Origin: Planctomycetota bacterium
GTDB lineage: Bacteria; Planctomycetota; UBA1135; UBA2386
NCBI GenBank assembly: GCA_020848735.1
Contig: JADLHO010000118.1
Location: 1-64,000 of the forward strand
DNA: 64,000 nucleotides
Direction: 5' to 3'
Shown here: positions 1 through 64,000 of the stretch, one piece after another
Layout of the letters: every line of letters begins with the position of its first letter
How positions within the stretch are numbered: the first letter of the stretch is position 1
Program-made: the position numbers and the translations under genes
Notes under the pieces: generated by a model
Told to the model about the DNA's origin: nothing
The model's database searches: none
The model's input: only the letters and a program-made list of their open reading frames with translations

Positions 1-455
1 CCGCTCAGGGGCCCGAGCACGAAGAAGACGACGAGGCAGCCGAGCGCGGAGCCGATGAGGTTGAAGCCGTAGCGCGCGTGCACGCTGCCGCTCGGATCCG
101 CGAGGATCGCCGCGACGGCCATGCCCGCGGAGACGTACGGCGCCGCGAGTGCGGCGAGCAGTCCCACCGTCCAGAAGTCGAGCGCGAACTCGAGGTGGTC
201 GGAGGCGTGCGCGAAGAAGACGTGCGCGACGACGAGCAGGAGCGCGGTCGCCAGCAGGTTGCGGGCGACGAGGGCGCGCGGGTCGCGGAGCTCCTTCTTG
301 AGCGAGAGCACCGAGCCGCCGGCCCCGAAGCCGAGCAGGACGACGCCGACGACGAGGAAGATCAGGCCGTTCTCGAGGGAGTAGGCGAAGATCTTCGTCT
401 CGAGGACCTCGAGCGCGAGCACGAGGCAGGAGAGCGCGAGCAGGACGAACGGCAT
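1..455 (-). CDS. Polytopic membrane protein, partial (C-terminus beyond window); resembles N-terminal membrane region of spermidine-synthase-like proteins
   Basis: Minus frame open from ATG at 455 to the window edge: MPFVLLALSCLVLALEVLETKIFAYSLENGLIFLVV...AVAAILADPSGSVHARYGFNLIGSALGCLVVFFVLGPLS. Absent from the ORF track because it is truncated. Hydrophobic segments are clear; the family call is tentative. Confidence 0.6.
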   Translation of the reverse strand, partial: MPFVLLALSCLVLALEVLETKIFAYSLENGLIFLVVGVVLLGFGAGGSVLSLKKELRDPRALVARNLLATALLLVVAHVFFAHASDHLEFALDFWTVGLLAALAAPYVSAGMAVAAILADPSGSVHARYGFNLIGSALGCLVVFFVLGPLS

Positions 456-661
456 CGACGGGTCGGGAACTTAGCGGGTCGTCCGATGGCTTCGCCCCGT
501 CATCGCGCGCTTCGCGAACTCGAGGGCATGACAGCGCTGGTCCCGCCACGCGGTGCGACGGAGTCCCGTCGCCCTTTTCGGCAGGCGAGCGCTTGCGACC
601 CGAGTCCCGGCTGGGTCTACTGCCCGCCCTCCGGAGCCGCCCTCGAGGCGGATCTGCGTCC

Positions 662-750
662 GGAGAGATGGCAGAGTGGCTGAATGCACCACCTTGCTAA
701 GGTGGCGTGGGGTTTACACCTCACCGGGGGTTCGAATCCCCCTCTCTCCG
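662..750 (+). tRNA. tRNA-Ser(GCU)
   Basis: Acceptor GGAGAGA/TCTCTCC, anticodon arm CCACC-TTGCTAA-GGTGG, long variable arm, T arm GGGGGTTCGAATCCCCC, discriminator G; no encoded CCA. Confidence 0.95.
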
Positions 751-794
751 TGGCGATCCTCGCCGCGCGTCCGGCTCGACCGGGCGCGCGGCGA

Positions 795-1265
795 GTGGCA
801 TCGCAGGGCGCTCCGTCGCGGCGGTTCTGCCGCGCGCTCCTCGCGCCGGCACTCCTCGCGATCGCGGCCTGCGCCGCCCCACGCTGGCAGGCCGCGGCGG
901 AACCCAGCTCGGCCGGGCTGATCGTCGATGGTGTGCTGCGCAGCGCGAGCCGGATCGACGAGCCGGTCCCCTACTACGGCGTCGTCGAGCTGAGCGCGGT
1001 CCCCCCGATCGGCGCGACGAGCAGCGACGGCCAGTCCCCGCTCGCCGCCACCCGTGGCCAGCTCGCGATCGAGCCGCCCGTGAGCCCCTGGCTCTTCCCC
1101 CTCGACTTCTTCGTCGAGATGGCCCGCTCGCCCTTCGTCACGGAGACGCCCGCGAGGATCGAGCTGGTGTGTCCTCCGCGCAGCGACGTCGCCGCGCCGG
1201 CCGCGCCCCCGCCGGGCCTCGAGTCGTTCCTGCTGCGCGCGCGGGCGGCGGCCGCGCGGCGCTGA
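795..1265 (+). CDS. Putative lipoprotein of unknown function
   Basis: ORF tail of 684..1265; start moved to GTG at 795 because the listed ATG lies in tRNA-Ser. Lipobox-like LLAIAACAAP. Confidence 0.5.
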   Translation: MASQGAPSRRFCRALLAPALLAIAACAAPRWQAAAEPSSAGLIVDGVLRSASRIDEPVPYYGVVELSAVPPIGATSSDGQSPLAATRGQLAIEPPVSPWLFPLDFFVEMARSPFVTETPARIELVCPPRSDVAAPAAPPPGLESFLLRARAAAARR

Positions 1266-1281
1266 GAGTCCGGCCGCAACC

Positions 1282-2700
1282 ATGACGCACGCCGCCCACG
1301 CCCGCCCCCTCGCCCTCGTCCTCGGACTCGGCCGCTTCGGCGGCGGACGCGAGGCGGCGCGCTTCCTCGCGCGGCACGGCTACGCCCTCCGCGTCGCCGA
1401 CAAGGCCCCGCCCGACTCCATCGCGGAGGCGATCGCCGCGCTCGAGGGACTCGAGGTCGACTGGCGTCTCGGACCGGAGAGCGAGGCGCTCCTCGACGGC
1501 GTCGCGCTGGTGGTCGTCAACCCCGCGATCCCGAACGAGCACGAGGTCCTCGTCGCCGCGCGACGCCGCGGCATCCCCTGCACGCAGGAGGTCGCGCTCT
1601 TCCTCGAGAGCTATCCGGGTCGCGTGGTGCTGGTCAGCGGCACCAACGGCAAGTCGTCGACGACGACGCTGCTCGCGCGCGCGTTGCGCTGCGCGTCGAT
1701 CGACACGCTCGTCGGGGGCAACCTCGGCAACAGCCTGCTCGCCGACGAGGCGCAGTGGCGCACGGACCAGTGCGCGGTGCTCGAGATCTCCTCGTTCCAG
1801 CTCGAACGCCTCGACCCCGCGCGCCACCGCGTGTGCGGCGCGGTCATGACGCCGGTCACGCGCGACCATCTCGATCGCCACGGTTCGCTCGAGGCGTACC
1901 GCGCGGCGAAGGCCGTCGCCGCGCGCCTCGCGTCGGAGTTCTGGGTGTACGGCGCCGGCGATGCGGTCGCCGCGGGCTTCGCGACGAACGCGAAGACGAC
2001 GCTGCGCCATCGGCACGGCCCGGCCCAGGCCGGCGATGCCGCGTTCCTCGGCGACGGCTGGCTCGTCCTCGGCACGGGCGACGACCCGGGCCCGCTCTGC
2101 CACGTCGATGCGCTGCGACTGCTCGGCGAGTTCCACTGGGACAACGCGATGGGCGCCGCGCTCGCCGCGCAGGCGCTGGGGGCGAAGCGCCACGCCATCG
2201 GCCTCGGCCTCGCGATCCAGGCGCCCCTGCCCTACCGCCTCCAGTTCGCCGGCCTGCGCGGGAAGGTCCGCGTCTACGACAACGCGGTGTCGACGGCCAT
2301 CGAGTCCACCGAGTCCGCACTCGACAGCCTCGCCGGCCCCGTCCACTGGGTCGGCGGCGGCAAGAGCAAGGAAGGCGACGCCGGCTACGCCCGCTGCGCG
2401 GAGGCCCTGGCCACGCGCGTCGCGAGCGCCGCGCTCTTCGGCGCCGCAGCCGCGCGCCTGGGCGAGGAGCTGGCTGCTCGCCGGGTCACGGTGAGCACCC
2501 ACGATCAGCTCGAGGCCGCCCTCGACGCCGCGCTGGCGCGCGCCCGTCCCGGCGAGGCCCTGCTCTTCAGTCCGGCCTTCGCCTCGTTCGACCAGTTCCC
2601 CAACTTCCGCGCGCGCGCCCAGCGCTTCCGCGCGTGGCTCGATGCCGGCGCGGCGAAGGCGCGGGCGGGCACCGCGCTGCCGCGCGCGCAGGAAATCTGA
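1282..2700 (+). CDS. murD: UDP-N-acetylmuramoylalanine--D-glutamate ligase
   Basis: Mur ligase motifs GTNGKSSTTTL, GGNLGNSL, LEISSFQLE, VTRDHLDRHGSLEAY, GGGKSKEGD. Confidence 0.85.
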   Translation: MTHAAHARPLALVLGLGRFGGGREAARFLARHGYALRVADKAPPDSIAEAIAALEGLEVDWRLGPESEALLDGVALVVVNPAIPNEHEVLVAARRRGIPCTQEVALFLESYPGRVVLVSGTNGKSSTTTLLARALRCASIDTLVGGNLGNSLLADEAQWRTDQCAVLEISSFQLERLDPARHRVCGAVMTPVTRDHLDRHGSLEAYRAAKAVAARLASEFWVYGAGDAVAAGFATNAKTTLRHRHGPAQAGDAAFLGDGWLVLGTGDDPGPLCHVDALRLLGEFHWDNAMGAALAAQALGAKRHAIGLGLAIQAPLPYRLQFAGLRGKVRVYDNAVSTAIESTESALDSLAGPVHWVGGGKSKEGDAGYARCAEALATRVASAALFGAAAARLGEELAARRVTVSTHDQLEAALDAALARARPGEALLFSPAFASFDQFPNFRARAQRFRAWLDAGAAKARAGTALPRAQEI

Positions 2701-2777
2701 AGGGCCGCGAATCCCACGGCGCTGCCCGGGACTCCCTGCCGTGGCGAACCGCACCGGTTCGCGACGGAGTCCACCCG

Positions 2778-2975
2778 ATGAAGCTGCTGGCCACCAACGA
2801 AGGCACCCTCGATCGCGCGCTGCGCGTCGCACTCGGTCTCGGCATCCTCTCCCTCGCGTTCGTCGGGCCGCAGAGCCCCTGGGCCTGGCTCGGCCTCGTC
2901 CCGCTGCTCACGGGCCTGCTCGGCTCGTGTCCGCTCTACACCTTGCTCGGCGTGCGCACCTGCAGGATCGGTTGA
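2778..2975 (+). CDS. DUF2892 / YgaP-type inner membrane protein
   Basis: MKLLATNEGTLDRALRVALGLGILSLAF...LVPLLTGLLGSCPLYTLLGVRTC; typical DUF2892 pattern. Confidence 0.85.
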   Translation: MKLLATNEGTLDRALRVALGLGILSLAFVGPQSPWAWLGLVPLLTGLLGSCPLYTLLGVRTCRIG

Positions 2976-3583
2976 CACCCGCTGACGGACGAGGGCCGCC
3001 GACGAGCGCTGCCGACGACCGCGAAGTCCTGGGCCGCGCCGCACGCGGCGACGCGACGGCGTTCGAGGACTTCGTGCAGCGCCACGAGGCCGCGCTCTGG
3101 CGCTACGCACGCGCGTTGTGCACCGACGACGCGCGCGCGGAGGACGCGCTGCAGGAGACCTTCGTGCAGGCCTGGCGTTCGGCCGCGAGCTTCCGCGGCG
3201 AGGGTTCGGCCCGCGCCTGGATCTTCACCATCGCCCGCAATCACGTGCGACGCAACGCGCGCCGCGCGCGTCACGAGCACGAAGCGCGCCACACCCCGCC
3301 CGATGCGACGCTCGAGGAACTCGCCACGGCCGCCGGCTTTGCCGCACCCGCCGATCTCGGCTTCGCACAGCGGCTCGACGACCGCGACGAGGTCCTGGCC
3401 GCCCTCGCCCGCCTCGACGCCGCGGACCGCGAGCTCGTCGTCCTGCGCGACCTCGAAGGCCACGACAACGAGACTGTGGCCGCGCTGCTCGGCCTCGGCC
3501 TGGCCGCGACGAAGAGCCGTGTGCACCGCGCACGTCTGCGACTTCTCGCCGAACTGAGACGGAGCCGTGAAGGACATGCGTGA
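2972..3583 (+). CDS. RNA polymerase sigma factor, ECF-type sigma-70
   Basis: Sigma-70 r2 (FEDFVQRHEAALWRYARALCTDDARAEDALQETFVQAWRSAASFRGEGSARAWIFTIARNHVRR) and r4 (LARLDAADRELVVLRDLEGHDNETVAALLGLGLAATKSRVHRARLRL). Proposed TTG start overlaps the previous stop (TTGA). Confidence 0.88.
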   Translation: MTPADGRGPPTSAADDREVLGRAARGDATAFEDFVQRHEAALWRYARALCTDDARAEDALQETFVQAWRSAASFRGEGSARAWIFTIARNHVRRNARRARHEHEARHTPPDATLEELATAAGFAAPADLGFAQRLDDRDEVLAALARLDAADRELVVLRDLEGHDNETVAALLGLGLAATKSRVHRARLRLLAELRRSREGHA

Positions 3584-3839
3584 GATCGCCGGTCTGCGTT
3601 GCGACGAGGTGCTGGAACTCCTGCCCGGCGCCCTCGACGGCGAGCTCGACACCGCGACCGCAGCCCGCGTGCGCGCGCACGTCGCGGCCTGCGATCAGTG
3701 CGAGCGCTTCGGCGCGCGGTACGCCGCGCTCGTGCAGACGCTGCGCACGCGGCACGCGCCCGCGAGCGCACCGGACCAGGCGCTGCGCGCGCGGCTTCGC
3801 GCACGGCTCGCGGCGGAGCGGCCAGGGCCCGATGCGTGA
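3567..3839 (+). CDS. Zinc-finger (zf-HC2-like) anti-sigma factor
   Basis: LRCDEVLELLPGALDGELDTATAARVRAHVAACDQCERF (H-x3-C-x2-C) overlapping the 3' end of the sigma gene. Confidence 0.8.
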   Translation: MKDMREIAGLRCDEVLELLPGALDGELDTATAARVRAHVAACDQCERFGARYAALVQTLRTRHAPASAPDQALRARLRARLAAERPGPDA

Positions 3840-3946
3840 GATCCGGATTCCGCACGCGCGCGTGCGGCCGACGGACGGCGGACCCGCGAAACACGCGCGG
3901 CACTTCGCTTGTTGAGCCGCGTGCTCCGCTCATCCCGAGGTCCATC

Positions 3947-6283
3947 GTGAGTCATCGCGCGTCACCCGTGTCGGCCGCACTCCACCGTCGTCGGGCGCGG
4001 CGTTCCCGCGCCTCCGTCCCCGCGCGCGCGGCGTGGCCGTTCGCACTGCTCGGTGCGCTGCTCCTGTGCCCGGCGATCCCCGGCCAGGTGGCCTGGCAGT
4101 CCCTCCAGCGTCCCGGTCCCGCCGCGCGTTCGCAGCACGCGATGGCCTACGACCTCGTGCGCGACCGCATCGTGCTCTTCGGCGGCAGCGACACGACGGG
4201 TTGGATCCTCGACGAGACCTTCGAGTGGGACGGGAGCGGCTGGGATCGCCGCAGCCCCACGACGCGGCCTTCGGCGCGCCGCGACGCCGCGCTCGCCTTC
4301 GACCTCCTGCGCGGCACGGTGCTGCTCTTCGGCGGAGAGGATCGCTCCGGCAACGATCTCGCGGACACCTGGGAGTGGAACGGCGTAAACTGGACCCGCC
4401 TCGCGCCGGCCGTGAGTCCACCGGGTCGTCGTTCCCATGCCCTCGCGTTCGACTTCGCGAGCGGCCGCATCCTGCTCTTCGGCGGGGAGCGTGCGGGCGT
4501 CGCGCTCGGCGACACCTGGGAGTGGAACGGCAGCGATTGGACGCAGCGCGCGGTCGGTGCGCCGGCGCCGGCCGCCCGCGGCCGACATGCGCTCGCCACG
4601 GATCCCGTGGCCGGTGGTGTCCTGCTCTTCGGTGGACTGGACGCGATCGGTGCCCGCGGCGACACGTGGCGCTGGAACGGCAACGCGTGGTCGGCCGTGG
4701 GGAGCGGCGGGCCGACCGGCCGCTTCCAACACGCGATGTGCGCGGACTTCGGGCGCGGCCGCGTCGTGCTCTTCGGCGGCACCACCGGGAACTGGGTGCC
4801 CCTCGCGGAGACCTGGACCTGGGACGGCAACGCCTGGACCCTCGCCGCGACGAACAGCAATGCCGCCGCCTACTCGCTCGCGATGGCGTACGACTTCGTG
4901 CGCGGCACCTCGCTCGCGTTCGGCGGGAGCACCTTCTTCCAGATCCTCGGGGAGACCTGGACCTTCGACGGCAGCCAATGGCTGCAGCCCTCGTCGGCGG
5001 CCTCGCCCTCGCCGCGCGCGTACACCGCGCACGCCTTCGACTCGAACCGCCAGCGCTTCGTCGTCTTCGGCGGTGACGACGGCAACCTGCTGGGTGACAC
5101 CTGGGAGTGGGACGGCACCCTCTGGCGTCGCGTCCTTCCGACGCAGCCACCGGGCGTCCGCTGGGGCGCGGCGATGAGCTTCGACCCCTCGCGCGGGCGC
5201 TGCGTGCTCTTCGGTGGCAACAGCAGCTTCGGCCAGTGGTACGGCGACACCTGGGAGTGGGATGGCACGGCCTGGTCGCTGCGCGCGACGAGCGGCCCGC
5301 CCGCGCGCTACGCGCACGCGCTCGTCCACGATCGCGGCCGCGCGCGCACGGTGCTCTTCGGTGGTCACGTCGCCGCGGGGATGGCGAGCGACACCTGGGA
5401 GTGGGACGGCAACGTCTGGCGCCAGGTCCTCACGCCGCAGGCGCCGTCGGGTCGCATCGACACCGCGCTCGCGTACGACGAACTCCGCGGGCGCGTCGTG
5501 CTCTTCGGCGGCCTCGACACGAACGGCTTCCTCGCCGACACCTGGGAGTACGACGGGACGAACTGGATCCAGCGCACTCCCGGCAGCTCGCCGCCCGTTC
5601 GCTACCAGCACGCGATGACGTACGACGCGGCGCGCGGCGTGTGCGTGCTCCACGCGGGCCTGGGCGACAGCGGCGTGCGCAACGACGTCTGGGAGTACGA
5701 CGGCACGACCTGGTCGCAGCGCAGCGCGGCTCCCGCACCCTCGGGCCGCCACCAGCACGCGCTCGGCTACGACGCCCGCAGCGCGCGCGTGGTCCTCTTC
5801 GGCGGACTCGACGCCACGAACGCGTTCGTCTCCGACACCTGGCTCTACGGTCCGACCCGGCCGGCGCGGGTCACGGCCTTCGCGAGCGGTTGTCCCGGCG
5901 CGGCCGGGGTCCCCAGCCTCGCGGTCGTGCAAGGTGGACTGCCCTGGCTCGGTTCGACCCTGACGCTGCAGCTCGACGCGATCGGCACGGCGCAGCCCGC
6001 GCTGCTGATCCTCGGGCTCTCGCGCACGCTCTGGGGCAGCACGCCGCTGCCCCGGGAGCTCGGCGCATTCGGCATGCCCGGCTGCCACCTCGCGGTCTCG
6101 ATCGACGCGAGCGTCGCCCTCGGCGGCACGTCGAATGCGCGGCGCTTCAGCCTGGGCGTCCCGGCGCAGACGGCGTTGCTCGGCGCCGCCCTGCACGCGC
6201 AGGGACTCGTCGTGGCTCCGGGCGCCAATGCGCTCGGCCTCGCGCTCAGCAATGCGGTCGAAGCGGAGCTCGGATCGCGCTGA
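3947..6283 (+). CDS. Secreted kelch-repeat protein with C-terminal beta-rich domain
   Basis: GTG start VSHRASPVS plus signal-like segment. About 12 repeats of the form (R)xVLFGGxxxxxxxxDTWEWDGxxW. Ends with a GC-type tail also seen in 39400..40509. Confidence 0.85.
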   Translation: MSHRASPVSAALHRRRARRSRASVPARAAWPFALLGALLLCPAIPGQVAWQSLQRPGPAARSQHAMAYDLVRDRIVLFGGSDTTGWILDETFEWDGSGWDRRSPTTRPSARRDAALAFDLLRGTVLLFGGEDRSGNDLADTWEWNGVNWTRLAPAVSPPGRRSHALAFDFASGRILLFGGERAGVALGDTWEWNGSDWTQRAVGAPAPAARGRHALATDPVAGGVLLFGGLDAIGARGDTWRWNGNAWSAVGSGGPTGRFQHAMCADFGRGRVVLFGGTTGNWVPLAETWTWDGNAWTLAATNSNAAAYSLAMAYDFVRGTSLAFGGSTFFQILGETWTFDGSQWLQPSSAASPSPRAYTAHAFDSNRQRFVVFGGDDGNLLGDTWEWDGTLWRRVLPTQPPGVRWGAAMSFDPSRGRCVLFGGNSSFGQWYGDTWEWDGTAWSLRATSGPPARYAHALVHDRGRARTVLFGGHVAAGMASDTWEWDGNVWRQVLTPQAPSGRIDTALAYDELRGRVVLFGGLDTNGFLADTWEYDGTNWIQRTPGSSPPVRYQHAMTYDAARGVCVLHAGLGDSGVRNDVWEYDGTTWSQRSAAPAPSGRHQHALGYDARSARVVLFGGLDATNAFVSDTWLYGPTRPARVTAFASGCPGAAGVPSLAVVQGGLPWLGSTLTLQLDAIGTAQPALLILGLSRTLWGSTPLPRELGAFGMPGCHLAVSIDASVALGGTSNARRFSLGVPAQTALLGAALHAQGLVVAPGANALGLALSNAVEAELGSR

Positions 6284-6313
6284 TCGGGCGCGGCGTCTAC
6301 GGCGCGGCGGCGC

Positions 6314-7246
6314 TCACTTCCCCACGGCCCACTGCTCGACGAAGCAGCTCACGTCGTAGCTCGTCATCCGATCGCCGCTGGCCTGCACACGGCGCAGCGC
6401 GTAGAGGCCCACGCCGGCGGCATCGAGGCGCAGGACGGTCGACTTGAGGTCCTGCGTGAGGACTTCGACCGTCGCCGTCGTCGCCAGGCCCTCGGTCTTG
6501 CCCTCGAGCAGAGTGGCCTTGGCCCAGTCGACGAAACCCGCAGCGCCGGCCTCGCCGACGCCGAGCGCGAGGTCGCCCACGCGCATGGTGATCTGCTCGC
6601 TGACCTTGCCCCGTCCGGTACCGACGCCGCTCGCCACCCCCTCGAACGCGACCGTGATCGGCGCGACCCGCGCGACGCGTGTGCAGTCGACGCCGGGGAT
6701 CGTGACGCGGAAGTTCGCCACGCCCGCGCGCTTCTGCCTGGCCACGCTCCCCGCGATCGAGTCGCCGGCCGTGCCGCTCGTCACGCGCTCCGGCTGGAAG
6801 CTCAGCGTGACGTCGAGCAGGTCCTTGCTCGACGCGTCGAGCGCGGGGAACTCGATCTTGACCAACTGCGCGCGTTGCGCGACCAGCCGATGCGCGACCT
6901 TCTGGTTGAGGTCGAGCTGGGCGATCGACACATCGAGGCGCGGTGGCTTGCCGGCGAGCGCATCGCGGATCCAGGGCAGGAAGTCCTCGAAGTCGCCGGT
7001 GACGACCAGGGGCTCGAAGCGCACCGCCCCGACCCGCTTCTTCGCCACGGCCTGCGGGCCGGTCGGCTGCACGATCACCTCGGCCACGGCGTCGCCGCCG
7101 CTCGCGCGGCGGAGCATGAAGACCTTGCCGCCGGCCTCGAGGGCGACGGCGCTCGGTGCGCCGATGCCGCCCTTCTGCGCCGCGATCGGCGTGACGGCGA
7201 GCGAGAGGGCGGCGAGGACGGCGACGACACGGTTCGCGATGGACAT
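6314..7246 (-). CDS. Secreted protein with T4 gp19-like (phage tail tube fold) sequence, possibly two tandem domains
   Basis: Signal peptide MSIANRVVAVLAALSLAVTPIAAQ. Then SGGDAVAEVIVQPTGPQAVAKKRVGAVRFEPLVVTG...FLPWIRDALAG...AQLVKIEFPALDASSKDLLDVTLSFQPE, resembling Pfam PF06841. A second segment begins NFRVTIPGVDCTRVARVAPITV. Confidence 0.7.
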   Translation of the reverse strand: MSIANRVVAVLAALSLAVTPIAAQKGGIGAPSAVALEAGGKVFMLRRASGGDAVAEVIVQPTGPQAVAKKRVGAVRFEPLVVTGDFEDFLPWIRDALAGKPPRLDVSIAQLDLNQKVAHRLVAQRAQLVKIEFPALDASSKDLLDVTLSFQPERVTSGTAGDSIAGSVARQKRAGVANFRVTIPGVDCTRVARVAPITVAFEGVASGVGTGRGKVSEQITMRVGDLALGVGEAGAAGFVDWAKATLLEGKTEGLATTATVEVLTQDLKSTVLRLDAAGVGLYALRRVQASGDRMTSYDVSCFVEQWAVGK

Positions 7247-7309
7247 GGCTCTCCTGGGCTCTTGGGCCCGGATGGCGCTCATCGGCACGGCGGCGCGCCC
7301 GACTCCAGC

Positions 7310-10090
<2,781 letters not shown>

Positions 10091-10266
10091 GGCCAGACCT
10101 CGTCGCTTCGGTTGCTCGTCGTCGCCCCGCCCGGTCACCGTCGTCTCCGCGCGCCGCGCGGCGATCGGGTGAGTGCCCGAGCCGCTCCTTCTTCGACCGT
10201 CCGCGCGGGAACTTGAGCCGCTTGGACTCCCGCATCCCGTCCGCGCGGGAAGCTCCGCTGCCAACG

Positions 10267-10920
10267 TCATCGCACCTGCGCCTGGCGCCAGTGCGTGGGG
10301 ATGTGGCAGCGGTCGCAGCGGTCGACCCAGCCGAGGCCGAGGTGCGGCGGATTCGCCGTGCGCTGCAGGTCGTCGAAGTGACAGGTGACGCACGCCGAGT
10401 CCGTCGGCACGAAGCGCCCCGCGAAGGACCCGGGGTGACAGCGGTTGCAGCTCGTGATCGCGTGCGCACCGGTCAGGGGGAAGCGACCGTGGGCGTGCGC
10501 GGCGACGAGGTCCTTCGGCCGCCACGTCGTCTCGCCGTGGCAGTCGTCGCAGGCGACGCCGAGGGTGCCCGCATGGACGTCCTCGTGACAGCCGACGCAA
10601 CCCCGGCTGCGGAACACCGCGACGGGCCCACGGTCGTTGTGACAGAGCAGGCAGCGCGCCGTGGCATGCGCGCCCGCGAGCGGCACGCCCGTCTGCGCGG
10701 CGTGGTCGAACGCGAAGTCGGCGACCAGCGTGTTCCAGTCGTCGCCGGCATGGCAGAGCCGGCAATCGGCGGGGAAGGTGTCGTGGGGCAGCACGGGGCC
10801 GAGTCCCGACCACCAGCGATAGCGCGCGACGGCATCGGGATCCTGCACGGCGCAGGAGCCGATGACCGCGAGCGTCATCGCGGAGAGGAGGAACAGGAGG
10901 GCACGGAGCGGAGTGCGCAT
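10267..10920 (-). CDS. Heptaheme c-type cytochrome, 7 CXXCH motifs
   Basis: CRLCH, CLLCH, CVGCH, CDDCH, CNRCH, CVTCH, CDRCH; N-terminal hydrophobic segment ending IGSC. Confidence 0.9.
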   Translation of the reverse strand: MRTPLRALLFLLSAMTLAVIGSCAVQDPDAVARYRWWSGLGPVLPHDTFPADCRLCHAGDDWNTLVADFAFDHAAQTGVPLAGAHATARCLLCHNDRGPVAVFRSRGCVGCHEDVHAGTLGVACDDCHGETTWRPKDLVAAHAHGRFPLTGAHAITSCNRCHPGSFAGRFVPTDSACVTCHFDDLQRTANPPHLGLGWVDRCDRCHIPTHWRQAQVR

Positions 10921-10930
10921 GGAGGGTCCC

Positions 10931-12652
10931 TCAGAAGCTGCGCTGGACGAAGAATCCGACGCCGTAGGCGAAGTCGTCGTCCCAGAGGACGAGGTCGCCG
11001 TGGAAGGCGAGGTTCCAACCCGAGTCGAAGGCGAAGCTGCGGCTCGCGCGGAGACGGTGCTGCAGCAGGTCGTCGCCGTCCGGGGGCCGGCCCGCGAGGT
11101 GGTGGTTCGCGAACTCGTAGAGCAGGTCCCAACGGCCGTCGCTCACGCTGCGCCCGAGCTCGACGCGCACGCCGGCCACGGACGTGAACTCGCCGAGCGA
11201 GCCGAAGAGCACGAGGGCGAGCTCGTCGCCGTCGAGGAAGACGCTGCCGTAGCCCTTGCCGAGCTCGAGCGCGCCGCCGTGCTCACGCTCGTCGGCCCAG
11301 CCCGAGAGCTCCGCGCGCCAATGGTCGGTGCCGCGCGCCCCGCTGTGGCCGGCGAGCGCGACGCGATCGACGTGCTCGTCGTCGAGCTCCGCGGGCGTGC
11401 GGGGCTCGAACTCGCGCCGCAGCGTGAGCGGGAACGCGCGGCGCCGATAGCTGAACTCGTAGCCGGAGCCGTCGGTCTCGAAGCGCCGCACGGCGAGCCA
11501 GGCCTGCGTGAGTTCGAAGGTCTGGCCCTTCGCGTCGTCGCGCGATTGCAGGTAGGTGTCGAGCCATGCGCTCGCGCTGACGTCCCATCCCGGCTCGCCG
11601 ACCCAGCGCCCCTTCAGGACGAAGAGGTCGCGGTCCGCATCGGCGTGGTGGAACGTCTTCTGGTAGCCGACGTCGAAGCTCAGCGTCTCGGGACCGTCGG
11701 CAACCCAGCGGAACGACGCCGCGACCTGGAAGTCGTCGCCCGTCGAGAGCTCGTCGTCCTCGTTCGGCTGCCAGCCGATGCTCGCGGCGAGACGATGGCC
11801 GTCCTCGGTGCGATGGCCCCACTCGAGGCCGTCGACCCAACCGAACTCCGGCATCGCGTGCTGGAGGAAGCGACCGACCTGCCAGCGCGTGGGCGCGAAG
11901 CGCGTGCCGCCCTCGCGGTACGCCAGGGTGCGCAGGAGGAGACCGGTCGCGCGGTCGTCGTCGAAGTCCGCGCGGTGTGCCACCTCGAAGTCGAGCTCGA
12001 GCGTCTCCCCGCGACCGAGGGCGTTCTCGAAGCGCAGGTCGGTGCCGACGCGGAGCTGCGAGTTCGCGAAGGTCGAGCCCGCGTCGTCGGTCGCGCCGTG
12101 CACGAGACCGCCCGCCGACCAGATGCGGCCCATGAAGCGCGGTTCGCGCGCCGCCGGTTCGACCGGGCGCACCCTCGCGAGCAGGGGCATGCCCGGCTCC
12201 CAGCCATCGGCGCGCTCCGGCCAGGGCGGCGCCGGCGATGGCTGCGGCGGTGGCGGCGACGTCTCGCCGCGCGAAGGCGGGGTCGAGGGCGCAGGATCGG
12301 GCGGCGGTGCGAGCCGCCGGCGCGGGATCCGCGTCTCCCCGCGCGTGCCGGGTTCCGGCACGAACGCGGGCTCGTCGGGCTCGACGATCGCGCTGCGCTC
12401 GTCGACCTGGCGCACGGTGCCGGCGAACGCGCCGCCGCGCGCGGGCAGGAAGCTCACGCGGTCGCCGAGCTGCACGCCGTCGCGCGCACCGCGATCGATG
12501 CCGATCGCGCCGCGCACGGCGCTGGTCACGCGCAGCGGCAGGCGGAGCTCCGCGCCGTCCTGCGGTGTCGTCGCCGCGCTCGGAGCCTGGGCGATCGAGA
12601 CGGCCGACACGACCCCGAAGGTCGCCATGCACAGCGGCAGCAAGACGGTCAT
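10931..12652 (-). CDS. Outer-membrane beta-barrel (porin-like) protein
   Basis: N-terminal signal, Pro-rich linker, then alternating amphipathic strands ending in Phe (GVGFFVQRSF). ATGA overlap with the upstream cytochrome gene. Confidence 0.7.
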   Translation of the reverse strand: MTVLLPLCMATFGVVSAVSIAQAPSAATTPQDGAELRLPLRVTSAVRGAIGIDRGARDGVQLGDRVSFLPARGGAFAGTVRQVDERSAIVEPDEPAFVPEPGTRGETRIPRRRLAPPPDPAPSTPPSRGETSPPPPQPSPAPPWPERADGWEPGMPLLARVRPVEPAAREPRFMGRIWSAGGLVHGATDDAGSTFANSQLRVGTDLRFENALGRGETLELDFEVAHRADFDDDRATGLLLRTLAYREGGTRFAPTRWQVGRFLQHAMPEFGWVDGLEWGHRTEDGHRLAASIGWQPNEDDELSTGDDFQVAASFRWVADGPETLSFDVGYQKTFHHADADRDLFVLKGRWVGEPGWDVSASAWLDTYLQSRDDAKGQTFELTQAWLAVRRFETDGSGYEFSYRRRAFPLTLRREFEPRTPAELDDEHVDRVALAGHSGARGTDHWRAELSGWADEREHGGALELGKGYGSVFLDGDELALVLFGSLGEFTSVAGVRVELGRSVSDGRWDLLYEFANHHLAGRPPDGDDLLQHRLRASRSFAFDSGWNLAFHGDLVLWDDDFAYGVGFFVQRSF

Positions 12653-14718
12653 CGCGATCTCCTCTGCGCCCGCCGCAGCGGGTCGTCGTTCTTCCCGTGG
12701 CACGCCGCGCAGTCCGTCGGCAGGGGTCGCCAGCGCACGACCTCGTGCTCGCCGATGCGCTGAGGCTGGTGGCACTTCGCACACGCGACGCCGCGGTGCT
12801 GCTCGCCGAGCGCGAAGCGCGCATCGCGGTCGTGGTCGAAGATCAGCGCGCGGAAGGGGCCCGCGTCGTCGTGGCAGCGCGCGCACTCCGTGCGGCCCTC
12901 GGTCGTGAACTGACCCGCGTGCGGATCGGCGTGGCAGTCGGCACAGCGCGTACCGCGCGCCGGCTCCCAGGTCCGTCCGCGCGGATCGGGTTCGAGCCGC
13001 GTCGCATGACAGGCGGAGCAACGCGCGCGCGCGTGCGCGGAACGGAGTGCGAACCCCGTCCAGCGGCCGTGGTCGAAGGGCGTCTCGAAGTGCCGGAACG
13101 AGGTCTCGACGTGGCAGCGCGCGCAATCGCGGCGCCCGTCGAGCTCCGCCGGCAATCCCGGTCGGTCGAAGCCGCCGTCGTGGGGATCCACGTGGCAGGT
13201 GACGCAACCGCGGAAGGTGCCGAACTGCGCCGCGACGCGCCCGAAGCAGCGGCCCTGCGCGTCGGGTTCGGCCGCGCGCGGGTGACAGCTCTCGCAACCG
13301 GCGACGGCATGCGCGCCGCGGATCGGGAAGCGCACGTCGCGCGCGTGGTCGAAGCCGGGTTCGTGCAGCGCCGCGAAGCCGTGCGGCGCATGGCAGCGCG
13401 CGCAATCCGTCCGCCCATCCGCGTCGGCGAAGAAGGCCGCGTGGGCGTCGGCGTGGCAGTCCGCGCAGCTCGTGGAGAGACCCGCGAAGCGGCGCGGCGA
13501 AGCCGGCGTGTCCGACGTGCCCGGCGTGTCCGACGGATGGCACGCGTCGCACGCGGCCGACGCGTGACGGCCCTCGAGGGGCATCCTCGTGCGCGCGTGC
13601 TGTTCGACCGTGAAGCCGTGTGGGCGGAACTGCGTCCGCGCATGGCAGTCGACGCAGGTCGCCGTCGCGAACACGCCGCCCGCGAAGGCCCCGTCGTGCG
13701 GATCGCCGTGACAGGCGCGGCAGTCGTCCGGCGCGCGGTCGAGGTGGCGCTCGGCGAAGCCGCCGAGTTCGCCGCGGTGGCACGCATCGCACGCGACGCG
13801 ATCGTGCGGCACGCCGAGGGCGAACCCGCTCGCCGCGTGCTGCTCGGGCGCGATCGTCGCACGCCCGGCCCCGAAGGCCTCGTGCGCGACGTCGTGGCAC
13901 TGCACACAGGTCTGCGCTTGCTGCGTGCGCGCGAGCCCGGCCCAGGCCGCGAGGCTCGCCGCGCGGTGCGGCGAGTCGTGGCACGCGGCGCAGCTGCGCG
14001 CCGCGGGCGGGCGATGGGGCGCGAGGAGTTCGAGCGCGTGCGCGGTCCCGTCGGCGTGGCAGCCGCGACAGGTGACCGCGGCATGCCCGCCGCCGAGCGC
14101 GAGCACGCGTTCGTGGTCGAGCGCGCGCGGCGCCGCGAAGTCGCTCTGGTCGTGGCAGTCCGCACACGCGCGCTGCATGCGTCCGTCGTGCGGATCCTCG
14201 TGACAGCTCGCGCAGTCGCGCGCGAGTCCGAGGTAGCGCTGTTCACCGTCCGCGAGGACCGGCTTCTCCGCGTGGACGTGGCACTCCGCGCAGCTCAGCT
14301 CGAGGTGCTTGCCGGACATCTCCCAGCCGATCCGCGCGTGATCGAAGGCCGCGGGGTCGGGCACCGCGGCGAGCGCGAAGCTCGCCCGGTTCACGATCGC
14401 GAAGCCGGCGCCGTGGTGCTCGCTGTGACACGACGCGCACGCGGATCGCTGCTCCGCTGGGAGCGTGCCATGGAGGCCCGACCCGCGCTCGAACTGCGTC
14501 GCGATCGGCTCGTGACAGGCGAGGCACGCGTCCTTCATCGACGCGAACCATCCGCCATGGCATTGCGCGCAGTGATGACGCCCCTCGAGCTCCGCCACGG
14601 CGCCGTGGACGCTCGAGAGCGGCCCCGGCGACGTACGACCGATCGCCGCGAGCGCGAGCCAGCCGACGAGCAGCAGCGAGAGCGTGCCGACCCAGACGCG
14701 GGGATCGCGCAGCCTCAT
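12649..14718 (-). CDS. Large multiheme c-type cytochrome, 23 CXXCH motifs
   Basis: N-terminal anchor MRLRDPRVWVGTLSLLLVGWLALAAIG. 23 CXXCH counted by eye, in repeating FDH-x-H-x-CxxCH-like units. Confidence 0.9.
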   Translation of the reverse strand: MRLRDPRVWVGTLSLLLVGWLALAAIGRTSPGPLSSVHGAVAELEGRHHCAQCHGGWFASMKDACLACHEPIATQFERGSGLHGTLPAEQRSACASCHSEHHGAGFAIVNRASFALAAVPDPAAFDHARIGWEMSGKHLELSCAECHVHAEKPVLADGEQRYLGLARDCASCHEDPHDGRMQRACADCHDQSDFAAPRALDHERVLALGGGHAAVTCRGCHADGTAHALELLAPHRPPAARSCAACHDSPHRAASLAAWAGLARTQQAQTCVQCHDVAHEAFGAGRATIAPEQHAASGFALGVPHDRVACDACHRGELGGFAERHLDRAPDDCRACHGDPHDGAFAGGVFATATCVDCHARTQFRPHGFTVEQHARTRMPLEGRHASAACDACHPSDTPGTSDTPASPRRFAGLSTSCADCHADAHAAFFADADGRTDCARCHAPHGFAALHEPGFDHARDVRFPIRGAHAVAGCESCHPRAAEPDAQGRCFGRVAAQFGTFRGCVTCHVDPHDGGFDRPGLPAELDGRRDCARCHVETSFRHFETPFDHGRWTGFALRSAHARARCSACHATRLEPDPRGRTWEPARGTRCADCHADPHAGQFTTEGRTECARCHDDAGPFRALIFDHDRDARFALGEQHRGVACAKCHQPQRIGEHEVVRWRPLPTDCAACHGKNDDPLRRAQRRSR

Positions 14719-16946
14719 GATCCACCTCGCTCGCCGAGCAGCGAGCCGTACGCGAGCGCGTAGCCGATGTGCACGACGATCAGCACGACCATCAGCAGCG
14801 CGAGCCAGCGATGGAGCCAGCGCCACGTGGAGAGGACCGCGCGCAGATCCTCGAGATGGCCGATCGCGATCGCCTCACGATGGGCCTCGCGCGCGAGTGC
14901 CAGGGCCACGCCGAGCTCCGCGGGCGGCACGGCGGCGGCGCGCGCCTCCGCGCGCAGGCGGCGCAACGCGCGACGCAGATCGAACTGCACGCCGGCGAAC
15001 GCCAGCAGCCGTCCGGCGAACGAGCCACGCCACTGCCGCGCCTCGGCGAGGCGGAGCACCTCGGCCCGCGCACGCGCCGCGAAGCCGTCGGCCGGACCGT
15101 CGAGCTTCGCGAGACGCGCGCGCACGTCGGCGAGAGCGAGCTCACGGCCGTTGGCCGCACGCGGCACCCACGCGTAGAGCCAACGGCCGATGCCGCCGGT
15201 CGCGACGATCACGAGCATCGCCCAGAACGCCTGACCGCCGGGCGTGTCGCGCGGCGCGAGCGCGGCGTGGAGCACGGCGCAGAGTCCGGCGAGCAGGCCG
15301 GTGGCGACGTGCACGGTCATCCACGTGCGCAGCGTTCCGAAGCGGAACGGTCGGCGCTGCGCGCGGCGCAGGAGATACGCGAGGTTCGCGATCACGAGCG
15401 CGGCGGCGGCGATGCCGAACGCGAGACCGAGACCGAGCCCCGGCCGCAGCAACGCGTGCTTGTCGTGCATCGGCCGCGCCTCGAGCGGCAGGCCGTAGTA
15501 GTCGAGGTTCGCGATCGCGAAGCCGAGCGCGAGCACGCCGGTGACGAGCGCGAACGCGAGCGCGGGCACCGCCGTGGCTCGCCGGTCCGCGGCAGGGGCG
15601 CCGCGGCGATCGGCGCGCGGCTGCGGTCGTCGCGCGGGATCGAACGACACGCCGGCCTGCTCGAGCAGGGGCTGCGACGGCACGCCGCCGATCATCACGA
15701 AGATCTCGTCGTTCTCGAGTTCGAGCTCACGCCCCTCGCCGAGCCTCAGCACGACGTGCTCGCGCGCGATCGCGCGGACCTCGCTGCCGAGCAGGAGCCG
15801 CACGGCTCCGGCCTCGACGGCCTCGCGCAGGCGCGCCGCGTTGCGCGAGCGCACGCGCACGAACGCGGTCTGGCGGTAGCTCAGGCTGACGGTGTGGCCC
15901 GGCTGCGCGGCGAGCGCGAGCGCGGTCTCGACCGCGGCGTCGCCGCCGCCGACGACGAGCACGCGGCGGCCGGTGAACGACGCGGCGTCGATCAACGCGT
16001 AGGCGACCTTCGGCAGGTCCTCGCCCGGCACGCCGAGGCGACGCGGCGTGCCGCGGCGTCCGACCGCCAGACAGACGTGGCGCGCGCGCCAGGTCCCACG
16101 CGACGTGCGGACGCTGCGCGAGCCGTCGTCGTGGACCAGAAGCCCCTCGACGGCGGCCCCGGTCTCGATCGGGAGGGCGTGCTCGCGCGCCGCGCGCTCC
16201 CAGATCGCGATCAGGTCCTCCTTCTCGTAGCTGCGCGCCGCGAGACGTCCGACCAGCGGGAGCTCGATCGGTTCGGTGAGGACGAGCTTGCGCCGCGGGT
16301 ACTTCGCGACGGTCCCACCGAGCTCGGTCTCCTGCTCGAGCACGACGTGCGGCACGCGGAGCCGGGTCGCCTCGAGCGCACAGGCGAGGCCCGCGGGACC
16401 CGCACCGAGGATCGCGAGCTCGACCTGGCCCGCCGGCAGCGGGCCGAGCGCGCGCCGACGCTCCGCCACCGCGCGCGCGACGCGCGTGCCGTGCTCGACC
16501 GCGGTGCGCACGAGCGCGTGCGCCGTCACCTCGCCCGCGAGATGGAGACCGGGTGCGCCGACTGCCGCGAGTTCCTCGTCGACGACGGGGATGTCCCGCC
16601 GCGTGGCGAGGTTCGCGATCGACACCGTGATGGCGCCGGCCGGACATTCGCGCTCGCACGCGGCGATGCCCTGGCAGCGCGCCCCGTTGACGACGAGCGC
16701 CTGGCCGTGCGCGATCTCGAGCACGCCCTGCTCCGGACACACCGCCACGCAGGTGGCACAGCCGAGGCAGCGCGAGAGATCGATGACGGGATGCTGCAAC
16801 CGCGCCGCCTCGTCACCCGCGGCCTGCGCGCGCTCGCGCTCGAGCAGCGTCTCGCGCATGCGGGCGAGGTCCGCGCGATGGAGCCAGGCGCCGACGAGCG
16901 CCAGGGCACAGACGACGACGAGGCCGACGAGGACGAGCCAGGTCAT
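14715..16946 (-). CDS. Fused ferredoxin / FAD-NAD(P) oxidoreductase / diheme cytochrome b-like membrane protein
   Basis: CLGCATCVAVCP 4Fe-4S motif. Two Rossmann motifs (AILGAGPAGLACALEA; VLVVGGGDAAVETALAL). C-terminal membrane region with two H-x13-H helices (HVATGLLAGLCAVLH; HRWLALLMVVLIVVH). Confidence 0.85.
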   Translation of the reverse strand: MTWLVLVGLVVVCALALVGAWLHRADLARMRETLLERERAQAAGDEAARLQHPVIDLSRCLGCATCVAVCPEQGVLEIAHGQALVVNGARCQGIAACERECPAGAITVSIANLATRRDIPVVDEELAAVGAPGLHLAGEVTAHALVRTAVEHGTRVARAVAERRRALGPLPAGQVELAILGAGPAGLACALEATRLRVPHVVLEQETELGGTVAKYPRRKLVLTEPIELPLVGRLAARSYEKEDLIAIWERAAREHALPIETGAAVEGLLVHDDGSRSVRTSRGTWRARHVCLAVGRRGTPRRLGVPGEDLPKVAYALIDAASFTGRRVLVVGGGDAAVETALALAAQPGHTVSLSYRQTAFVRVRSRNAARLREAVEAGAVRLLLGSEVRAIAREHVVLRLGEGRELELENDEIFVMIGGVPSQPLLEQAGVSFDPARRPQPRADRRGAPAADRRATAVPALAFALVTGVLALGFAIANLDYYGLPLEARPMHDKHALLRPGLGLGLAFGIAAAALVIANLAYLLRRAQRRPFRFGTLRTWMTVHVATGLLAGLCAVLHAALAPRDTPGGQAFWAMLVIVATGGIGRWLYAWVPRAANGRELALADVRARLAKLDGPADGFAARARAEVLRLAEARQWRGSFAGRLLAFAGVQFDLRRALRRLRAEARAAAVPPAELGVALALAREAHREAIAIGHLEDLRAVLSTWRWLHRWLALLMVVLIVVHIGYALAYGSLLGERGGS

Positions 16947-17104
16947 GACGCCTCCTGGCGCCCCGCACCCCGCTGCGACGCGCGCCGTTCCTGCGCCGTC
17001 ATCGGCAACGCCCCATCCCCCATGACGGACCCCAAAGCGTGATCGACCGTCCGCCGCCGACCCTGGAATCGCAGCGGCGCACGTCGGCCGGATCTTGGAT
17101 CGAC

Positions 17105-17782
17105 TCAGCGCGCGGGCGTCGCGAGCGCCTCGTCGCCGCGGCGCGCCGCGACCTCGAGGTAGCCCTGCGCGGCGACGAGCGAGCGGCCGAGGCGGGCGTC
17201 GAGCCTGGCGACGCTGCCGTCGAGATTCGCGAGCTCCGTCTGGATCGTCGCGACCGAGGCGGAGTTGAAGTCGACGCTCAGGAACAGCAGCAGGTCGCGC
17301 ACGTCGCAGTTGAGCGCGTCGAACTCGTCCAGCGCGGGACGCAGGTTCGAGTCGATCGCCGTGTAGCGCTCGCGCGCGCGGCGGAGGCGGTCCTCGCTGC
17401 GGGCGCGCACGCTGGCGTTGCCGATCGCATCGACCTGCGCGGCCCATTGGTCGAAGACCGGCTGCGCGGCGATCTGCATCGCCGACACGCTCTCGCGGAG
17501 CTGGATCGCGTGCTGCCGCGAGGCCTCGGCCGCCGCGCTGACCGCGCGGTAGGACCCGGCCGCGTCGCCGCGGAAACCGGGCGCGGTGAGCGCGCGCAGC
17601 TCGCGGACCGCGGCGGCTGCCGCGTCGCGGGCGAGTTCGGTCTCGACGTGCACGCGCTCGACGCGCGAGACGAGGTCCTCGACCTTGGCGACGCCGGGAC
17701 GCGAGTCGCCGAACATCGCACAACTGGACAGCAGGACGGGCAGGACGGAGATCGCGAGTCGGATCGAGCGGCAGTGGTTCAT
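17105..17782 (-). CDS. DUF2959-like lipoprotein
   Basis: Lipobox LPVLLSSCAMFG. Coiled region VFDQWAAQVDAIGNASVRARSEDRLRRARERYTAI...LNCDVRDLLLFLSVDFNSASVATIQTEL. Confidence 0.65.
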   Translation of the reverse strand: MNHCRSIRLAISVLPVLLSSCAMFGDSRPGVAKVEDLVSRVERVHVETELARDAAAAAVRELRALTAPGFRGDAAGSYRAVSAAAEASRQHAIQLRESVSAMQIAAQPVFDQWAAQVDAIGNASVRARSEDRLRRARERYTAIDSNLRPALDEFDALNCDVRDLLLFLSVDFNSASVATIQTELANLDGSVARLDARLGRSLVAAQGYLEVAARRGDEALATPAR

Positions 17783-17972
17783 CGTGAGCCGGACGTGCGT
17801 GGTGTTCCCAGACACCGATCACGCGCTGGATCGTCGGGTCGTCGCGAGGTGCTCCAGTCCGGCCCACGACCGCGCGCGGAGCGTCGCAGCCCGCGACGGA
17901 CGCTGCCGTTGGCATGGCGCGACGCGACATGTCCCGGGTTGCGTCAGGGGGCCGTGGCTAGGATCCCGCCCC

Positions 17973-19571
17973 ATGTGCCGTCGACCGCTCGTCCTCGTCC
18001 TCGCGCTGCTCGCCGTCCGCCTCGCCGCGCAGGACGCGTCCCACGACCTCGTGCTGCGCGGCGGCACCCTGATCGACGGCACGAACACGCCGCGGCGCGC
18101 CGCGGATCTCGCGATCGACGACGGCCGCATCACCGCGATCGTCGAACCCGGCGCACTCGACGGCGTCACCGCGACCCGCACGCTCGACGCGACCGGCCTC
18201 GTGATCGCGCCGGGCTTCATCGACACCCACGCGCATGCGGACCTCGAGGCGCTGCGGCGCCCGGACGCGCAGAACTTCGTCGCGATGGGCGTCACCACGA
18301 TCATCACGGGCAACTGCGGGGGCTCGGTCGACGACGTCGCGGATCACCTCGGCAAGCTCGAGGCGAACGGCATCGCGCTGAACTACGGGACCCTGATCGG
18401 CCACGGCACGGTTCGCGGCGCGGTGATGGGCACGGCCAACCGCGCGCCGAGCGACGCGGAGCTCGCGCGGATGAAGGAGCTCGTCGCCCGCGCGATGGCC
18501 GCGGGCGCGTTCGGGATCTCGACGGGCCTGATCTACGTGCCGGGCACCTACGCGAAGACCGACGAGCTCGTCGCGTTGAGCGAGGTCGTCGGCCGCCACG
18601 GCGGGCTCTACGCGTCGCACATGCGCAACGAGGGCGAGCACGTGCTCGACTCCGTGCGCGAGGCGCTCGAGATCGGTCGCCGCGCGGGGCTGCCGGTGCA
18701 TCTCTCGCACCTGAAGGTCAGCTTCAAGCCGAGCTGGGGCACCTCGCGCGCGCTCTGCGAGCTGCTCGAGTCGGCGCGCAAGGCGGGTGCGCGCGTCACG
18801 GGCGATCAGTACGTCTACACCGCGAGCAGCACGAGCCTCGACGTGCTCTTCCCGAGCGAGGCGCTCGCCATCGGACGCACGGCGTTCTGCGAGAAGCTCG
18901 GTGAGGACGACGCGTTCCGGCGCCGCATGACGGAGGCCCTGCTCGCGGACATGGCCCGCAACGGCTTCGGCGACCTGTCCTACGCGCAGATCGCGAGCGC
19001 GCCGGGGACCGACGGCGTCGCCGGGTTGCGCCTGCCGGCCGTCGCGAAGCAGCTCCTCGACGACGAGTCGATCGAGGGCCAGGCCAAGGCCGCGATCGAG
19101 CTGATGGTCCGCAGCCAGGGTCGCCGCGTCAGCATGTGCTACCACAAGATGTGCGAGGAGGACCTCGAGCGCATCCTGGCCCTGCCCTACGTCTCGATCG
19201 CGAGCGACGCCGGCATCCGCCTGCACAAGACCGCGGACAAGCCGCACCCGCGCGGCGCGGGCAACAACCCACGGGTGCTCGGCCGCTACGTGCGCGAGCG
19301 CGGGGTGATCCCGCTCGAGCTCGCCGTGCACAAGATGACGGCGCTGCCGGCGCAGGTCTTCGGTCTCGCCGAGCGGGGCCGCGTGGCCGTGGGGAGCCAT
19401 GCCGACCTCGTGGTCTTCGATGCGGCCACGGTCGCCGACACCGCCACCTACGACGAGCCGGTCTCGCCGCCGCGCGGCATCCCGTTCGTGCTGGTGAACG
19501 GCGTCCTCGTGATCGAGGACGGCAAGCAGACCGATGCCCGGCCGGGCAAGGTCCTGCGCCGCGTCCCGTGA
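17973..19571 (+). CDS. N-acyl-D-amino-acid deacylase (D-aminoacylase), amidohydrolase superfamily
   Basis: LVLRGGTLIDGTNTPRRAADLAIDDGRI, GLVIAPGFIDTHAHADLEAL, LYASHMRNEGEHVLDSVREALEIGRRAGLPVHLSHLK, GSHADLVVFD. Confidence 0.88.
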   Translation: MCRRPLVLVLALLAVRLAAQDASHDLVLRGGTLIDGTNTPRRAADLAIDDGRITAIVEPGALDGVTATRTLDATGLVIAPGFIDTHAHADLEALRRPDAQNFVAMGVTTIITGNCGGSVDDVADHLGKLEANGIALNYGTLIGHGTVRGAVMGTANRAPSDAELARMKELVARAMAAGAFGISTGLIYVPGTYAKTDELVALSEVVGRHGGLYASHMRNEGEHVLDSVREALEIGRRAGLPVHLSHLKVSFKPSWGTSRALCELLESARKAGARVTGDQYVYTASSTSLDVLFPSEALAIGRTAFCEKLGEDDAFRRRMTEALLADMARNGFGDLSYAQIASAPGTDGVAGLRLPAVAKQLLDDESIEGQAKAAIELMVRSQGRRVSMCYHKMCEEDLERILALPYVSIASDAGIRLHKTADKPHPRGAGNNPRVLGRYVRERGVIPLELAVHKMTALPAQVFGLAERGRVAVGSHADLVVFDAATVADTATYDEPVSPPRGIPFVLVNGVLVIEDGKQTDARPGKVLRRVP

Positions 19572-19672
19572 TCGGCGCGGCGGGCGCGTCGCCTCCGAGC
19601 TAGACTCTCCGCCCGAAACCGTCGCCCGCAGCGGAGCGACGAACCCTGGGCCGGGCGGCCCACGATTCTGCG

Positions 19673-20287
19673 ATGCAGCAGCCGAAGTGCACCCACTGCG
19701 GGAACGCGCGATGCAAGCACGGGGCGCCGGTCGTCCACGTGCTCGACGTCGCCGGCTGGGAGATCCACAAGCAGCAGTTCGTGTGCGAGGCCGTCGCGCA
19801 GCAGCTCGGCATCCTCGCGCCGAAGCAGGCGGGTCTCCCCTTCTCCGCCGAACTCCTCGAGAACCTGATCGGCGAGCTCAAGGGCGGTCATGCGCCCCAG
19901 GTGCCGGGAGCCGAGGCGCCCCGCACGCGGCCGAGCGAGACGATCTGTCCCGGCTGCCGGCTCACGCTCGGCGCCTTCAAGATGCGGGGCCGGGTCGGCT
20001 GCCCGCGCTGCTACGACACCTTCCGCGCGCACCTCGTGCCCCTGCTGGAGCGCGTCCACGACGCGACGGCCCACCGCGGTCGCTTCCCCGGGCGGCCTGC
20101 CAGGACGGCGCCCGACCCTGTCGATCTGACAGAGCTCCGCGAGCAGCTGCAGACCGCGATCGAGGAAGAGCGCTACGAACTCGCGGCCCGGCTGCGGGAC
20201 AAGCTGCGCAAGCTCGTCGGCGATCGCGACCCCCTCGGCCGCGAGCCGTTGCCGCCGCTGGACGAGCCCGGAGGCGCCGAGCCTTGA
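19673..20287 (+). CDS. mcsA: McsA-like protein (zinc-finger, UVR domain)
   Basis: Cysteine clusters CTHCGNARC and CPGCRLTLGAFKMRGRVGCPRCYDTF. UVR motif LREQLQTAIEEERYELAARLRDKLRKL. Immediately upstream of mcsB. Confidence 0.85.
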   Translation: MQQPKCTHCGNARCKHGAPVVHVLDVAGWEIHKQQFVCEAVAQQLGILAPKQAGLPFSAELLENLIGELKGGHAPQVPGAEAPRTRPSETICPGCRLTLGAFKMRGRVGCPRCYDTFRAHLVPLLERVHDATAHRGRFPGRPARTAPDPVDLTELREQLQTAIEEERYELAARLRDKLRKLVGDRDPLGREPLPPLDEPGGAEP

Positions 20288-21360
20288 GCGAGCTGCCGAC
20301 GATCCCGTCCGACCTCTCGCTCGGGGAGTGGCTGCGGGGCACCGGTCCGGACGGCGACCTCGCGATCTGCACGCGGGTCCGCTTCGCGCGCAACCTGCTC
20401 GGCTACCGCTTCGCCAGCCTCCTCGACGCCGAGGAGTCGCGGGAGCTCAGCGCCTACCTGGTGCAGCAGGTCGGCCAGCTCGGTTTGCCCGAGCCGCTGC
20501 GGGTCGTCGAGCTCTCGACCTTGACCGAGCTCGAGCGCGAGGTCCTCGTCGAGCGGCACCTCATCAGCCGCGAACTCGCCGCCGCCGAGCGGCCGCGCGC
20601 CGCCGCGCACGACGACGCGGAACGCGTCGCGCTGATGTTCAACGAGGAGGATCACCTGCGGAGCCAGGTCTTCCGCTCCGGCTTCCAGGTCGACGAGGCC
20701 TACGCCGCCGCGGAGGATCTCGACGACCGCCTGATCTCGAGCCTGCCCGTCGCGTTCTCCGAGGAGTTCGGGTTCCTGACCTCCTGCCCGACCAACGTCG
20801 GCACCGGCCTGCGCCTCTCGGTGATGCTCCACCTGCCCGGACTGGTCTGGGCCGAGGACATGGAGAAGGCCGCCAACACCTGCCAGAAGATCCACCTCGC
20901 GGTGCGCGGGATGTACGGCGAGGGCAGCCGGGCGCTCGGCGACTTCTACCAGGTGAGCAATCAGGTCACGCTCGGCCGCAGCGAGACCTCGCTCGTCGAC
21001 GACGTGCGCGTCGCGGTGACCCAGCTCATCGCCTGGGAGCGCAAGGTGCGGGAGGCCCTGCTCGGCGGCGAGCGCCGGGCCCGGACCCTCGACCGGGTCT
21101 GGCGCGCGCTCGGCACGCTCCAGAGCGCGCGCATCCTCTCCACGGAGGAGTGCCTCAACGGGCTCTCGGCGGTGCGCTTCGGGGTGCAGCAGGGCCTGAT
21201 CGCCGACCTCCGCGCGGCCGACCTGAACCGCCTGCTCCTGCTGACCCAGCCCGCCCACCTGCAACGGCTGCACGGCGCCCCCCTCGACGCGGCCGAACGC
21301 GACACCCTGCGCGCGACGCTGGTCCGCTCGGTCCTCGCCGGCCGAGGGCAGGGTGCCTGA
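20284..21360 (+). CDS. mcsB: Protein arginine kinase McsB
   Basis: Phosphagen-kinase motifs ICTRVRFARNL, MFNEEDHLRSQ, LTSCPTNVGTGLRLSVMLHLPGL. TTG start overlapping the mcsA stop (TTGA). Confidence 0.9.
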   Translation: MSELPTIPSDLSLGEWLRGTGPDGDLAICTRVRFARNLLGYRFASLLDAEESRELSAYLVQQVGQLGLPEPLRVVELSTLTELEREVLVERHLISRELAAAERPRAAAHDDAERVALMFNEEDHLRSQVFRSGFQVDEAYAAAEDLDDRLISSLPVAFSEEFGFLTSCPTNVGTGLRLSVMLHLPGLVWAEDMEKAANTCQKIHLAVRGMYGEGSRALGDFYQVSNQVTLGRSETSLVDDVRVAVTQLIAWERKVREALLGGERRARTLDRVWRALGTLQSARILSTEECLNGLSAVRFGVQQGLIADLRAADLNRLLLLTQPAHLQRLHGAPLDAAERDTLRATLVRSVLAGRGQGA

Positions 21361-21742
21361 GCGCCGCCGCGGGAGCTTCCCGTCCTGGATCGGAGAAGCT
21401 CGCGTGACGCGGAGCCCAGAGCGTCGTAGGAACGGGACTTGCTGAAACCGGGCGCCCCGACGAGGACGATGGTTCCACGCGCGGCGTCATGCTGCCGCCG
21501 CCTCTGGTCGACAAGGACCAGGGACCGGCAGCGGATGCCCACGGACCGAACCCAGACTCGTCGAGACCAAGCCCCGGGAACCCGAGCCCAGACGGTTCGG
21601 GCCCCGGCAGCCCATCTCTCTCGAGACGTGCCCGGCCTGAGTGCAGGCCGGTTCGAGCCAACGCAGACCACGCCCCCCGGAACCGGGAGAACCCAAACGC
21701 TCGCATGAGCCTCCCGGCTCTCGCCACACCAAGGACTCGGGA

Positions 21743-24283
<2,541 letters not shown>

Positions 24284-24323
24284 CGCGCGGGTGACCGCGG
24301 CGGCGGGTTCCACACCCCGCCGC

Positions 24324-25397
24324 ATGGATCCCTACCTGATGCTGGCCCTCGCCGAAGGCGTGGGCCAGGGCCTCGTCCCAGCGCTGCTCGACCCGCGCCT
24401 CGATCCCCGCGCGGCGCTCGCACGACCGCCCGCCGGCCTGCCGCAGGCGGCACTCCGCCGCCTCCAGGCCACAGATCTCGAGCAGCGCGCGCGGCGCGTG
24501 CGCGCCGACGCGGAGCGGCACGGGCTCGCGTTGCTGACCCCGGACTCGCCCGCGTTCCCCGAGCGGATGAGGGCGATGCCGCTGCGCCCGCTCGCGCTCT
24601 TCGCGCGCGGCAATCCGGCGGCCGCCGCCGCGGGCGCGCGCGCGATCGCGGTCGTCGGCTCCCGTTCCCCCACACCCTATGGGCTCGCGGCGACGCGCGA
24701 CTTCACGACGGCGCTGGCCCGGGCCGGCTTCGTCATCTGGAGTGGTCTCGCGTTCGGCATCGACGCCGCGGCACACGAGGCGGCGCTCGACGCGCGGGCG
24801 ATCTCGGTCGCGGTGCAGGCCGGTGGGCTCGACGAGATCCAGCCGCCGGCCCACAGCCCGCTCGCCCGGCGGATCGTAGCCCACGAGGGTCTGCTGCTGA
24901 CCGAGGCCCCCTGCGGACTGCGACCGCTGCGCGGGCACTTCCCGCGACGCAATCGACTGATCGCCGCCGGTGCGGAGGCCGTGCTCGTCGTCGAGGCCGG
25001 CGAGCGCTCCGGAGCGCTGCACACCGCACACCACGCCGCCGATCTCGGCCGCGCGGTCTTCGCCGTGCCGGGCCCCTACACGAGCCCGCGCAGCCGCGGC
25101 TGCCATCGACTGATCGCCGAGGGCGCGACGATCGCGAACGACCCGATCACCTTGCTCCGCGCGCTCGCCGTCGATGCCGCGCTCGCGGGTCGGCCCGACG
25201 GAGCCGGGCTCGAGCTGCAGGCGGACGCGGTGGCGATCCTCGCACAGCTCCGCTCCGGACCGCGGCCCTTCGACCTCGTCCTCCGCGAGAGCGGACTCGA
25301 GCGCGCGCGCTTCCTCGACGTGCTGCTCGAACTCGTCGACCGCGGTGCCGTGCAACGCCTGCGCGGGGATCTCCTCGCGCTCGGATCGCCGGTCTGA
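24324..25397 (+). CDS. dprA: DNA processing protein DprA/Smf
   Basis: AIAVVGSRSPTPYGLAATRDFTTALARAGFVIWSGLAFGIDAAAHEAAL, FPRRNRLIAAGAEAVLVVEAGERSGAL, VFAVPGPYTSPRSRGCHRLIAEGA. Confidence 0.92.
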   Translation: MDPYLMLALAEGVGQGLVPALLDPRLDPRAALARPPAGLPQAALRRLQATDLEQRARRVRADAERHGLALLTPDSPAFPERMRAMPLRPLALFARGNPAAAAAGARAIAVVGSRSPTPYGLAATRDFTTALARAGFVIWSGLAFGIDAAAHEAALDARAISVAVQAGGLDEIQPPAHSPLARRIVAHEGLLLTEAPCGLRPLRGHFPRRNRLIAAGAEAVLVVEAGERSGALHTAHHAADLGRAVFAVPGPYTSPRSRGCHRLIAEGATIANDPITLLRALAVDAALAGRPDGAGLELQADAVAILAQLRSGPRPFDLVLRESGLERARFLDVLLELVDRGAVQRLRGDLLALGSPV

Positions 25398-25449
25398 GCG
25401 CGGGCGAACCGGGCGGCGGAACGCGCGCCGCTCCCTCGGGACCCGTCGA

Positions 25450-25644
25450 TCAGGGCAGGAACACGGCCTGCAGGAGCCACATCGTGAGCACGATGGCGAC
25501 GGTCCACGCGACGAGCTTGACCGTCTTGCGCGCGGCGAGCTTGAGCACGCCGCTCGCGTCCTCGGCCTGCGACGCGACGTAGACCGTCATGACGAGCAAC
25601 GCGATCGGGACGAAGAGCAGCAGGTGCGCGAGCGGCGTCCTCAT
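25450..25644 (-). CDS. Small membrane protein of unknown function
   Basis: 64 aa, two hydrophobic segments; ATGA overlap with the upstream membrane gene. Confidence 0.65.
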   Translation of the reverse strand: MRTPLAHLLLFVPIALLVMTVYVASQAEDASGVLKLAARKTVKLVAWTVAIVLTMWLLQAVFLP

Positions 25645-26450
25645 GCCGAGGCCTCCGGCGCCCCTGCGCTCACCGGCTCCTCGGCCGCGGCGTCCCGCTC
25701 GGCGACCGTCCAGGCGTCGGTCATCACCATCGCGTTCATCAGGCCGGCGACCGTGCAGAGGATCACGCCGAGGTCGAACATCGGCGGGTACTCGAGCATC
25801 TTCTGGGGGCCGGTCCAGAGCGCGGCGAACGCGACACCCCCGCCGAAGATCGACTGCCCCGCCCACCAGAAGGGCATCTGCGCGCGGTCGCAGGAATGTC
25901 CGCCGCCGAACACGATTCCGAGCGCGAAGGTGAGGATCACGACCACGCCGAGGAGGACGCCCTTGCTGCGTTGACCCGCGACGACGTGACCGGCGCCCGG
26001 CAGCACCCAGCTCATCGCGGCCGCCGCCGACGGCGCGATGCGACCGAGTCGCGCGCCACCGGCGAGCCAGTGGGCATCCGCCGCCCAGAACGCGGCGCAG
26101 AACCCGGAGGCCCCCGTCGCGAGCATCGCGAGGTGTTCGCCGGGTCGCGGCAGCAAGATGTGCCGCAGGGCCTCGGGGCTGTCCGCACCGCGCAGCAAGG
26201 CCGCGACCGACGTGCAGCCGAAGTTCACGAACTCGGGCTGCAGCAGCACCGGGAACCAGCGCATCCAGCCCTGGGCCGGCACCGCGGAGAGGTGCCAGAG
26301 GCGGTCCTGCAGCAGGGCGTAGCCGAGCGCGAAGAGCCCGCAGACGGACGCGAACGCGAGGATCGCGCGCACCGGTCGCCCCACGAGGAGGTGGGCCAGG
26401 CCGGGCACGCCGAAGCTCAGGATTGCGGCAACTCCAGGGCGCAGCGCCAT
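25641..26450 (-). CDS. Polytopic membrane protein, possibly DUF6677-like
   Basis: Several transmembrane segments; repeated GxPGLAHLLVGRPVRAI and LPGAGHVVAGQRSKGVLLG motifs. Confidence 0.65.
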   Translation of the reverse strand: MALRPGVAAILSFGVPGLAHLLVGRPVRAILAFASVCGLFALGYALLQDRLWHLSAVPAQGWMRWFPVLLQPEFVNFGCTSVAALLRGADSPEALRHILLPRPGEHLAMLATGASGFCAAFWAADAHWLAGGARLGRIAPSAAAAMSWVLPGAGHVVAGQRSKGVLLGVVVILTFALGIVFGGGHSCDRAQMPFWWAGQSIFGGGVAFAALWTGPQKMLEYPPMFDLGVILCTVAGLMNAMVMTDAWTVAERDAAAEEPVSAGAPEASA

Positions 26451-26560
26451 CGGAGCGCGGAACCTTAGCCACGGACCTCCGCCGCGGAAGGGGAAAGCCG
26501 CGCGCCGGCGGCGGCACGTCGCGCTGGCCGTGTGCGCGCGGCTCGCCACAATCGGCGTCG

Positions 26561-28075
26561 ATGACCGTCTTCCTCGGCCTCGATGTCGGAACCCAGGGCG
26601 TGAAGGCGTTGCTCCTCGAGACCGGCCACGGCGTGGTCGGCACCGCGAGCCGCCCCCTGTCGACGATCGGCGGATTGCCGCCCGGACACAGCGAACAGCG
26701 ACCCTCGGACTGGCTCGACGCCGTGCGCGGTGCACTCGCGGACCTGCGTGCCCAGCAACGCGCGCGCTTCGAGCGCGTCACGGCGCTCGCGGTCTCGGGG
26801 CAACAGCACGGCCTCGTCGCGCTCGATGCCCACGATCGGGTGCTGCGGCCCGCGATGCTCTGGAACGACGTGCGCTGCGCGACCGAGTGCTCCGAGATCC
26901 TCGCCGCGCTCGGCGGGCGGGACCGCGCCTTCGCGCGCCTCGGCCTGGCCGCGCTGCCGCCGGGTTTCACCGCGGGCAAGGTGCGCTGGCTCTTCCGCCA
27001 CGAGCCCGAGCACTACGCGAAGCTCGCGCGCGTCCTGCTCCCGCACGACTACGTCAACCTCTGGCTCACCGGCGAGTTCGTCGCCGAGGCGGGCGACGCA
27101 TCGGGCACGGGTTGGTTCGACGTGCGTGCGCGGCAGGCGGACGAGCTCGCGTGCGAGGCCTGCGCGCCCGGCCTGTTCGGGAAGCTCGCACCACTGCGGG
27201 CAGCGGGCACGCCGGCCGGAACGCTGCGCGACGCGATCGCCGCGGAGCTCGGTCTGCCGCAGGGCGCGCTCGTCGCGTTGGGCGGCGGCGACAACATGAT
27301 GGCGGCGATCGGCGCAGGAGCCGTCGAACCCGGCATCGCGACGCTGAGCCTCGGCACCTCGGGGACGGTCTTCGCCGCCGCGTCGCAGCCGGTCTGCGAT
27401 CCGGCCGGCGAGATCGCGCCCTTCTGCGACAGCGCGGGCGGCTGGCTGCCCCTCGGTTGCACGATGAACGCGACGGTCGCGACCGAGACGGCACGCGCGC
27501 TCTTCGGACTCGACCTCGCGCAGTTCGACGCCGCGGTCCGCAGCGTGCCCGACGGCGCGGACGGCGTGCTCTGCCTCCCCTACTTCACCGGCGAGCGCAG
27601 CCCCGACCTGCCGACGGCGACCGGGGCCTTCGTCGGCCTCACGCCGCGCACGAGCACGGCACCGCACCTGGCCCGCGCCGCGATGGAAGGCGCGAGCTAC
27701 GCCCTGATCCGCCTGCTCGATCGCCTCCGCGAGCTCGGTCTGCCGCTGCGCGAGCTGCGGCTCACGGGCGGGGGCAGCAAGAGCCGGGTCTGGTGCGGCG
27801 TGATCGCCGCGGCGAGCGGCCTGCCGACCTTGACGGGCGTGCACCCGGATGCGGCCGCGGTCGGCGCCGCGGTCCAGGCGGCCTGGACGGCGGCACGCGT
27901 CGCCGGTGCGCCGGAGTTCGGACTCGCGGCGTGCCGGGCGCGCTTCTTCCTCGACCGCGAACTCGAACGCCTGCCGACGGACGCCACCGCGATCGCCCGC
28001 CACGCCGCGCAACGGCGACGCTGGCAGTCGTTCCTCGAGGCCCTCGCACCGCGCTACGCGGCACTCGCCCCATGA
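26561..28075 (+). CDS. xylB: Xylulokinase (FGGY carbohydrate kinase)
   Basis: FLGLDVGTQGVKALL, VSGQQHGLVALD, MLWNDVRCATEC, LSLGTSGTVFAA, LPYFTGERSPD, LTGGGSKSRVW. Confidence 0.88.
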   Translation: MTVFLGLDVGTQGVKALLLETGHGVVGTASRPLSTIGGLPPGHSEQRPSDWLDAVRGALADLRAQQRARFERVTALAVSGQQHGLVALDAHDRVLRPAMLWNDVRCATECSEILAALGGRDRAFARLGLAALPPGFTAGKVRWLFRHEPEHYAKLARVLLPHDYVNLWLTGEFVAEAGDASGTGWFDVRARQADELACEACAPGLFGKLAPLRAAGTPAGTLRDAIAAELGLPQGALVALGGGDNMMAAIGAGAVEPGIATLSLGTSGTVFAAASQPVCDPAGEIAPFCDSAGGWLPLGCTMNATVATETARALFGLDLAQFDAAVRSVPDGADGVLCLPYFTGERSPDLPTATGAFVGLTPRTSTAPHLARAAMEGASYALIRLLDRLRELGLPLRELRLTGGGSKSRVWCGVIAAASGLPTLTGVHPDAAAVGAAVQAAWTAARVAGAPEFGLAACRARFFLDRELERLPTDATAIARHAAQRRRWQSFLEALAPRYAALAP

Positions 28076-28455
28076 ACCGGAATCAGCTCCTGCGCGTCGG
28101 TGCCACGCTCGCCGCACTCGGTGTCGCCGCCGGCGCCTTCGGTGCCCACGGCCTGCGCGAGGTCCTCGCGGCGAAGGACCTCGAGACCTGGGAGACCGCC
28201 GCGCGTTACCTGCTCCTGCACGCCGTCGGTCTGGTCGCGATCGCAGCCCTGCCGCAGGGCACCCGCCGCGCCGGACTCGCGGCGGCGCTCCTCCTCGCGG
28301 GGACGCTCGTGTTCTCGGGCACGCTCTTCGTGCTCGTGCTCGCGGATCTGCGCTGGCTCGGCGCGATCACACCGATCGGCGGTGTGCTGATGATCGGCGG
28401 CTGGGTCGTGCTGGCTTCGGCCGCCCTCCCGCCGCGGGATGCACCCGCGGCGTGA
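28072..28455 (+). CDS. DUF423 membrane protein
   Basis: LAALGVAAGAFGAHGLRE...LETWETAARYLLLHAVGLVAIA...FSGTLFVLVL...GAITPIGGVLMIGGW. Confidence 0.9.
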   Translation: MNRNQLLRVGATLAALGVAAGAFGAHGLREVLAAKDLETWETAARYLLLHAVGLVAIAALPQGTRRAGLAAALLLAGTLVFSGTLFVLVLADLRWLGAITPIGGVLMIGGWVVLASAALPPRDAPAA

Positions 28456-28467
28456 GGCGGCGCGCAG

Positions 28468-30891
28468 TCACTTCTTCGGCTCGGCCGGCTTCTCGTCCTT
28501 CTTCGGCGCTTCCTTCTTCGCCGGGACCTTCAGCTTGCCGTGCCCGCGCCGCGAGCTGCCCGTGGTGAAGTGCCACTTCTCTTCCTGCTCGCCGCCGCGG
28601 AGCTTCAGCGTGACGACGACCTCGTAGGTCGTCTTCGGCTCGAGCACGTCCTTCGGGATCGCGAAGACGACGCTCGGGTTCTCCATGCGCTTGAGGAGCG
28701 GGACCTTGGGCGTGTGGACCCAGGTCGGCACGACCTCGTCGCGCTCGTAGTTCGCGCCGCGCTTCTTGGTCCGGAAGAGGACCATGCTCGCGTCGTCGAT
28801 CTGGTTCGCGACGTGGTTCGCGAGCTGCATGCTGATCGGGTAGCCGGCCTCGCGCTGCAGACGATCGGGGTCCTTCGCCGCCTTGTACTCCTTGGTGTCC
28901 ATCAGCGGGTCGGGGTACTCATCGGCGTGGAAGGCCGTGGGCACGCCCTCCATGCCGTCGGGCGGCCACTGCACCCAGCGGAACTTGTCGGCGGACTCGG
29001 GGTCGACCGCCTCCTCGAGCGAACCCATGTCGAGCACGACGACGTTGCCCTCCGCGGCGAAGCCGATGCGACGGATGTTCGGCTCGAGCAGCGGGAAGCG
29101 GTGGTAGACGGTGCCGACCCAGCCGTCGAGGCTGTCGGCCGGATCGATGTGCCCGCCGTTCGGGCTGATGACGATCACCGAGTTCAGGCCCGCGCGCATG
29201 CCGCGCACGGTGAAGCCGGGCTTCGCCGGGTCCTCCTCGTGCGCCTCCGGCCAGACCCAGTGATCGGGGTTCTGCTGGAGGAAGAGCGCGTGGTCGCGGC
29301 ACGCCACCGTCGACTCGAGGTCGAGCTCACAGTCGGGGAGCTGGAGCAGCGAACGGAACTCGTTCAGTCGCTCGAGGCCCTTGATCTGGTCGTCGTTCGG
29401 CTTCTCCGGGAGGAGCGGCGGGCCGTAGCCCGTGAACTCGGCGGTGAGGGTGCGGCCGGCGGCCCAACCACGCCATTCGTCCTCGATCTCCTCGCGCGAG
29501 CGCTCGAAGACCTTCAGGAAGATCTCGTCCATCGCCTCGGGCACGGGACGCTTGCCCGACGGCGGGACCGCCTTCAGGTACTCGAGCCACCGGTCCGGAT
29601 AGCGCGCCAGCAGCCAGACCGAGAAGCTCCAGGTCTTGATGCGCGCGTCCGGGCGGAAGTTCGAGAGCTGCACGCGCGGCACGCCGTTGATCGGGAAGTC
29701 CGCGCGGCCGATGGCCTGGTCGCGCATCTCGCGCAGCCACCAGGTCGCGGAGCTCGGAAGCTCGCGGCGATCGCCCGTGGTCGTGCCCGTGTCGACCGCA
29801 CCGAAGCGCGTGATCGCGGTCGCGCGCAGGTACCAGGTCGCGGCATGCATGATGCCCTCGAGCGTCGCATCGTTGCCGCCCGTGACGCGGAAGACCTCGG
29901 CGACGAGCTTGTCGTGCATCGACACCGGGGTCAGGGCGCGGATGACCTCGTTGATCTTCCCGTTCTCGCCCCAGGCGATGTTGCGGAAGTTCTCGGTGCC
30001 GTTGGTGTGGGGGTTGAGCCGGATGAACGCCTTCTGCTCGGCGTTGGTCCAGATGAAGGCCACCCAGTTGCGCTGGCCCTTGAGGATCTTGCGCGGGTCG
30101 ATCTTGCCCCGCGCCGACTCCGGCAGGCAGAACTCGAAGAAGTCGCAGGCGCGCTCGGCCCAGTGCACGCAGTCGTCGGCGTTCTCCTGACGGCCGCGCG
30201 TGAAGACCGTGAAGCTGTCGCTCTTCGCGCCGAAGAACTCGAGCTCCCCATCCTCGGCCATCAGGGCCTTGAGTTCCTTCGGCAGATCCGTGACCGGCTG
30301 CACGTCGTACTTCTTCTTCGAGAGCTCGGCCGCCTTCGCCTCGATCTCGCGCAGGCGACGGACGAACGCGATCTCCTCCGGCGTGCCCCAGAAGCCCTCC
30401 CACTCGCCGTGCTCGAGCGCCTTGTGCGAGTCGACGTCGTGCGGGTTGTAGTAGAGCGCCAGCTCGAGGTGTCCGACCGCGCGGGCCGGGACGTCCTTGA
30501 GCATCTTGATGCCGAGCTCGCGGTGGAGCTTGCCGACGGCCTCGGCGAAGCGACGCCACTCGCCGACGACCTCGAAGCGCTTCTCGTCGTTCGCATCGTC
30601 GGGCCAGCGCTTGCCCTCCTTCGGCGCCTTCCACTCGCCACCCTCCTTCTGGTAGCCGAGGGCGCGCAGGGCCTCGAGGTTCTCCGGCTCGTAGTTGCGG
30701 ATGACGAGCTCGTAGGCCTCCTTCGCGCGGGAGAACACCTTGTTGCGCAGCGCGAGCTTCGCATAGGTGTTGAGCTTGAGGGCCGCGCTCTTCGCGAGGG
30801 CGGCTTCGTCCTTCGCGTAGGGGTCGTCCTGGGCGGCGAGCCCGGCGGCGAGGAACAGGCTGGCGATGGCGAGGATTTGCAGGATGCGCAT
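28468..30891 (-). CDS. Secreted multidomain protein with TPR-like N-terminus and C-terminal CAP/SCP-like domain
   Basis: Signal MRILQILAIASLFLAAGLAAQ. C-terminal LERLNEFRSLLQLPDCELDLESTVACRDHALFLQQNPDHW...DSLDGWVGTVYHRFPLLEPNIRRIGFAAEGNVVVLDM. Confidence 0.7.
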   Translation of the reverse strand: MRILQILAIASLFLAAGLAAQDDPYAKDEAALAKSAALKLNTYAKLALRNKVFSRAKEAYELVIRNYEPENLEALRALGYQKEGGEWKAPKEGKRWPDDANDEKRFEVVGEWRRFAEAVGKLHRELGIKMLKDVPARAVGHLELALYYNPHDVDSHKALEHGEWEGFWGTPEEIAFVRRLREIEAKAAELSKKKYDVQPVTDLPKELKALMAEDGELEFFGAKSDSFTVFTRGRQENADDCVHWAERACDFFEFCLPESARGKIDPRKILKGQRNWVAFIWTNAEQKAFIRLNPHTNGTENFRNIAWGENGKINEVIRALTPVSMHDKLVAEVFRVTGGNDATLEGIMHAATWYLRATAITRFGAVDTGTTTGDRRELPSSATWWLREMRDQAIGRADFPINGVPRVQLSNFRPDARIKTWSFSVWLLARYPDRWLEYLKAVPPSGKRPVPEAMDEIFLKVFERSREEIEDEWRGWAAGRTLTAEFTGYGPPLLPEKPNDDQIKGLERLNEFRSLLQLPDCELDLESTVACRDHALFLQQNPDHWVWPEAHEEDPAKPGFTVRGMRAGLNSVIVISPNGGHIDPADSLDGWVGTVYHRFPLLEPNIRRIGFAAEGNVVVLDMGSLEEAVDPESADKFRWVQWPPDGMEGVPTAFHADEYPDPLMDTKEYKAAKDPDRLQREAGYPISMQLANHVANQIDDASMVLFRTKKRGANYERDEVVPTWVHTPKVPLLKRMENPSVVFAIPKDVLEPKTTYEVVVTLKLRGGEQEEKWHFTTGSSRRGHGKLKVPAKKEAPKKDEKPAEPKK

Positions 30892-31028
30892 CGGGTCTTC
30901 GGTCCCGTCGTGACGGGCAGCGCGCGGAGCCGCGCTGGAAAGGGCGGGCAGTCTACGCAGCACACGCGACGGCCACGAGCCGGGGACCACGGAAAGGTCC
31001 CCCGCTGCGCGGATAGGATCCGCCGCGG

Positions 31029-31796
31029 ATGACCGCCGAGGTCCGCGAGATCCCACCCGCACCGCGCACGGCCCACTGGCGTGCGGTGCTCTTCCGCCGC
31101 TGGGGGCTCGCGTTGCTCGGCCTCCTGCTCGCCGGATTCGGTTCCCTGCTCACCTGGATGCTCTGGTTCGCCGCGACGAGTTCCCATCACGCCGTCGCGG
31201 AACGGATCCTCGCCGGCGCGACCGTCGCCGCGGACGGCACGGTGACGGCGGTCTCCCGCAACCACGCCGGCGACCTGCGCATCGAGTACCGGTTCCGCGC
31301 GCCCGGGGGCGCGGAGCAGGCCGGCTCCTCGTGGTTCGCGGCCGGAGCCCCGGCGCCGATCCCGGGCAGCGCGATCGGCGTCGAGTTCGCGCCCTCCGAC
31401 CCGCTCGTCAGTCGCGTCCGCGGCGGCCGCGTCGCGTTCATCGTGCCCTGGTACCGCTACGGGTTCGCGATGGCAGTCCTGCCGGGTTCGTTCGCACTGC
31501 TGGCATGGCTCTGCGCGATCGTCGCCGCGCGTCGGATGCTCGGGCGCGGCGACGTCGCCGTGGCCGAGTCGCTCGACGTGCGCGAGATCCCCTGGCTCGT
31601 CCCGACCCTGCTCGAGGTGCGCTTCCGGTTCCGCGACCGGCAGGCTCGCCTCGTCGAGGGCCGGCACGTCGTCGCCGCGCGCTCGTCCCTCGGTCAGCGC
31701 GTGGTCGCGAACGGCGCGCGCGTCGCGGTGGTGCACGATCGCGAGCGACCTCGCCATCACCAGCTCGTGGTCGCCGAGGACTTCGCCCGCGCATGA
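31029..31796 (+). CDS. DUF3592-like membrane protein
   Basis: Transmembrane segment, ATVAADGTVTAVSRNHAGDLRIEYRFRAPGG...GVEFAPSDPLVSRV, second transmembrane segment. Confidence 0.6.
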   Translation: MTAEVREIPPAPRTAHWRAVLFRRWGLALLGLLLAGFGSLLTWMLWFAATSSHHAVAERILAGATVAADGTVTAVSRNHAGDLRIEYRFRAPGGAEQAGSSWFAAGAPAPIPGSAIGVEFAPSDPLVSRVRGGRVAFIVPWYRYGFAMAVLPGSFALLAWLCAIVAARRMLGRGDVAVAESLDVREIPWLVPTLLEVRFRFRDRQARLVEGRHVVAARSSLGQRVVANGARVAVVHDRERPRHHQLVVAEDFARA

Positions 31797-32575
31797 GCAG
31801 CCAGGTGCTCCCCGCGGCCCCGCGCCGTCCGCGCTTCGCCGCCACGGCGCGCGTCCAGGCGCGACTCGCCGTGTTCCTCGTCGGCCTCCTCCTGCTGCCG
31901 CTGATCGCGGCGCTCGCCCTGCACGCCGCGGGCGTCGACGTGTTCGGCCACGAAGACGACACCCTCCGCATGGAACGCGCGACGGGTCCGGGTCGCGTCG
32001 TCCGCGTCGAGGACTTCGCTCCGCGGTTCCTGCCGCAGGTGCGACGACTCGCGTTCGAGTTCGTCGACGGCGAAGGCACGACCCGCGAGGGCATCTCCTT
32101 CGCGCCGCCCGGCACGAGCTTCACCGCCGGCGCCGGGACGCGCATCGAGTACAGCCCCAACGACCCGGCGATCGCGCGCGTCGTCGGCACGCTGCGCAAC
32201 CCCTACGAGCCCGCGCTCTCGCGCCTCGTCGCGTTCGTCGCGCTGCCGGGCCTGCTCGCGCTGCTGCTCGCGCTGCGCGACCACGCGCGGCGGCGCATGC
32301 TGCTCGTGCTGGGACGCGAGTGCGGGTTCGAGATCCTGGAGCAACGTGTCCTGGGCCACCGGCTGCACACGCGCTACCGCTATCGCGACGAGCGCGGCGC
32401 GTTCCACAGCGTGACGCTCGTGCTCGATGCGCGGTCGCCGCTCGCGGTGCGTCTGAGCGGAGCCCCGCTCTCGCTGCGGGTGATCCACGACCTCCACGAA
32501 CCCACACGCCATCGATTGGTGCACGCGGGCGACTTCGTCGCCGACGTGCACGCGGACGCGGAGCGTTCCGCGTGA
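31793..32575 (+). CDS. DUF3592-like membrane protein, paralog of upstream gene
   Basis: Same order of elements: GPGRVVRVED...LAFEFVDGEGTTREGISFAPPG...IEYSPNDPAIARVVGTLRNPYEP. ATGA overlap. Confidence 0.6.
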   Translation: MSSQVLPAAPRRPRFAATARVQARLAVFLVGLLLLPLIAALALHAAGVDVFGHEDDTLRMERATGPGRVVRVEDFAPRFLPQVRRLAFEFVDGEGTTREGISFAPPGTSFTAGAGTRIEYSPNDPAIARVVGTLRNPYEPALSRLVAFVALPGLLALLLALRDHARRRMLLVLGRECGFEILEQRVLGHRLHTRYRYRDERGAFHSVTLVLDARSPLAVRLSGAPLSLRVIHDLHEPTRHRLVHAGDFVADVHADAERSA

Positions 32576-34554
32576 ACGAGTCCCCGTCGATCGAGGACGT
32601 GCTCGGCGAGGCGGGCTTCGTGCGACGGCGCCTTCCCGGTTGGGAGCCGCGACCGCAGCAGCTGGAGCTCGCGCATGCCGTCGCGCGCGCGTTCGGGTCC
32701 GGACGCCATCTGCTCGCCGAGGCGGGCACGGGCGTCGGCAAGTCGTTCGCGTATCTCGTGCCCGCGGTCCTGCAGTCGCTCGAGCGGCCGAACGAGGGAC
32801 CGGTCGTCGTGTCGACGCGCACGATCGCCCTGCAGGAGCAGCTCGAGCAGAAGGACCTGCCCTTCCTCCACGCGATCCTGCCGCTGGAGTGGTCGTCGGT
32901 CACCGCGGTCGGACGCTCGCACTACGTGTGCCTGCGGCGCATGCACCTCGCGTCGCGCGAGCGCGCGAGCCTCTTCGACGACGAGGCGCGCGAGGCCCAG
33001 CTCGACCGCGTGCTGGCCTGGTCACGCCGGACGCACGGCGGGCTGCGCTTCGAGCTCGATCCCCCGGTCGACGACGAGGTCTGGGACGAGGTGCGCGCCG
33101 AGCAGGGCAACTGCCTCTACAAGGCCTGCCCTCACTACGACGAGTGCCCCTACCAACGCGCGCGGCGGCGCCTCGAGTCGGCGCAGATCATCGTCGTCAA
33201 CCACGCGCTCTACTGCGCCGACATCGCGCTGCGCATCGCGGGTGCGCGCTACCTGCCGGAGCATCGGGTCGTGGTGTTCGACGAGGCGCATCACCTCGAG
33301 CGCGTCGCCACCGAGGCCCTGGGAGCGCGCCTCTCGCTGGGTTCGGTGCTCTGGCAGCTGCGCCGACTGCGGCCGCGGCGTGCACGGCGCAACCTGCTCG
33401 AGCGCAGCGGCTCGGCGTCCGCGCACACCCTGCTCGAGGAGACGCGGGGCGCTGCGGAGGCCTTCTTCGCGATGCTGCACGCCCGCGCCGAGAATTCCGG
33501 AGCGGGTCGCCCGGCGCAGCTGCTCCTCGAACCCGACGACGTGCTCGACGATCCCGTCACCGCTCCGCTCACCGCGCTCGCCGCCGAACTGCACGCCGTC
33601 GCGGCCGGGATCTCGGAGGTCGATCTCCGCGCGGAGCTCCAGGCGCGCGCGCGCGGTCTGCAGGCGCTTGCCGCCGTGCTGATGACCCTGCGCGGTCCGG
33701 CGCTCGGCGAGAGCGTCCGGTGGATCGAGGCGGACCAGCGCGGCGCCGCGCTGCGTTCCGCTCCGCTCGAGGTCTCGGCCACGCTCGAGCGCCACGTCTT
33801 CGCGGCGCCGCGCTGTGCGGTGCTCGTGAGCGCGACCCTCGAGCCCGGCCTGGATCCCAAGCTCTCGTGGCTGCGGCGACGACTGGGCATCGGCGAGCAG
33901 GCCGACGCCCTGCGGCTCGGTTCGCCCTTCGACTACCGGCGCAACGTGCGCGTGCGCATCCCCGAGGCGATGCCGGATCCGGGCCGCGAACCCGCGGCCT
34001 TCCTGAATCGCTGCCGCGAGGAGGTCCGGGAGCGCGTGCTCCGCAACGGCGGACGCGCGCTCGTGCTCTGCACCTCCTGGGGCTTCGTCCGGTCCCTCGC
34101 CGACGAACTGCGCCCGGCGCTCGCCGCGGCCGGGATCGCATTGCTGGTGCAGGGCGAGGCACCGATGCGGGAGCTCCTGCGCCGCAAGCTCGCGGAGCCG
34201 AGCTCGGTGTTCCTCGGCACCGAGTCGCTCTGGGAAGGCATCGACATCCCGGGTGAGGCCCTGACGCTCGTCGTCGTCACCCGCCTGCCCTTCGCGCAAC
34301 CCGACCACCCGCTGACGCGCGCACGCCTGCGCGCGATCGAGGCCCGCGGCGGCGATCCCTTCACGGAGCACTCCCTGCCGGAGGCCGTGCTCAAGTTCCG
34401 GCAGGGCTTCGGACGCCTCGTCCGGCGCGCGGACGACCACGGCGAGGTCGTCGTCCTCGATCCACGGACGCGGACCAAGCCCTACGGCCGCGCGTTCCTC
34501 GCCGCGCTGCCGGAGGGCGTGCTCGCGGACGACGACGAGCCTGGCCATGCGTGA
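32572..34554 (+). CDS. DinG/XPD-family ATP-dependent DNA helicase
   Basis: Walker [29 protein letters not shown]. Four-Cys Fe-S set ([21 protein letters not shown]). [29 protein letters not shown] start overlap. Confidence 0.9.
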
Positions 34555-34570
34555 ATGCCGGCTGGACACA

Positions 34571-34602
34571 CTGGTATCGGAGTGATATCAGTCCGATACC
34601 AG
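34571..34602. promoter_or_regulatory. 32-bp near-perfect palindrome, candidate operator upstream of SPFH gene
   Basis: CTGGTATCGGA-g-TGATATCA-g-TCCGATACCAG: 11-bp perfect arms around an 8-bp palindrome; only two symmetry-breaking positions. Confidence 0.7.
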
Positions 34603-34613
34603 TCGAGGACAGC

Positions 34614-35522
34614 ATGAACCAAGCCCGCTCCAAGGAGCACAGCTTCCCTTCCCCGATTCCCGGCGTGCCGATGCTCCTGCTCGGCATCGCGGCGTTCCCG
34701 CTCGCCATCTACTGCTTCGTGCTCGCGATCCAACACGGCCGCAACGGCACGGGCGACGTCGCCCGCTTCGTGATCTCCGGGATCGCGCTGATCCTGTCCG
34801 GGATCCTGATCCTGATCGGCCTGACGCTGGTCAACCCCAACCAGAGCAAGGCGGTGCTGCTCTTCGGCCGCTACCGCGGCACCATCCGCAGCTCGGGCTT
34901 CTTCTGGGTGAATCCGTTCACCGTCCGCAGGCTCGTGTCGCTGCGCGCGCACAACTTCAACAGCGAGAAGCTGAAGGTGAACGACCACGGCGGCAATCCG
35001 ATCGAGATCGGTGCGGTCGTCGTCTGGCGCGTGCGCGACACCGCGCAGGCCATCTTCGACGTCGAGGACTTCGAGTCCTACGTCGAGGTGCAGACGGAGT
35101 CGGCGCTGCGCACGCTCGCCGCGAACCACGCGTACGACGCGAGCGAGGAGCACCCCGACGTCACCTCGCTGCGCGGCAGCGGCGAGATCGTGGCCAAGGA
35201 GCTCATGACCGAACTCACCGAGCGCCTCGCGATGGCCGGCATCGAGGTCCTCGAGGCGCGCCTCGCCCACCTGGCCTACGCGCCGGAGATCGCGGGCGCG
35301 ATGCTCCAGCGCCAGCAGGCGCAGGCGATCATCGCGGCGCGGACGAAGATCGTGGACGGCGCGGTGGGCATGGTCGAGATGGCCCTCGATCGCCTGAGCC
35401 AGCGCGGCGTGATCGAACTCGACGAGGAGCGCAAGGCCGCGATGGTCCAGAACCTGATGGTCGTGCTCTGCAGCGAGCGCGGCACCCAACCGGTCGTCAA
35501 CGCGGGGACGATCTACCCCTGA
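34614..35522 (+). CDS. SPFH/Band 7/prohibitin domain protein
   Basis: Two N-terminal transmembrane segments. [74 protein letters not shown]. Start placed after the palindrome. Confidence 0.9.
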
Positions 35523-35542
35523 CTCACCCGCGGTGAAGCGCA

Positions 35543-35746
35543 GTGGCGAACGACAAGAAGGGCTTCCTGCTGCGGATCCCCGAGGAGCTGCTCGAGCAGC
35601 TCCGGGGCTGGGCCGAGCAGGAGATGCGCAGCGTGAACGGGCAGATCGAGTGGATCCTGCGCGAGGCGCTGCGCGCCCGCGGCCGCGCGAGCGGCGAGGC
35701 CCCGCCGCCGGCACGCGCGACCCGCCGGCGGAGCCGCCCGGACTGA
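35543..35746 (+). CDS. Arc-family ribbon-helix-helix DNA-binding protein
   Basis: ANDKKGFLLRIPEELLEQLRGWAEQEMRSVNGQIEWILREALRAR; Arc-like RHH pattern; directly follows the SPFH gene. Confidence 0.85.
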   Translation: MANDKKGFLLRIPEELLEQLRGWAEQEMRSVNGQIEWILREALRARGRASGEAPPPARATRRRSRPD

Positions 35747-35756
35747 GCGCGAGGAC

Positions 35757-37334
35757 TCACTTGATGCCGTGCATCAGGCGGTTCATCGGCTTCGCGAGCA
35801 AGAGGTAGAGCGCGCCCGCGACGATCGCGAACCACGCGATCCCGGCGTAGGTCGAGCTGTACGCGGCGAGTGCATCGGCGCCCACGATCTGCCCCTTGTC
35901 CAGCTTGTCCTCGTCGAGTGCGCCGCCGGCGATCGCGGAGATCACCCCGGCGAGGTAGTTGCCGCAGGAGATCGACAGGAACCAGGCACCCATCGCGACA
36001 CCGGTCATGTGCGACGGTGCGAGCTTCGTCACCATCGACAGCCCCACCGGGGAGATGCACAGCTCGCCGGTCGTGTGGAAGAGGTAGACGAGGAAGAGCA
36101 TCAGGAACGGCGTGCGGAACTCGGGCCCGGCCATCGAGATCGCGAGGTTGCACACGACGAAACCCAGGCCGACCTGCACGAGCCCGAGGCCGAACTTGCG
36201 CGGGATCGAGGGGTTGCGATCCTGCGCGGCGAGCTTGACCCACAGCCAGGCGAACACGGGCCCCAACAGGATGATGTAGACCGCGTTGACCGACTGGAAG
36301 TACTCGAAGTCCCACCAGCCCGGGTTCGAGACGTGGTCGCGCGCGAAGAAGTTGAGGGAGTTGCCGGCTTGCTCGAAGCACGCCCAGAAGATCATGTTCG
36401 CGAAGAGCAGCAGCAGGAACGCGTACATCCGCTGACCGCCAGCACGATCTCCGGCGGCGCTCATCTTGATCCCCAGGCTGACGAACCACAGCAGCATCCC
36501 GATCGCCAGGATCAGCAGGATGTAACCGCCGATGTCCTTGCGGGAGAGCAGGAAGTGCACGCACGGGGCGGTGACCGCGCAGCCGGCGAGCACGCACAGC
36601 AGCCACTTCGCCCCCTGCCGGTTCTCCGGAGTCAGGCCCTTGTCACCGAGGCCGCGTTGGAAGAAGCGGAAGGTCAGGATGCCCAGCAGCATGCCCGCGC
36701 CGGCCATGCCGAAGCCCCACCGGTAGTCGGGGAGCAGGACCAGCCCCGACGGGAGGATCTGCTCGGGCTTGGGCTCGTAGCCCGGCGGCAACGCTTCCCG
36801 GGCGACCTCGATCGGGAACACGTTCGAGATCCAGGCGCACAGGACCGGAGCGAGCGCCGCCCCGATGTTGATGCCCATGTAGAAGATCGTGAAGCCGCCG
36901 TCGCGCCGCGGGTCGTTGGGCCCGTAGAGCTTGCCGACGAGCGTGCTGATGTTCGGCTTGAAGAGGCCGTTGCCGACGACGATCAGCGAGAGTCCCCAGA
37001 GGAACGCGCTCTGGTCCTTGACGGTCAGCGTGAAGCAGCCCGCCGCCATGATCGTGCCCCCGAGCAGGATGCTCCGCCGGTAGCCCAGCACCTTGTCGGC
37101 GACGTAGCCGCCGAAGATCCCGACCGCGTAGACGAGCGACGTGTACGCGCCGTAGATCAGCGCCGCGTCCTTCTTCGCCACCATGAAGAGCTGCGCGACG
37201 TACACCGCCAGCAGCGCGCGCATGCCGTAGTAGCAGAAGCGTTCCCAGAGCTCCGCGAAGAAGAGCATGTAGAGGCCGGGGGGATGGCCCCCCTTGGACT
37301 CGGGGGACGTCGCGGCGACGGCTGGGCTGGACAC
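35757..37334 (-). CDS. POT/PTR family proton-dependent peptide transporter (MFS)
   Basis: FFAELWERFCYYGMRALLAVYV, GGYVADKVLGYRRSILLGG, FTIFYMGINIGAALAPVLCAWI, FWACFEQAGNSLNFFA. GTG start VSSPAVAAT. Confidence 0.9.
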   Translation of the reverse strand: MSSPAVAATSPESKGGHPPGLYMLFFAELWERFCYYGMRALLAVYVAQLFMVAKKDAALIYGAYTSLVYAVGIFGGYVADKVLGYRRSILLGGTIMAAGCFTLTVKDQSAFLWGLSLIVVGNGLFKPNISTLVGKLYGPNDPRRDGGFTIFYMGINIGAALAPVLCAWISNVFPIEVAREALPPGYEPKPEQILPSGLVLLPDYRWGFGMAGAGMLLGILTFRFFQRGLGDKGLTPENRQGAKWLLCVLAGCAVTAPCVHFLLSRKDIGGYILLILAIGMLLWFVSLGIKMSAAGDRAGGQRMYAFLLLLFANMIFWACFEQAGNSLNFFARDHVSNPGWWDFEYFQSVNAVYIILLGPVFAWLWVKLAAQDRNPSIPRKFGLGLVQVGLGFVVCNLAISMAGPEFRTPFLMLFLVYLFHTTGELCISPVGLSMVTKLAPSHMTGVAMGAWFLSISCGNYLAGVISAIAGGALDEDKLDKGQIVGADALAAYSSTYAGIAWFAIVAGALYLLLAKPMNRLMHGIK

Positions 37335-37437
37335 GCGGGGCTCCTTGGGGACGAGGTTGAGGGGACGCGGGACTCGTGAGAGGGCGCCGCGGCCCGGGTT
37401 CGGATCCTCACGCGGCTTCGCCCCGGAAGGCAACCCG

Positions 37438-37459
37438 AAAACCCCGCCTCGCGCGGGGC
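37438..37459 (-). terminator. Terminator/attenuator-like hairpin followed by a T run
   Basis: On minus strand: CCCCGC-GCGAG-GCGGGG-TTTT, about 105 nt upstream of the POT transporter start. Confidence 0.5.
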
Positions 37460-37498
37460 TATCGTCCCGACACCTCGTCCACCGCGACGCGACCCACC

Positions 37499-38371
37499 AT
37501 GATCCGAGTACCGCTCCGAGTCCTCGCCGCCGTCGGTCTGTGCGCCGCCACGGCCCTGTCCCAGCAGCCCCAGGCGATCGAAGTGCCCTGGGACGACAGT
37601 CTCCCGCCGGGAACCGCGCAGCACGTCGAGCGCGCGCTCGCCGAGTCGTCACGACACGGTGAGTTCGTCGACCTCGAGTTGCCCGATGGCGGCGCCCTGA
37701 ACTGCTTCGTCGTGTATCCCGAGCGCGCCGACAAGGCCGGGGTCGTGCTCGTCGTCCACGACATCCGTGGGATGAGCGACTGGATCCGCGCGGTCGCCGA
37801 CCAGCTCGCCCAGGACGGCTTCATCGCGATCGTGCCCGACTTCCTCTCGGGCAAGGGTCCCGAGGGCGGCGGCACCGCGTCCCTGGGCAAGGACGTGGGC
37901 CAGGCGATCCGCAAGCTCGGCGAGGCCGAGGTGGTGGCGCGGCTCGATGTCGCGAAGGCCTACGGCGAGGGCCTCGCGGCCGGGAACGGCAAGACCGCCG
38001 TGCTCGGCTACTGCTGGGGCGGAACGCAGAGCTTCCTCTACGCGCTCGAGCAACCGAAGCTCGCGGCCGCGGTCGTGTACTACGGCAACGTGCCGGGCTC
38101 GGACGCGGACTCCGCGCCGGCCGAACGCATCGCGAAGATCCAGGCCCCCGTGCTCGGCCTCTACGGCGGCAACGACGCGCGCATCAACGCGACCCTGCCG
38201 CCGACGATCGCGACGATGATGCAGCACTCGAAGCCCTACGAGTTCCACAGCTTCGAAGGCGCGGGCCATGCCTTCTCGAGCCGTCAGGACGGAGCCGGCG
38301 GCGCGAACCTCACCGCGGTCCGCCATGCGTGGCCGCTGACGCTCGGGTTCCTGCGCCGTCATCTGCGTTGA
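37499..38371 (+). CDS. Secreted dienelactone hydrolase family protein
   Basis: Signal peptide; VVLVVHDIRGMSDWIRAVADQLAQDGFIAIVPDFLSG; nucleophile Cys in LGYCWGG; GAGHAF. Confidence 0.88.
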   Translation: MIRVPLRVLAAVGLCAATALSQQPQAIEVPWDDSLPPGTAQHVERALAESSRHGEFVDLELPDGGALNCFVVYPERADKAGVVLVVHDIRGMSDWIRAVADQLAQDGFIAIVPDFLSGKGPEGGGTASLGKDVGQAIRKLGEAEVVARLDVAKAYGEGLAAGNGKTAVLGYCWGGTQSFLYALEQPKLAAAVVYYGNVPGSDADSAPAERIAKIQAPVLGLYGGNDARINATLPPTIATMMQHSKPYEFHSFEGAGHAFSSRQDGAGGANLTAVRHAWPLTLGFLRRHLR

Positions 38372-38389
38372 GCGCGCGCCGCGCGCGAC

Positions 38390-39244
38390 TCAGCGCGGCG
38401 CCGGATTCGCGAAGACCGCGAAGTCCTTCGCGCCGAGCCCCGCCGCCAGCGCGCGGTCCATGGCCGCGGCGAGCGCCGGCAGCACGGTGAGAACCGCGTC
38501 GGGCGCTGCGGTCTGCGTCATGAGGCGCAGATCCTTGCGCGCCATCTTCAGCTCGAAGCTCGCCGGACCCTGCCCGGCCTTCGCGACCCGCTGGCCGATG
38601 AAGGGCAACGCGGCTCCTGGCTTGAAGACCTCGAAGAGCGCGAGGACGCCCGCCGGGTCGAGACCGCTCGCGCGCCCCATCGCGAAGAGGTCCCCCACCA
38701 CGCCGGCCAGCGTCATGAGCACGGCGTTGCCGGCGAGCTTGTGGAAGGCGGCGAGCTCGGGGCGCTCGCCGCAGTGCCAGACCTTGCCGCTCATCTCGCC
38801 CAGCGGCGCGAGCAGCGGCTCGACCTCGGACGTCGGACCGCTGATGAGCATCAACCCGCCGGCCTCGCGCGCGTTCTGCGGCGACATGAAGACCGGGGCG
38901 TGCAGGTAGGCGAGCCCCGATGCGCGCCGTTCCGCGGCGCGGTGCGCGACGCGCGCGGGCAGGTTCGTGGAGTGGTCGAGCAACGGCACGCCGGGGCGAA
39001 GTCCCGATCGCAGCGCGCCGAGCACCGCATCGACCGCGTCGTCCTCGGCGAGCACGAGGTGCACGCGCTCGCATCCCGCGACGGTGTCCGCCGGGTCCGC
39101 GCCGGCCACGGCACCGTTTGCGACCAGGGGTGCGAGCTTCTCGCGCGAGCGGTTCCAGACGCGCACCGCATGGCCCTTCGCCAGCAGGTTCTCGACCATG
39201 CCGCTGCCCAGGAGGCCCGTGCCCAACACCGCGAGTTTGCTCAT
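38390..39244 (-). CDS. NAD(P)-dependent oxidoreductase, 3-hydroxyisobutyrate dehydrogenase family
   Basis: LAVLGTGLLGSGMVENLLAKGHAVRVWNRS, LDHSTNLPA, HKLAGNAVLMTLAGVVGDLFAMG. Confidence 0.88.
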   Translation of the reverse strand: MSKLAVLGTGLLGSGMVENLLAKGHAVRVWNRSREKLAPLVANGAVAGADPADTVAGCERVHLVLAEDDAVDAVLGALRSGLRPGVPLLDHSTNLPARVAHRAAERRASGLAYLHAPVFMSPQNAREAGGLMLISGPTSEVEPLLAPLGEMSGKVWHCGERPELAAFHKLAGNAVLMTLAGVVGDLFAMGRASGLDPAGVLALFEVFKPGAALPFIGQRVAKAGQGPASFELKMARKDLRLMTQTAAPDAVLTVLPALAAAMDRALAAGLGAKDFAVFANPAPR

Positions 39245-39399
39245 CGTCGTAGCTCCGTGGGGCGCACCGTAGCGGGACCCTCAGGCGGTTCCACGTCCGC
39301 GACGATGGCCCGGGTGGAAGCGTCGGCAGAGGATCCCCGCGCCACGCCGCGGCGCGCGTGCTTGAATCGCGCGCCTCCCGAGTCCCGCGAGTCCCCCTC

Positions 39400-40509
39400 A
39401 TGAAGCAGCTCCTCCTCACCGCACTCGCTCTCGCCACGGGTCTGTCCGCGCAGAACGCCGGCATCTCGCTGAGCAATCTGGTCGACGGCTTCGTCGAGGT
39501 CCCCTACGCGCCGCAGCTCGTCCCGCAGAGCGGGATCACCGTCGAGGCCTGGGTCACCTACGACGACGCCACGATCGGCACGAGCTGGCGCTATCCGACG
39601 ATCGTTCGCCAGAACCGCAACGCGGGGCAGGAGTCCTTCTTCCTGCGCGTCCAGGCCGACAACACGAACCGCAAGGTGATCCGCTGGCTCGTGAATGCCG
39701 GCACGCGGGTGAGCGTCGACTGGACCTTCGCGCCCGGCCAGCTCACGACCTGGACCCACCTCGCGGGCACCTGGGACGGCCGGACCGCGCGGCTCTTCGT
39801 CAACGGCGCCGAGGTGGGCTCGAACCCGGGCAGCGGCGCCTTGATCGACCAGGGCGACGTGCTGCGCATCGGCAAGGGCTCCGACATCGGCACGCCGATG
39901 GAGGTCTGGAACGGCAGCATCGACGAGGTCCGCCTCTGGCCGTTTGCGCGTTCCGCCGCCGAGATCACGGCGACGATGCACCAGGCCTTGTCGTCGATGC
40001 CCGGGCAGGTCTCCACCTGGAACCTCGACTTCAGCGCGGTGGACTCGTCCGCGGGCCGCCACGCCACGGTCGGCGGCGCCGTCGCGTACACGACGGCGGT
40101 CACCGCGCTCACGCCGGAGACCTTCCCCGGCCTCGCCGTCGGCAACGGCACGCCGGGCTGCAACGGCGCGATCGAGGCGGCGACGAGCTCCGTTCCGAAG
40201 CGCGGGAATCCGGGCTTCGCCGTCGTCGCGCAGCGCTTCCCCGCCCAGGCGTCGACGGTGCTGCTGCTCGGCCTCGCGGCCACTTCGCCGCCCCTGCCGA
40301 TCCTCGGCGTCGACCTCTGGCTCGACCCCGCCGTGCTGATCGGCGGCTTCACGCCGTCGCTCGGCGCGCTCGGCGCGGCGCGACTCGACCTGCCGATCCC
40401 CGCGGGACTGCCCTCGGGCGCGACGCTGGCCGCGCAGTTCGTCGCGCTCGATCCGTGCGGACCGCTCGGGCTCACCGCATCGAACGCGATCGCGTTCAGC
40501 CTCCTCTGA
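39400..40509 (+). CDS. Secreted LamG/concanavalin-like domain protein with C-terminal beta-rich tail
   Basis: Signal peptide; GITVEAWVTY...QLTTWTHLAGTWDGRTARLFVNGAEVGS...GSIDEVRLWPFARSAAEI; tail NGTPGCNGAIEA...ASNAIAFSLL. Confidence 0.85.
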   Translation: MKQLLLTALALATGLSAQNAGISLSNLVDGFVEVPYAPQLVPQSGITVEAWVTYDDATIGTSWRYPTIVRQNRNAGQESFFLRVQADNTNRKVIRWLVNAGTRVSVDWTFAPGQLTTWTHLAGTWDGRTARLFVNGAEVGSNPGSGALIDQGDVLRIGKGSDIGTPMEVWNGSIDEVRLWPFARSAAEITATMHQALSSMPGQVSTWNLDFSAVDSSAGRHATVGGAVAYTTAVTALTPETFPGLAVGNGTPGCNGAIEAATSSVPKRGNPGFAVVAQRFPAQASTVLLLGLAATSPPLPILGVDLWLDPAVLIGGFTPSLGALGAARLDLPIPAGLPSGATLAAQFVALDPCGPLGLTASNAIAFSLL

Positions 40510-41137
40510 GGTCCGCGGGCCGCGGCGAGACGCAGAGCGGCACGCGCGCTCCGAGCGCCGTGCGCGCGGCGCGTTCGAACGCGGCGAGCGCCGGGCCCGC
40601 GAGCGCGAGGAACGGATCGGCGAGGCGCTTCAGATCGTCGAGGGACTGCGGCGAGACCCCGAAGCACTGCTGCGCGAGCCGGCCGAGCTGATCGTGAAGC
40701 ACGGGCAGCGAACCGATCGACCAGTCCTCGCCGTCGGGTCGGGGCACCTTCGCGGTGAAGTCGAACGCGATCGGCAGCCAGCACTGCGCGGCGAGCAGAT
40801 GGCCGTACGGGGAGCGGGCGAACCCGGCGCCCTCCGCGCGGCGCCAGGCCGGATCGAGCCAGAGCGGTTCGGGCACGAGCTCGGGCAGCTCGAGTTCGGG
40901 ATGGCCTGCGTAGACCGCGGCGAGTCGCACGGCGTCGAGGCCGCGCGGCCCGAGTTCGAAGCGCTGCACACCCTGCGACGGCTCTTCGCTCCACGGCAGT
41001 TCCGCCGGCACCCGTCCGCCGAGCGACTCGGCGAGATCGCGCCACCACCGCGCGATGCCCGCGGTGCGCGAGGCCGCCTCGTCCGGCGTGGCCGCGAACG
41101 CGCAGCAGAGCGGTCCGGAGTCGAGCACGTCGCTCAT
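40496..41137 (-). CDS. Hypothetical protein
   Basis: 213 aa ORF, ATGA overlap with the upstream peptidase gene; no recognised motif. Confidence 0.55.
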   Translation of the reverse strand: MSDVLDSGPLCCAFAATPDEAASRTAGIARWWRDLAESLGGRVPAELPWSEEPSQGVQRFELGPRGLDAVRLAAVYAGHPELELPELVPEPLWLDPAWRRAEGAGFARSPYGHLLAAQCWLPIAFDFTAKVPRPDGEDWSIGSLPVLHDQLGRLAQQCFGVSPQSLDDLKRLADPFLALAGPALAAFERAARTALGARVPLCVSPRPADLRGG

Positions 41138-43353
41138 CGACGCGGCAGCACCTTCTCGGCGAGGAAGGCCTCGATCTCCGCGAAGAGGTGGAGTTGCTGG
41201 TGGACGTCCTCGACCCCGTGACGAACGCGCGGGTACGGCATGAAGCGGAACGACCTGCGGGCCTGCTGCAGGGCCCAGACGAGCTCGAGGCTGTTCCGCA
41301 TGTGGACGTTGTCGTCCATCGTCGACGCGATCAGCAGCAGATCGCCGTGCAGCTTCGCCGCGGCCTCGATCACGCTCGAGCCGGAGTAGCCGTCGAGGTT
41401 CGCCTGCGGCGTGCCCATGTACCGCTCGGTGTAGATCGTGTCGTAGAAGCGCCAGTCCGTGACCGGGTTGACCGCGACGCCCGCGGCGAATCGCTCGCTG
41501 TGCGTCAGGTCGTAGAGCGCCTGGTACCCGCCGTAGCTCCATCCCCAGATCGCGATGCGCGCGGGGTCGGCCCAGCCCTGCGCAGCGAGCCAATCGAGCG
41601 CGTCCTCGTGGTCGGCGAGTTCGAGCCGCCCGAGCTGCCGATAGCCGGCACAGGCCGACACGCGACCCTTGCCGCTCGACGTGCGGCAGTCGACGACGAA
41701 GACGAGCCAGCCCTTCTGGGCCATGCGCTGATGCCAGAGCTGATCGCGCCAGCGCCAGCGATCGAGGACGCGCGGCGCGTGCGGGCCGGAGTACTGGTGC
41801 AGCAGCACCGGGTAGCGCTGCCGTGGATCGAAGTCGCGCGGCTCGACGATCATCGCGGGCAAGGTCGCGCCATCGCGCGCGGGGACGTCGACGAAGCGCG
41901 TCTTCGAGAGGCGGAACGCCGCCAGCAGTTCCCGGCGACCCTTCGCGAGCGTGGACTGGATCGCGCCGTCGGTGCCACGCACGGTCGTCGTCGGCGGCTC
42001 GTCGATGCGCGACCAGACGTCGACGAAGCTGCGATGGTCGGGAGCGAGCACGCAGTCGTGCCAGCCCTCCTCCCGCGTCACGCGCTCGGGATCGCCGCCG
42101 GCGAGGCCCACGCGGTAGAGGTGCTGCTGCTTCCAGTCGCCGCCCTCGCCGTGGAACCAGACGAGACCCGCGCCCTCGTCGACCGCGAGCACTTCGTCGA
42201 CCTCGAACTCGCCGCCGGTGAGCCGGCCGACGAGCGCGCCGTCGAGCTTGTAGCGGTAGAGATGCGCGAAGCCGTCGCGCTCGCTGCGCCACAGGAACTC
42301 CTCGCCGCCGCGCAGCCAGACCGGTTCGGACGCCGCCTCGACCCAGCACGGACTGTCCTCGCGGAAGACGACCCGTTGGCCCGCGTCGGCGGCGTTGCCG
42401 GCGACCACGGTCAGCCAGCGCTGCTCGCGGTCCTGCACCTGGAAGAAGAGCTCGTCGCTGCTCGGATGCCAGGTCACGCGCACGACGAGCGGATCGTCGT
42501 GCAGCCACTGACCGAGGTCGAACCAGCGCACGTCGCCGCCCGCGACGTCCACCACGCCGAGATCGACGATCGGGTTCGCCTCGCCCGCGCGCGGATAACG
42601 GATCTCCTCGTGCAGGGCCTGCCCCGGCCGGTCGTTCGGGATGACGAGCTGTGACACGGGCCGCTGGTCGAGCCGCAGCAACGCGATGCGGGCGGAGTCG
42701 GGCGACCACCAGTAGCCCTGGAACTTGCCGCGCCCGTAGAGCTCCTCCTGGTAGACCCAGTCGAGTCGGCCAAAGAGCAGCTCCTCGTCGCCGCCTTCGG
42801 TCAGCATCAGGACGTCGCCGCCCTCGACGGGCACGACCCCGAGGTCGTGATCGACGACGAACGCGACGAGCTTCCCGTCCGGCGAGACCTGCACCCCGAG
42901 CTCCTCGCTGACGCTGCGCGTCAGGCGACGCGCGAGGTCCGCGCGCCGGTCGTACCAGAACAGGTCCTTGTGGACGTTGACCACGAAGCCGCTGTGGTCC
43001 TTCGCCCACACGAAGTCCTCGGCCTCGTCGAGCTCGTTCTCGAGCTCGTCACGGCGGAGCCCGGGCAACGCGGCGAGCGCGTCGAGCCAACCGGGATCGA
43101 CGAACGGCGCCCGCTCGCCGAGATCGCGCGCGTGCTGCGAGAAGAAGGTCCGCACGCGCTTCCCGTCGCGCTCGGTCTCGGCGAAGACGAGCAGGTGCTC
43201 GGCATCGAGCCAGCCGAGCGGTTCCGCGTGCTCGGGGACCAGCGCGCTGTCGAGCGCGAAGCAGTCCACGAGCCGGAGCTCACGCTGCTCCTGGGCCAGG
43301 ACGGGATGAGCCACGAGGAGCACGGCCATCGCCGCGCGGCGTCCGATGCGCAT
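41134..43353 (-). CDS. Dipeptidyl peptidase IV-type S9 family serine peptidase
   Basis: DPP-IV beta-propeller (LDWVYQEELYGRGKFQGYWWSPDSARIALLRLD). Catalytic motifs GWSYGG (Ser), DDNVH (Asp), RHGVE (His). Confidence 0.92.
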   Translation of the reverse strand: MRIGRRAAMAVLLVAHPVLAQEQRELRLVDCFALDSALVPEHAEPLGWLDAEHLLVFAETERDGKRVRTFFSQHARDLGERAPFVDPGWLDALAALPGLRRDELENELDEAEDFVWAKDHSGFVVNVHKDLFWYDRRADLARRLTRSVSEELGVQVSPDGKLVAFVVDHDLGVVPVEGGDVLMLTEGGDEELLFGRLDWVYQEELYGRGKFQGYWWSPDSARIALLRLDQRPVSQLVIPNDRPGQALHEEIRYPRAGEANPIVDLGVVDVAGGDVRWFDLGQWLHDDPLVVRVTWHPSSDELFFQVQDREQRWLTVVAGNAADAGQRVVFREDSPCWVEAASEPVWLRGGEEFLWRSERDGFAHLYRYKLDGALVGRLTGGEFEVDEVLAVDEGAGLVWFHGEGGDWKQQHLYRVGLAGGDPERVTREEGWHDCVLAPDHRSFVDVWSRIDEPPTTTVRGTDGAIQSTLAKGRRELLAAFRLSKTRFVDVPARDGATLPAMIVEPRDFDPRQRYPVLLHQYSGPHAPRVLDRWRWRDQLWHQRMAQKGWLVFVVDCRTSSGKGRVSACAGYRQLGRLELADHEDALDWLAAQGWADPARIAIWGWSYGGYQALYDLTHSERFAAGVAVNPVTDWRFYDTIYTERYMGTPQANLDGYSGSSVIEAAAKLHGDLLLIASTMDDNVHMRNSLELVWALQQARRSFRFMPYPRVRHGVEDVHQQLHLFAEIEAFLAEKVLPRR

Positions 43354-43412
43354 GGCGCGGGATGATTGCGTCTCGGACCGGGCGGTGCCAGGGATGCCCG
43401 CCCGCGCGTCGA

Positions 43413-44405
43413 TCAATCCCGCTCGCGCTTGCGGTCGCGCTCCATCAGCTCGCGCACGGCGATGGCGGGGGCGAGGCCATCGAAGAGCACGCGGCAGACG
43501 GCGTCGCAGAGCGGCATCTCGATCCTCAGCTCGAGCGCGCGGCGCTGGACCACGCGCGCGGTGAAGACGCCTTCGGCGACCTTCTGCGTGCTCGCGAGGA
43601 TGCTCGCCAGGGTCTCACCGCGGCCGATGCGCTCGCCGAGCGCGCGGTTGCGGCCGTGCGCGCTGAAGGCGGTCGCGGCGAGGTCCCCCACCCCGGCGAT
43701 GCCGAAGAAGGTCTCGGCGCGGGCGCCCTCGGCCTCGCCGTAGCGGCGCATCTCCGCGAGACCGCGCGCGAGGATCGCGGCGCGCGCGTTGTCGCCGAGG
43801 CCCAGGCCCTCGGCGATCCCCGACGCGACCGCCATCACGTTCTTCAGCGCGCCGCAGAGCTCGACGCCGAGCAGGTCGTCGTTGCGGTACACGCGCAGGT
43901 GCTGGTCGGAGAGCGCCGCCTGCAGCTCGCGCCGCCACTCCATCGTCGCGCCGGCGAGGACGACGAGCGCCGGCATGCCGCGTGCCACCTCCTCGGCGTG
44001 ACTCGGGCCGCTGAGGGCGAGCACCGGATGGCCGGGAGCGACGTCGGCGAGCACCTGACTCGGCCGCAGCGTGGTCGTCTGCTCGAGACCCTTGCTCAGC
44101 GAGATCAACGGCACGCCGGCGGGCAGGGCCTCGCGCATCGGAGCGACCGTCGCGCGCACGTGCTGGGTCGGCACCGCGACGAGCACCGCGCCGGCGCCCG
44201 CGAGCACGGCCCGCGCATCGCTCGAGACCAAGACCTCGTCCGGCAGCGAGACGCCCGGCAGATAGCGCGGGTTCTGGCGCGTCCGCGCGAGCTCCGCGGT
44301 GTACGCGACGTCATGCCCGAAGAGCGCGACCGCGTGTCGCATGCGCCACGCGGCGATGGCCATCGCGGTGCCGAAGCCGCCGTTGCCGAGCACGGCGAAC
44401 TTCAC
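43413..44405 (-). CDS. gpsA: Glycerol-3-phosphate dehydrogenase [NAD(P)+]
   Basis: FAVLGNGGFGTAMAIAAW, VAVPTQHVRATV, SLSKGLEQTT, LSGPSHAEEVARGMP, GVELCGALKNVMAVASGIAEGLGLGDNARAAILARGLAEM. Confidence 0.94.
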   Translation of the reverse strand: MKFAVLGNGGFGTAMAIAAWRMRHAVALFGHDVAYTAELARTRQNPRYLPGVSLPDEVLVSSDARAVLAGAGAVLVAVPTQHVRATVAPMREALPAGVPLISLSKGLEQTTTLRPSQVLADVAPGHPVLALSGPSHAEEVARGMPALVVLAGATMEWRRELQAALSDQHLRVYRNDDLLGVELCGALKNVMAVASGIAEGLGLGDNARAAILARGLAEMRRYGEAEGARAETFFGIAGVGDLAATAFSAHGRNRALGERIGRGETLASILASTQKVAEGVFTARVVQRRALELRIEMPLCDAVCRVLFDGLAPAIAVRELMERDRKRERD

Positions 44406-45028
44406 GCGGTCCTCCGCGCGGCGCGCTCGCTGCGCAGGCGGGCGAAGTTGCTCCGGTGCGTCCAGAACAGGAAGGCCCCCACGGCGAGAGCGAGCACGGT
44501 GACGGGCCAGCGCGCACCGAAGGCCGCGCCGGGCTCACGGACGATCGCGCTGAGCGGCAGGGCGACCGCGATCGCGAGACTGCCGAAGAAGACGCGCCGC
44601 GTGACCGCGAGCACCGCGAAGAACGCGAGCAGCGCGACGCCGAGCGCGAGCGGCTCGACCACGGCGAAGACGCCGGTGGTCGTCGCGACGCCCTTGCCCC
44701 CGCGGAGCCGCAGGAAGGGCGAGAAGCAGTGACCGAGCACGGCGGCGGCGCCGAGGGCCACCGCGAGTCCCGGGCCGGCACCCGCGTCGAGTCCGAACCA
44801 CGCGGCGAACCAGCGGGCCGGGGCGTAGCCCTTGAGGAAGTCGAGCACGTAGAAGAGCAGGAAGAACGGCACGCGGGCCTTGCCGAAGGCGCGCGAGGCG
44901 TTGGTCGCGCCGACGTTTCCCGAGCCGAGCGTGCGGATGTCGACGCCGCGCAGGAGCCGCACGAGCACGAGACCGAACGGGATGCCGCCGAGGACCCAGG
45001 CGCAGAGAATCGCGAGGACGATCGACAT
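44402..45028 (-). CDS. plsY: Acyl-phosphate glycerol-3-phosphate acyltransferase PlsY
   Basis: LGGIPFGLVLVRLLRGVDIRTLGSGNVGATNASRAFG, LGHCFSPFLRLRGGKGVATTTG. ATGA overlap with gpsA. Confidence 0.94.
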   Translation of the reverse strand: MSIVLAILCAWVLGGIPFGLVLVRLLRGVDIRTLGSGNVGATNASRAFGKARVPFFLLFYVLDFLKGYAPARWFAAWFGLDAGAGPGLAVALGAAAVLGHCFSPFLRLRGGKGVATTTGVFAVVEPLALGVALLAFFAVLAVTRRVFFGSLAIAVALPLSAIVREPGAAFGARWPVTVLALAVGAFLFWTHRSNFARLRSERAARRTA

Positions 45029-45106
45029 GAGCGGCTGCGGTGCGCATCGAAGGGGAAGCCGGGCGCAGGCGCAACGCTGCGGACTCGTCGCTATCCTCCG
45101 CGCCCC

Positions 45107-47074
45107 TTGGACCCTCTCGCGTCCTCCTCGGGCCCACCCCTGCGCGTCGGGATCGACACCGGCGGGACGTTCACCGACCTCGCGGTGCTCGACCGCGGCC
45201 GGCTCCGGATCCACAAGGTGTCGTCGACGCCGGCCGACCCGGGGCGCGCGGTCGTCGAGGGCCTCGCCGCGCTGCGCGGCGAGCGCGCGGTCGACGTCGT
45301 GCACGGCACGACGGTCGGGCTGAACGCGGTGCTCACCGGCCGCCTCGCGCGGACGGCGTTCGTGACGAACGAGGGCTTCGTCGACCTCGTCGAGATCGGC
45401 CGTCAGGATCGCCTCGGCCTCTACGACCTGGAGCCGCACCGCGCCGGTTTCCCGGTGCCGCGCTCGCTGCGCTTCACCGTGGCGACGCGCCGGCTCGCCG
45501 ACGGCACGCTCGAGTCGGCGCCCACGCGTCACGAACTGCGTCGGCTCGCCGCGCAGTTGAAGGCGGCACGCGTCGAGGCCATCGCGATCGGCCTGCTCCA
45601 CGCGCACGCACATCCCGGCGACGAGCGCGTCGTGGCAGATGCGCTGCGCGCGCTCGGCGTCCCCATCACGTGCAGCGCGGAACTCGTCGCGCGCGCGGGC
45701 GAGTTCGAGCGCTTCAGCGGCGCCGTGCTGAACGCCGCGATCCAGCCGATCGTCGGGGTCTATCTCGCGAAGCTCCAGGACGCCGTCGCGCCGGGACGCC
45801 TGCGATTGCTCCGCAGCAGCGGCGGCATCCTCGGCGACGACGAGGCGGTCGCGTTCCCCGCGCGCGCGATGTTCTCCGGTCCCGCGGGTGGCGTGATCGC
45901 GACGGCGCGGCTCGCCGCGCTGCGCGGCGAGGACCGGGTCGCCGCGCTGGACATGGGCGGGACGTCGACCGACGTCGCGCTGGTCACGCGTCACCTCGAG
46001 CCGAGCGCGGACGAGCGTCGCATCGCCGGTCTGCCGCTCCCCTTGCCGAGCCACGATGTGCACACCGTGGGCTGCGGCGGCGGCAGTCTCGCGTGGGTCG
46101 ATGCCGGCATGGCCTTGCGCGTCGGACCGGCGAGCGCGGGCGCGGACCCCGGTCCCGCGTGCTACGGCCGGAGCGACGAGGCGACGGTGACCGATGCGCA
46201 CGTCGCACTCGGCCACATCGCCGCCGACACCCTGCTCGGCGGCGGCCTGCCGATCGACCCCGACCGCTCGGTGCGCGCGATCGAACGCCTGGCGAAGCGA
46301 CTCGGCATCGGCACCGCCGCGGCGGCGGAAGGCGTGCTCACCGTGGCCGACGTCGCGATGGCCCGCGCCCTGCTCGTGATCACGAGCGAGCGCGCCGTCG
46401 ATCCCGTGCGCGTCCCGCTCGTCGCCTACGGCGGTGCGGGCGGGCTGCACGCCGCCGCCCTCGCGGCGCGACTCGGCATGCCCTACGCGCTCGTGCCGCC
46501 TTCGCCCGGTGCGCTGTCTGCGATCGGCCTCGCCCTCGCGGGAGAGAGCCGCGAGGAGCTCGAACCGGTGTTCGCCACCCTGAGCCCGAGTCGCGTCCGC
46601 GAGCTTTCGTCGCGCGCCGCCGCGCTGGCGGCGCGCACGCAGCAGGCGCTGGGTGGACGCAGTCGTTGCGGAGTCGACGTCAAGCTGCGCTTCGCGGGTC
46701 AGGGCGGCGGCCTCTGGATCCGCTTCGGGCCCGGCCTCGAGCGCCGCTTCCGCGCGGCGCATCGCGACCGCTACGGCTTCGATGCCCCCGAGTCCGACGT
46801 CGAGGTCGTCGAACTCCGCGCGCGGGCCGACCGACCCGGCCCAGCGCTGCGCCGCTTCGCGGAGCTCCCGCGCGTGGGGCGCGCGCAGGCGCTGCCCTCG
46901 CGACGCCCGCCCCTGGGAGGACCCTCGCTCCGCGAGTACCGCAGAGACGAAGTGCCGCGGGGCGCCGAGCTCGTCGGGCCGGTCCTGATCCGCGAGACGA
47001 CCGCCGTGACGCGCGTGCCGCCGGGCTGGCGCGCCCGGGTCGACGACACGGGCCTCCGCCTGACGTCGGACTGA
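45107..47074 (+). CDS. Hydantoinase/oxoprolinase family protein (HyuA-like subunit)
   Basis: RVGIDTGGTFTDLAVLD, VHGTTVGLNAVL, MFSGPAGGVIATARLA, ALDMGGTSTDVALV, VGCGGGSLAWVDAGMALRVGPASAGADPGPACYG. Start (TTG) uncertain. Confidence 0.9.
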   Translation: MDPLASSSGPPLRVGIDTGGTFTDLAVLDRGRLRIHKVSSTPADPGRAVVEGLAALRGERAVDVVHGTTVGLNAVLTGRLARTAFVTNEGFVDLVEIGRQDRLGLYDLEPHRAGFPVPRSLRFTVATRRLADGTLESAPTRHELRRLAAQLKAARVEAIAIGLLHAHAHPGDERVVADALRALGVPITCSAELVARAGEFERFSGAVLNAAIQPIVGVYLAKLQDAVAPGRLRLLRSSGGILGDDEAVAFPARAMFSGPAGGVIATARLAALRGEDRVAALDMGGTSTDVALVTRHLEPSADERRIAGLPLPLPSHDVHTVGCGGGSLAWVDAGMALRVGPASAGADPGPACYGRSDEATVTDAHVALGHIAADTLLGGGLPIDPDRSVRAIERLAKRLGIGTAAAAEGVLTVADVAMARALLVITSERAVDPVRVPLVAYGGAGGLHAAALAARLGMPYALVPPSPGALSAIGLALAGESREELEPVFATLSPSRVRELSSRAAALAARTQQALGGRSRCGVDVKLRFAGQGGGLWIRFGPGLERRFRAAHRDRYGFDAPESDVEVVELRARADRPGPALRRFAELPRVGRAQALPSRRPPLGGPSLREYRRDEVPRGAELVGPVLIRETTAVTRVPPGWRARVDDTGLRLTSD

Positions 47075-47304
47075 GACGGCGTTCGAGCCACAACCATCAA
47101 GTCGACAGGAACTTGAGGTCGCGGCGCATCGCGAGGTGCCGACGGGGTGGCGTTGACCGGTTTCCGGACGCTACGAGTACCGCCGCGCCGGACTGACGCG
47201 CTCCATACTCGAGCGACATCAGGCGCGAACGAGGTCGGCCGCCATCTCCAATCGACCTCGACATCCCCTTCCCGGGTCGATTCGGGACGGCAGAGGGCCG
47301 TCGC

Positions 47305-47332
47305 TTGACTTCTGCCGGCGGGCTCCTACACT
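47305..47332 (+). promoter_or_regulatory. Sigma70-like promoter candidate
   Basis: TTGACT - 16 bp - TACACT; the -10 ends 4 nt before an ATG at 47337. Confidence 0.4.
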
Positions 47333-47336
47333 ACCC

Positions 47337-47588
47337 ATGGCGTCAGTCGAGCAGAGAGACACCGAGAGGAGCCCGACATCGCGAGAAGGCTCCGTTCGGA
47401 TCTCGAACGACCCGTTCGGGGTGCTGGATCGCTGTTCGACTTGGCTGTCCGACCTCGATCATCGTGTCGCGGACACAGTCCGCGACCGGTTCTTCGACAA
47501 TCAGGTTTCAGGCGAGATAGCGGACGACTCTGTCGCCGTGAGCTCGCTGCATGCGAACGTGAGCCGGGGGTTGCCGCCAAGGGCGTAA
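47337..47588 (+). CDS. Possible small orphan protein
   Basis: 83 aa, MASVEQRDTERSPTSREGSVRISNDPFGVLDRCSTWLSDLDHRVADTVRDRFFDNQVSGEIADD; placed immediately after a promoter-like sequence. Confidence 0.3.
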   Translation: MASVEQRDTERSPTSREGSVRISNDPFGVLDRCSTWLSDLDHRVADTVRDRFFDNQVSGEIADDSVAVSSLHANVSRGLPPRA

Positions 47589-47742
47589 AAACTTGACTCT
47601 CCTTCTTCCCCTTTTCCCGAAGTTTGCCCCCCGGCGTTTCTTTTCGACGCGTTCGCTGGAGACCTGAAGCCCGCCCCTTCGCGCGGCGCCCATGCCCGCC
47701 GCCGGAGCACGGCGCCGCGGACCGCCGCACCCGAAGCGCGGC

Positions 47743-48576
47743 TCAGCGCTGCGGCTCGGCGAGCGCGGACGGCGCTCGCGCCGCGTCGGACGAGCCCGCA
47801 TCCCCTTGGCCCGCGCCCTTGCGTTGGCCGAGTTCCGCGCGGATCGCCGCGAGATGAGCGAGCGCGAGCGCTTCGCCGGGTCGATCGTCGAGCACGGCGC
47901 GCCACGCCACCGCGGCCTCCTGCAACTCGCCGCGGGCGTAGGCCGCCAGGGCCCGGCGCTGCAAAGCCGCGCGCCGGAGCTCGGCGATCCCCGGCTCCGG
48001 GAGCGGGCCCGTCTGCTCCTCGAGCAGCCGCAGGGCTTCCTCGGGCCGGCCTTCGAGGAGCCGGCGCCGCGCTTCGTCCACGAGGTCCGTCCCGAGCTCG
48101 GACCGCGAAGCCGCGCCATCGCCCTGGCTCGCGAGCGATGCGAGCCCGGGATGCAGCGTCGTGGTGACCTGGACGGCTCCCTCCGCCTCCCGGTCGGCGG
48201 ACGCGGCGAGCAACGCCGCGCGACGCGACTCGGTCGCGCCGATCAGCTCACGGACACCGGGGGCCCCCGGCCAGACCTCGCGCGCGGCGACGAAGCGCTC
48301 GCAGGCGAGTTGATCCCGCCGCTCCGCGCGGAGATCCAGCCCCTCCTTCACGAGTCGCTGGGCGACACGGATGCGCCGCTCGACCGCCGCCGCGAGCGCG
48401 CGCGCCTCGGCGTACGCGGGGTCGTGGGGCGGGATGCCGTCGAGCACGGCGAGCGCGCTCACGAGCGCTCCGGAGCGCAGGAGCAGATCGGCCTCGACGA
48501 TCGGCGCGGGAACCCGACAAGCGGAGAGCGCGAGCAGCGTGAGCGCGATCGCGCGACGCCGCGTGGCCCTCGTCAC
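47743..48576 (-). CDS. TPR-like lipoprotein of unknown function
   Basis: Lipobox LLALSACRVP; TPR-like helical repeats; ATGA overlap with the upstream HD-GYP-like gene. Confidence 0.6.
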   Translation of the reverse strand: MTRATRRRAIALTLLALSACRVPAPIVEADLLLRSGALVSALAVLDGIPPHDPAYAEARALAAAVERRIRVAQRLVKEGLDLRAERRDQLACERFVAAREVWPGAPGVRELIGATESRRAALLAASADREAEGAVQVTTTLHPGLASLASQGDGAASRSELGTDLVDEARRRLLEGRPEEALRLLEEQTGPLPEPGIAELRRAALQRRALAAYARGELQEAAVAWRAVLDDRPGEALALAHLAAIRAELGQRKGAGQGDAGSSDAARAPSALAEPQR

Positions 48577-50021
48577 GCTTCCCCCCGTTCGCCCTTCTCG
48601 TCGTCCTCGTCCCAGAGCACCTCGAGGGGCGACTCGCCCACCTCGATCTCGTCGTCGAGACCGGCCGCATCGCGTTCCGCGAAGGAACCTCGGCCGGCCG
48701 CGGCGGCGAGCGGGATCGCGACCACGGGCGCCACCCGATCGCGCGGCGGATCGGCGCGGACGGCCTCCTCGAAGGCGAGGACGAGCCGCGGGTCGAAGAT
48801 CGCACCGCTCTGCTCGCGCAGGGCGTCGAGGGCATCGGGCCAGGAGAGGGCCGGGCGGTGTCCGTCGCCGCTCAGGAGTTCGTCGTAGGTGGAGGCGATG
48901 GCGAGCACACGGCTCGCGATCGGGATGCGCTCGCCCCGGAGGCCGTCGGGATGACCGCTGCCGTCCCAGCGCTCGCGGTGGTGGCGCACGGCCAACGCGA
49001 CGTCGGTCAGCTCCGGCAGCGCCCCGAGCAGGGAGCCGCCCCGCGCCGGGTGCTCCCGCAGCGACTCGAGCTCGAGCTCACCGATGCGCGCGCCGCCGGC
49101 GAACGCCGAGGGCCGCACTCCCGCCTTGCCCAGGTCGAGGACGAGCGCCGCTTCGGCGATCGTCTCCTGGTTCGCCGCCGGCACTCCGGCGGCCTCCGCC
49201 AGCGCCTGGGCGTGGCGACGCACCCGCTCGGGATGCCCGACCGGGACGTGGCCGCGCAGTTCGAGCGCATGCACGACCTCGCGCGCGAGGCGCAGGTAGC
49301 CGTCGCGCGCGACGCGCGCGGACTCCGCGCCGACCCGCGAGAGTTCGAAGAGTGCGTCGCGGACCTCGGCGACCGCGCCGGCCTCCTGCCCCCGGGAGGC
49401 GCCCGTCGCCATCTCGCCGCGCGCGATCTGCCGCGCCTGCGCGGCGATCGCGCGCAGCCGCAGCATCCAGCTGTGGGCCATCCACCCCGCGAGCGTGACG
49501 AGGGTCGCGCTGCACAGGAAGACGAGGCCGAAGAGGCTCCAGGGGAACTCGAGCGGCGGCAGGCCGGCGGACGTGTAGCGGACCCGCACCTCGCCGGCGA
49601 AGCCGTCGCTGCCGAGCGCCGGTGCCATGACCTCGTGCCGATCCGCGCCGAGCGGTCGCGAGACCAGGCCATCGCTGGTCTCGAGCGGGAGCCGGTGCCC
49701 CTGCTCCGCGTGGCCGGTGTCGACGCGCACCACACCGTCGGCGCCGAGCAGCAGCACGCGCGCCGCGGCGAGGTCGGCGGCCGACGACGCGAGCACGGTC
49801 ATCCTCAGCTCATCGCCGCGCTCGAGCAGCGGCGCCGCGCGCGCCGCGACGGCCGCGCAGAGCGAGCTCTGTCGGGAGTGGAGTTCCGCGAGCTGCCGCT
49901 CGCGTGCGCCCTCGGCACCCGCGAGGGTCACGAGCATCGAGAGCGCGAGGGCACCTGCCGCCAGGACGGCGCAGAGCCGCAGCGTCAGCGACGCGCTCCT
50001 CGAACGTACGAACCCGGGCAT
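48573..50021 (-). CDS. Membrane sensor with periplasmic domain, HAMP-like linker and degenerate HD-GYP-like domain
   Basis: Two transmembrane segments. HPERVRRHAQALAEAAG...AALVLDLGKAGVRPSAF...LREHPARGGSLL...VRHHRERWDGSGHPDGLRGERIPIASRVLAIASTYDELLS. Confidence 0.75.
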   Translation of the reverse strand: MPGFVRSRSASLTLRLCAVLAAGALALSMLVTLAGAEGARERQLAELHSRQSSLCAAVAARAAPLLERGDELRMTVLASSAADLAAARVLLLGADGVVRVDTGHAEQGHRLPLETSDGLVSRPLGADRHEVMAPALGSDGFAGEVRVRYTSAGLPPLEFPWSLFGLVFLCSATLVTLAGWMAHSWMLRLRAIAAQARQIARGEMATGASRGQEAGAVAEVRDALFELSRVGAESARVARDGYLRLAREVVHALELRGHVPVGHPERVRRHAQALAEAAGVPAANQETIAEAALVLDLGKAGVRPSAFAGGARIGELELESLREHPARGGSLLGALPELTDVALAVRHHRERWDGSGHPDGLRGERIPIASRVLAIASTYDELLSGDGHRPALSWPDALDALREQSGAIFDPRLVLAFEEAVRADPPRDRVAPVVAIPLAAAAGRGSFAERDAAGLDDEIEVGESPLEVLWDEDDEKGERGEA

Positions 50022-50124
50022 ACCCGGACCGGGTATCGGCGCGCGCCGACGCGCGACTTGCGCGCAGTGGCAACGGTTCTTCCCCGACGTCGCGGGCCGG
50101 CGGCGCGAAGCCCCGCTCGCGCGG

Positions 50125-50880
50125 TCACTTCACCAGGCTGACCGCTTCCGCTTCGAGCTGGTAGATGTCGATGCAGAAGCCGTCCTCGCGGGTCTCCTGC
50201 ACGCGGAAGTTGCCGCTCACCATCACCGGGTCGAACTGGTAGTCGCAGCGCTTGTCGCCCTTCATGACGACGCGCACGATGCCGTTGATGTCGGGGGGCG
50301 TCCCGTAGCAGCACGCCCAGAGCGACTGCACGAGGAGGAACTCGCGGATGTTCTCGACCTCGTCGATCGGCAGCATGAAGCCGATCATCACGACGGGCTT
50401 CGCGTCGAGCTTGCGCACCCCCTCGGGGGCGCCCTTCAGGCCGTCCTGATAGGGCCAGGAGGAGATCTCCTCGAAGCGCAGCAGCTGCTCGATGCCCTTC
50501 AGCTCACCCTTCTTGATCCGCTGGATCAGGCGCCGCTCCGCGCCGAGCATCTCCTGCGCGCTGCGCATCGCGCGCAGGTCCTCGGGCGAGGCCCCGGGCG
50601 GCAGCTGGGGCTCGGGCTCCGGCTCCGGCGCGGGCTCCTCCTCCACCTTCGGCGGCTCGACGGCGGGCTTGGGGCTCACCGGCGTGGGCTTCACCGGGTC
50701 CTGCTTCGCCGGCTCCTGCCGCGCGGGCGGCGTCTTGACCGGACTCGACTCCACGACGACCGGCGGCTTCGGCGCCGGGCGCGCGGGCTCCTGGCAGGGA
50801 GCCGCGCTGAACGACCCCAACAGGGTCAGGACGAGGGCGCGAAGGCAGTTCATGGACATGGTCTGGCGCGGCTGAGGCAC
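50125..50880 (-). CDS. DUF3299 domain protein, secreted, with Pro/Glu-rich linker
   Basis: KPVVMIGFMLPIDEVENIREFLLVQSLWACCYGTPPDINGIVRVVMKGD; typical DUF3299 core. Confidence 0.8.
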   Translation of the reverse strand: MPQPRQTMSMNCLRALVLTLLGSFSAAPCQEPARPAPKPPVVVESSPVKTPPARQEPAKQDPVKPTPVSPKPAVEPPKVEEEPAPEPEPEPQLPPGASPEDLRAMRSAQEMLGAERRLIQRIKKGELKGIEQLLRFEEISSWPYQDGLKGAPEGVRKLDAKPVVMIGFMLPIDEVENIREFLLVQSLWACCYGTPPDINGIVRVVMKGDKRCDYQFDPVMVSGNFRVQETREDGFCIDIYQLEAEAVSLVK

Positions 50881-50884
50881 GACA

Positions 50885-52294
50885 TCAGGAGATCGGTCCG
50901 AGGTGCTCGGCGACTTCGGTCGTCGAACCCTTGATCGCCGGCACGAGCCCGGCGAGGGCGCCGAGCAGGCTGACGCCGAGGATAAGCCAGAGCTCCTCGA
51001 CCGCGAAGGCCGCCGGGTCCACCGGGACGTTGATCCGGGCCGCGATCGCCTCCCCCAGCGCGGCGGCGGCGCCGTGGCAGAGCAGGACCCCGAGCAGCGC
51101 TCCCAGCGCGGTCACCACCGCGGCTTCGAGCACGATGATGCCGAGGATCTGTCCGCGCCGCGCCCCGAGCGCCCGCATGATCGCGATCTCGCGGCGGCGC
51201 TCGTTCATCGTGTTGTAGAGCGCGACGAGGACGCCCGCGGCGGCCACCGCGATGACGAGCCACGCGACGATGCGCAGGACGTCCGCGACGTTGCCGACCA
51301 GCGCGAGCAGCTTCGCCACCTCGATGTGCGGCCAGGCGACCTGGGCGTCGCTGCGGACCTGGAAGTCCCGGCGCAGCCAGTTGGCGGCCAACGGATGCCG
51401 GGCGTCGAGCACGATCGCCGAGAGCAGGAGCTGGTCGATCGTCGCCTTCGCGTCGGGTTCGCCACCCGGCGCGACCTGCAGCGGGTCGTGGTCGTCGAGC
51501 GAGAAGAACAGGCTGAGCGGGACGAAGATCGAGCGATCGATCGGCGTGCCCGTCGCGGCGAGCACGCCGACGACGTCGGTCTGCGCCTCTTCGTGCACGT
51601 GCGCGCCGGGCTCGTCCTGGCCGTGCACCGGGACGATCACGCCGCCGACATCGAGGCCGAGCGTGCGTGCGACCTCGGCACCGATCACGGCCTTGCACCA
51701 CGGTGCGGGCAGGACGTCGTGCGCATGGTCGTGCGCCGCCTCGCCCGGCGCGTGCACGTGCGCGTGCTCGCTCGCCGCGTCCGGGTCGTTGCGCTTCGCG
51801 ACGTAGCCCTCGGCGAAGGCGAGCAGATCCTCGTGCGCGAACTTCCACGCCTTGCCGCGCGCGAATTCCAGGGTGCGCGGCCGCCCGGCGGCGTCCCTGC
51901 CGCGCGCGAACTGCGTGAACATCTCCTCGGTCGTGCCGATGACCGGGAAGCCGCCGTAGCTGTCGCCGCGCGCCTGGGGGATCGCGTAGCGCACGCCGTA
52001 CTTCTTGTGCAGCGCGCCTTCGCGCAGCTCGCGATAGACGCCGAGCGGCACGACGCCCGGTGCGGAATCGAGGTTGAGCACCGTGCTCAGCACGATCTGG
52101 AGCGCCGAGCCCTGCTTGGGCCCGACGATCGCGTCGTAGCCGGCGAGGCTCTGCTTGTAGCGATCCTCGACCTGGGCGAGCAGCAACCAGATCGCGGCGA
52201 CGAGGCCGGTGCCGAGGGCGACGGAGAACGCGGTGAGCGCGCTCGAGAGCTTCCGCACGCGCAGGTTGCGCAGGCTGATCGACGCGACGTTCAC
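50885..52294 (-). CDS. MacB/FtsX-type ABC transporter permease with His-rich extracytoplasmic loop
   Basis: ISLRNLRVRKLSSALTAFSVALGTGL; C-terminal FtsX domain YNTMNERRREIAIMRALGARRGQI; loop SEHAHVHAPGEAAHDHAHD. GTGA overlap with the ATPase gene. Confidence 0.88.
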   Translation of the reverse strand: MNVASISLRNLRVRKLSSALTAFSVALGTGLVAAIWLLLAQVEDRYKQSLAGYDAIVGPKQGSALQIVLSTVLNLDSAPGVVPLGVYRELREGALHKKYGVRYAIPQARGDSYGGFPVIGTTEEMFTQFARGRDAAGRPRTLEFARGKAWKFAHEDLLAFAEGYVAKRNDPDAASEHAHVHAPGEAAHDHAHDVLPAPWCKAVIGAEVARTLGLDVGGVIVPVHGQDEPGAHVHEEAQTDVVGVLAATGTPIDRSIFVPLSLFFSLDDHDPLQVAPGGEPDAKATIDQLLLSAIVLDARHPLAANWLRRDFQVRSDAQVAWPHIEVAKLLALVGNVADVLRIVAWLVIAVAAAGVLVALYNTMNERRREIAIMRALGARRGQILGIIVLEAAVVTALGALLGVLLCHGAAAALGEAIAARINVPVDPAAFAVEELWLILGVSLLGALAGLVPAIKGSTTEVAEHLGPIS

Positions 52295-52956
52295 GAGGCC
52301 TCCCGCAGGGTCTTCAGGTCGATCGTGCGCTGCATGAGCCGCGCGCTCTCGGGATCGTGCGTCACCATGACGACGGTCCGACCCTCGTCGCGCGCGATCT
52401 CGAGCAGCATCTCGAGCACCCGGGTGCCCGTCTCGCGGTCCTGGTTGCCGAGCGGCTCGTCGGCGAGCACCAGCTCCGGCTCGTGGATCAAGGCGCGGCA
52501 CATCGCGACCCGCTGCTGCTGCCCGATGGAGAGCTCGCGCGGCCGGTGCGCGAGGCGGTCGCCGAGGCCGACCCGCTCGAGGAGCTCCTGGGCCCGCGCG
52601 CGATGCCTCGCGTCGGCACGCCCGCCGAACACCGCACCGAGCATCACGTTCTCGAGCGCGGTGAAGGGCTGCAGCAGGTTGAAGGTCTGGAACACGATGC
52701 CGACGTGTCGCGCCCGGAAGCGGTCGAGACCGCCCTCGCTGAGCGTCGCGAGGTCCGTGCCGCAGACCGCGACCGTGCCGCTCGTCGGCCGCTGGATCCC
52801 GGCGATGACGTTGAGCAGCGTGGTCTTGCCGCAGCCCGAACGCCCCATGAGCGCGAGTTGCTCGCCGGGCGCGACGCGCAGTTCGCGGACCGAGCACGCG
52901 AGCACGGTCTCGGCACCGCGCCGGTATTCCTTGCGGAGGTCGTGGATCTCGATCAT
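52291..52956 (-). CDS. ABC transporter ATP-binding protein (LolD/MacB type)
   Basis: Walker A GRSGCGKTTLLN, signature LSIGQQQRVAMCRAL, Walker B LVLADEP, H-loop VTHD. Confidence 0.94.
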   Translation of the reverse strand: MIEIHDLRKEYRRGAETVLACSVRELRVAPGEQLALMGRSGCGKTTLLNVIAGIQRPTSGTVAVCGTDLATLSEGGLDRFRARHVGIVFQTFNLLQPFTALENVMLGAVFGGRADARHRARAQELLERVGLGDRLAHRPRELSIGQQQRVAMCRALIHEPELVLADEPLGNQDRETGTRVLEMLLEIARDEGRTVVMVTHDPESARLMQRTIDLKTLREAS

Positions 52957-52963
52957 CGGCTCG

Positions 52964-54124
52964 TCAGGAGGGCGCGCAGGATACGGGGCCTCCGGCCCCC
53001 CGGTCAGTCCGGGCTCGGTGACGCTCCAACCAGGTGAGCTCGCGAACGATGCCAGCGACGAGATCGCGCTCGGGACGCCAGGCGGGGTCGAACACCGACC
53101 AGGTGTAGGTCTCGACCTCCAGCAGGGGCGCCTCGCGCGGCAGGGCCGCGAGCACCCGCTGCAACTCCGCCTGCGTCGAGCCGAGCACGCCCCGGTCGTC
53201 CCAGAACAACGGCACGTGGAAGTGCGTGCGGATGCGGCGCGCGGTCTCGAACTCACGCCGGCGCTGCCGCACCTCGCCGAGGTCGAGCGCGCGGAGTCGA
53301 CCGTCGTCCGCGACGGTCTGGTGGAGGTAGCGCGGCTCGTCGAACGCGAGCAGCAGGTCGAGTGCGGCCCCGTCCCGGAGTTCCAGGCAGCTCGACACCT
53401 GGAGCTTCGCGATCGCGACGTCGCGCGCGTGCAGGCTCGCGAGGGCGAAGAGCGCATCCTCGCCGACCACGGCCAGATGACAGAGATCCACGCAGACCCC
53501 GAGGTGGCGGCGCAGCAGCGCCTCGTCCTCGCTGCGCGCGAACACGCGCCCTTCGAGGAAGTCCGCCGTGTCGATCACGCGCTCGAGCAGGCAACAGGGC
53601 TCGGGCTCGAGCGCGAGCACCGCGACGACGCCGTGCTCCGCCTCGATCCGCGCCAACGCGCGAGCCGCCGCACGGAGTTGCTCCGCCATCGCGTCGAGAT
53701 CACCGCGGCCGAAACCGAGCGGCAGCGTCGAGAGCGGAACGGTCGTCCCCGGCGGCACGAGCTGGGCCACCGCGCGCGCCGCGTCGAGCGTGTAGCCGAG
53801 ACGGCGCGGATCCGCCCAATCCGGGCGATAGACCGCCGCCTTGACGACCGGCGCATGGAAGCCGCCGTACGGGAACACGTTGAGGGTCGCGATGCGCAAC
53901 CGCTCGCGCGCGAGCGCCTCGCGCACCCGATCGCATGCGGCGCGGTCGTGGGCCAGTGCCGCGGCGGTCGCCGCGGTCCACCACACCCCGAGCGGGAACC
54001 CGTCGCCTCCGCCGGGGAACGCGCGGGCCACGGCCGCCGACGGCCCGGCGAGCACTCCCAGCCACTCCTCGAGCGACTCGGCGGGATGCACGTTCCCGCA
54101 GTAGGTGATCGTCGGTGGGCTCAC
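52964..54124 (-). CDS. EboE-like TIM-barrel protein (metabolite traffic protein EboE family)
   Basis: TITYCGNVHPAESLEEWLGVL...LRIATLNVFPYGGFHAPVVKAAVYRPDWADPRRLGYTLDAA...LALEPEPCCLLE...VCVDLCHLAV. GTG start inferred. Confidence 0.75.
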   Translation of the reverse strand: MSPPTITYCGNVHPAESLEEWLGVLAGPSAAVARAFPGGGDGFPLGVWWTAATAAALAHDRAACDRVREALARERLRIATLNVFPYGGFHAPVVKAAVYRPDWADPRRLGYTLDAARAVAQLVPPGTTVPLSTLPLGFGRGDLDAMAEQLRAAARALARIEAEHGVVAVLALEPEPCCLLERVIDTADFLEGRVFARSEDEALLRRHLGVCVDLCHLAVVGEDALFALASLHARDVAIAKLQVSSCLELRDGAALDLLLAFDEPRYLHQTVADDGRLRALDLGEVRQRRREFETARRIRTHFHVPLFWDDRGVLGSTQAELQRVLAALPREAPLLEVETYTWSVFDPAWRPERDLVAGIVRELTWLERHRARTDRGAGGPVSCAPS

Positions 54125-54173
54125 GGCGCGCGCAGAGTCGGTCGCGCGCACGCCGCGCGCAAGGGCGCGCTGC

Positions 54174-56189
54174 TCAGCCGAGCTCGAGGATGCGCTTGTA
54201 GAACGGCGGGACCGCCCGCGGGTCGTCCGTCATCATCACGTGCTTGTCGAGCCAGTCCGGGGCGCGCTTGTCCTGCACCATCACCTTGAACTGACGGCGC
54301 ATCGACTCCCAGTACGGCTCGTTCCCGTGCTGCCCGAAGAACACCACGGGGGACATCTCGATCACGCCCAGCTTCATGTCGGTCATCGTCAGACCGATCT
54401 CCTCGAGCGTGCCGAGTCCGCCGGTGCAGAAGATCTGGAAGCTGGCGATCTCGAACCAGCGCTGGCGGTTGTGCCGGCTGCTGTCCTGGAAGCACTGGTA
54501 GAAGTCGGCGTCCTTGTTGGTCGCCTGGTCGACGGTCTCGATGTAGTTCGCGCCGACGAGCAAGCCGAGGTCGTGCGCGATCACGCTGGCCTGCTGCATC
54601 GCGCCGGGTCCGCCACCGGTCAGGATCGCGAGGTTGTCGCCGAAGAGTCCCTTCAGGCTGGTGAGCAGCTCACGCAGCTTCGCATCGTCGACCGCGGTGA
54701 GCGGCCGGGCCGAACCGTAGATCGCGATGACCAGCGCGTTCTGGAACCGCGCCTCGAGGTGCGGCTGGAGGAAGTAGCCGCGCAGCCCGCGGAAGGTGTG
54801 CACCGCGAGATGGCCCCAGTCCTCGTTGCACCAGAACACCTCGACGCCCAGCGCCGCGTAGTCCGCGAGCCGCGCCTGGTCCTTCGCGGAGAGGAAGGGC
54901 CCGTGCTCGAAGCTCGCGCGGCGGAAGACGATCCGCGCGATGCGCCGATCGATCGCCGCCTTGCAGAGCTCGACGTGCTCGATCAGGTTCGGGAAGTAGC
55001 CGAGCAGCACCGTGGAGCGGGCACCGAGCGGGATCTCCGAGAGCACGCTCGTGCCGAAGATCGGCAGCGGATCGTTGGAGTAGTCGCGCGTCGCGCGCAG
55101 CTTCTCGATGCGATCGCCGTTGCCGTTGGGCGAGTGCCAGACCAGCCGCGGCGCCTCGCCGCGCGCGATCGCATCCCAGTCGTCGACGACCGCGACGAAG
55201 CGGTCGAAGTAGCCGCCGTGCACCGCGGTCTGCAGACGATCGAAGAGCGCCAGCGTGGCGTCGAAGGTGACCTTCTGCCGGAGCTCCGCCGGCGTGCCCT
55301 TGGGCAACACGACCGGGAAGACCCGGACCGCGGGTTCGACGGCCTGGGCCTCGTAGACCCGCGCGCTCACCGAGGGATTGACGATCGTCTCCTGCGAGCA
55401 GTTCGTGAACTCGAGGAACACGCGCGTGCCGCGCGTCCGGACCGGATCGAGCACGATCGCCTGCAGGTGCTTGCCGAGCTGCCCGGGCTCGCGGTCGAGC
55501 ACCACGTAATGACGGTGCAGGAACATCGAGCACGACGTGATGACCCCCTGGCCGGGCTCCATCACGACGTTCTCGACGTCGCGCGCGACCTGCATGCGGT
55601 TCAGCACGCTCCGCCCCTCGGCGCTCGCGAGGATCGTCAGGACGTCGTCGCGGGTCAGCGGCCGCGTCAGGTCGTAGACCCGGCGATGCGTGCGGATCGT
55701 GAAGCGACCGCGCTCGTCGATCGAGTAGGCCGCCGGCAGTTGCAGCGCGCCCTCGCGGATGGCGTCGAGGATCCCGCGGGAGTCGAGCCGCCGCTCCTCC
55801 GGGCAGAACACGAGGCGTCCGATCCGCAGGCCGGGCACCACCGCATCGTGGAGGTACTTGCCGACGTCGTACCCGGGGATGGCGACCTCGAGACGCGCCC
55901 GGAACTGCGCGGCGCCGCGCTCGATCGCGATCGGCGAGGTCGGCGTCAGGTCGATGCCGATGCGTGCGATGCGGCTGCGGGAGGCAAGGACGAGTTCCTT
56001 CTCGCGCCCGGCGACCATGCGTTGGAAGCCGGCCTCCAACGGGATGCGCACCTCGACTTCGCAGCGGTTGGTTTCGCAGGAGAGGACGCGCGCGACGACG
56101 CCGTCGTCGGTCTGCGGCGTCACGTGGACGGGTGCGGTCAACGGTGGGCTCGTCGGTGCGAGGATGCGCTTGGTCGCGGTCACGGTCAT
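54174..56189 (-). CDS. Large protein with unknown N-terminal region and C-terminal LOG-family (lysine decarboxylase-like Rossmann) domain
   Basis: C-terminal VIAIYGSARP...NLAILTGGGPGAMQQASVIAHDLGLLVGANY...FEIASFQIFCTGGLGTLEEIGLTMTDMKLG; about 450 aa N-terminal region unrecognised. Confidence 0.75.
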   Translation of the reverse strand: MTVTATKRILAPTSPPLTAPVHVTPQTDDGVVARVLSCETNRCEVEVRIPLEAGFQRMVAGREKELVLASRSRIARIGIDLTPTSPIAIERGAAQFRARLEVAIPGYDVGKYLHDAVVPGLRIGRLVFCPEERRLDSRGILDAIREGALQLPAAYSIDERGRFTIRTHRRVYDLTRPLTRDDVLTILASAEGRSVLNRMQVARDVENVVMEPGQGVITSCSMFLHRHYVVLDREPGQLGKHLQAIVLDPVRTRGTRVFLEFTNCSQETIVNPSVSARVYEAQAVEPAVRVFPVVLPKGTPAELRQKVTFDATLALFDRLQTAVHGGYFDRFVAVVDDWDAIARGEAPRLVWHSPNGNGDRIEKLRATRDYSNDPLPIFGTSVLSEIPLGARSTVLLGYFPNLIEHVELCKAAIDRRIARIVFRRASFEHGPFLSAKDQARLADYAALGVEVFWCNEDWGHLAVHTFRGLRGYFLQPHLEARFQNALVIAIYGSARPLTAVDDAKLRELLTSLKGLFGDNLAILTGGGPGAMQQASVIAHDLGLLVGANYIETVDQATNKDADFYQCFQDSSRHNRQRWFEIASFQIFCTGGLGTLEEIGLTMTDMKLGVIEMSPVVFFGQHGNEPYWESMRRQFKVMVQDKRAPDWLDKHVMMTDDPRAVPPFYKRILELG

Positions 56190-56426
56190 CGGCAGGTTCC
56201 TGGATGCGCCGATGGGACCGAAGCCACGGGATCGACCTCACGCCCTGCCCAACACGACCCTGCCCCTGCCCGGACGATCCCGTCTTGGGACGCACGACCC
56301 ACGATCCGCGCGCGCCGCGGCCTGGGCTCTGCGCCCCCGCATCCCGCGCACTCGGCGCCGAGACGGGAGATCGACCGATCCGAAGGACCTGCGCCCGACC
56401 CGGAAGGGGCGAGTGCGAAAGTCAAA

Positions 56427-56464
56427 CGCGACCTGCGCCAGCCTTTCGGCTGGCGCAGGTCGCG
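56427..56464 (-). terminator. Strong hairpin downstream of tRNA-Gly, terminator-like
   Basis: Perfect 17-bp stem CGCGACCTGCGCCAGCC/GGCTGGCGCAGGTCGCG with a 4-nt loop; on the minus strand followed by TTTGACTTT. Confidence 0.75.
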
Positions 56465-56468
56465 TCGT

Positions 56469-56543
56469 TGGAGCGGGTGATGAGGCTCGAACTCACGACC
56501 CTCACGTTGGCAACGTGATGCTCTACCACTGAGCTACACCCGC
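56469..56543 (-). tRNA. tRNA-Gly(GCC)
   Basis: GCGGGTGTAGCTCAGTGGTAGAGCATCACGTTGCCAACGTGAGGGTCGTGAGTTCGAGCCTCATCACCCGCTCCA on minus; anticodon GCC; encoded CCA. Confidence 0.96.
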
Positions 56544-56660
56544 GGGTGTGAGGACGAGAACGTGTAGGGACTTCGTCCACCCGACGCAAGTACGATTTCG
56601 ACCCTCCTGGGCCTGGACCTGAACCCCTCTTGGCCTTCGTCTGCAAGACCACTCGCCTCG

Positions 56661-58490
56661 ATGAACCCCCGGCCCGTCCGCAACTTCGCCGATCTCGTCC
56701 GACGTTCCGCCGAGCGCTTCGGGGACGCGGTGTTCCTCGAGCGACGCGACGGCCGCGGCGGCGAGCCGACGAGCTTCCGCGCCCTGCTCGACGACGTGCG
56801 CAAGCTCGCCGCAGGCCTCGCCGCGCTGGGCATCCGGAAGGGTGACCGCATCGGGCTCATCGCCGAGAACCGCCGCGAGTGGCTGGTCGCCGACCTCGCC
56901 TGCGCGTGGCTCGGCGCCGCCGACGTGCCGCGCGGCACCGACACCACGCCGGCGGAGCTCGCCTTCCTGCTCACCCACGGCGGCTGCCGCTTCGCCTTCG
57001 TCGAGACGAACAAGGTCGCGCGCGAGCTGCGCAAGCTGCGCGCCTCGCTGCCGCAGCTCGAGATGCTCTGCGTGATGGCGGAACGGAGCGACGACGCGGA
57101 GACCCTCGACTTCGACACCGTGCGGAGCCGGGGCGAGGACTGGCTCGCCGCGCGACCGGGTGAGCTCGAGGCGCTCGCCGACGCCGTCGGCGAGGACGAC
57201 GTGCTCACCGTGATCTACACGAGCGGCACGACGGCGAACCCGAAAGGCGTCACGCTCACGCACGGCAACCTCCTCGAGAACATCCGCATGGTCGAGGAGG
57301 TGCTCGAGTTCGACCCCAACGACCGCGCGATCTCCGTGCTGCCCTCGTGGCACAGCTACGAACGCATCATGGACTACGTGCTGCTCTGGGCCGGCAGCAA
57401 GCTCGTCTATTCCGACCGCCGACGGATCAAGGACGACCTGCGCGCGGTCCGACCGACGATCTTCGTCGCGGTGCCGCGGCTCTGGGAGGTGATCCACGAC
57501 GGAATCGTCGGCCACTGCCGCAAGCAGTCGGGGCTGCGCCGTCGCCTGCTCGAGTTCGTCCTATCGAACTGCCGTCGGATCGGAGCCGGGCGCGCGGGCT
57601 TCGTGCACCGCGCGCTCCACCGCGTGTTCGCCCGCTCGATCCTGCCGCGCTTCCTCGAGGCGACCGGTGGACGACTGCGCATCGCGGTCTCCGGCGGTGG
57701 ATCGCTGCCCGCGCACGTCGACGAGTGCCTGCTCGGCATGGGCATCCCGCTGCTCAACGGCTACGGCCTCACGGAGACGAGCCCCGTCGTCGCGGTGCGG
57801 CGGCCTTCGGACAACTGCGCCTACACCATCGGCCCACCGGTGCCGCGCACGCTCTGCGAGATCCGCGACGAGGCCGGTCAGGTGGTGCCGCAGGGCAAGG
57901 TCGGGGTGATCTGGATCAAGGGCCCGCAGGTCATGCGCGGCTATTGGCGGAACGACGAGCAGACCGCGCAGGTGCTCGTCGGCGGCTGGTTCAACAGCGG
58001 CGATCTCGGCTGCTGGACCGAGCGCGGTCACCTGCGCATCACGGGTCGCGCGAAGGACACGATCGTGCTCGCGGGTGGCGAGAACGTCGAACCCGAACGG
58101 CTCGAGACGCAGATCAAGACCTCGCCGCTCATCGAGCAGGTCATCGTGCTGGGCCAGGACCAGAAGACGCTCGGGGCCCTGATCGTCGCGAACCTCGAGT
58201 GCCTCGCGCAGGAACTCGCGGAGACGGGTTGGGATCTGCGCGACGGAGTGCTGCGCGGCGAGGCCGTGCAGCGTCGCTTCCGCACCGAACTCGATCGTCT
58301 CGTCACGCGGGAGGCGGGCTTCCGCGGCCTCGAGCGCATCGCGCAGTTCCGCGTGCTCGCCGAGCCGATGACGGCCGAGAACGGTCTGCTCACGCAGACG
58401 ATGAAGCTGCGACGGCACGCCGTCGTGGAACGCTATCGGCCGCTGATCGACGAGCTGTTCGGCGGCCAGGCTGCGGACGGCGAAGGCTGA
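56661..58490 (+). CDS. Long-chain acyl-CoA synthetase (AMP-dependent synthetase/ligase)
   Basis: VIYTSGTTANPKGVTLTHGN, LPSWHSYERIMDYVLLWAGSKLVYS, LNGYGLTETSPVVAVR, GWFNSGDLGCWTERGHLRITGRAKDTIVLAGGENVEPERLE. Confidence 0.93.
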   Translation: MNPRPVRNFADLVRRSAERFGDAVFLERRDGRGGEPTSFRALLDDVRKLAAGLAALGIRKGDRIGLIAENRREWLVADLACAWLGAADVPRGTDTTPAELAFLLTHGGCRFAFVETNKVARELRKLRASLPQLEMLCVMAERSDDAETLDFDTVRSRGEDWLAARPGELEALADAVGEDDVLTVIYTSGTTANPKGVTLTHGNLLENIRMVEEVLEFDPNDRAISVLPSWHSYERIMDYVLLWAGSKLVYSDRRRIKDDLRAVRPTIFVAVPRLWEVIHDGIVGHCRKQSGLRRRLLEFVLSNCRRIGAGRAGFVHRALHRVFARSILPRFLEATGGRLRIAVSGGGSLPAHVDECLLGMGIPLLNGYGLTETSPVVAVRRPSDNCAYTIGPPVPRTLCEIRDEAGQVVPQGKVGVIWIKGPQVMRGYWRNDEQTAQVLVGGWFNSGDLGCWTERGHLRITGRAKDTIVLAGGENVEPERLETQIKTSPLIEQVIVLGQDQKTLGALIVANLECLAQELAETGWDLRDGVLRGEAVQRRFRTELDRLVTREAGFRGLERIAQFRVLAEPMTAENGLLTQTMKLRRHAVVERYRPLIDELFGGQAADGEG

Positions 58491-59269
58491 GCCTCGCGGG
58501 CACCGACGGCGATCGCGTCGGGGAGTCCATCGCCCGAATCCGGGGTGTCCGCGATCCACCGCACGACGTCGTCGATCGCATCGGAAACGGCTGCCCTGAG
58601 TTCGACGCCGCGTGCGAGCCGCGCCGCGATGCCGCTCGCGAGGGCGCAGCCGGTGCCGTGCACCGGCCCGCGACGGAGCCGCGCGTGTGCGAACTCACGC
58701 CGCGCCTGCCGCGAGTGGAGCACGTCGATCGCGAGCTCCCCGTCGCCGTGACCGCCTTTCACCAGCACGGCCTCGGCGCCGCGCGCGAGCAGCGCCGCGG
58801 CACCGGCGTCGTGCTCCAATCCGGTGAGCGCCGCGAGCTCCGGCAGATTGGGAGTGAGGATCGCGCCGAGCGGGACGAGCTCGCCGACGAGCGCGCGCGC
58901 GACCGCGGCGGCCTCGCGCGGCCCACCGCCCGCGGTGGCGGAGAGGACCGGGTCGACGACGAGCGCCGGGCGAGGTGACGGCAGCCCCGCGTACCAGGAC
59001 GCGATCACGGCGACGGTCGCCGCGTCGGCGCAGAGCCCGAGCTTGATCGCGTGCGGGACGCCCTCGCGCCGGATCGCATGCAGCATCGCGATCAGCACAC
59101 CGGGATCGGTGGCGTTCGCCGCGACGAAGCCCGTGCGACCTTGCACCGTGAGACAGGTCGGTGCGAGCGCCGGCGACAGACCGAGGCGATGCGCGACCCG
59201 CAGGTCGAGCGCGAGACCGGCGCCGCCGGTCGGGTCGATCCCGGCGAGGACGGCCAGCCGCGCGCTCAT
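58433..59269 (-). CDS. thiD: Hydroxymethylpyrimidine/phosphomethylpyrimidine kinase
   Basis: LAGIDPTGGAGLALDLRV, IKLGLCADAATVAVIA, VVDPVLSATAGG, ILTPNLPELAAL, VLVKGGHGDGE, RGPVHGTGCALASGIAARLARG. Confidence 0.9.
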   Translation of the reverse strand: MSARLAVLAGIDPTGGAGLALDLRVAHRLGLSPALAPTCLTVQGRTGFVAANATDPGVLIAMLHAIRREGVPHAIKLGLCADAATVAVIASWYAGLPSPRPALVVDPVLSATAGGGPREAAAVARALVGELVPLGAILTPNLPELAALTGLEHDAGAAALLARGAEAVLVKGGHGDGELAIDVLHSRQARREFAHARLRRGPVHGTGCALASGIAARLARGVELRAAVSDAIDDVVRWIADTPDSGDGLPDAIAVGAREAQPSPSAAWPPNSSSISGR

Positions 59270-62200
59270 CGCACCTCGACGCTCACGCTGCGCCGCGTCA
59301 CGCCGTCGGAGGCGATCCGCAGCGTGCGCAGGCCGCGCGGCGCCGCGACCGGCACGGCGAAGACGAGCACGCGCGGCGTCGCGAGCACGCGCGCGAGCGG
59401 TGTGGCGTCGAGGCTCGCGGCGAAGTCCTCGTCATCGAGCGCATGGCCGCGCAGGACGAGCAGGCCACCGGCGTCGACGCTCCCGGGCAACGCGAAGAGC
59501 GGCGCGCGTTGCAGCACGCGATCGATGCCGAGCGCCAGGTCGGCGGCCGCGATCACGCCGTCGTCGTCGGGATCCTCGCCCGCGTTCGCCGGGGCCTCGC
59601 CGAGTCGCGCGGCGAGCGCACGCAGGTCGCGCACGTCCGCCTGTCCGTCGCCGTCCAGATCCGCGCTGAACGTGCGTCGCTCGGCGCAGATGCGCGCGGC
59701 GCCGGACAACGTCGTCGCGCCCGTGACGAGCACGCGGCGCTGGTCGTCGCCGCGCCGGGCGACGATCGCCGGCGCGCCGTCGAACCAGACCGCGAACTCG
59801 GCCCCGCGACGACACGCGGCGCGCGACTCGATCACGACGAGGAGCTCCAGCGACTCGTCGGCCGCGAGCGTGCGCGAGGCCGGCAGGCGCACGCGACCCG
59901 CGGTGTCCGGCACGGCGATCGGTCCGGCGAGGCGGGCATCACCCTGGCCGAGCCGGCCGTCGCGATCGACATCGACGAAGAGCCCGAGGCCGAGCAGCTC
60001 GCGCGAGGCGTCCGCGCTGCCCGCGATGCCGCACTCGAGGGCCTCGAGCGCGATCGCCACGGGGGCGCCGTTGTGGAGCGTGAAGGCGAGGGCGTCGTGC
60101 GCGAGGCCCGGCGCGAAGACGGCCTCGGTGGGTCCCGACGCCGGTGCCCGCAGCTCGAGGGCCGCGCCCGCGTCGAGGCGCGCATCGAAGCGCATCACGA
60201 CGGCATCGCTCTCGCCCTGGTTGCCGGCCTGCAGGGGGTTCGCGCCGATCGGGAAGTCGATCGAGAAGCTCGAACCGACGGCGATCAGCTCGTCACCGAC
60301 CCCGCCCGCGACCACGTCGACGAGCAGATCCTTCGCGGAGCCCCCGGCGTAGCTGATCGCCCGCAGCATCGCGAGGGTCGGATCGAACTGCGCGACGAAG
60401 CCATCGCGCGAGCCGCCGCCGTAGTTCGGCTGCGCGGCGCTCGCCGGGACCGGGAAGCCCAGGCCGGCGGTCCACCCGACCACGGCAAGGCCCCCGCCCG
60501 GGAGGAGGGCGATGCCCTCGCAGGAGTCGTCGCCGGCTCCGCCGAGCATCGTCGCGGCGCGCAACACGGAGAGGTCGGCGGAGAAGCGCGCGACGAAGCC
60601 GTCCTCCAGACCCTGGGTGCGGACCTGGAGCGCATCCGTCGACGCGGGGAAGGTCGCGGCGGCGTCCAGGGCCGAGCGCCCCGCGGCGTAGATCTCGCCG
60701 TCGGGGGCGATCGCGAGGGCGCGCACCTGCTCCGAGCCTTGCCCCCCGAGGTAGCTGCACGCGCTCACGCGGCGGGCGTCGCTCGACATGCGCACGACGA
60801 AGCCGTCCCAGAAGCCGCGCAGGGTCCTCTGCGCGGCGGTCGCGGTGACGGGCAGCGCGGTCGACGCGGTGAGTCCGCCGAAGACGATCGCGCCATCGGG
60901 TGCGATCGCGAGGCCGCCGAGGAAGTCCTGCGCGAAGCCACCGAGGTAGGTCGACCAGAGCAGGTTCGCGCCGCTCGCGTCGAGCTTGGCGACGAAGACG
61001 TCGGGCAGGAAGACGTTGCCGCTGCGGAACTCGGGCTGGATCACCCCCGGCGTCGTCGGGAACGCGTCGGCGGTCGTGTCGCCCGCGGCGACGACGCTGC
61101 CGTCGGGCAGCACTTCGAGCGCGCGCACGAAGTCGTCGCCGACGCGCCCGAGGAAGCTCGACCAGATCAGGCGCGAGCCATCGCTGCTGAGCTTCGCGAC
61201 GAAGCCGTCGCCGATGTTCGCGAGCAGTCCGCCGCCGAAGTAGCTGCGCTGGTAGGCGCCCACGCTCGTCGGGAAGTCCGCGGAGCCGGTCCAACCGCCG
61301 ACGACGAGTTGGCCGTCGGGCGCGAGCGCGAGCGCGTCGATCTCCTCGAGCTCCGAGCCGCCGAGATAGGTCGACCAACGCAGCACGGCGCCGTCGCCGC
61401 TGAGCCGCGCGACGAACGCATCGCGTTGACCCGTCGCGCGGAAGGCACCCGGACTGGTGGGGAAGTCCGGCGAGCCGGCCCAGCCGGCGAGGACGAGGTC
61501 GCCGTCCGGCAGGCGACGCACGCGCCGGCATTCGTCGCTCGCGCTGCCGCCGAGGTAGCTCGACCAGACGAAGCCGGGATCGACGCAGAGTCGCTCGTCG
61601 GAACGCACGCCCTCGACGACGAAGCCGAAGCGCGACGGTCCGAGCACGACCGCACGGCTCGGCACGGCGACCTCGCGAGCATCGCGCACGACGAAGGTCC
61701 GCGGCGGCCGCTGCACGAGCGTGGTCGTCCGACCCGCGCCGAGCGCGGCGACGAGGCGGAGCGAGCCGTCGGCTTCGGCGTGCATCGACTCGGTGCCGAG
61801 GACCTCGATCGAGACCCCGGCGAGGGCGTCGGCATCGCGCACCACGAGGTCGTACGCGAGAGCCGCGGCGCTCGACGCCTCGGTGTCGGCCCGCAGGACG
61901 ACGTCGACCCCGGGCCAGGCGTCGGGGCGGCGCAGGGTCGTCCACGAGTCCGCGGCCGAGACCAGGACCGACCGCTTCAGGACGTGCACCGGGCTCGCGG
62001 CCGCGCCCTCCCCCGTGAAGGGCCGCGAGCCCGGCCCGAAGCGGAAGCGCAGGGTGACGCCGAGGCCGTCCGCGCCGAGCGTCGCGAGCGCGAAGCCGTC
62101 GTCGCAGACGAGGGCCGGTTGCGGCGACCCGAGCGCGGCGAAGCGGACCTCGTCCCCCCACTGCCCCGAATTGGGAACGAAGCGCAGGGGCTCGCGCGGC

Positions 62201-62328
62201 AGCAGCCCCGGCGAGCTCACGCCGGTCATCGCGGGGCCCGTCGTCGGTCCGGGACGGAAACCCAGACCGGTCGCGATGGCGACGACGAGACCGGCGCCGC
62301 AGGCCGCGGCGAGACGCTGTGGGGTCAT
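59266..62328 (-). CDS. Secreted SBBP beta-propeller protein (DUF7948-type N-terminus) with dockerin-like repeats
   Basis: FVPNSGQWGDEVRFAALG; repeated WSTYLGGSxxDExxALALAPDGxLVVGGWTxSxDFPTS; DLDGDGQADVRDLRALAARLGE and DPDDDGVIAAADLALGIDRVL. Confidence 0.88.
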   Translation of the reverse strand: MTPQRLAAACGAGLVVAIATGLGFRPGPTTGPAMTGVSSPGLLPREPLRFVPNSGQWGDEVRFAALGSPQPALVCDDGFALATLGADGLGVTLRFRFGPGSRPFTGEGAAASPVHVLKRSVLVSAADSWTTLRRPDAWPGVDVVLRADTEASSAAALAYDLVVRDADALAGVSIEVLGTESMHAEADGSLRLVAALGAGRTTTLVQRPPRTFVVRDAREVAVPSRAVVLGPSRFGFVVEGVRSDERLCVDPGFVWSSYLGGSASDECRRVRRLPDGDLVLAGWAGSPDFPTSPGAFRATGQRDAFVARLSGDGAVLRWSTYLGGSELEEIDALALAPDGQLVVGGWTGSADFPTSVGAYQRSYFGGGLLANIGDGFVAKLSSDGSRLIWSSFLGRVGDDFVRALEVLPDGSVVAAGDTTADAFPTTPGVIQPEFRSGNVFLPDVFVAKLDASGANLLWSTYLGGFAQDFLGGLAIAPDGAIVFGGLTASTALPVTATAAQRTLRGFWDGFVVRMSSDARRVSACSYLGGQGSEQVRALAIAPDGEIYAAGRSALDAAATFPASTDALQVRTQGLEDGFVARFSADLSVLRAATMLGGAGDDSCEGIALLPGGGLAVVGWTAGLGFPVPASAAQPNYGGGSRDGFVAQFDPTLAMLRAISYAGGSAKDLLVDVVAGGVGDELIAVGSSFSIDFPIGANPLQAGNQGESDAVVMRFDARLDAGAALELRAPASGPTEAVFAPGLAHDALAFTLHNGAPVAIALEALECGIAGSADASRELLGLGLFVDVDRDGRLGQGDARLAGPIAVPDTAGRVRLPASRTLAADESLELLVVIESRAACRRGAEFAVWFDGAPAIVARRGDDQRRVLVTGATTLSGAARICAERRTFSADLDGDGQADVRDLRALAARLGEAPANAGEDPDDDGVIAAADLALGIDRVLQRAPLFALPGSVDAGGLLVLRGHALDDEDFAASLDATPLARVLATPRVLVFAVPVAAPRGLRTLRIASDGVTRRSVSVEVR

Positions 62329-62419
62329 GCGGAGAGGGCGCGCAGACGCTGCGCGGGCGCGGAAGTGTAGCCCGCTGGACCCGCGCGGTTGCGCCGATGC
62401 GGCGCGGCCGGCCCCCGGG

Positions 62420-63508
62420 TCAGTCCTTCGTGCCGCCGAGTCCGGCGACGCTCGTGCCTTCCAGCCCGAGCGCCTCCAGCGCGTTCTTCTCGAGCCGCCG
62501 CTCGAAGCGCTTCACGGTGCGCTCGTCGTCGTCGGGGAGCTTCACCGAACCGCCGGCGACCCGGCCATGGCCACCGAAGGAGCCCTCGCCATCGAGGGCC
62601 GCGCCCAGGATGTCGTAGGCGTCGCGCGCGAGCTCGGTCCGCAGCGAGACGTAGTAGGTCGCGCCGACCAGGCCGCCGCAGATCACGGTCTGCTTGCCCT
62701 CGAGGCGCATCAGCAGATCCGCGACCTCGGCCACCATCTCCGGTGCCTTGATCCGGCCGAGCGAGCAGAGCACCAGGCCGCCGTAGATGCGGACGCTGTT
62801 CAGGGCCTCGCGCAGCGTGCGGTAGTAGTCGCTGGAGAGCTCGGGCTTCTGGATCGCGCGCAGGATGGCGCGATCGACGCGGGGCGCGAGGTACTCGTAG
62901 GCGCGCACGTCGAGCGCGCTCGTGTCGCGGGAGAGATCCGCGGTGTCCGTCAGCAGCCCGTAGAAGAGCGCGGTCGCGAGCAGACCGGGAACCTCGACGC
63001 CCGCATCCATCAGGTAGCCGGTGACGATCGAACTCGTCGCGCCGACCGCGAGCCGCACGTCGTTGAACACGATCGGCGCCACCGGCCGCTCGATCTTCGG
63101 CGGGACATGGTGGTCGACCACGATGTCGATCGCGCGCCCGGGCGGCAGATGCGTGTGGCCGAAGCCCGGTTGCGTGTCCACGACGGCGAGGCAGTCGTAC
63201 TGCGAGACGTCGATCTGATCCTGCGGCGTCATCTCGATGGCGCAGGCCCGGACCATCTCACAGTTCTCCGCCCGCATGATGCGGCCCGAGAACGCGAAGC
63301 GCGCGTCCATGCCGAGCCGCGTCCGTGCGAGGTGCACGAGGCCCGCGGCGCTGGCGAGCGAGTCGGGGTCGGGGTTGGCGTGGGTCAGCACGAGGAGACG
63401 CTGCTTCGTCGCGAGGAGCCGGATGAGCTCCGCGGTCGTGCGGCCGTCAGTCCTTGCGTGCTGGACACCGTTGCGCTGTTTCATCGCGCTGAGGGCGGAA
63501 CCGTTCAT
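62420..63508 (-). CDS. DHH family phosphoesterase (NrnA/RecJ-like)
   Basis: LVLTHANPDPDSLASAAGL, CLAVVDTQPG, DIVVDHHVPP, GATSSIVTGYLMDAG, GLLTDTADLSR, GGHGRVAGGSVKL. Confidence 0.9.
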   Translation of the reverse strand: MNGSALSAMKQRNGVQHARTDGRTTAELIRLLATKQRLLVLTHANPDPDSLASAAGLVHLARTRLGMDARFAFSGRIMRAENCEMVRACAIEMTPQDQIDVSQYDCLAVVDTQPGFGHTHLPPGRAIDIVVDHHVPPKIERPVAPIVFNDVRLAVGATSSIVTGYLMDAGVEVPGLLATALFYGLLTDTADLSRDTSALDVRAYEYLAPRVDRAILRAIQKPELSSDYYRTLREALNSVRIYGGLVLCSLGRIKAPEMVAEVADLLMRLEGKQTVICGGLVGATYYVSLRTELARDAYDILGAALDGEGSFGGHGRVAGGSVKLPDDDERTVKRFERRLEKNALEALGLEGTSVAGLGGTKD

Positions 63509-63536
63509 GCGTGCTTCGGCTACGCGCCGAGCAGCA

Positions 63537-64000
63537 CTACAGGCCGAACTTCTCCAGGAACGATCGGATGCCCGCCATTTCGGCCGGCGGTATCGAGGGA
63601 TCGAGTTCGAGCACCGCCGGGAAACGTGCACCCGCGCCACTCCAATAGGACGCGAGCAGCGCGTGGTCGACAAGTCCGGAGCCCGGCACCTGCTGGATCC
63701 GGCCTTCCGACCAGTCCCCGAGCGTGAGTCCCGCGAGCCGCGGCCCGAAGCGCTCGAGCCAGTCGCCCTGCGCTTCTCCGAGCCGCTCCTCGCGGCAGGC
63801 ACAGAGCGCGGCCTCGTGCCAGTACGCGAGCCGCTGCCGCGGGAGGTCCTCGAAGATCAAGGAGAGGGCAGAGGGCGTGCCGAGACCGTCGATGGTCCGA
63901 CTGGCCGTCAAGCAGAGCTCCACATCGGGAAAGCGCTTGCCGATCCCGTAGAGCGCGCGGCAGGCCGCGTCGAGGGCGCGGGTTTCCCCGGCGCGGCGGC
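63537..64000 (-). CDS. Putative TIM-barrel / sugar phosphate isomerase-like protein, 5' end beyond window
   Basis: Frame continues open past the listed GTG to the edge (ARRAGETRALDLAACRALYGIGKRFPDVELCLTASRTIDGLGTP...LAGLTLGDWSEGRIQQVPGSGLVDHALLASYW). Confidence 0.5.
   Translation of the reverse strand, partial: RRAGETRALDAACRALYGIGKRFPDVELCLTASRTIDGLGTPSALSLIFEDLPRQRLAYWHEAALCACREERLGEAQGDWLERFGPRLAGLTLGDWSEGRIQQVPGSGLVDHALLASYWSGAGARFPAVLELDPSIPPAEMAGIRSFLEKFGL

Follow-up and report, generated by a model that had tools for sequence, protein, structure and literature searches.

A putative exported protein with two tail-tube domains, encoded beside a multiheme cytochrome operon in a planctomycete genome

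The window analysed here, 64,000 nucleotides of contig JADLHO010000118.1 from a Planctomycetota bacterium, carries on its reverse strand a gene of 310 codons plus stop for a double-domain tail-tube protein. The reading frame is a genuine gene: GC3 exceeds GC2 by 0.44, there are no internal stops, and an AGGAG lies about 7 nt before the ATG at position 7246. A long kelch-repeat beta-propeller protein (PF24681, PF13418) is encoded convergently at 3602-6283 (+). Directly upstream of the tube gene and on its strand runs a cytochrome operon (7310-16950) that also includes an FAD/4Fe-4S membrane protein and, judged by its composition, looks like an electron conduit. The features referred to below are as follows.

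6314..7246 (-), exported double-domain tail-tube protein, as predicted from PF06841, AlphaFold2, Foldseek and relatives
7178..7246 (-), predicted Sec signal peptide, residues 1-23, from sequence and hydropathy
6773..7153 (-), tube domain 1, approximately residues 32-158, from Pfam, AlphaFold2 and hhalign
6323..6721 (-), tube domain 2, approximately residues 176-308, from AlphaFold2 and hhalign
7310..10090 (-), 11-heme cytochrome with a lipobox, directly upstream of the tube gene (context)
10267..10920 (-), 7-heme cytochrome (context)
10931..12652 (-), probable outer-membrane beta-barrel of the conduit, named from position and composition, with no Pfam match (context)
12649..14718 (-), 23-heme cytochrome (context)

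The initial annotation had proposed, from the letters alone, a Sec-exported protein with two tandem gp19-like tube domains, and each part of this proposal held up. Against Pfam, the protein matches PF06841 in two stretches just above the family cut-off (E 1.8e-6; 28.3 bits, cut-off 28.2), while its match to the tail-tube family PHROG 4542 is weak (E 0.0086). No match was found in NCBIfam, no relative in a sequence search of the PDB, and no T6SS_HCP match in either Pfam or NCBIfam. Alignment of the domain 1 and domain 2 profiles with hhalign gave a probability of 94.7 (E 5.8e-8) over 139 columns. An AlphaFold2 monomer model computed from an 18-row alignment of relatives (A4) reached pLDDT 77.8 and pTM 0.76, and predicts two beta domains with one helix in each (residues 86-97 and 236-247). 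Foldseek returned 30 PDB matches to this model at E <= 0.001, led by 8xan_A (E 5.3e-8), and all 30 are tail-tube, tail-tip or tube-bearing chains of phages or contractile injection systems (CIS). The first seven are siphophage tail-tube and tail-tip proteins, including those of T5 and its kin, and two-domain tubes of the T5 pb6 kind are the best structural matches of the model; Hcp structures appear only at lower ranks. Because the two domain profiles match each other and the model and its structural matches present two tube domains, sequence and model together show two gp19-type tube domains in one chain.

The N-terminus, MSIANRVVAVLAALSLAVTPIAA followed by QK after the putative cleavage site, reads as a textbook Sec-type signal with n-, h- and c-regions that are absent from the CIS members of the family, and it contains no lipobox cysteine. 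By these features the protein is predicted to be exported by Sec.

A search of genome contigs with the single window protein found no relative, whereas a search with three domain-1 sequences (A2) yielded 13 loci, to which sweeps with A4 added more; since A4 includes the window row, its E-values for the window protein are not independent evidence. Weak blast matches at L003, L004, L026 and L027 were rejected as wrong-frame chance hits. In phmmer searches the window protein is full-length kin to CIS members and to exported members with E-values down to 2e-27, and both domains and a DASSKD segment can be recognised over the full length of the alignment of relatives. The resulting double-tube family, whose members are about 310 aa long, falls into three kinds: (a) signal-free double tubes in Myxococcota injection clusters with PF04984/PF17482 sheaths (L074, L076-L081, L136); (b) signal-free double tubes that stand alone (L082, L111, L132-L135); and (c) double tubes bearing a predicted export signal, with flanks lacking any CIS homologue, in Planctomycetota, the Bdellovibrionales phylum and Nitrospirota. 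Kind (c) is represented in Planctomycetota by the window protein, L086 and L119/L141, and in the Bdellovibrionales phylum by L075/L139, L137 and L115, of which the last is truncated where its contig stops. In Nitrospirota it comprises seven proteins with Tat signals of the SRRDFLRRAG type from three genomes (L083, L108, three copies in L109 and two in L110). Sec signals are predicted for L086, L119, L075, L137 and L115. L086, from another planctomycete (G310), is a nearly full-length blast relative of the window protein at 31% identity; in L119, both domains match canonical gp19 (E 9e-43), yet the protein carries a Sec signal and its neighbours include no CIS genes. Family matches were found in 8 of 284 Planctomycetota genomes at E <= 1e-10, most of them ordinary tubes, and in 9 of 148 sampled Nitrospirota genomes at E <= 1e-8, some of them ordinary tubes. 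In a tree of 30 members, in which the window protein sits on a long branch, the export label requires 5 changes (bootstrap 3-6), and the well-supported branches are compatible with one origin. Double tubes routed, by their signals, to Sec or Tat are a real family, though an uncommon one in these samples.

The absence of nearby injection-system genes, noted at the outset, was confirmed and extended. Apart from the tube itself, no homologue of the Myxococcota CIS proteins was found in window positions 1-16000; the flanks of the other signal-bearing relatives are likewise free of CIS genes, so that exported tubes of this kind do not always travel with standard injection genes. Genome-wide, PF06841 has one match and no PF04984 sheath was detected in the genome as assembled, a MAG that is 89% complete and 6.9% contaminated, so that an injection system encoded elsewhere might have escaped detection. 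Among 10 other genomes tested, the sheath was also undetected in six (G257, G505, G506, G507, G508, G599) and is present in four (G310, G596, G644, G511).

Comparison with characterized tubes places the window protein between several systems. The CIS tubes of PF06841 (Afp1/Pvc1 and those of Algoriphagus, Anabaena and Streptomyces) resemble each of its domains in predicted fold (Foldseek E 6e-6 to 1e-4) and in scoring on PF06841, but the window protein has two domains per chain, a putative export signal and no accompanying sheath or baseplate genes. The Myxococcota double tubes share its two-domain architecture and align over the full length at about 25% identity; they differ in having no signal and in being encoded beside sheath, baseplate and cap genes. 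In T5 pb6, a ring-forming domain was duplicated and fused, and three such chains make up a pseudo-hexameric ring that stacks on others (PMC5717097). Like the window protein, pb6 and comparable two-domain tubes of siphophages have two fused tube domains per chain and are among the best structural matches, but pb6 has only about 10% identity to the window protein and the two duplications were probably independent; pb6 is, moreover, a virion protein assembled in the cytoplasm. A parallel in the literature is a report on Ca. Accumulibacter granules, which places proteins with Phage_T4_gp19 and T6SS_HCP domains in the granule secretome, with a gp19-domain protein abundant in the extracellular proteome that its authors propose to be a tubular subunit (PMC12019908). 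That protein resembles the window protein in carrying a gp19 domain; it was seen in the extracellular proteome, but might there be the tail of a phage or CIS that had been released. Apart from this mention of an extracellular proteome, no description of exported gp19 proteins was found in the open-access literature.

Tail tubes are known as parts of phages or injection machines that are assembled in the cytoplasm. The presence of relatives with predicted export signals in at least three phyla suggests that the fold has been reused outside it. On balance we think it probable that the window protein is a duplicated CIS-type tube protomer repurposed outside the cytoplasm, where it would build pseudo-hexameric rings. 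The tube domain is duplicated within one chain, the gene is no longer encoded with an injection machine in the genome as assembled, and by its sequence the protein has a Sec signal. In this model, three copies would close a pseudo-hexameric ring by analogy with pb6, either in the periplasm or beyond the cell surface; such rings may pile up into short tubes that lack a sheath and act as a structure or a conduit. The model is supported by the tube fold and its duplication, by the alignment over the full length with signal-free tubes whose genes adjoin PF04984/PF17482 sheaths, by the other signal-bearing double tubes outside CIS loci, by the undetected sheath and single PF06841 match in the genome, and by the examples of pb6 and the granule protein; against it count that the structural model is of a monomer and that export is read from the sequence. 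The genes next to the window tube give no indication of what role the assembly would have in the planctomycete. If the model is correct, at least three phyla have members in which a virus-like part, sent out through Sec or Tat, has been domesticated into an extracytoplasmic structure, and the family offers simple, testable proteins that would make sheathless tubes outside the cytoplasm.

An identity of about 25% to the CIS members, together with the long branch, means that the assembly surfaces may have been lost. The protein could then be an exported but non-polymerising one, whose tube fold is kept as a sturdy beta framework and which works as a monomer or as one ring, for instance in binding, in adhesion or as part of the envelope. 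The high divergence fits this account, as does the occurrence of the genes in Planctomycetota and the Bdellovibrionales phylum as solitary units without conserved partners. We regard it as possible but rather unlikely, since both domains and the DASSKD segment remain recognisable over the full length and the predicted structure matches ring-forming two-domain tubes best.

The repurposed-tube model gains concrete candidate partners from the Nitrospirota clusters, which also invite a more elaborate reading. In G596 and G599, genes for tubes with predicted Tat export are interleaved with genes for putatively Sec-exported proteins that combine a coiled coil with a C-terminal beta-helix of the gp5/VgrG type. 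Such spike-like proteins lie between the Tat-exported tube genes at L109 7536-8411 and 9191-10204 and at L110 10827-11324, and end in GGTKPLATVGS...TGS. Their matches are weak singly but agree with one another (PHROG 9992 baseplate, E 0.004 and 0.025; PF10106, E 0.005; PDB Gp5/VgrG, E 0.1-1.1), and from sequence they are possible exported spike partners of the tubes. The clusters also encode putatively exported proteases, namely a papain (PF00112, E 4e-40), a trypsin (PF00089, E 5e-27) and a HELTH protein that matches eCIS_core weakly. A short motif, [VI][TEQ][EDS]R[AG][VLI], occurs in 11 of 123 cluster genes, each time among the first 130 residues and in most cases a little way past the signal peptide. 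Shuffled sequences give a mean of 0.10, and the motif is missing from all 294 genes taken from other loci, among them the window; this count is descriptive, because the motif was defined after some carriers had been seen and a few carriers are orthologous to each other. The carriers, at L083, L109, L110 and L144 (G507, G596 and G599), belong to unrelated families (spike-like proteins, trypsin, the HELTH metallopeptidase and InlB B-repeat proteins), and the motif is possibly a sorting or loading tag. On the more elaborate reading, exported tubes would be the core or remnant of sheathless tube devices put together outside the cytoplasm. In Nitrospirota, Tat-routed double tubes, Sec-routed beta-helix spikes and Sec-routed proteases, several sharing the motif, would make up a tube-and-spike delivery or matrix system that relies on general export in place of a contractile sheath, and the window protein would be a reduced member. 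We consider this unlikely to be the explanation.

The tube gene does stand beside multiheme cytochromes, as first described; the functional link to them that was suggested at the same time is not supported. One form of such a link would be a protein exported to serve the upstream electron conduit specifically, as its scaffold or collar. The tube and 11-heme genes share a strand, are separated by a 63-bp gap and have no terminator-like site between them, and co-transcription with the cytochromes is possible. However, across the class the conduit operon is common and generally lacks the tube gene: relatives of the 11-heme cytochrome at about 60% identity occur in 58 of 154 class genomes, and among 30 conduit loci of the class the tube gene is present in the window only (0 of the 29 others). 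The presence of this conserved cytochrome operon shows the contig to be typical of the class; behind the operon, the tube gene has the look of a late arrival. Exported relatives, too, mostly lack a multiheme neighbour, as a neighbour with at least three hemes was found at 2 of 11 exported-type loci, the window and a doubtful split pair (L084). A conduit-specific role is therefore very unlikely, and the position of the gene is probably incidental.

It is hardly likely at all that the protein belongs, as the tube, to a contractile injection system or prophage encoded elsewhere in the genome and that its N-terminus is only signal-like: CIS members are its closest relatives with a function readable from their neighbours and the MAG is incomplete, but the genome shows no sheath and a single PF06841 match, the CIS members lack the n-, h- and c-regions of the signal, and tblastn found no relative of the window protein among 50,697 phage records. 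The same phage collection gave no match to a Myxococcota double-tube member. The Myxococcota-type injection clusters L077-L081 each contain a pair of paralogous genes for double-domain tubes and a pair of sheath-like genes.

The split pair mentioned above lies at L084 4973-5970 in the planctomycete G257, where a gene with a predicted Tat signal is followed by one for a domain-1-like tube protein that has no signal. The domain-1 gene is convincing (E 1.5e-11), while the Tat gene shares only NFRVRIGGV with domain 2 and its single-sequence model has a pLDDT of 33.5. The pair could be a split double tube exported as a complex. It adjoins a divergent 8-heme cytochrome.
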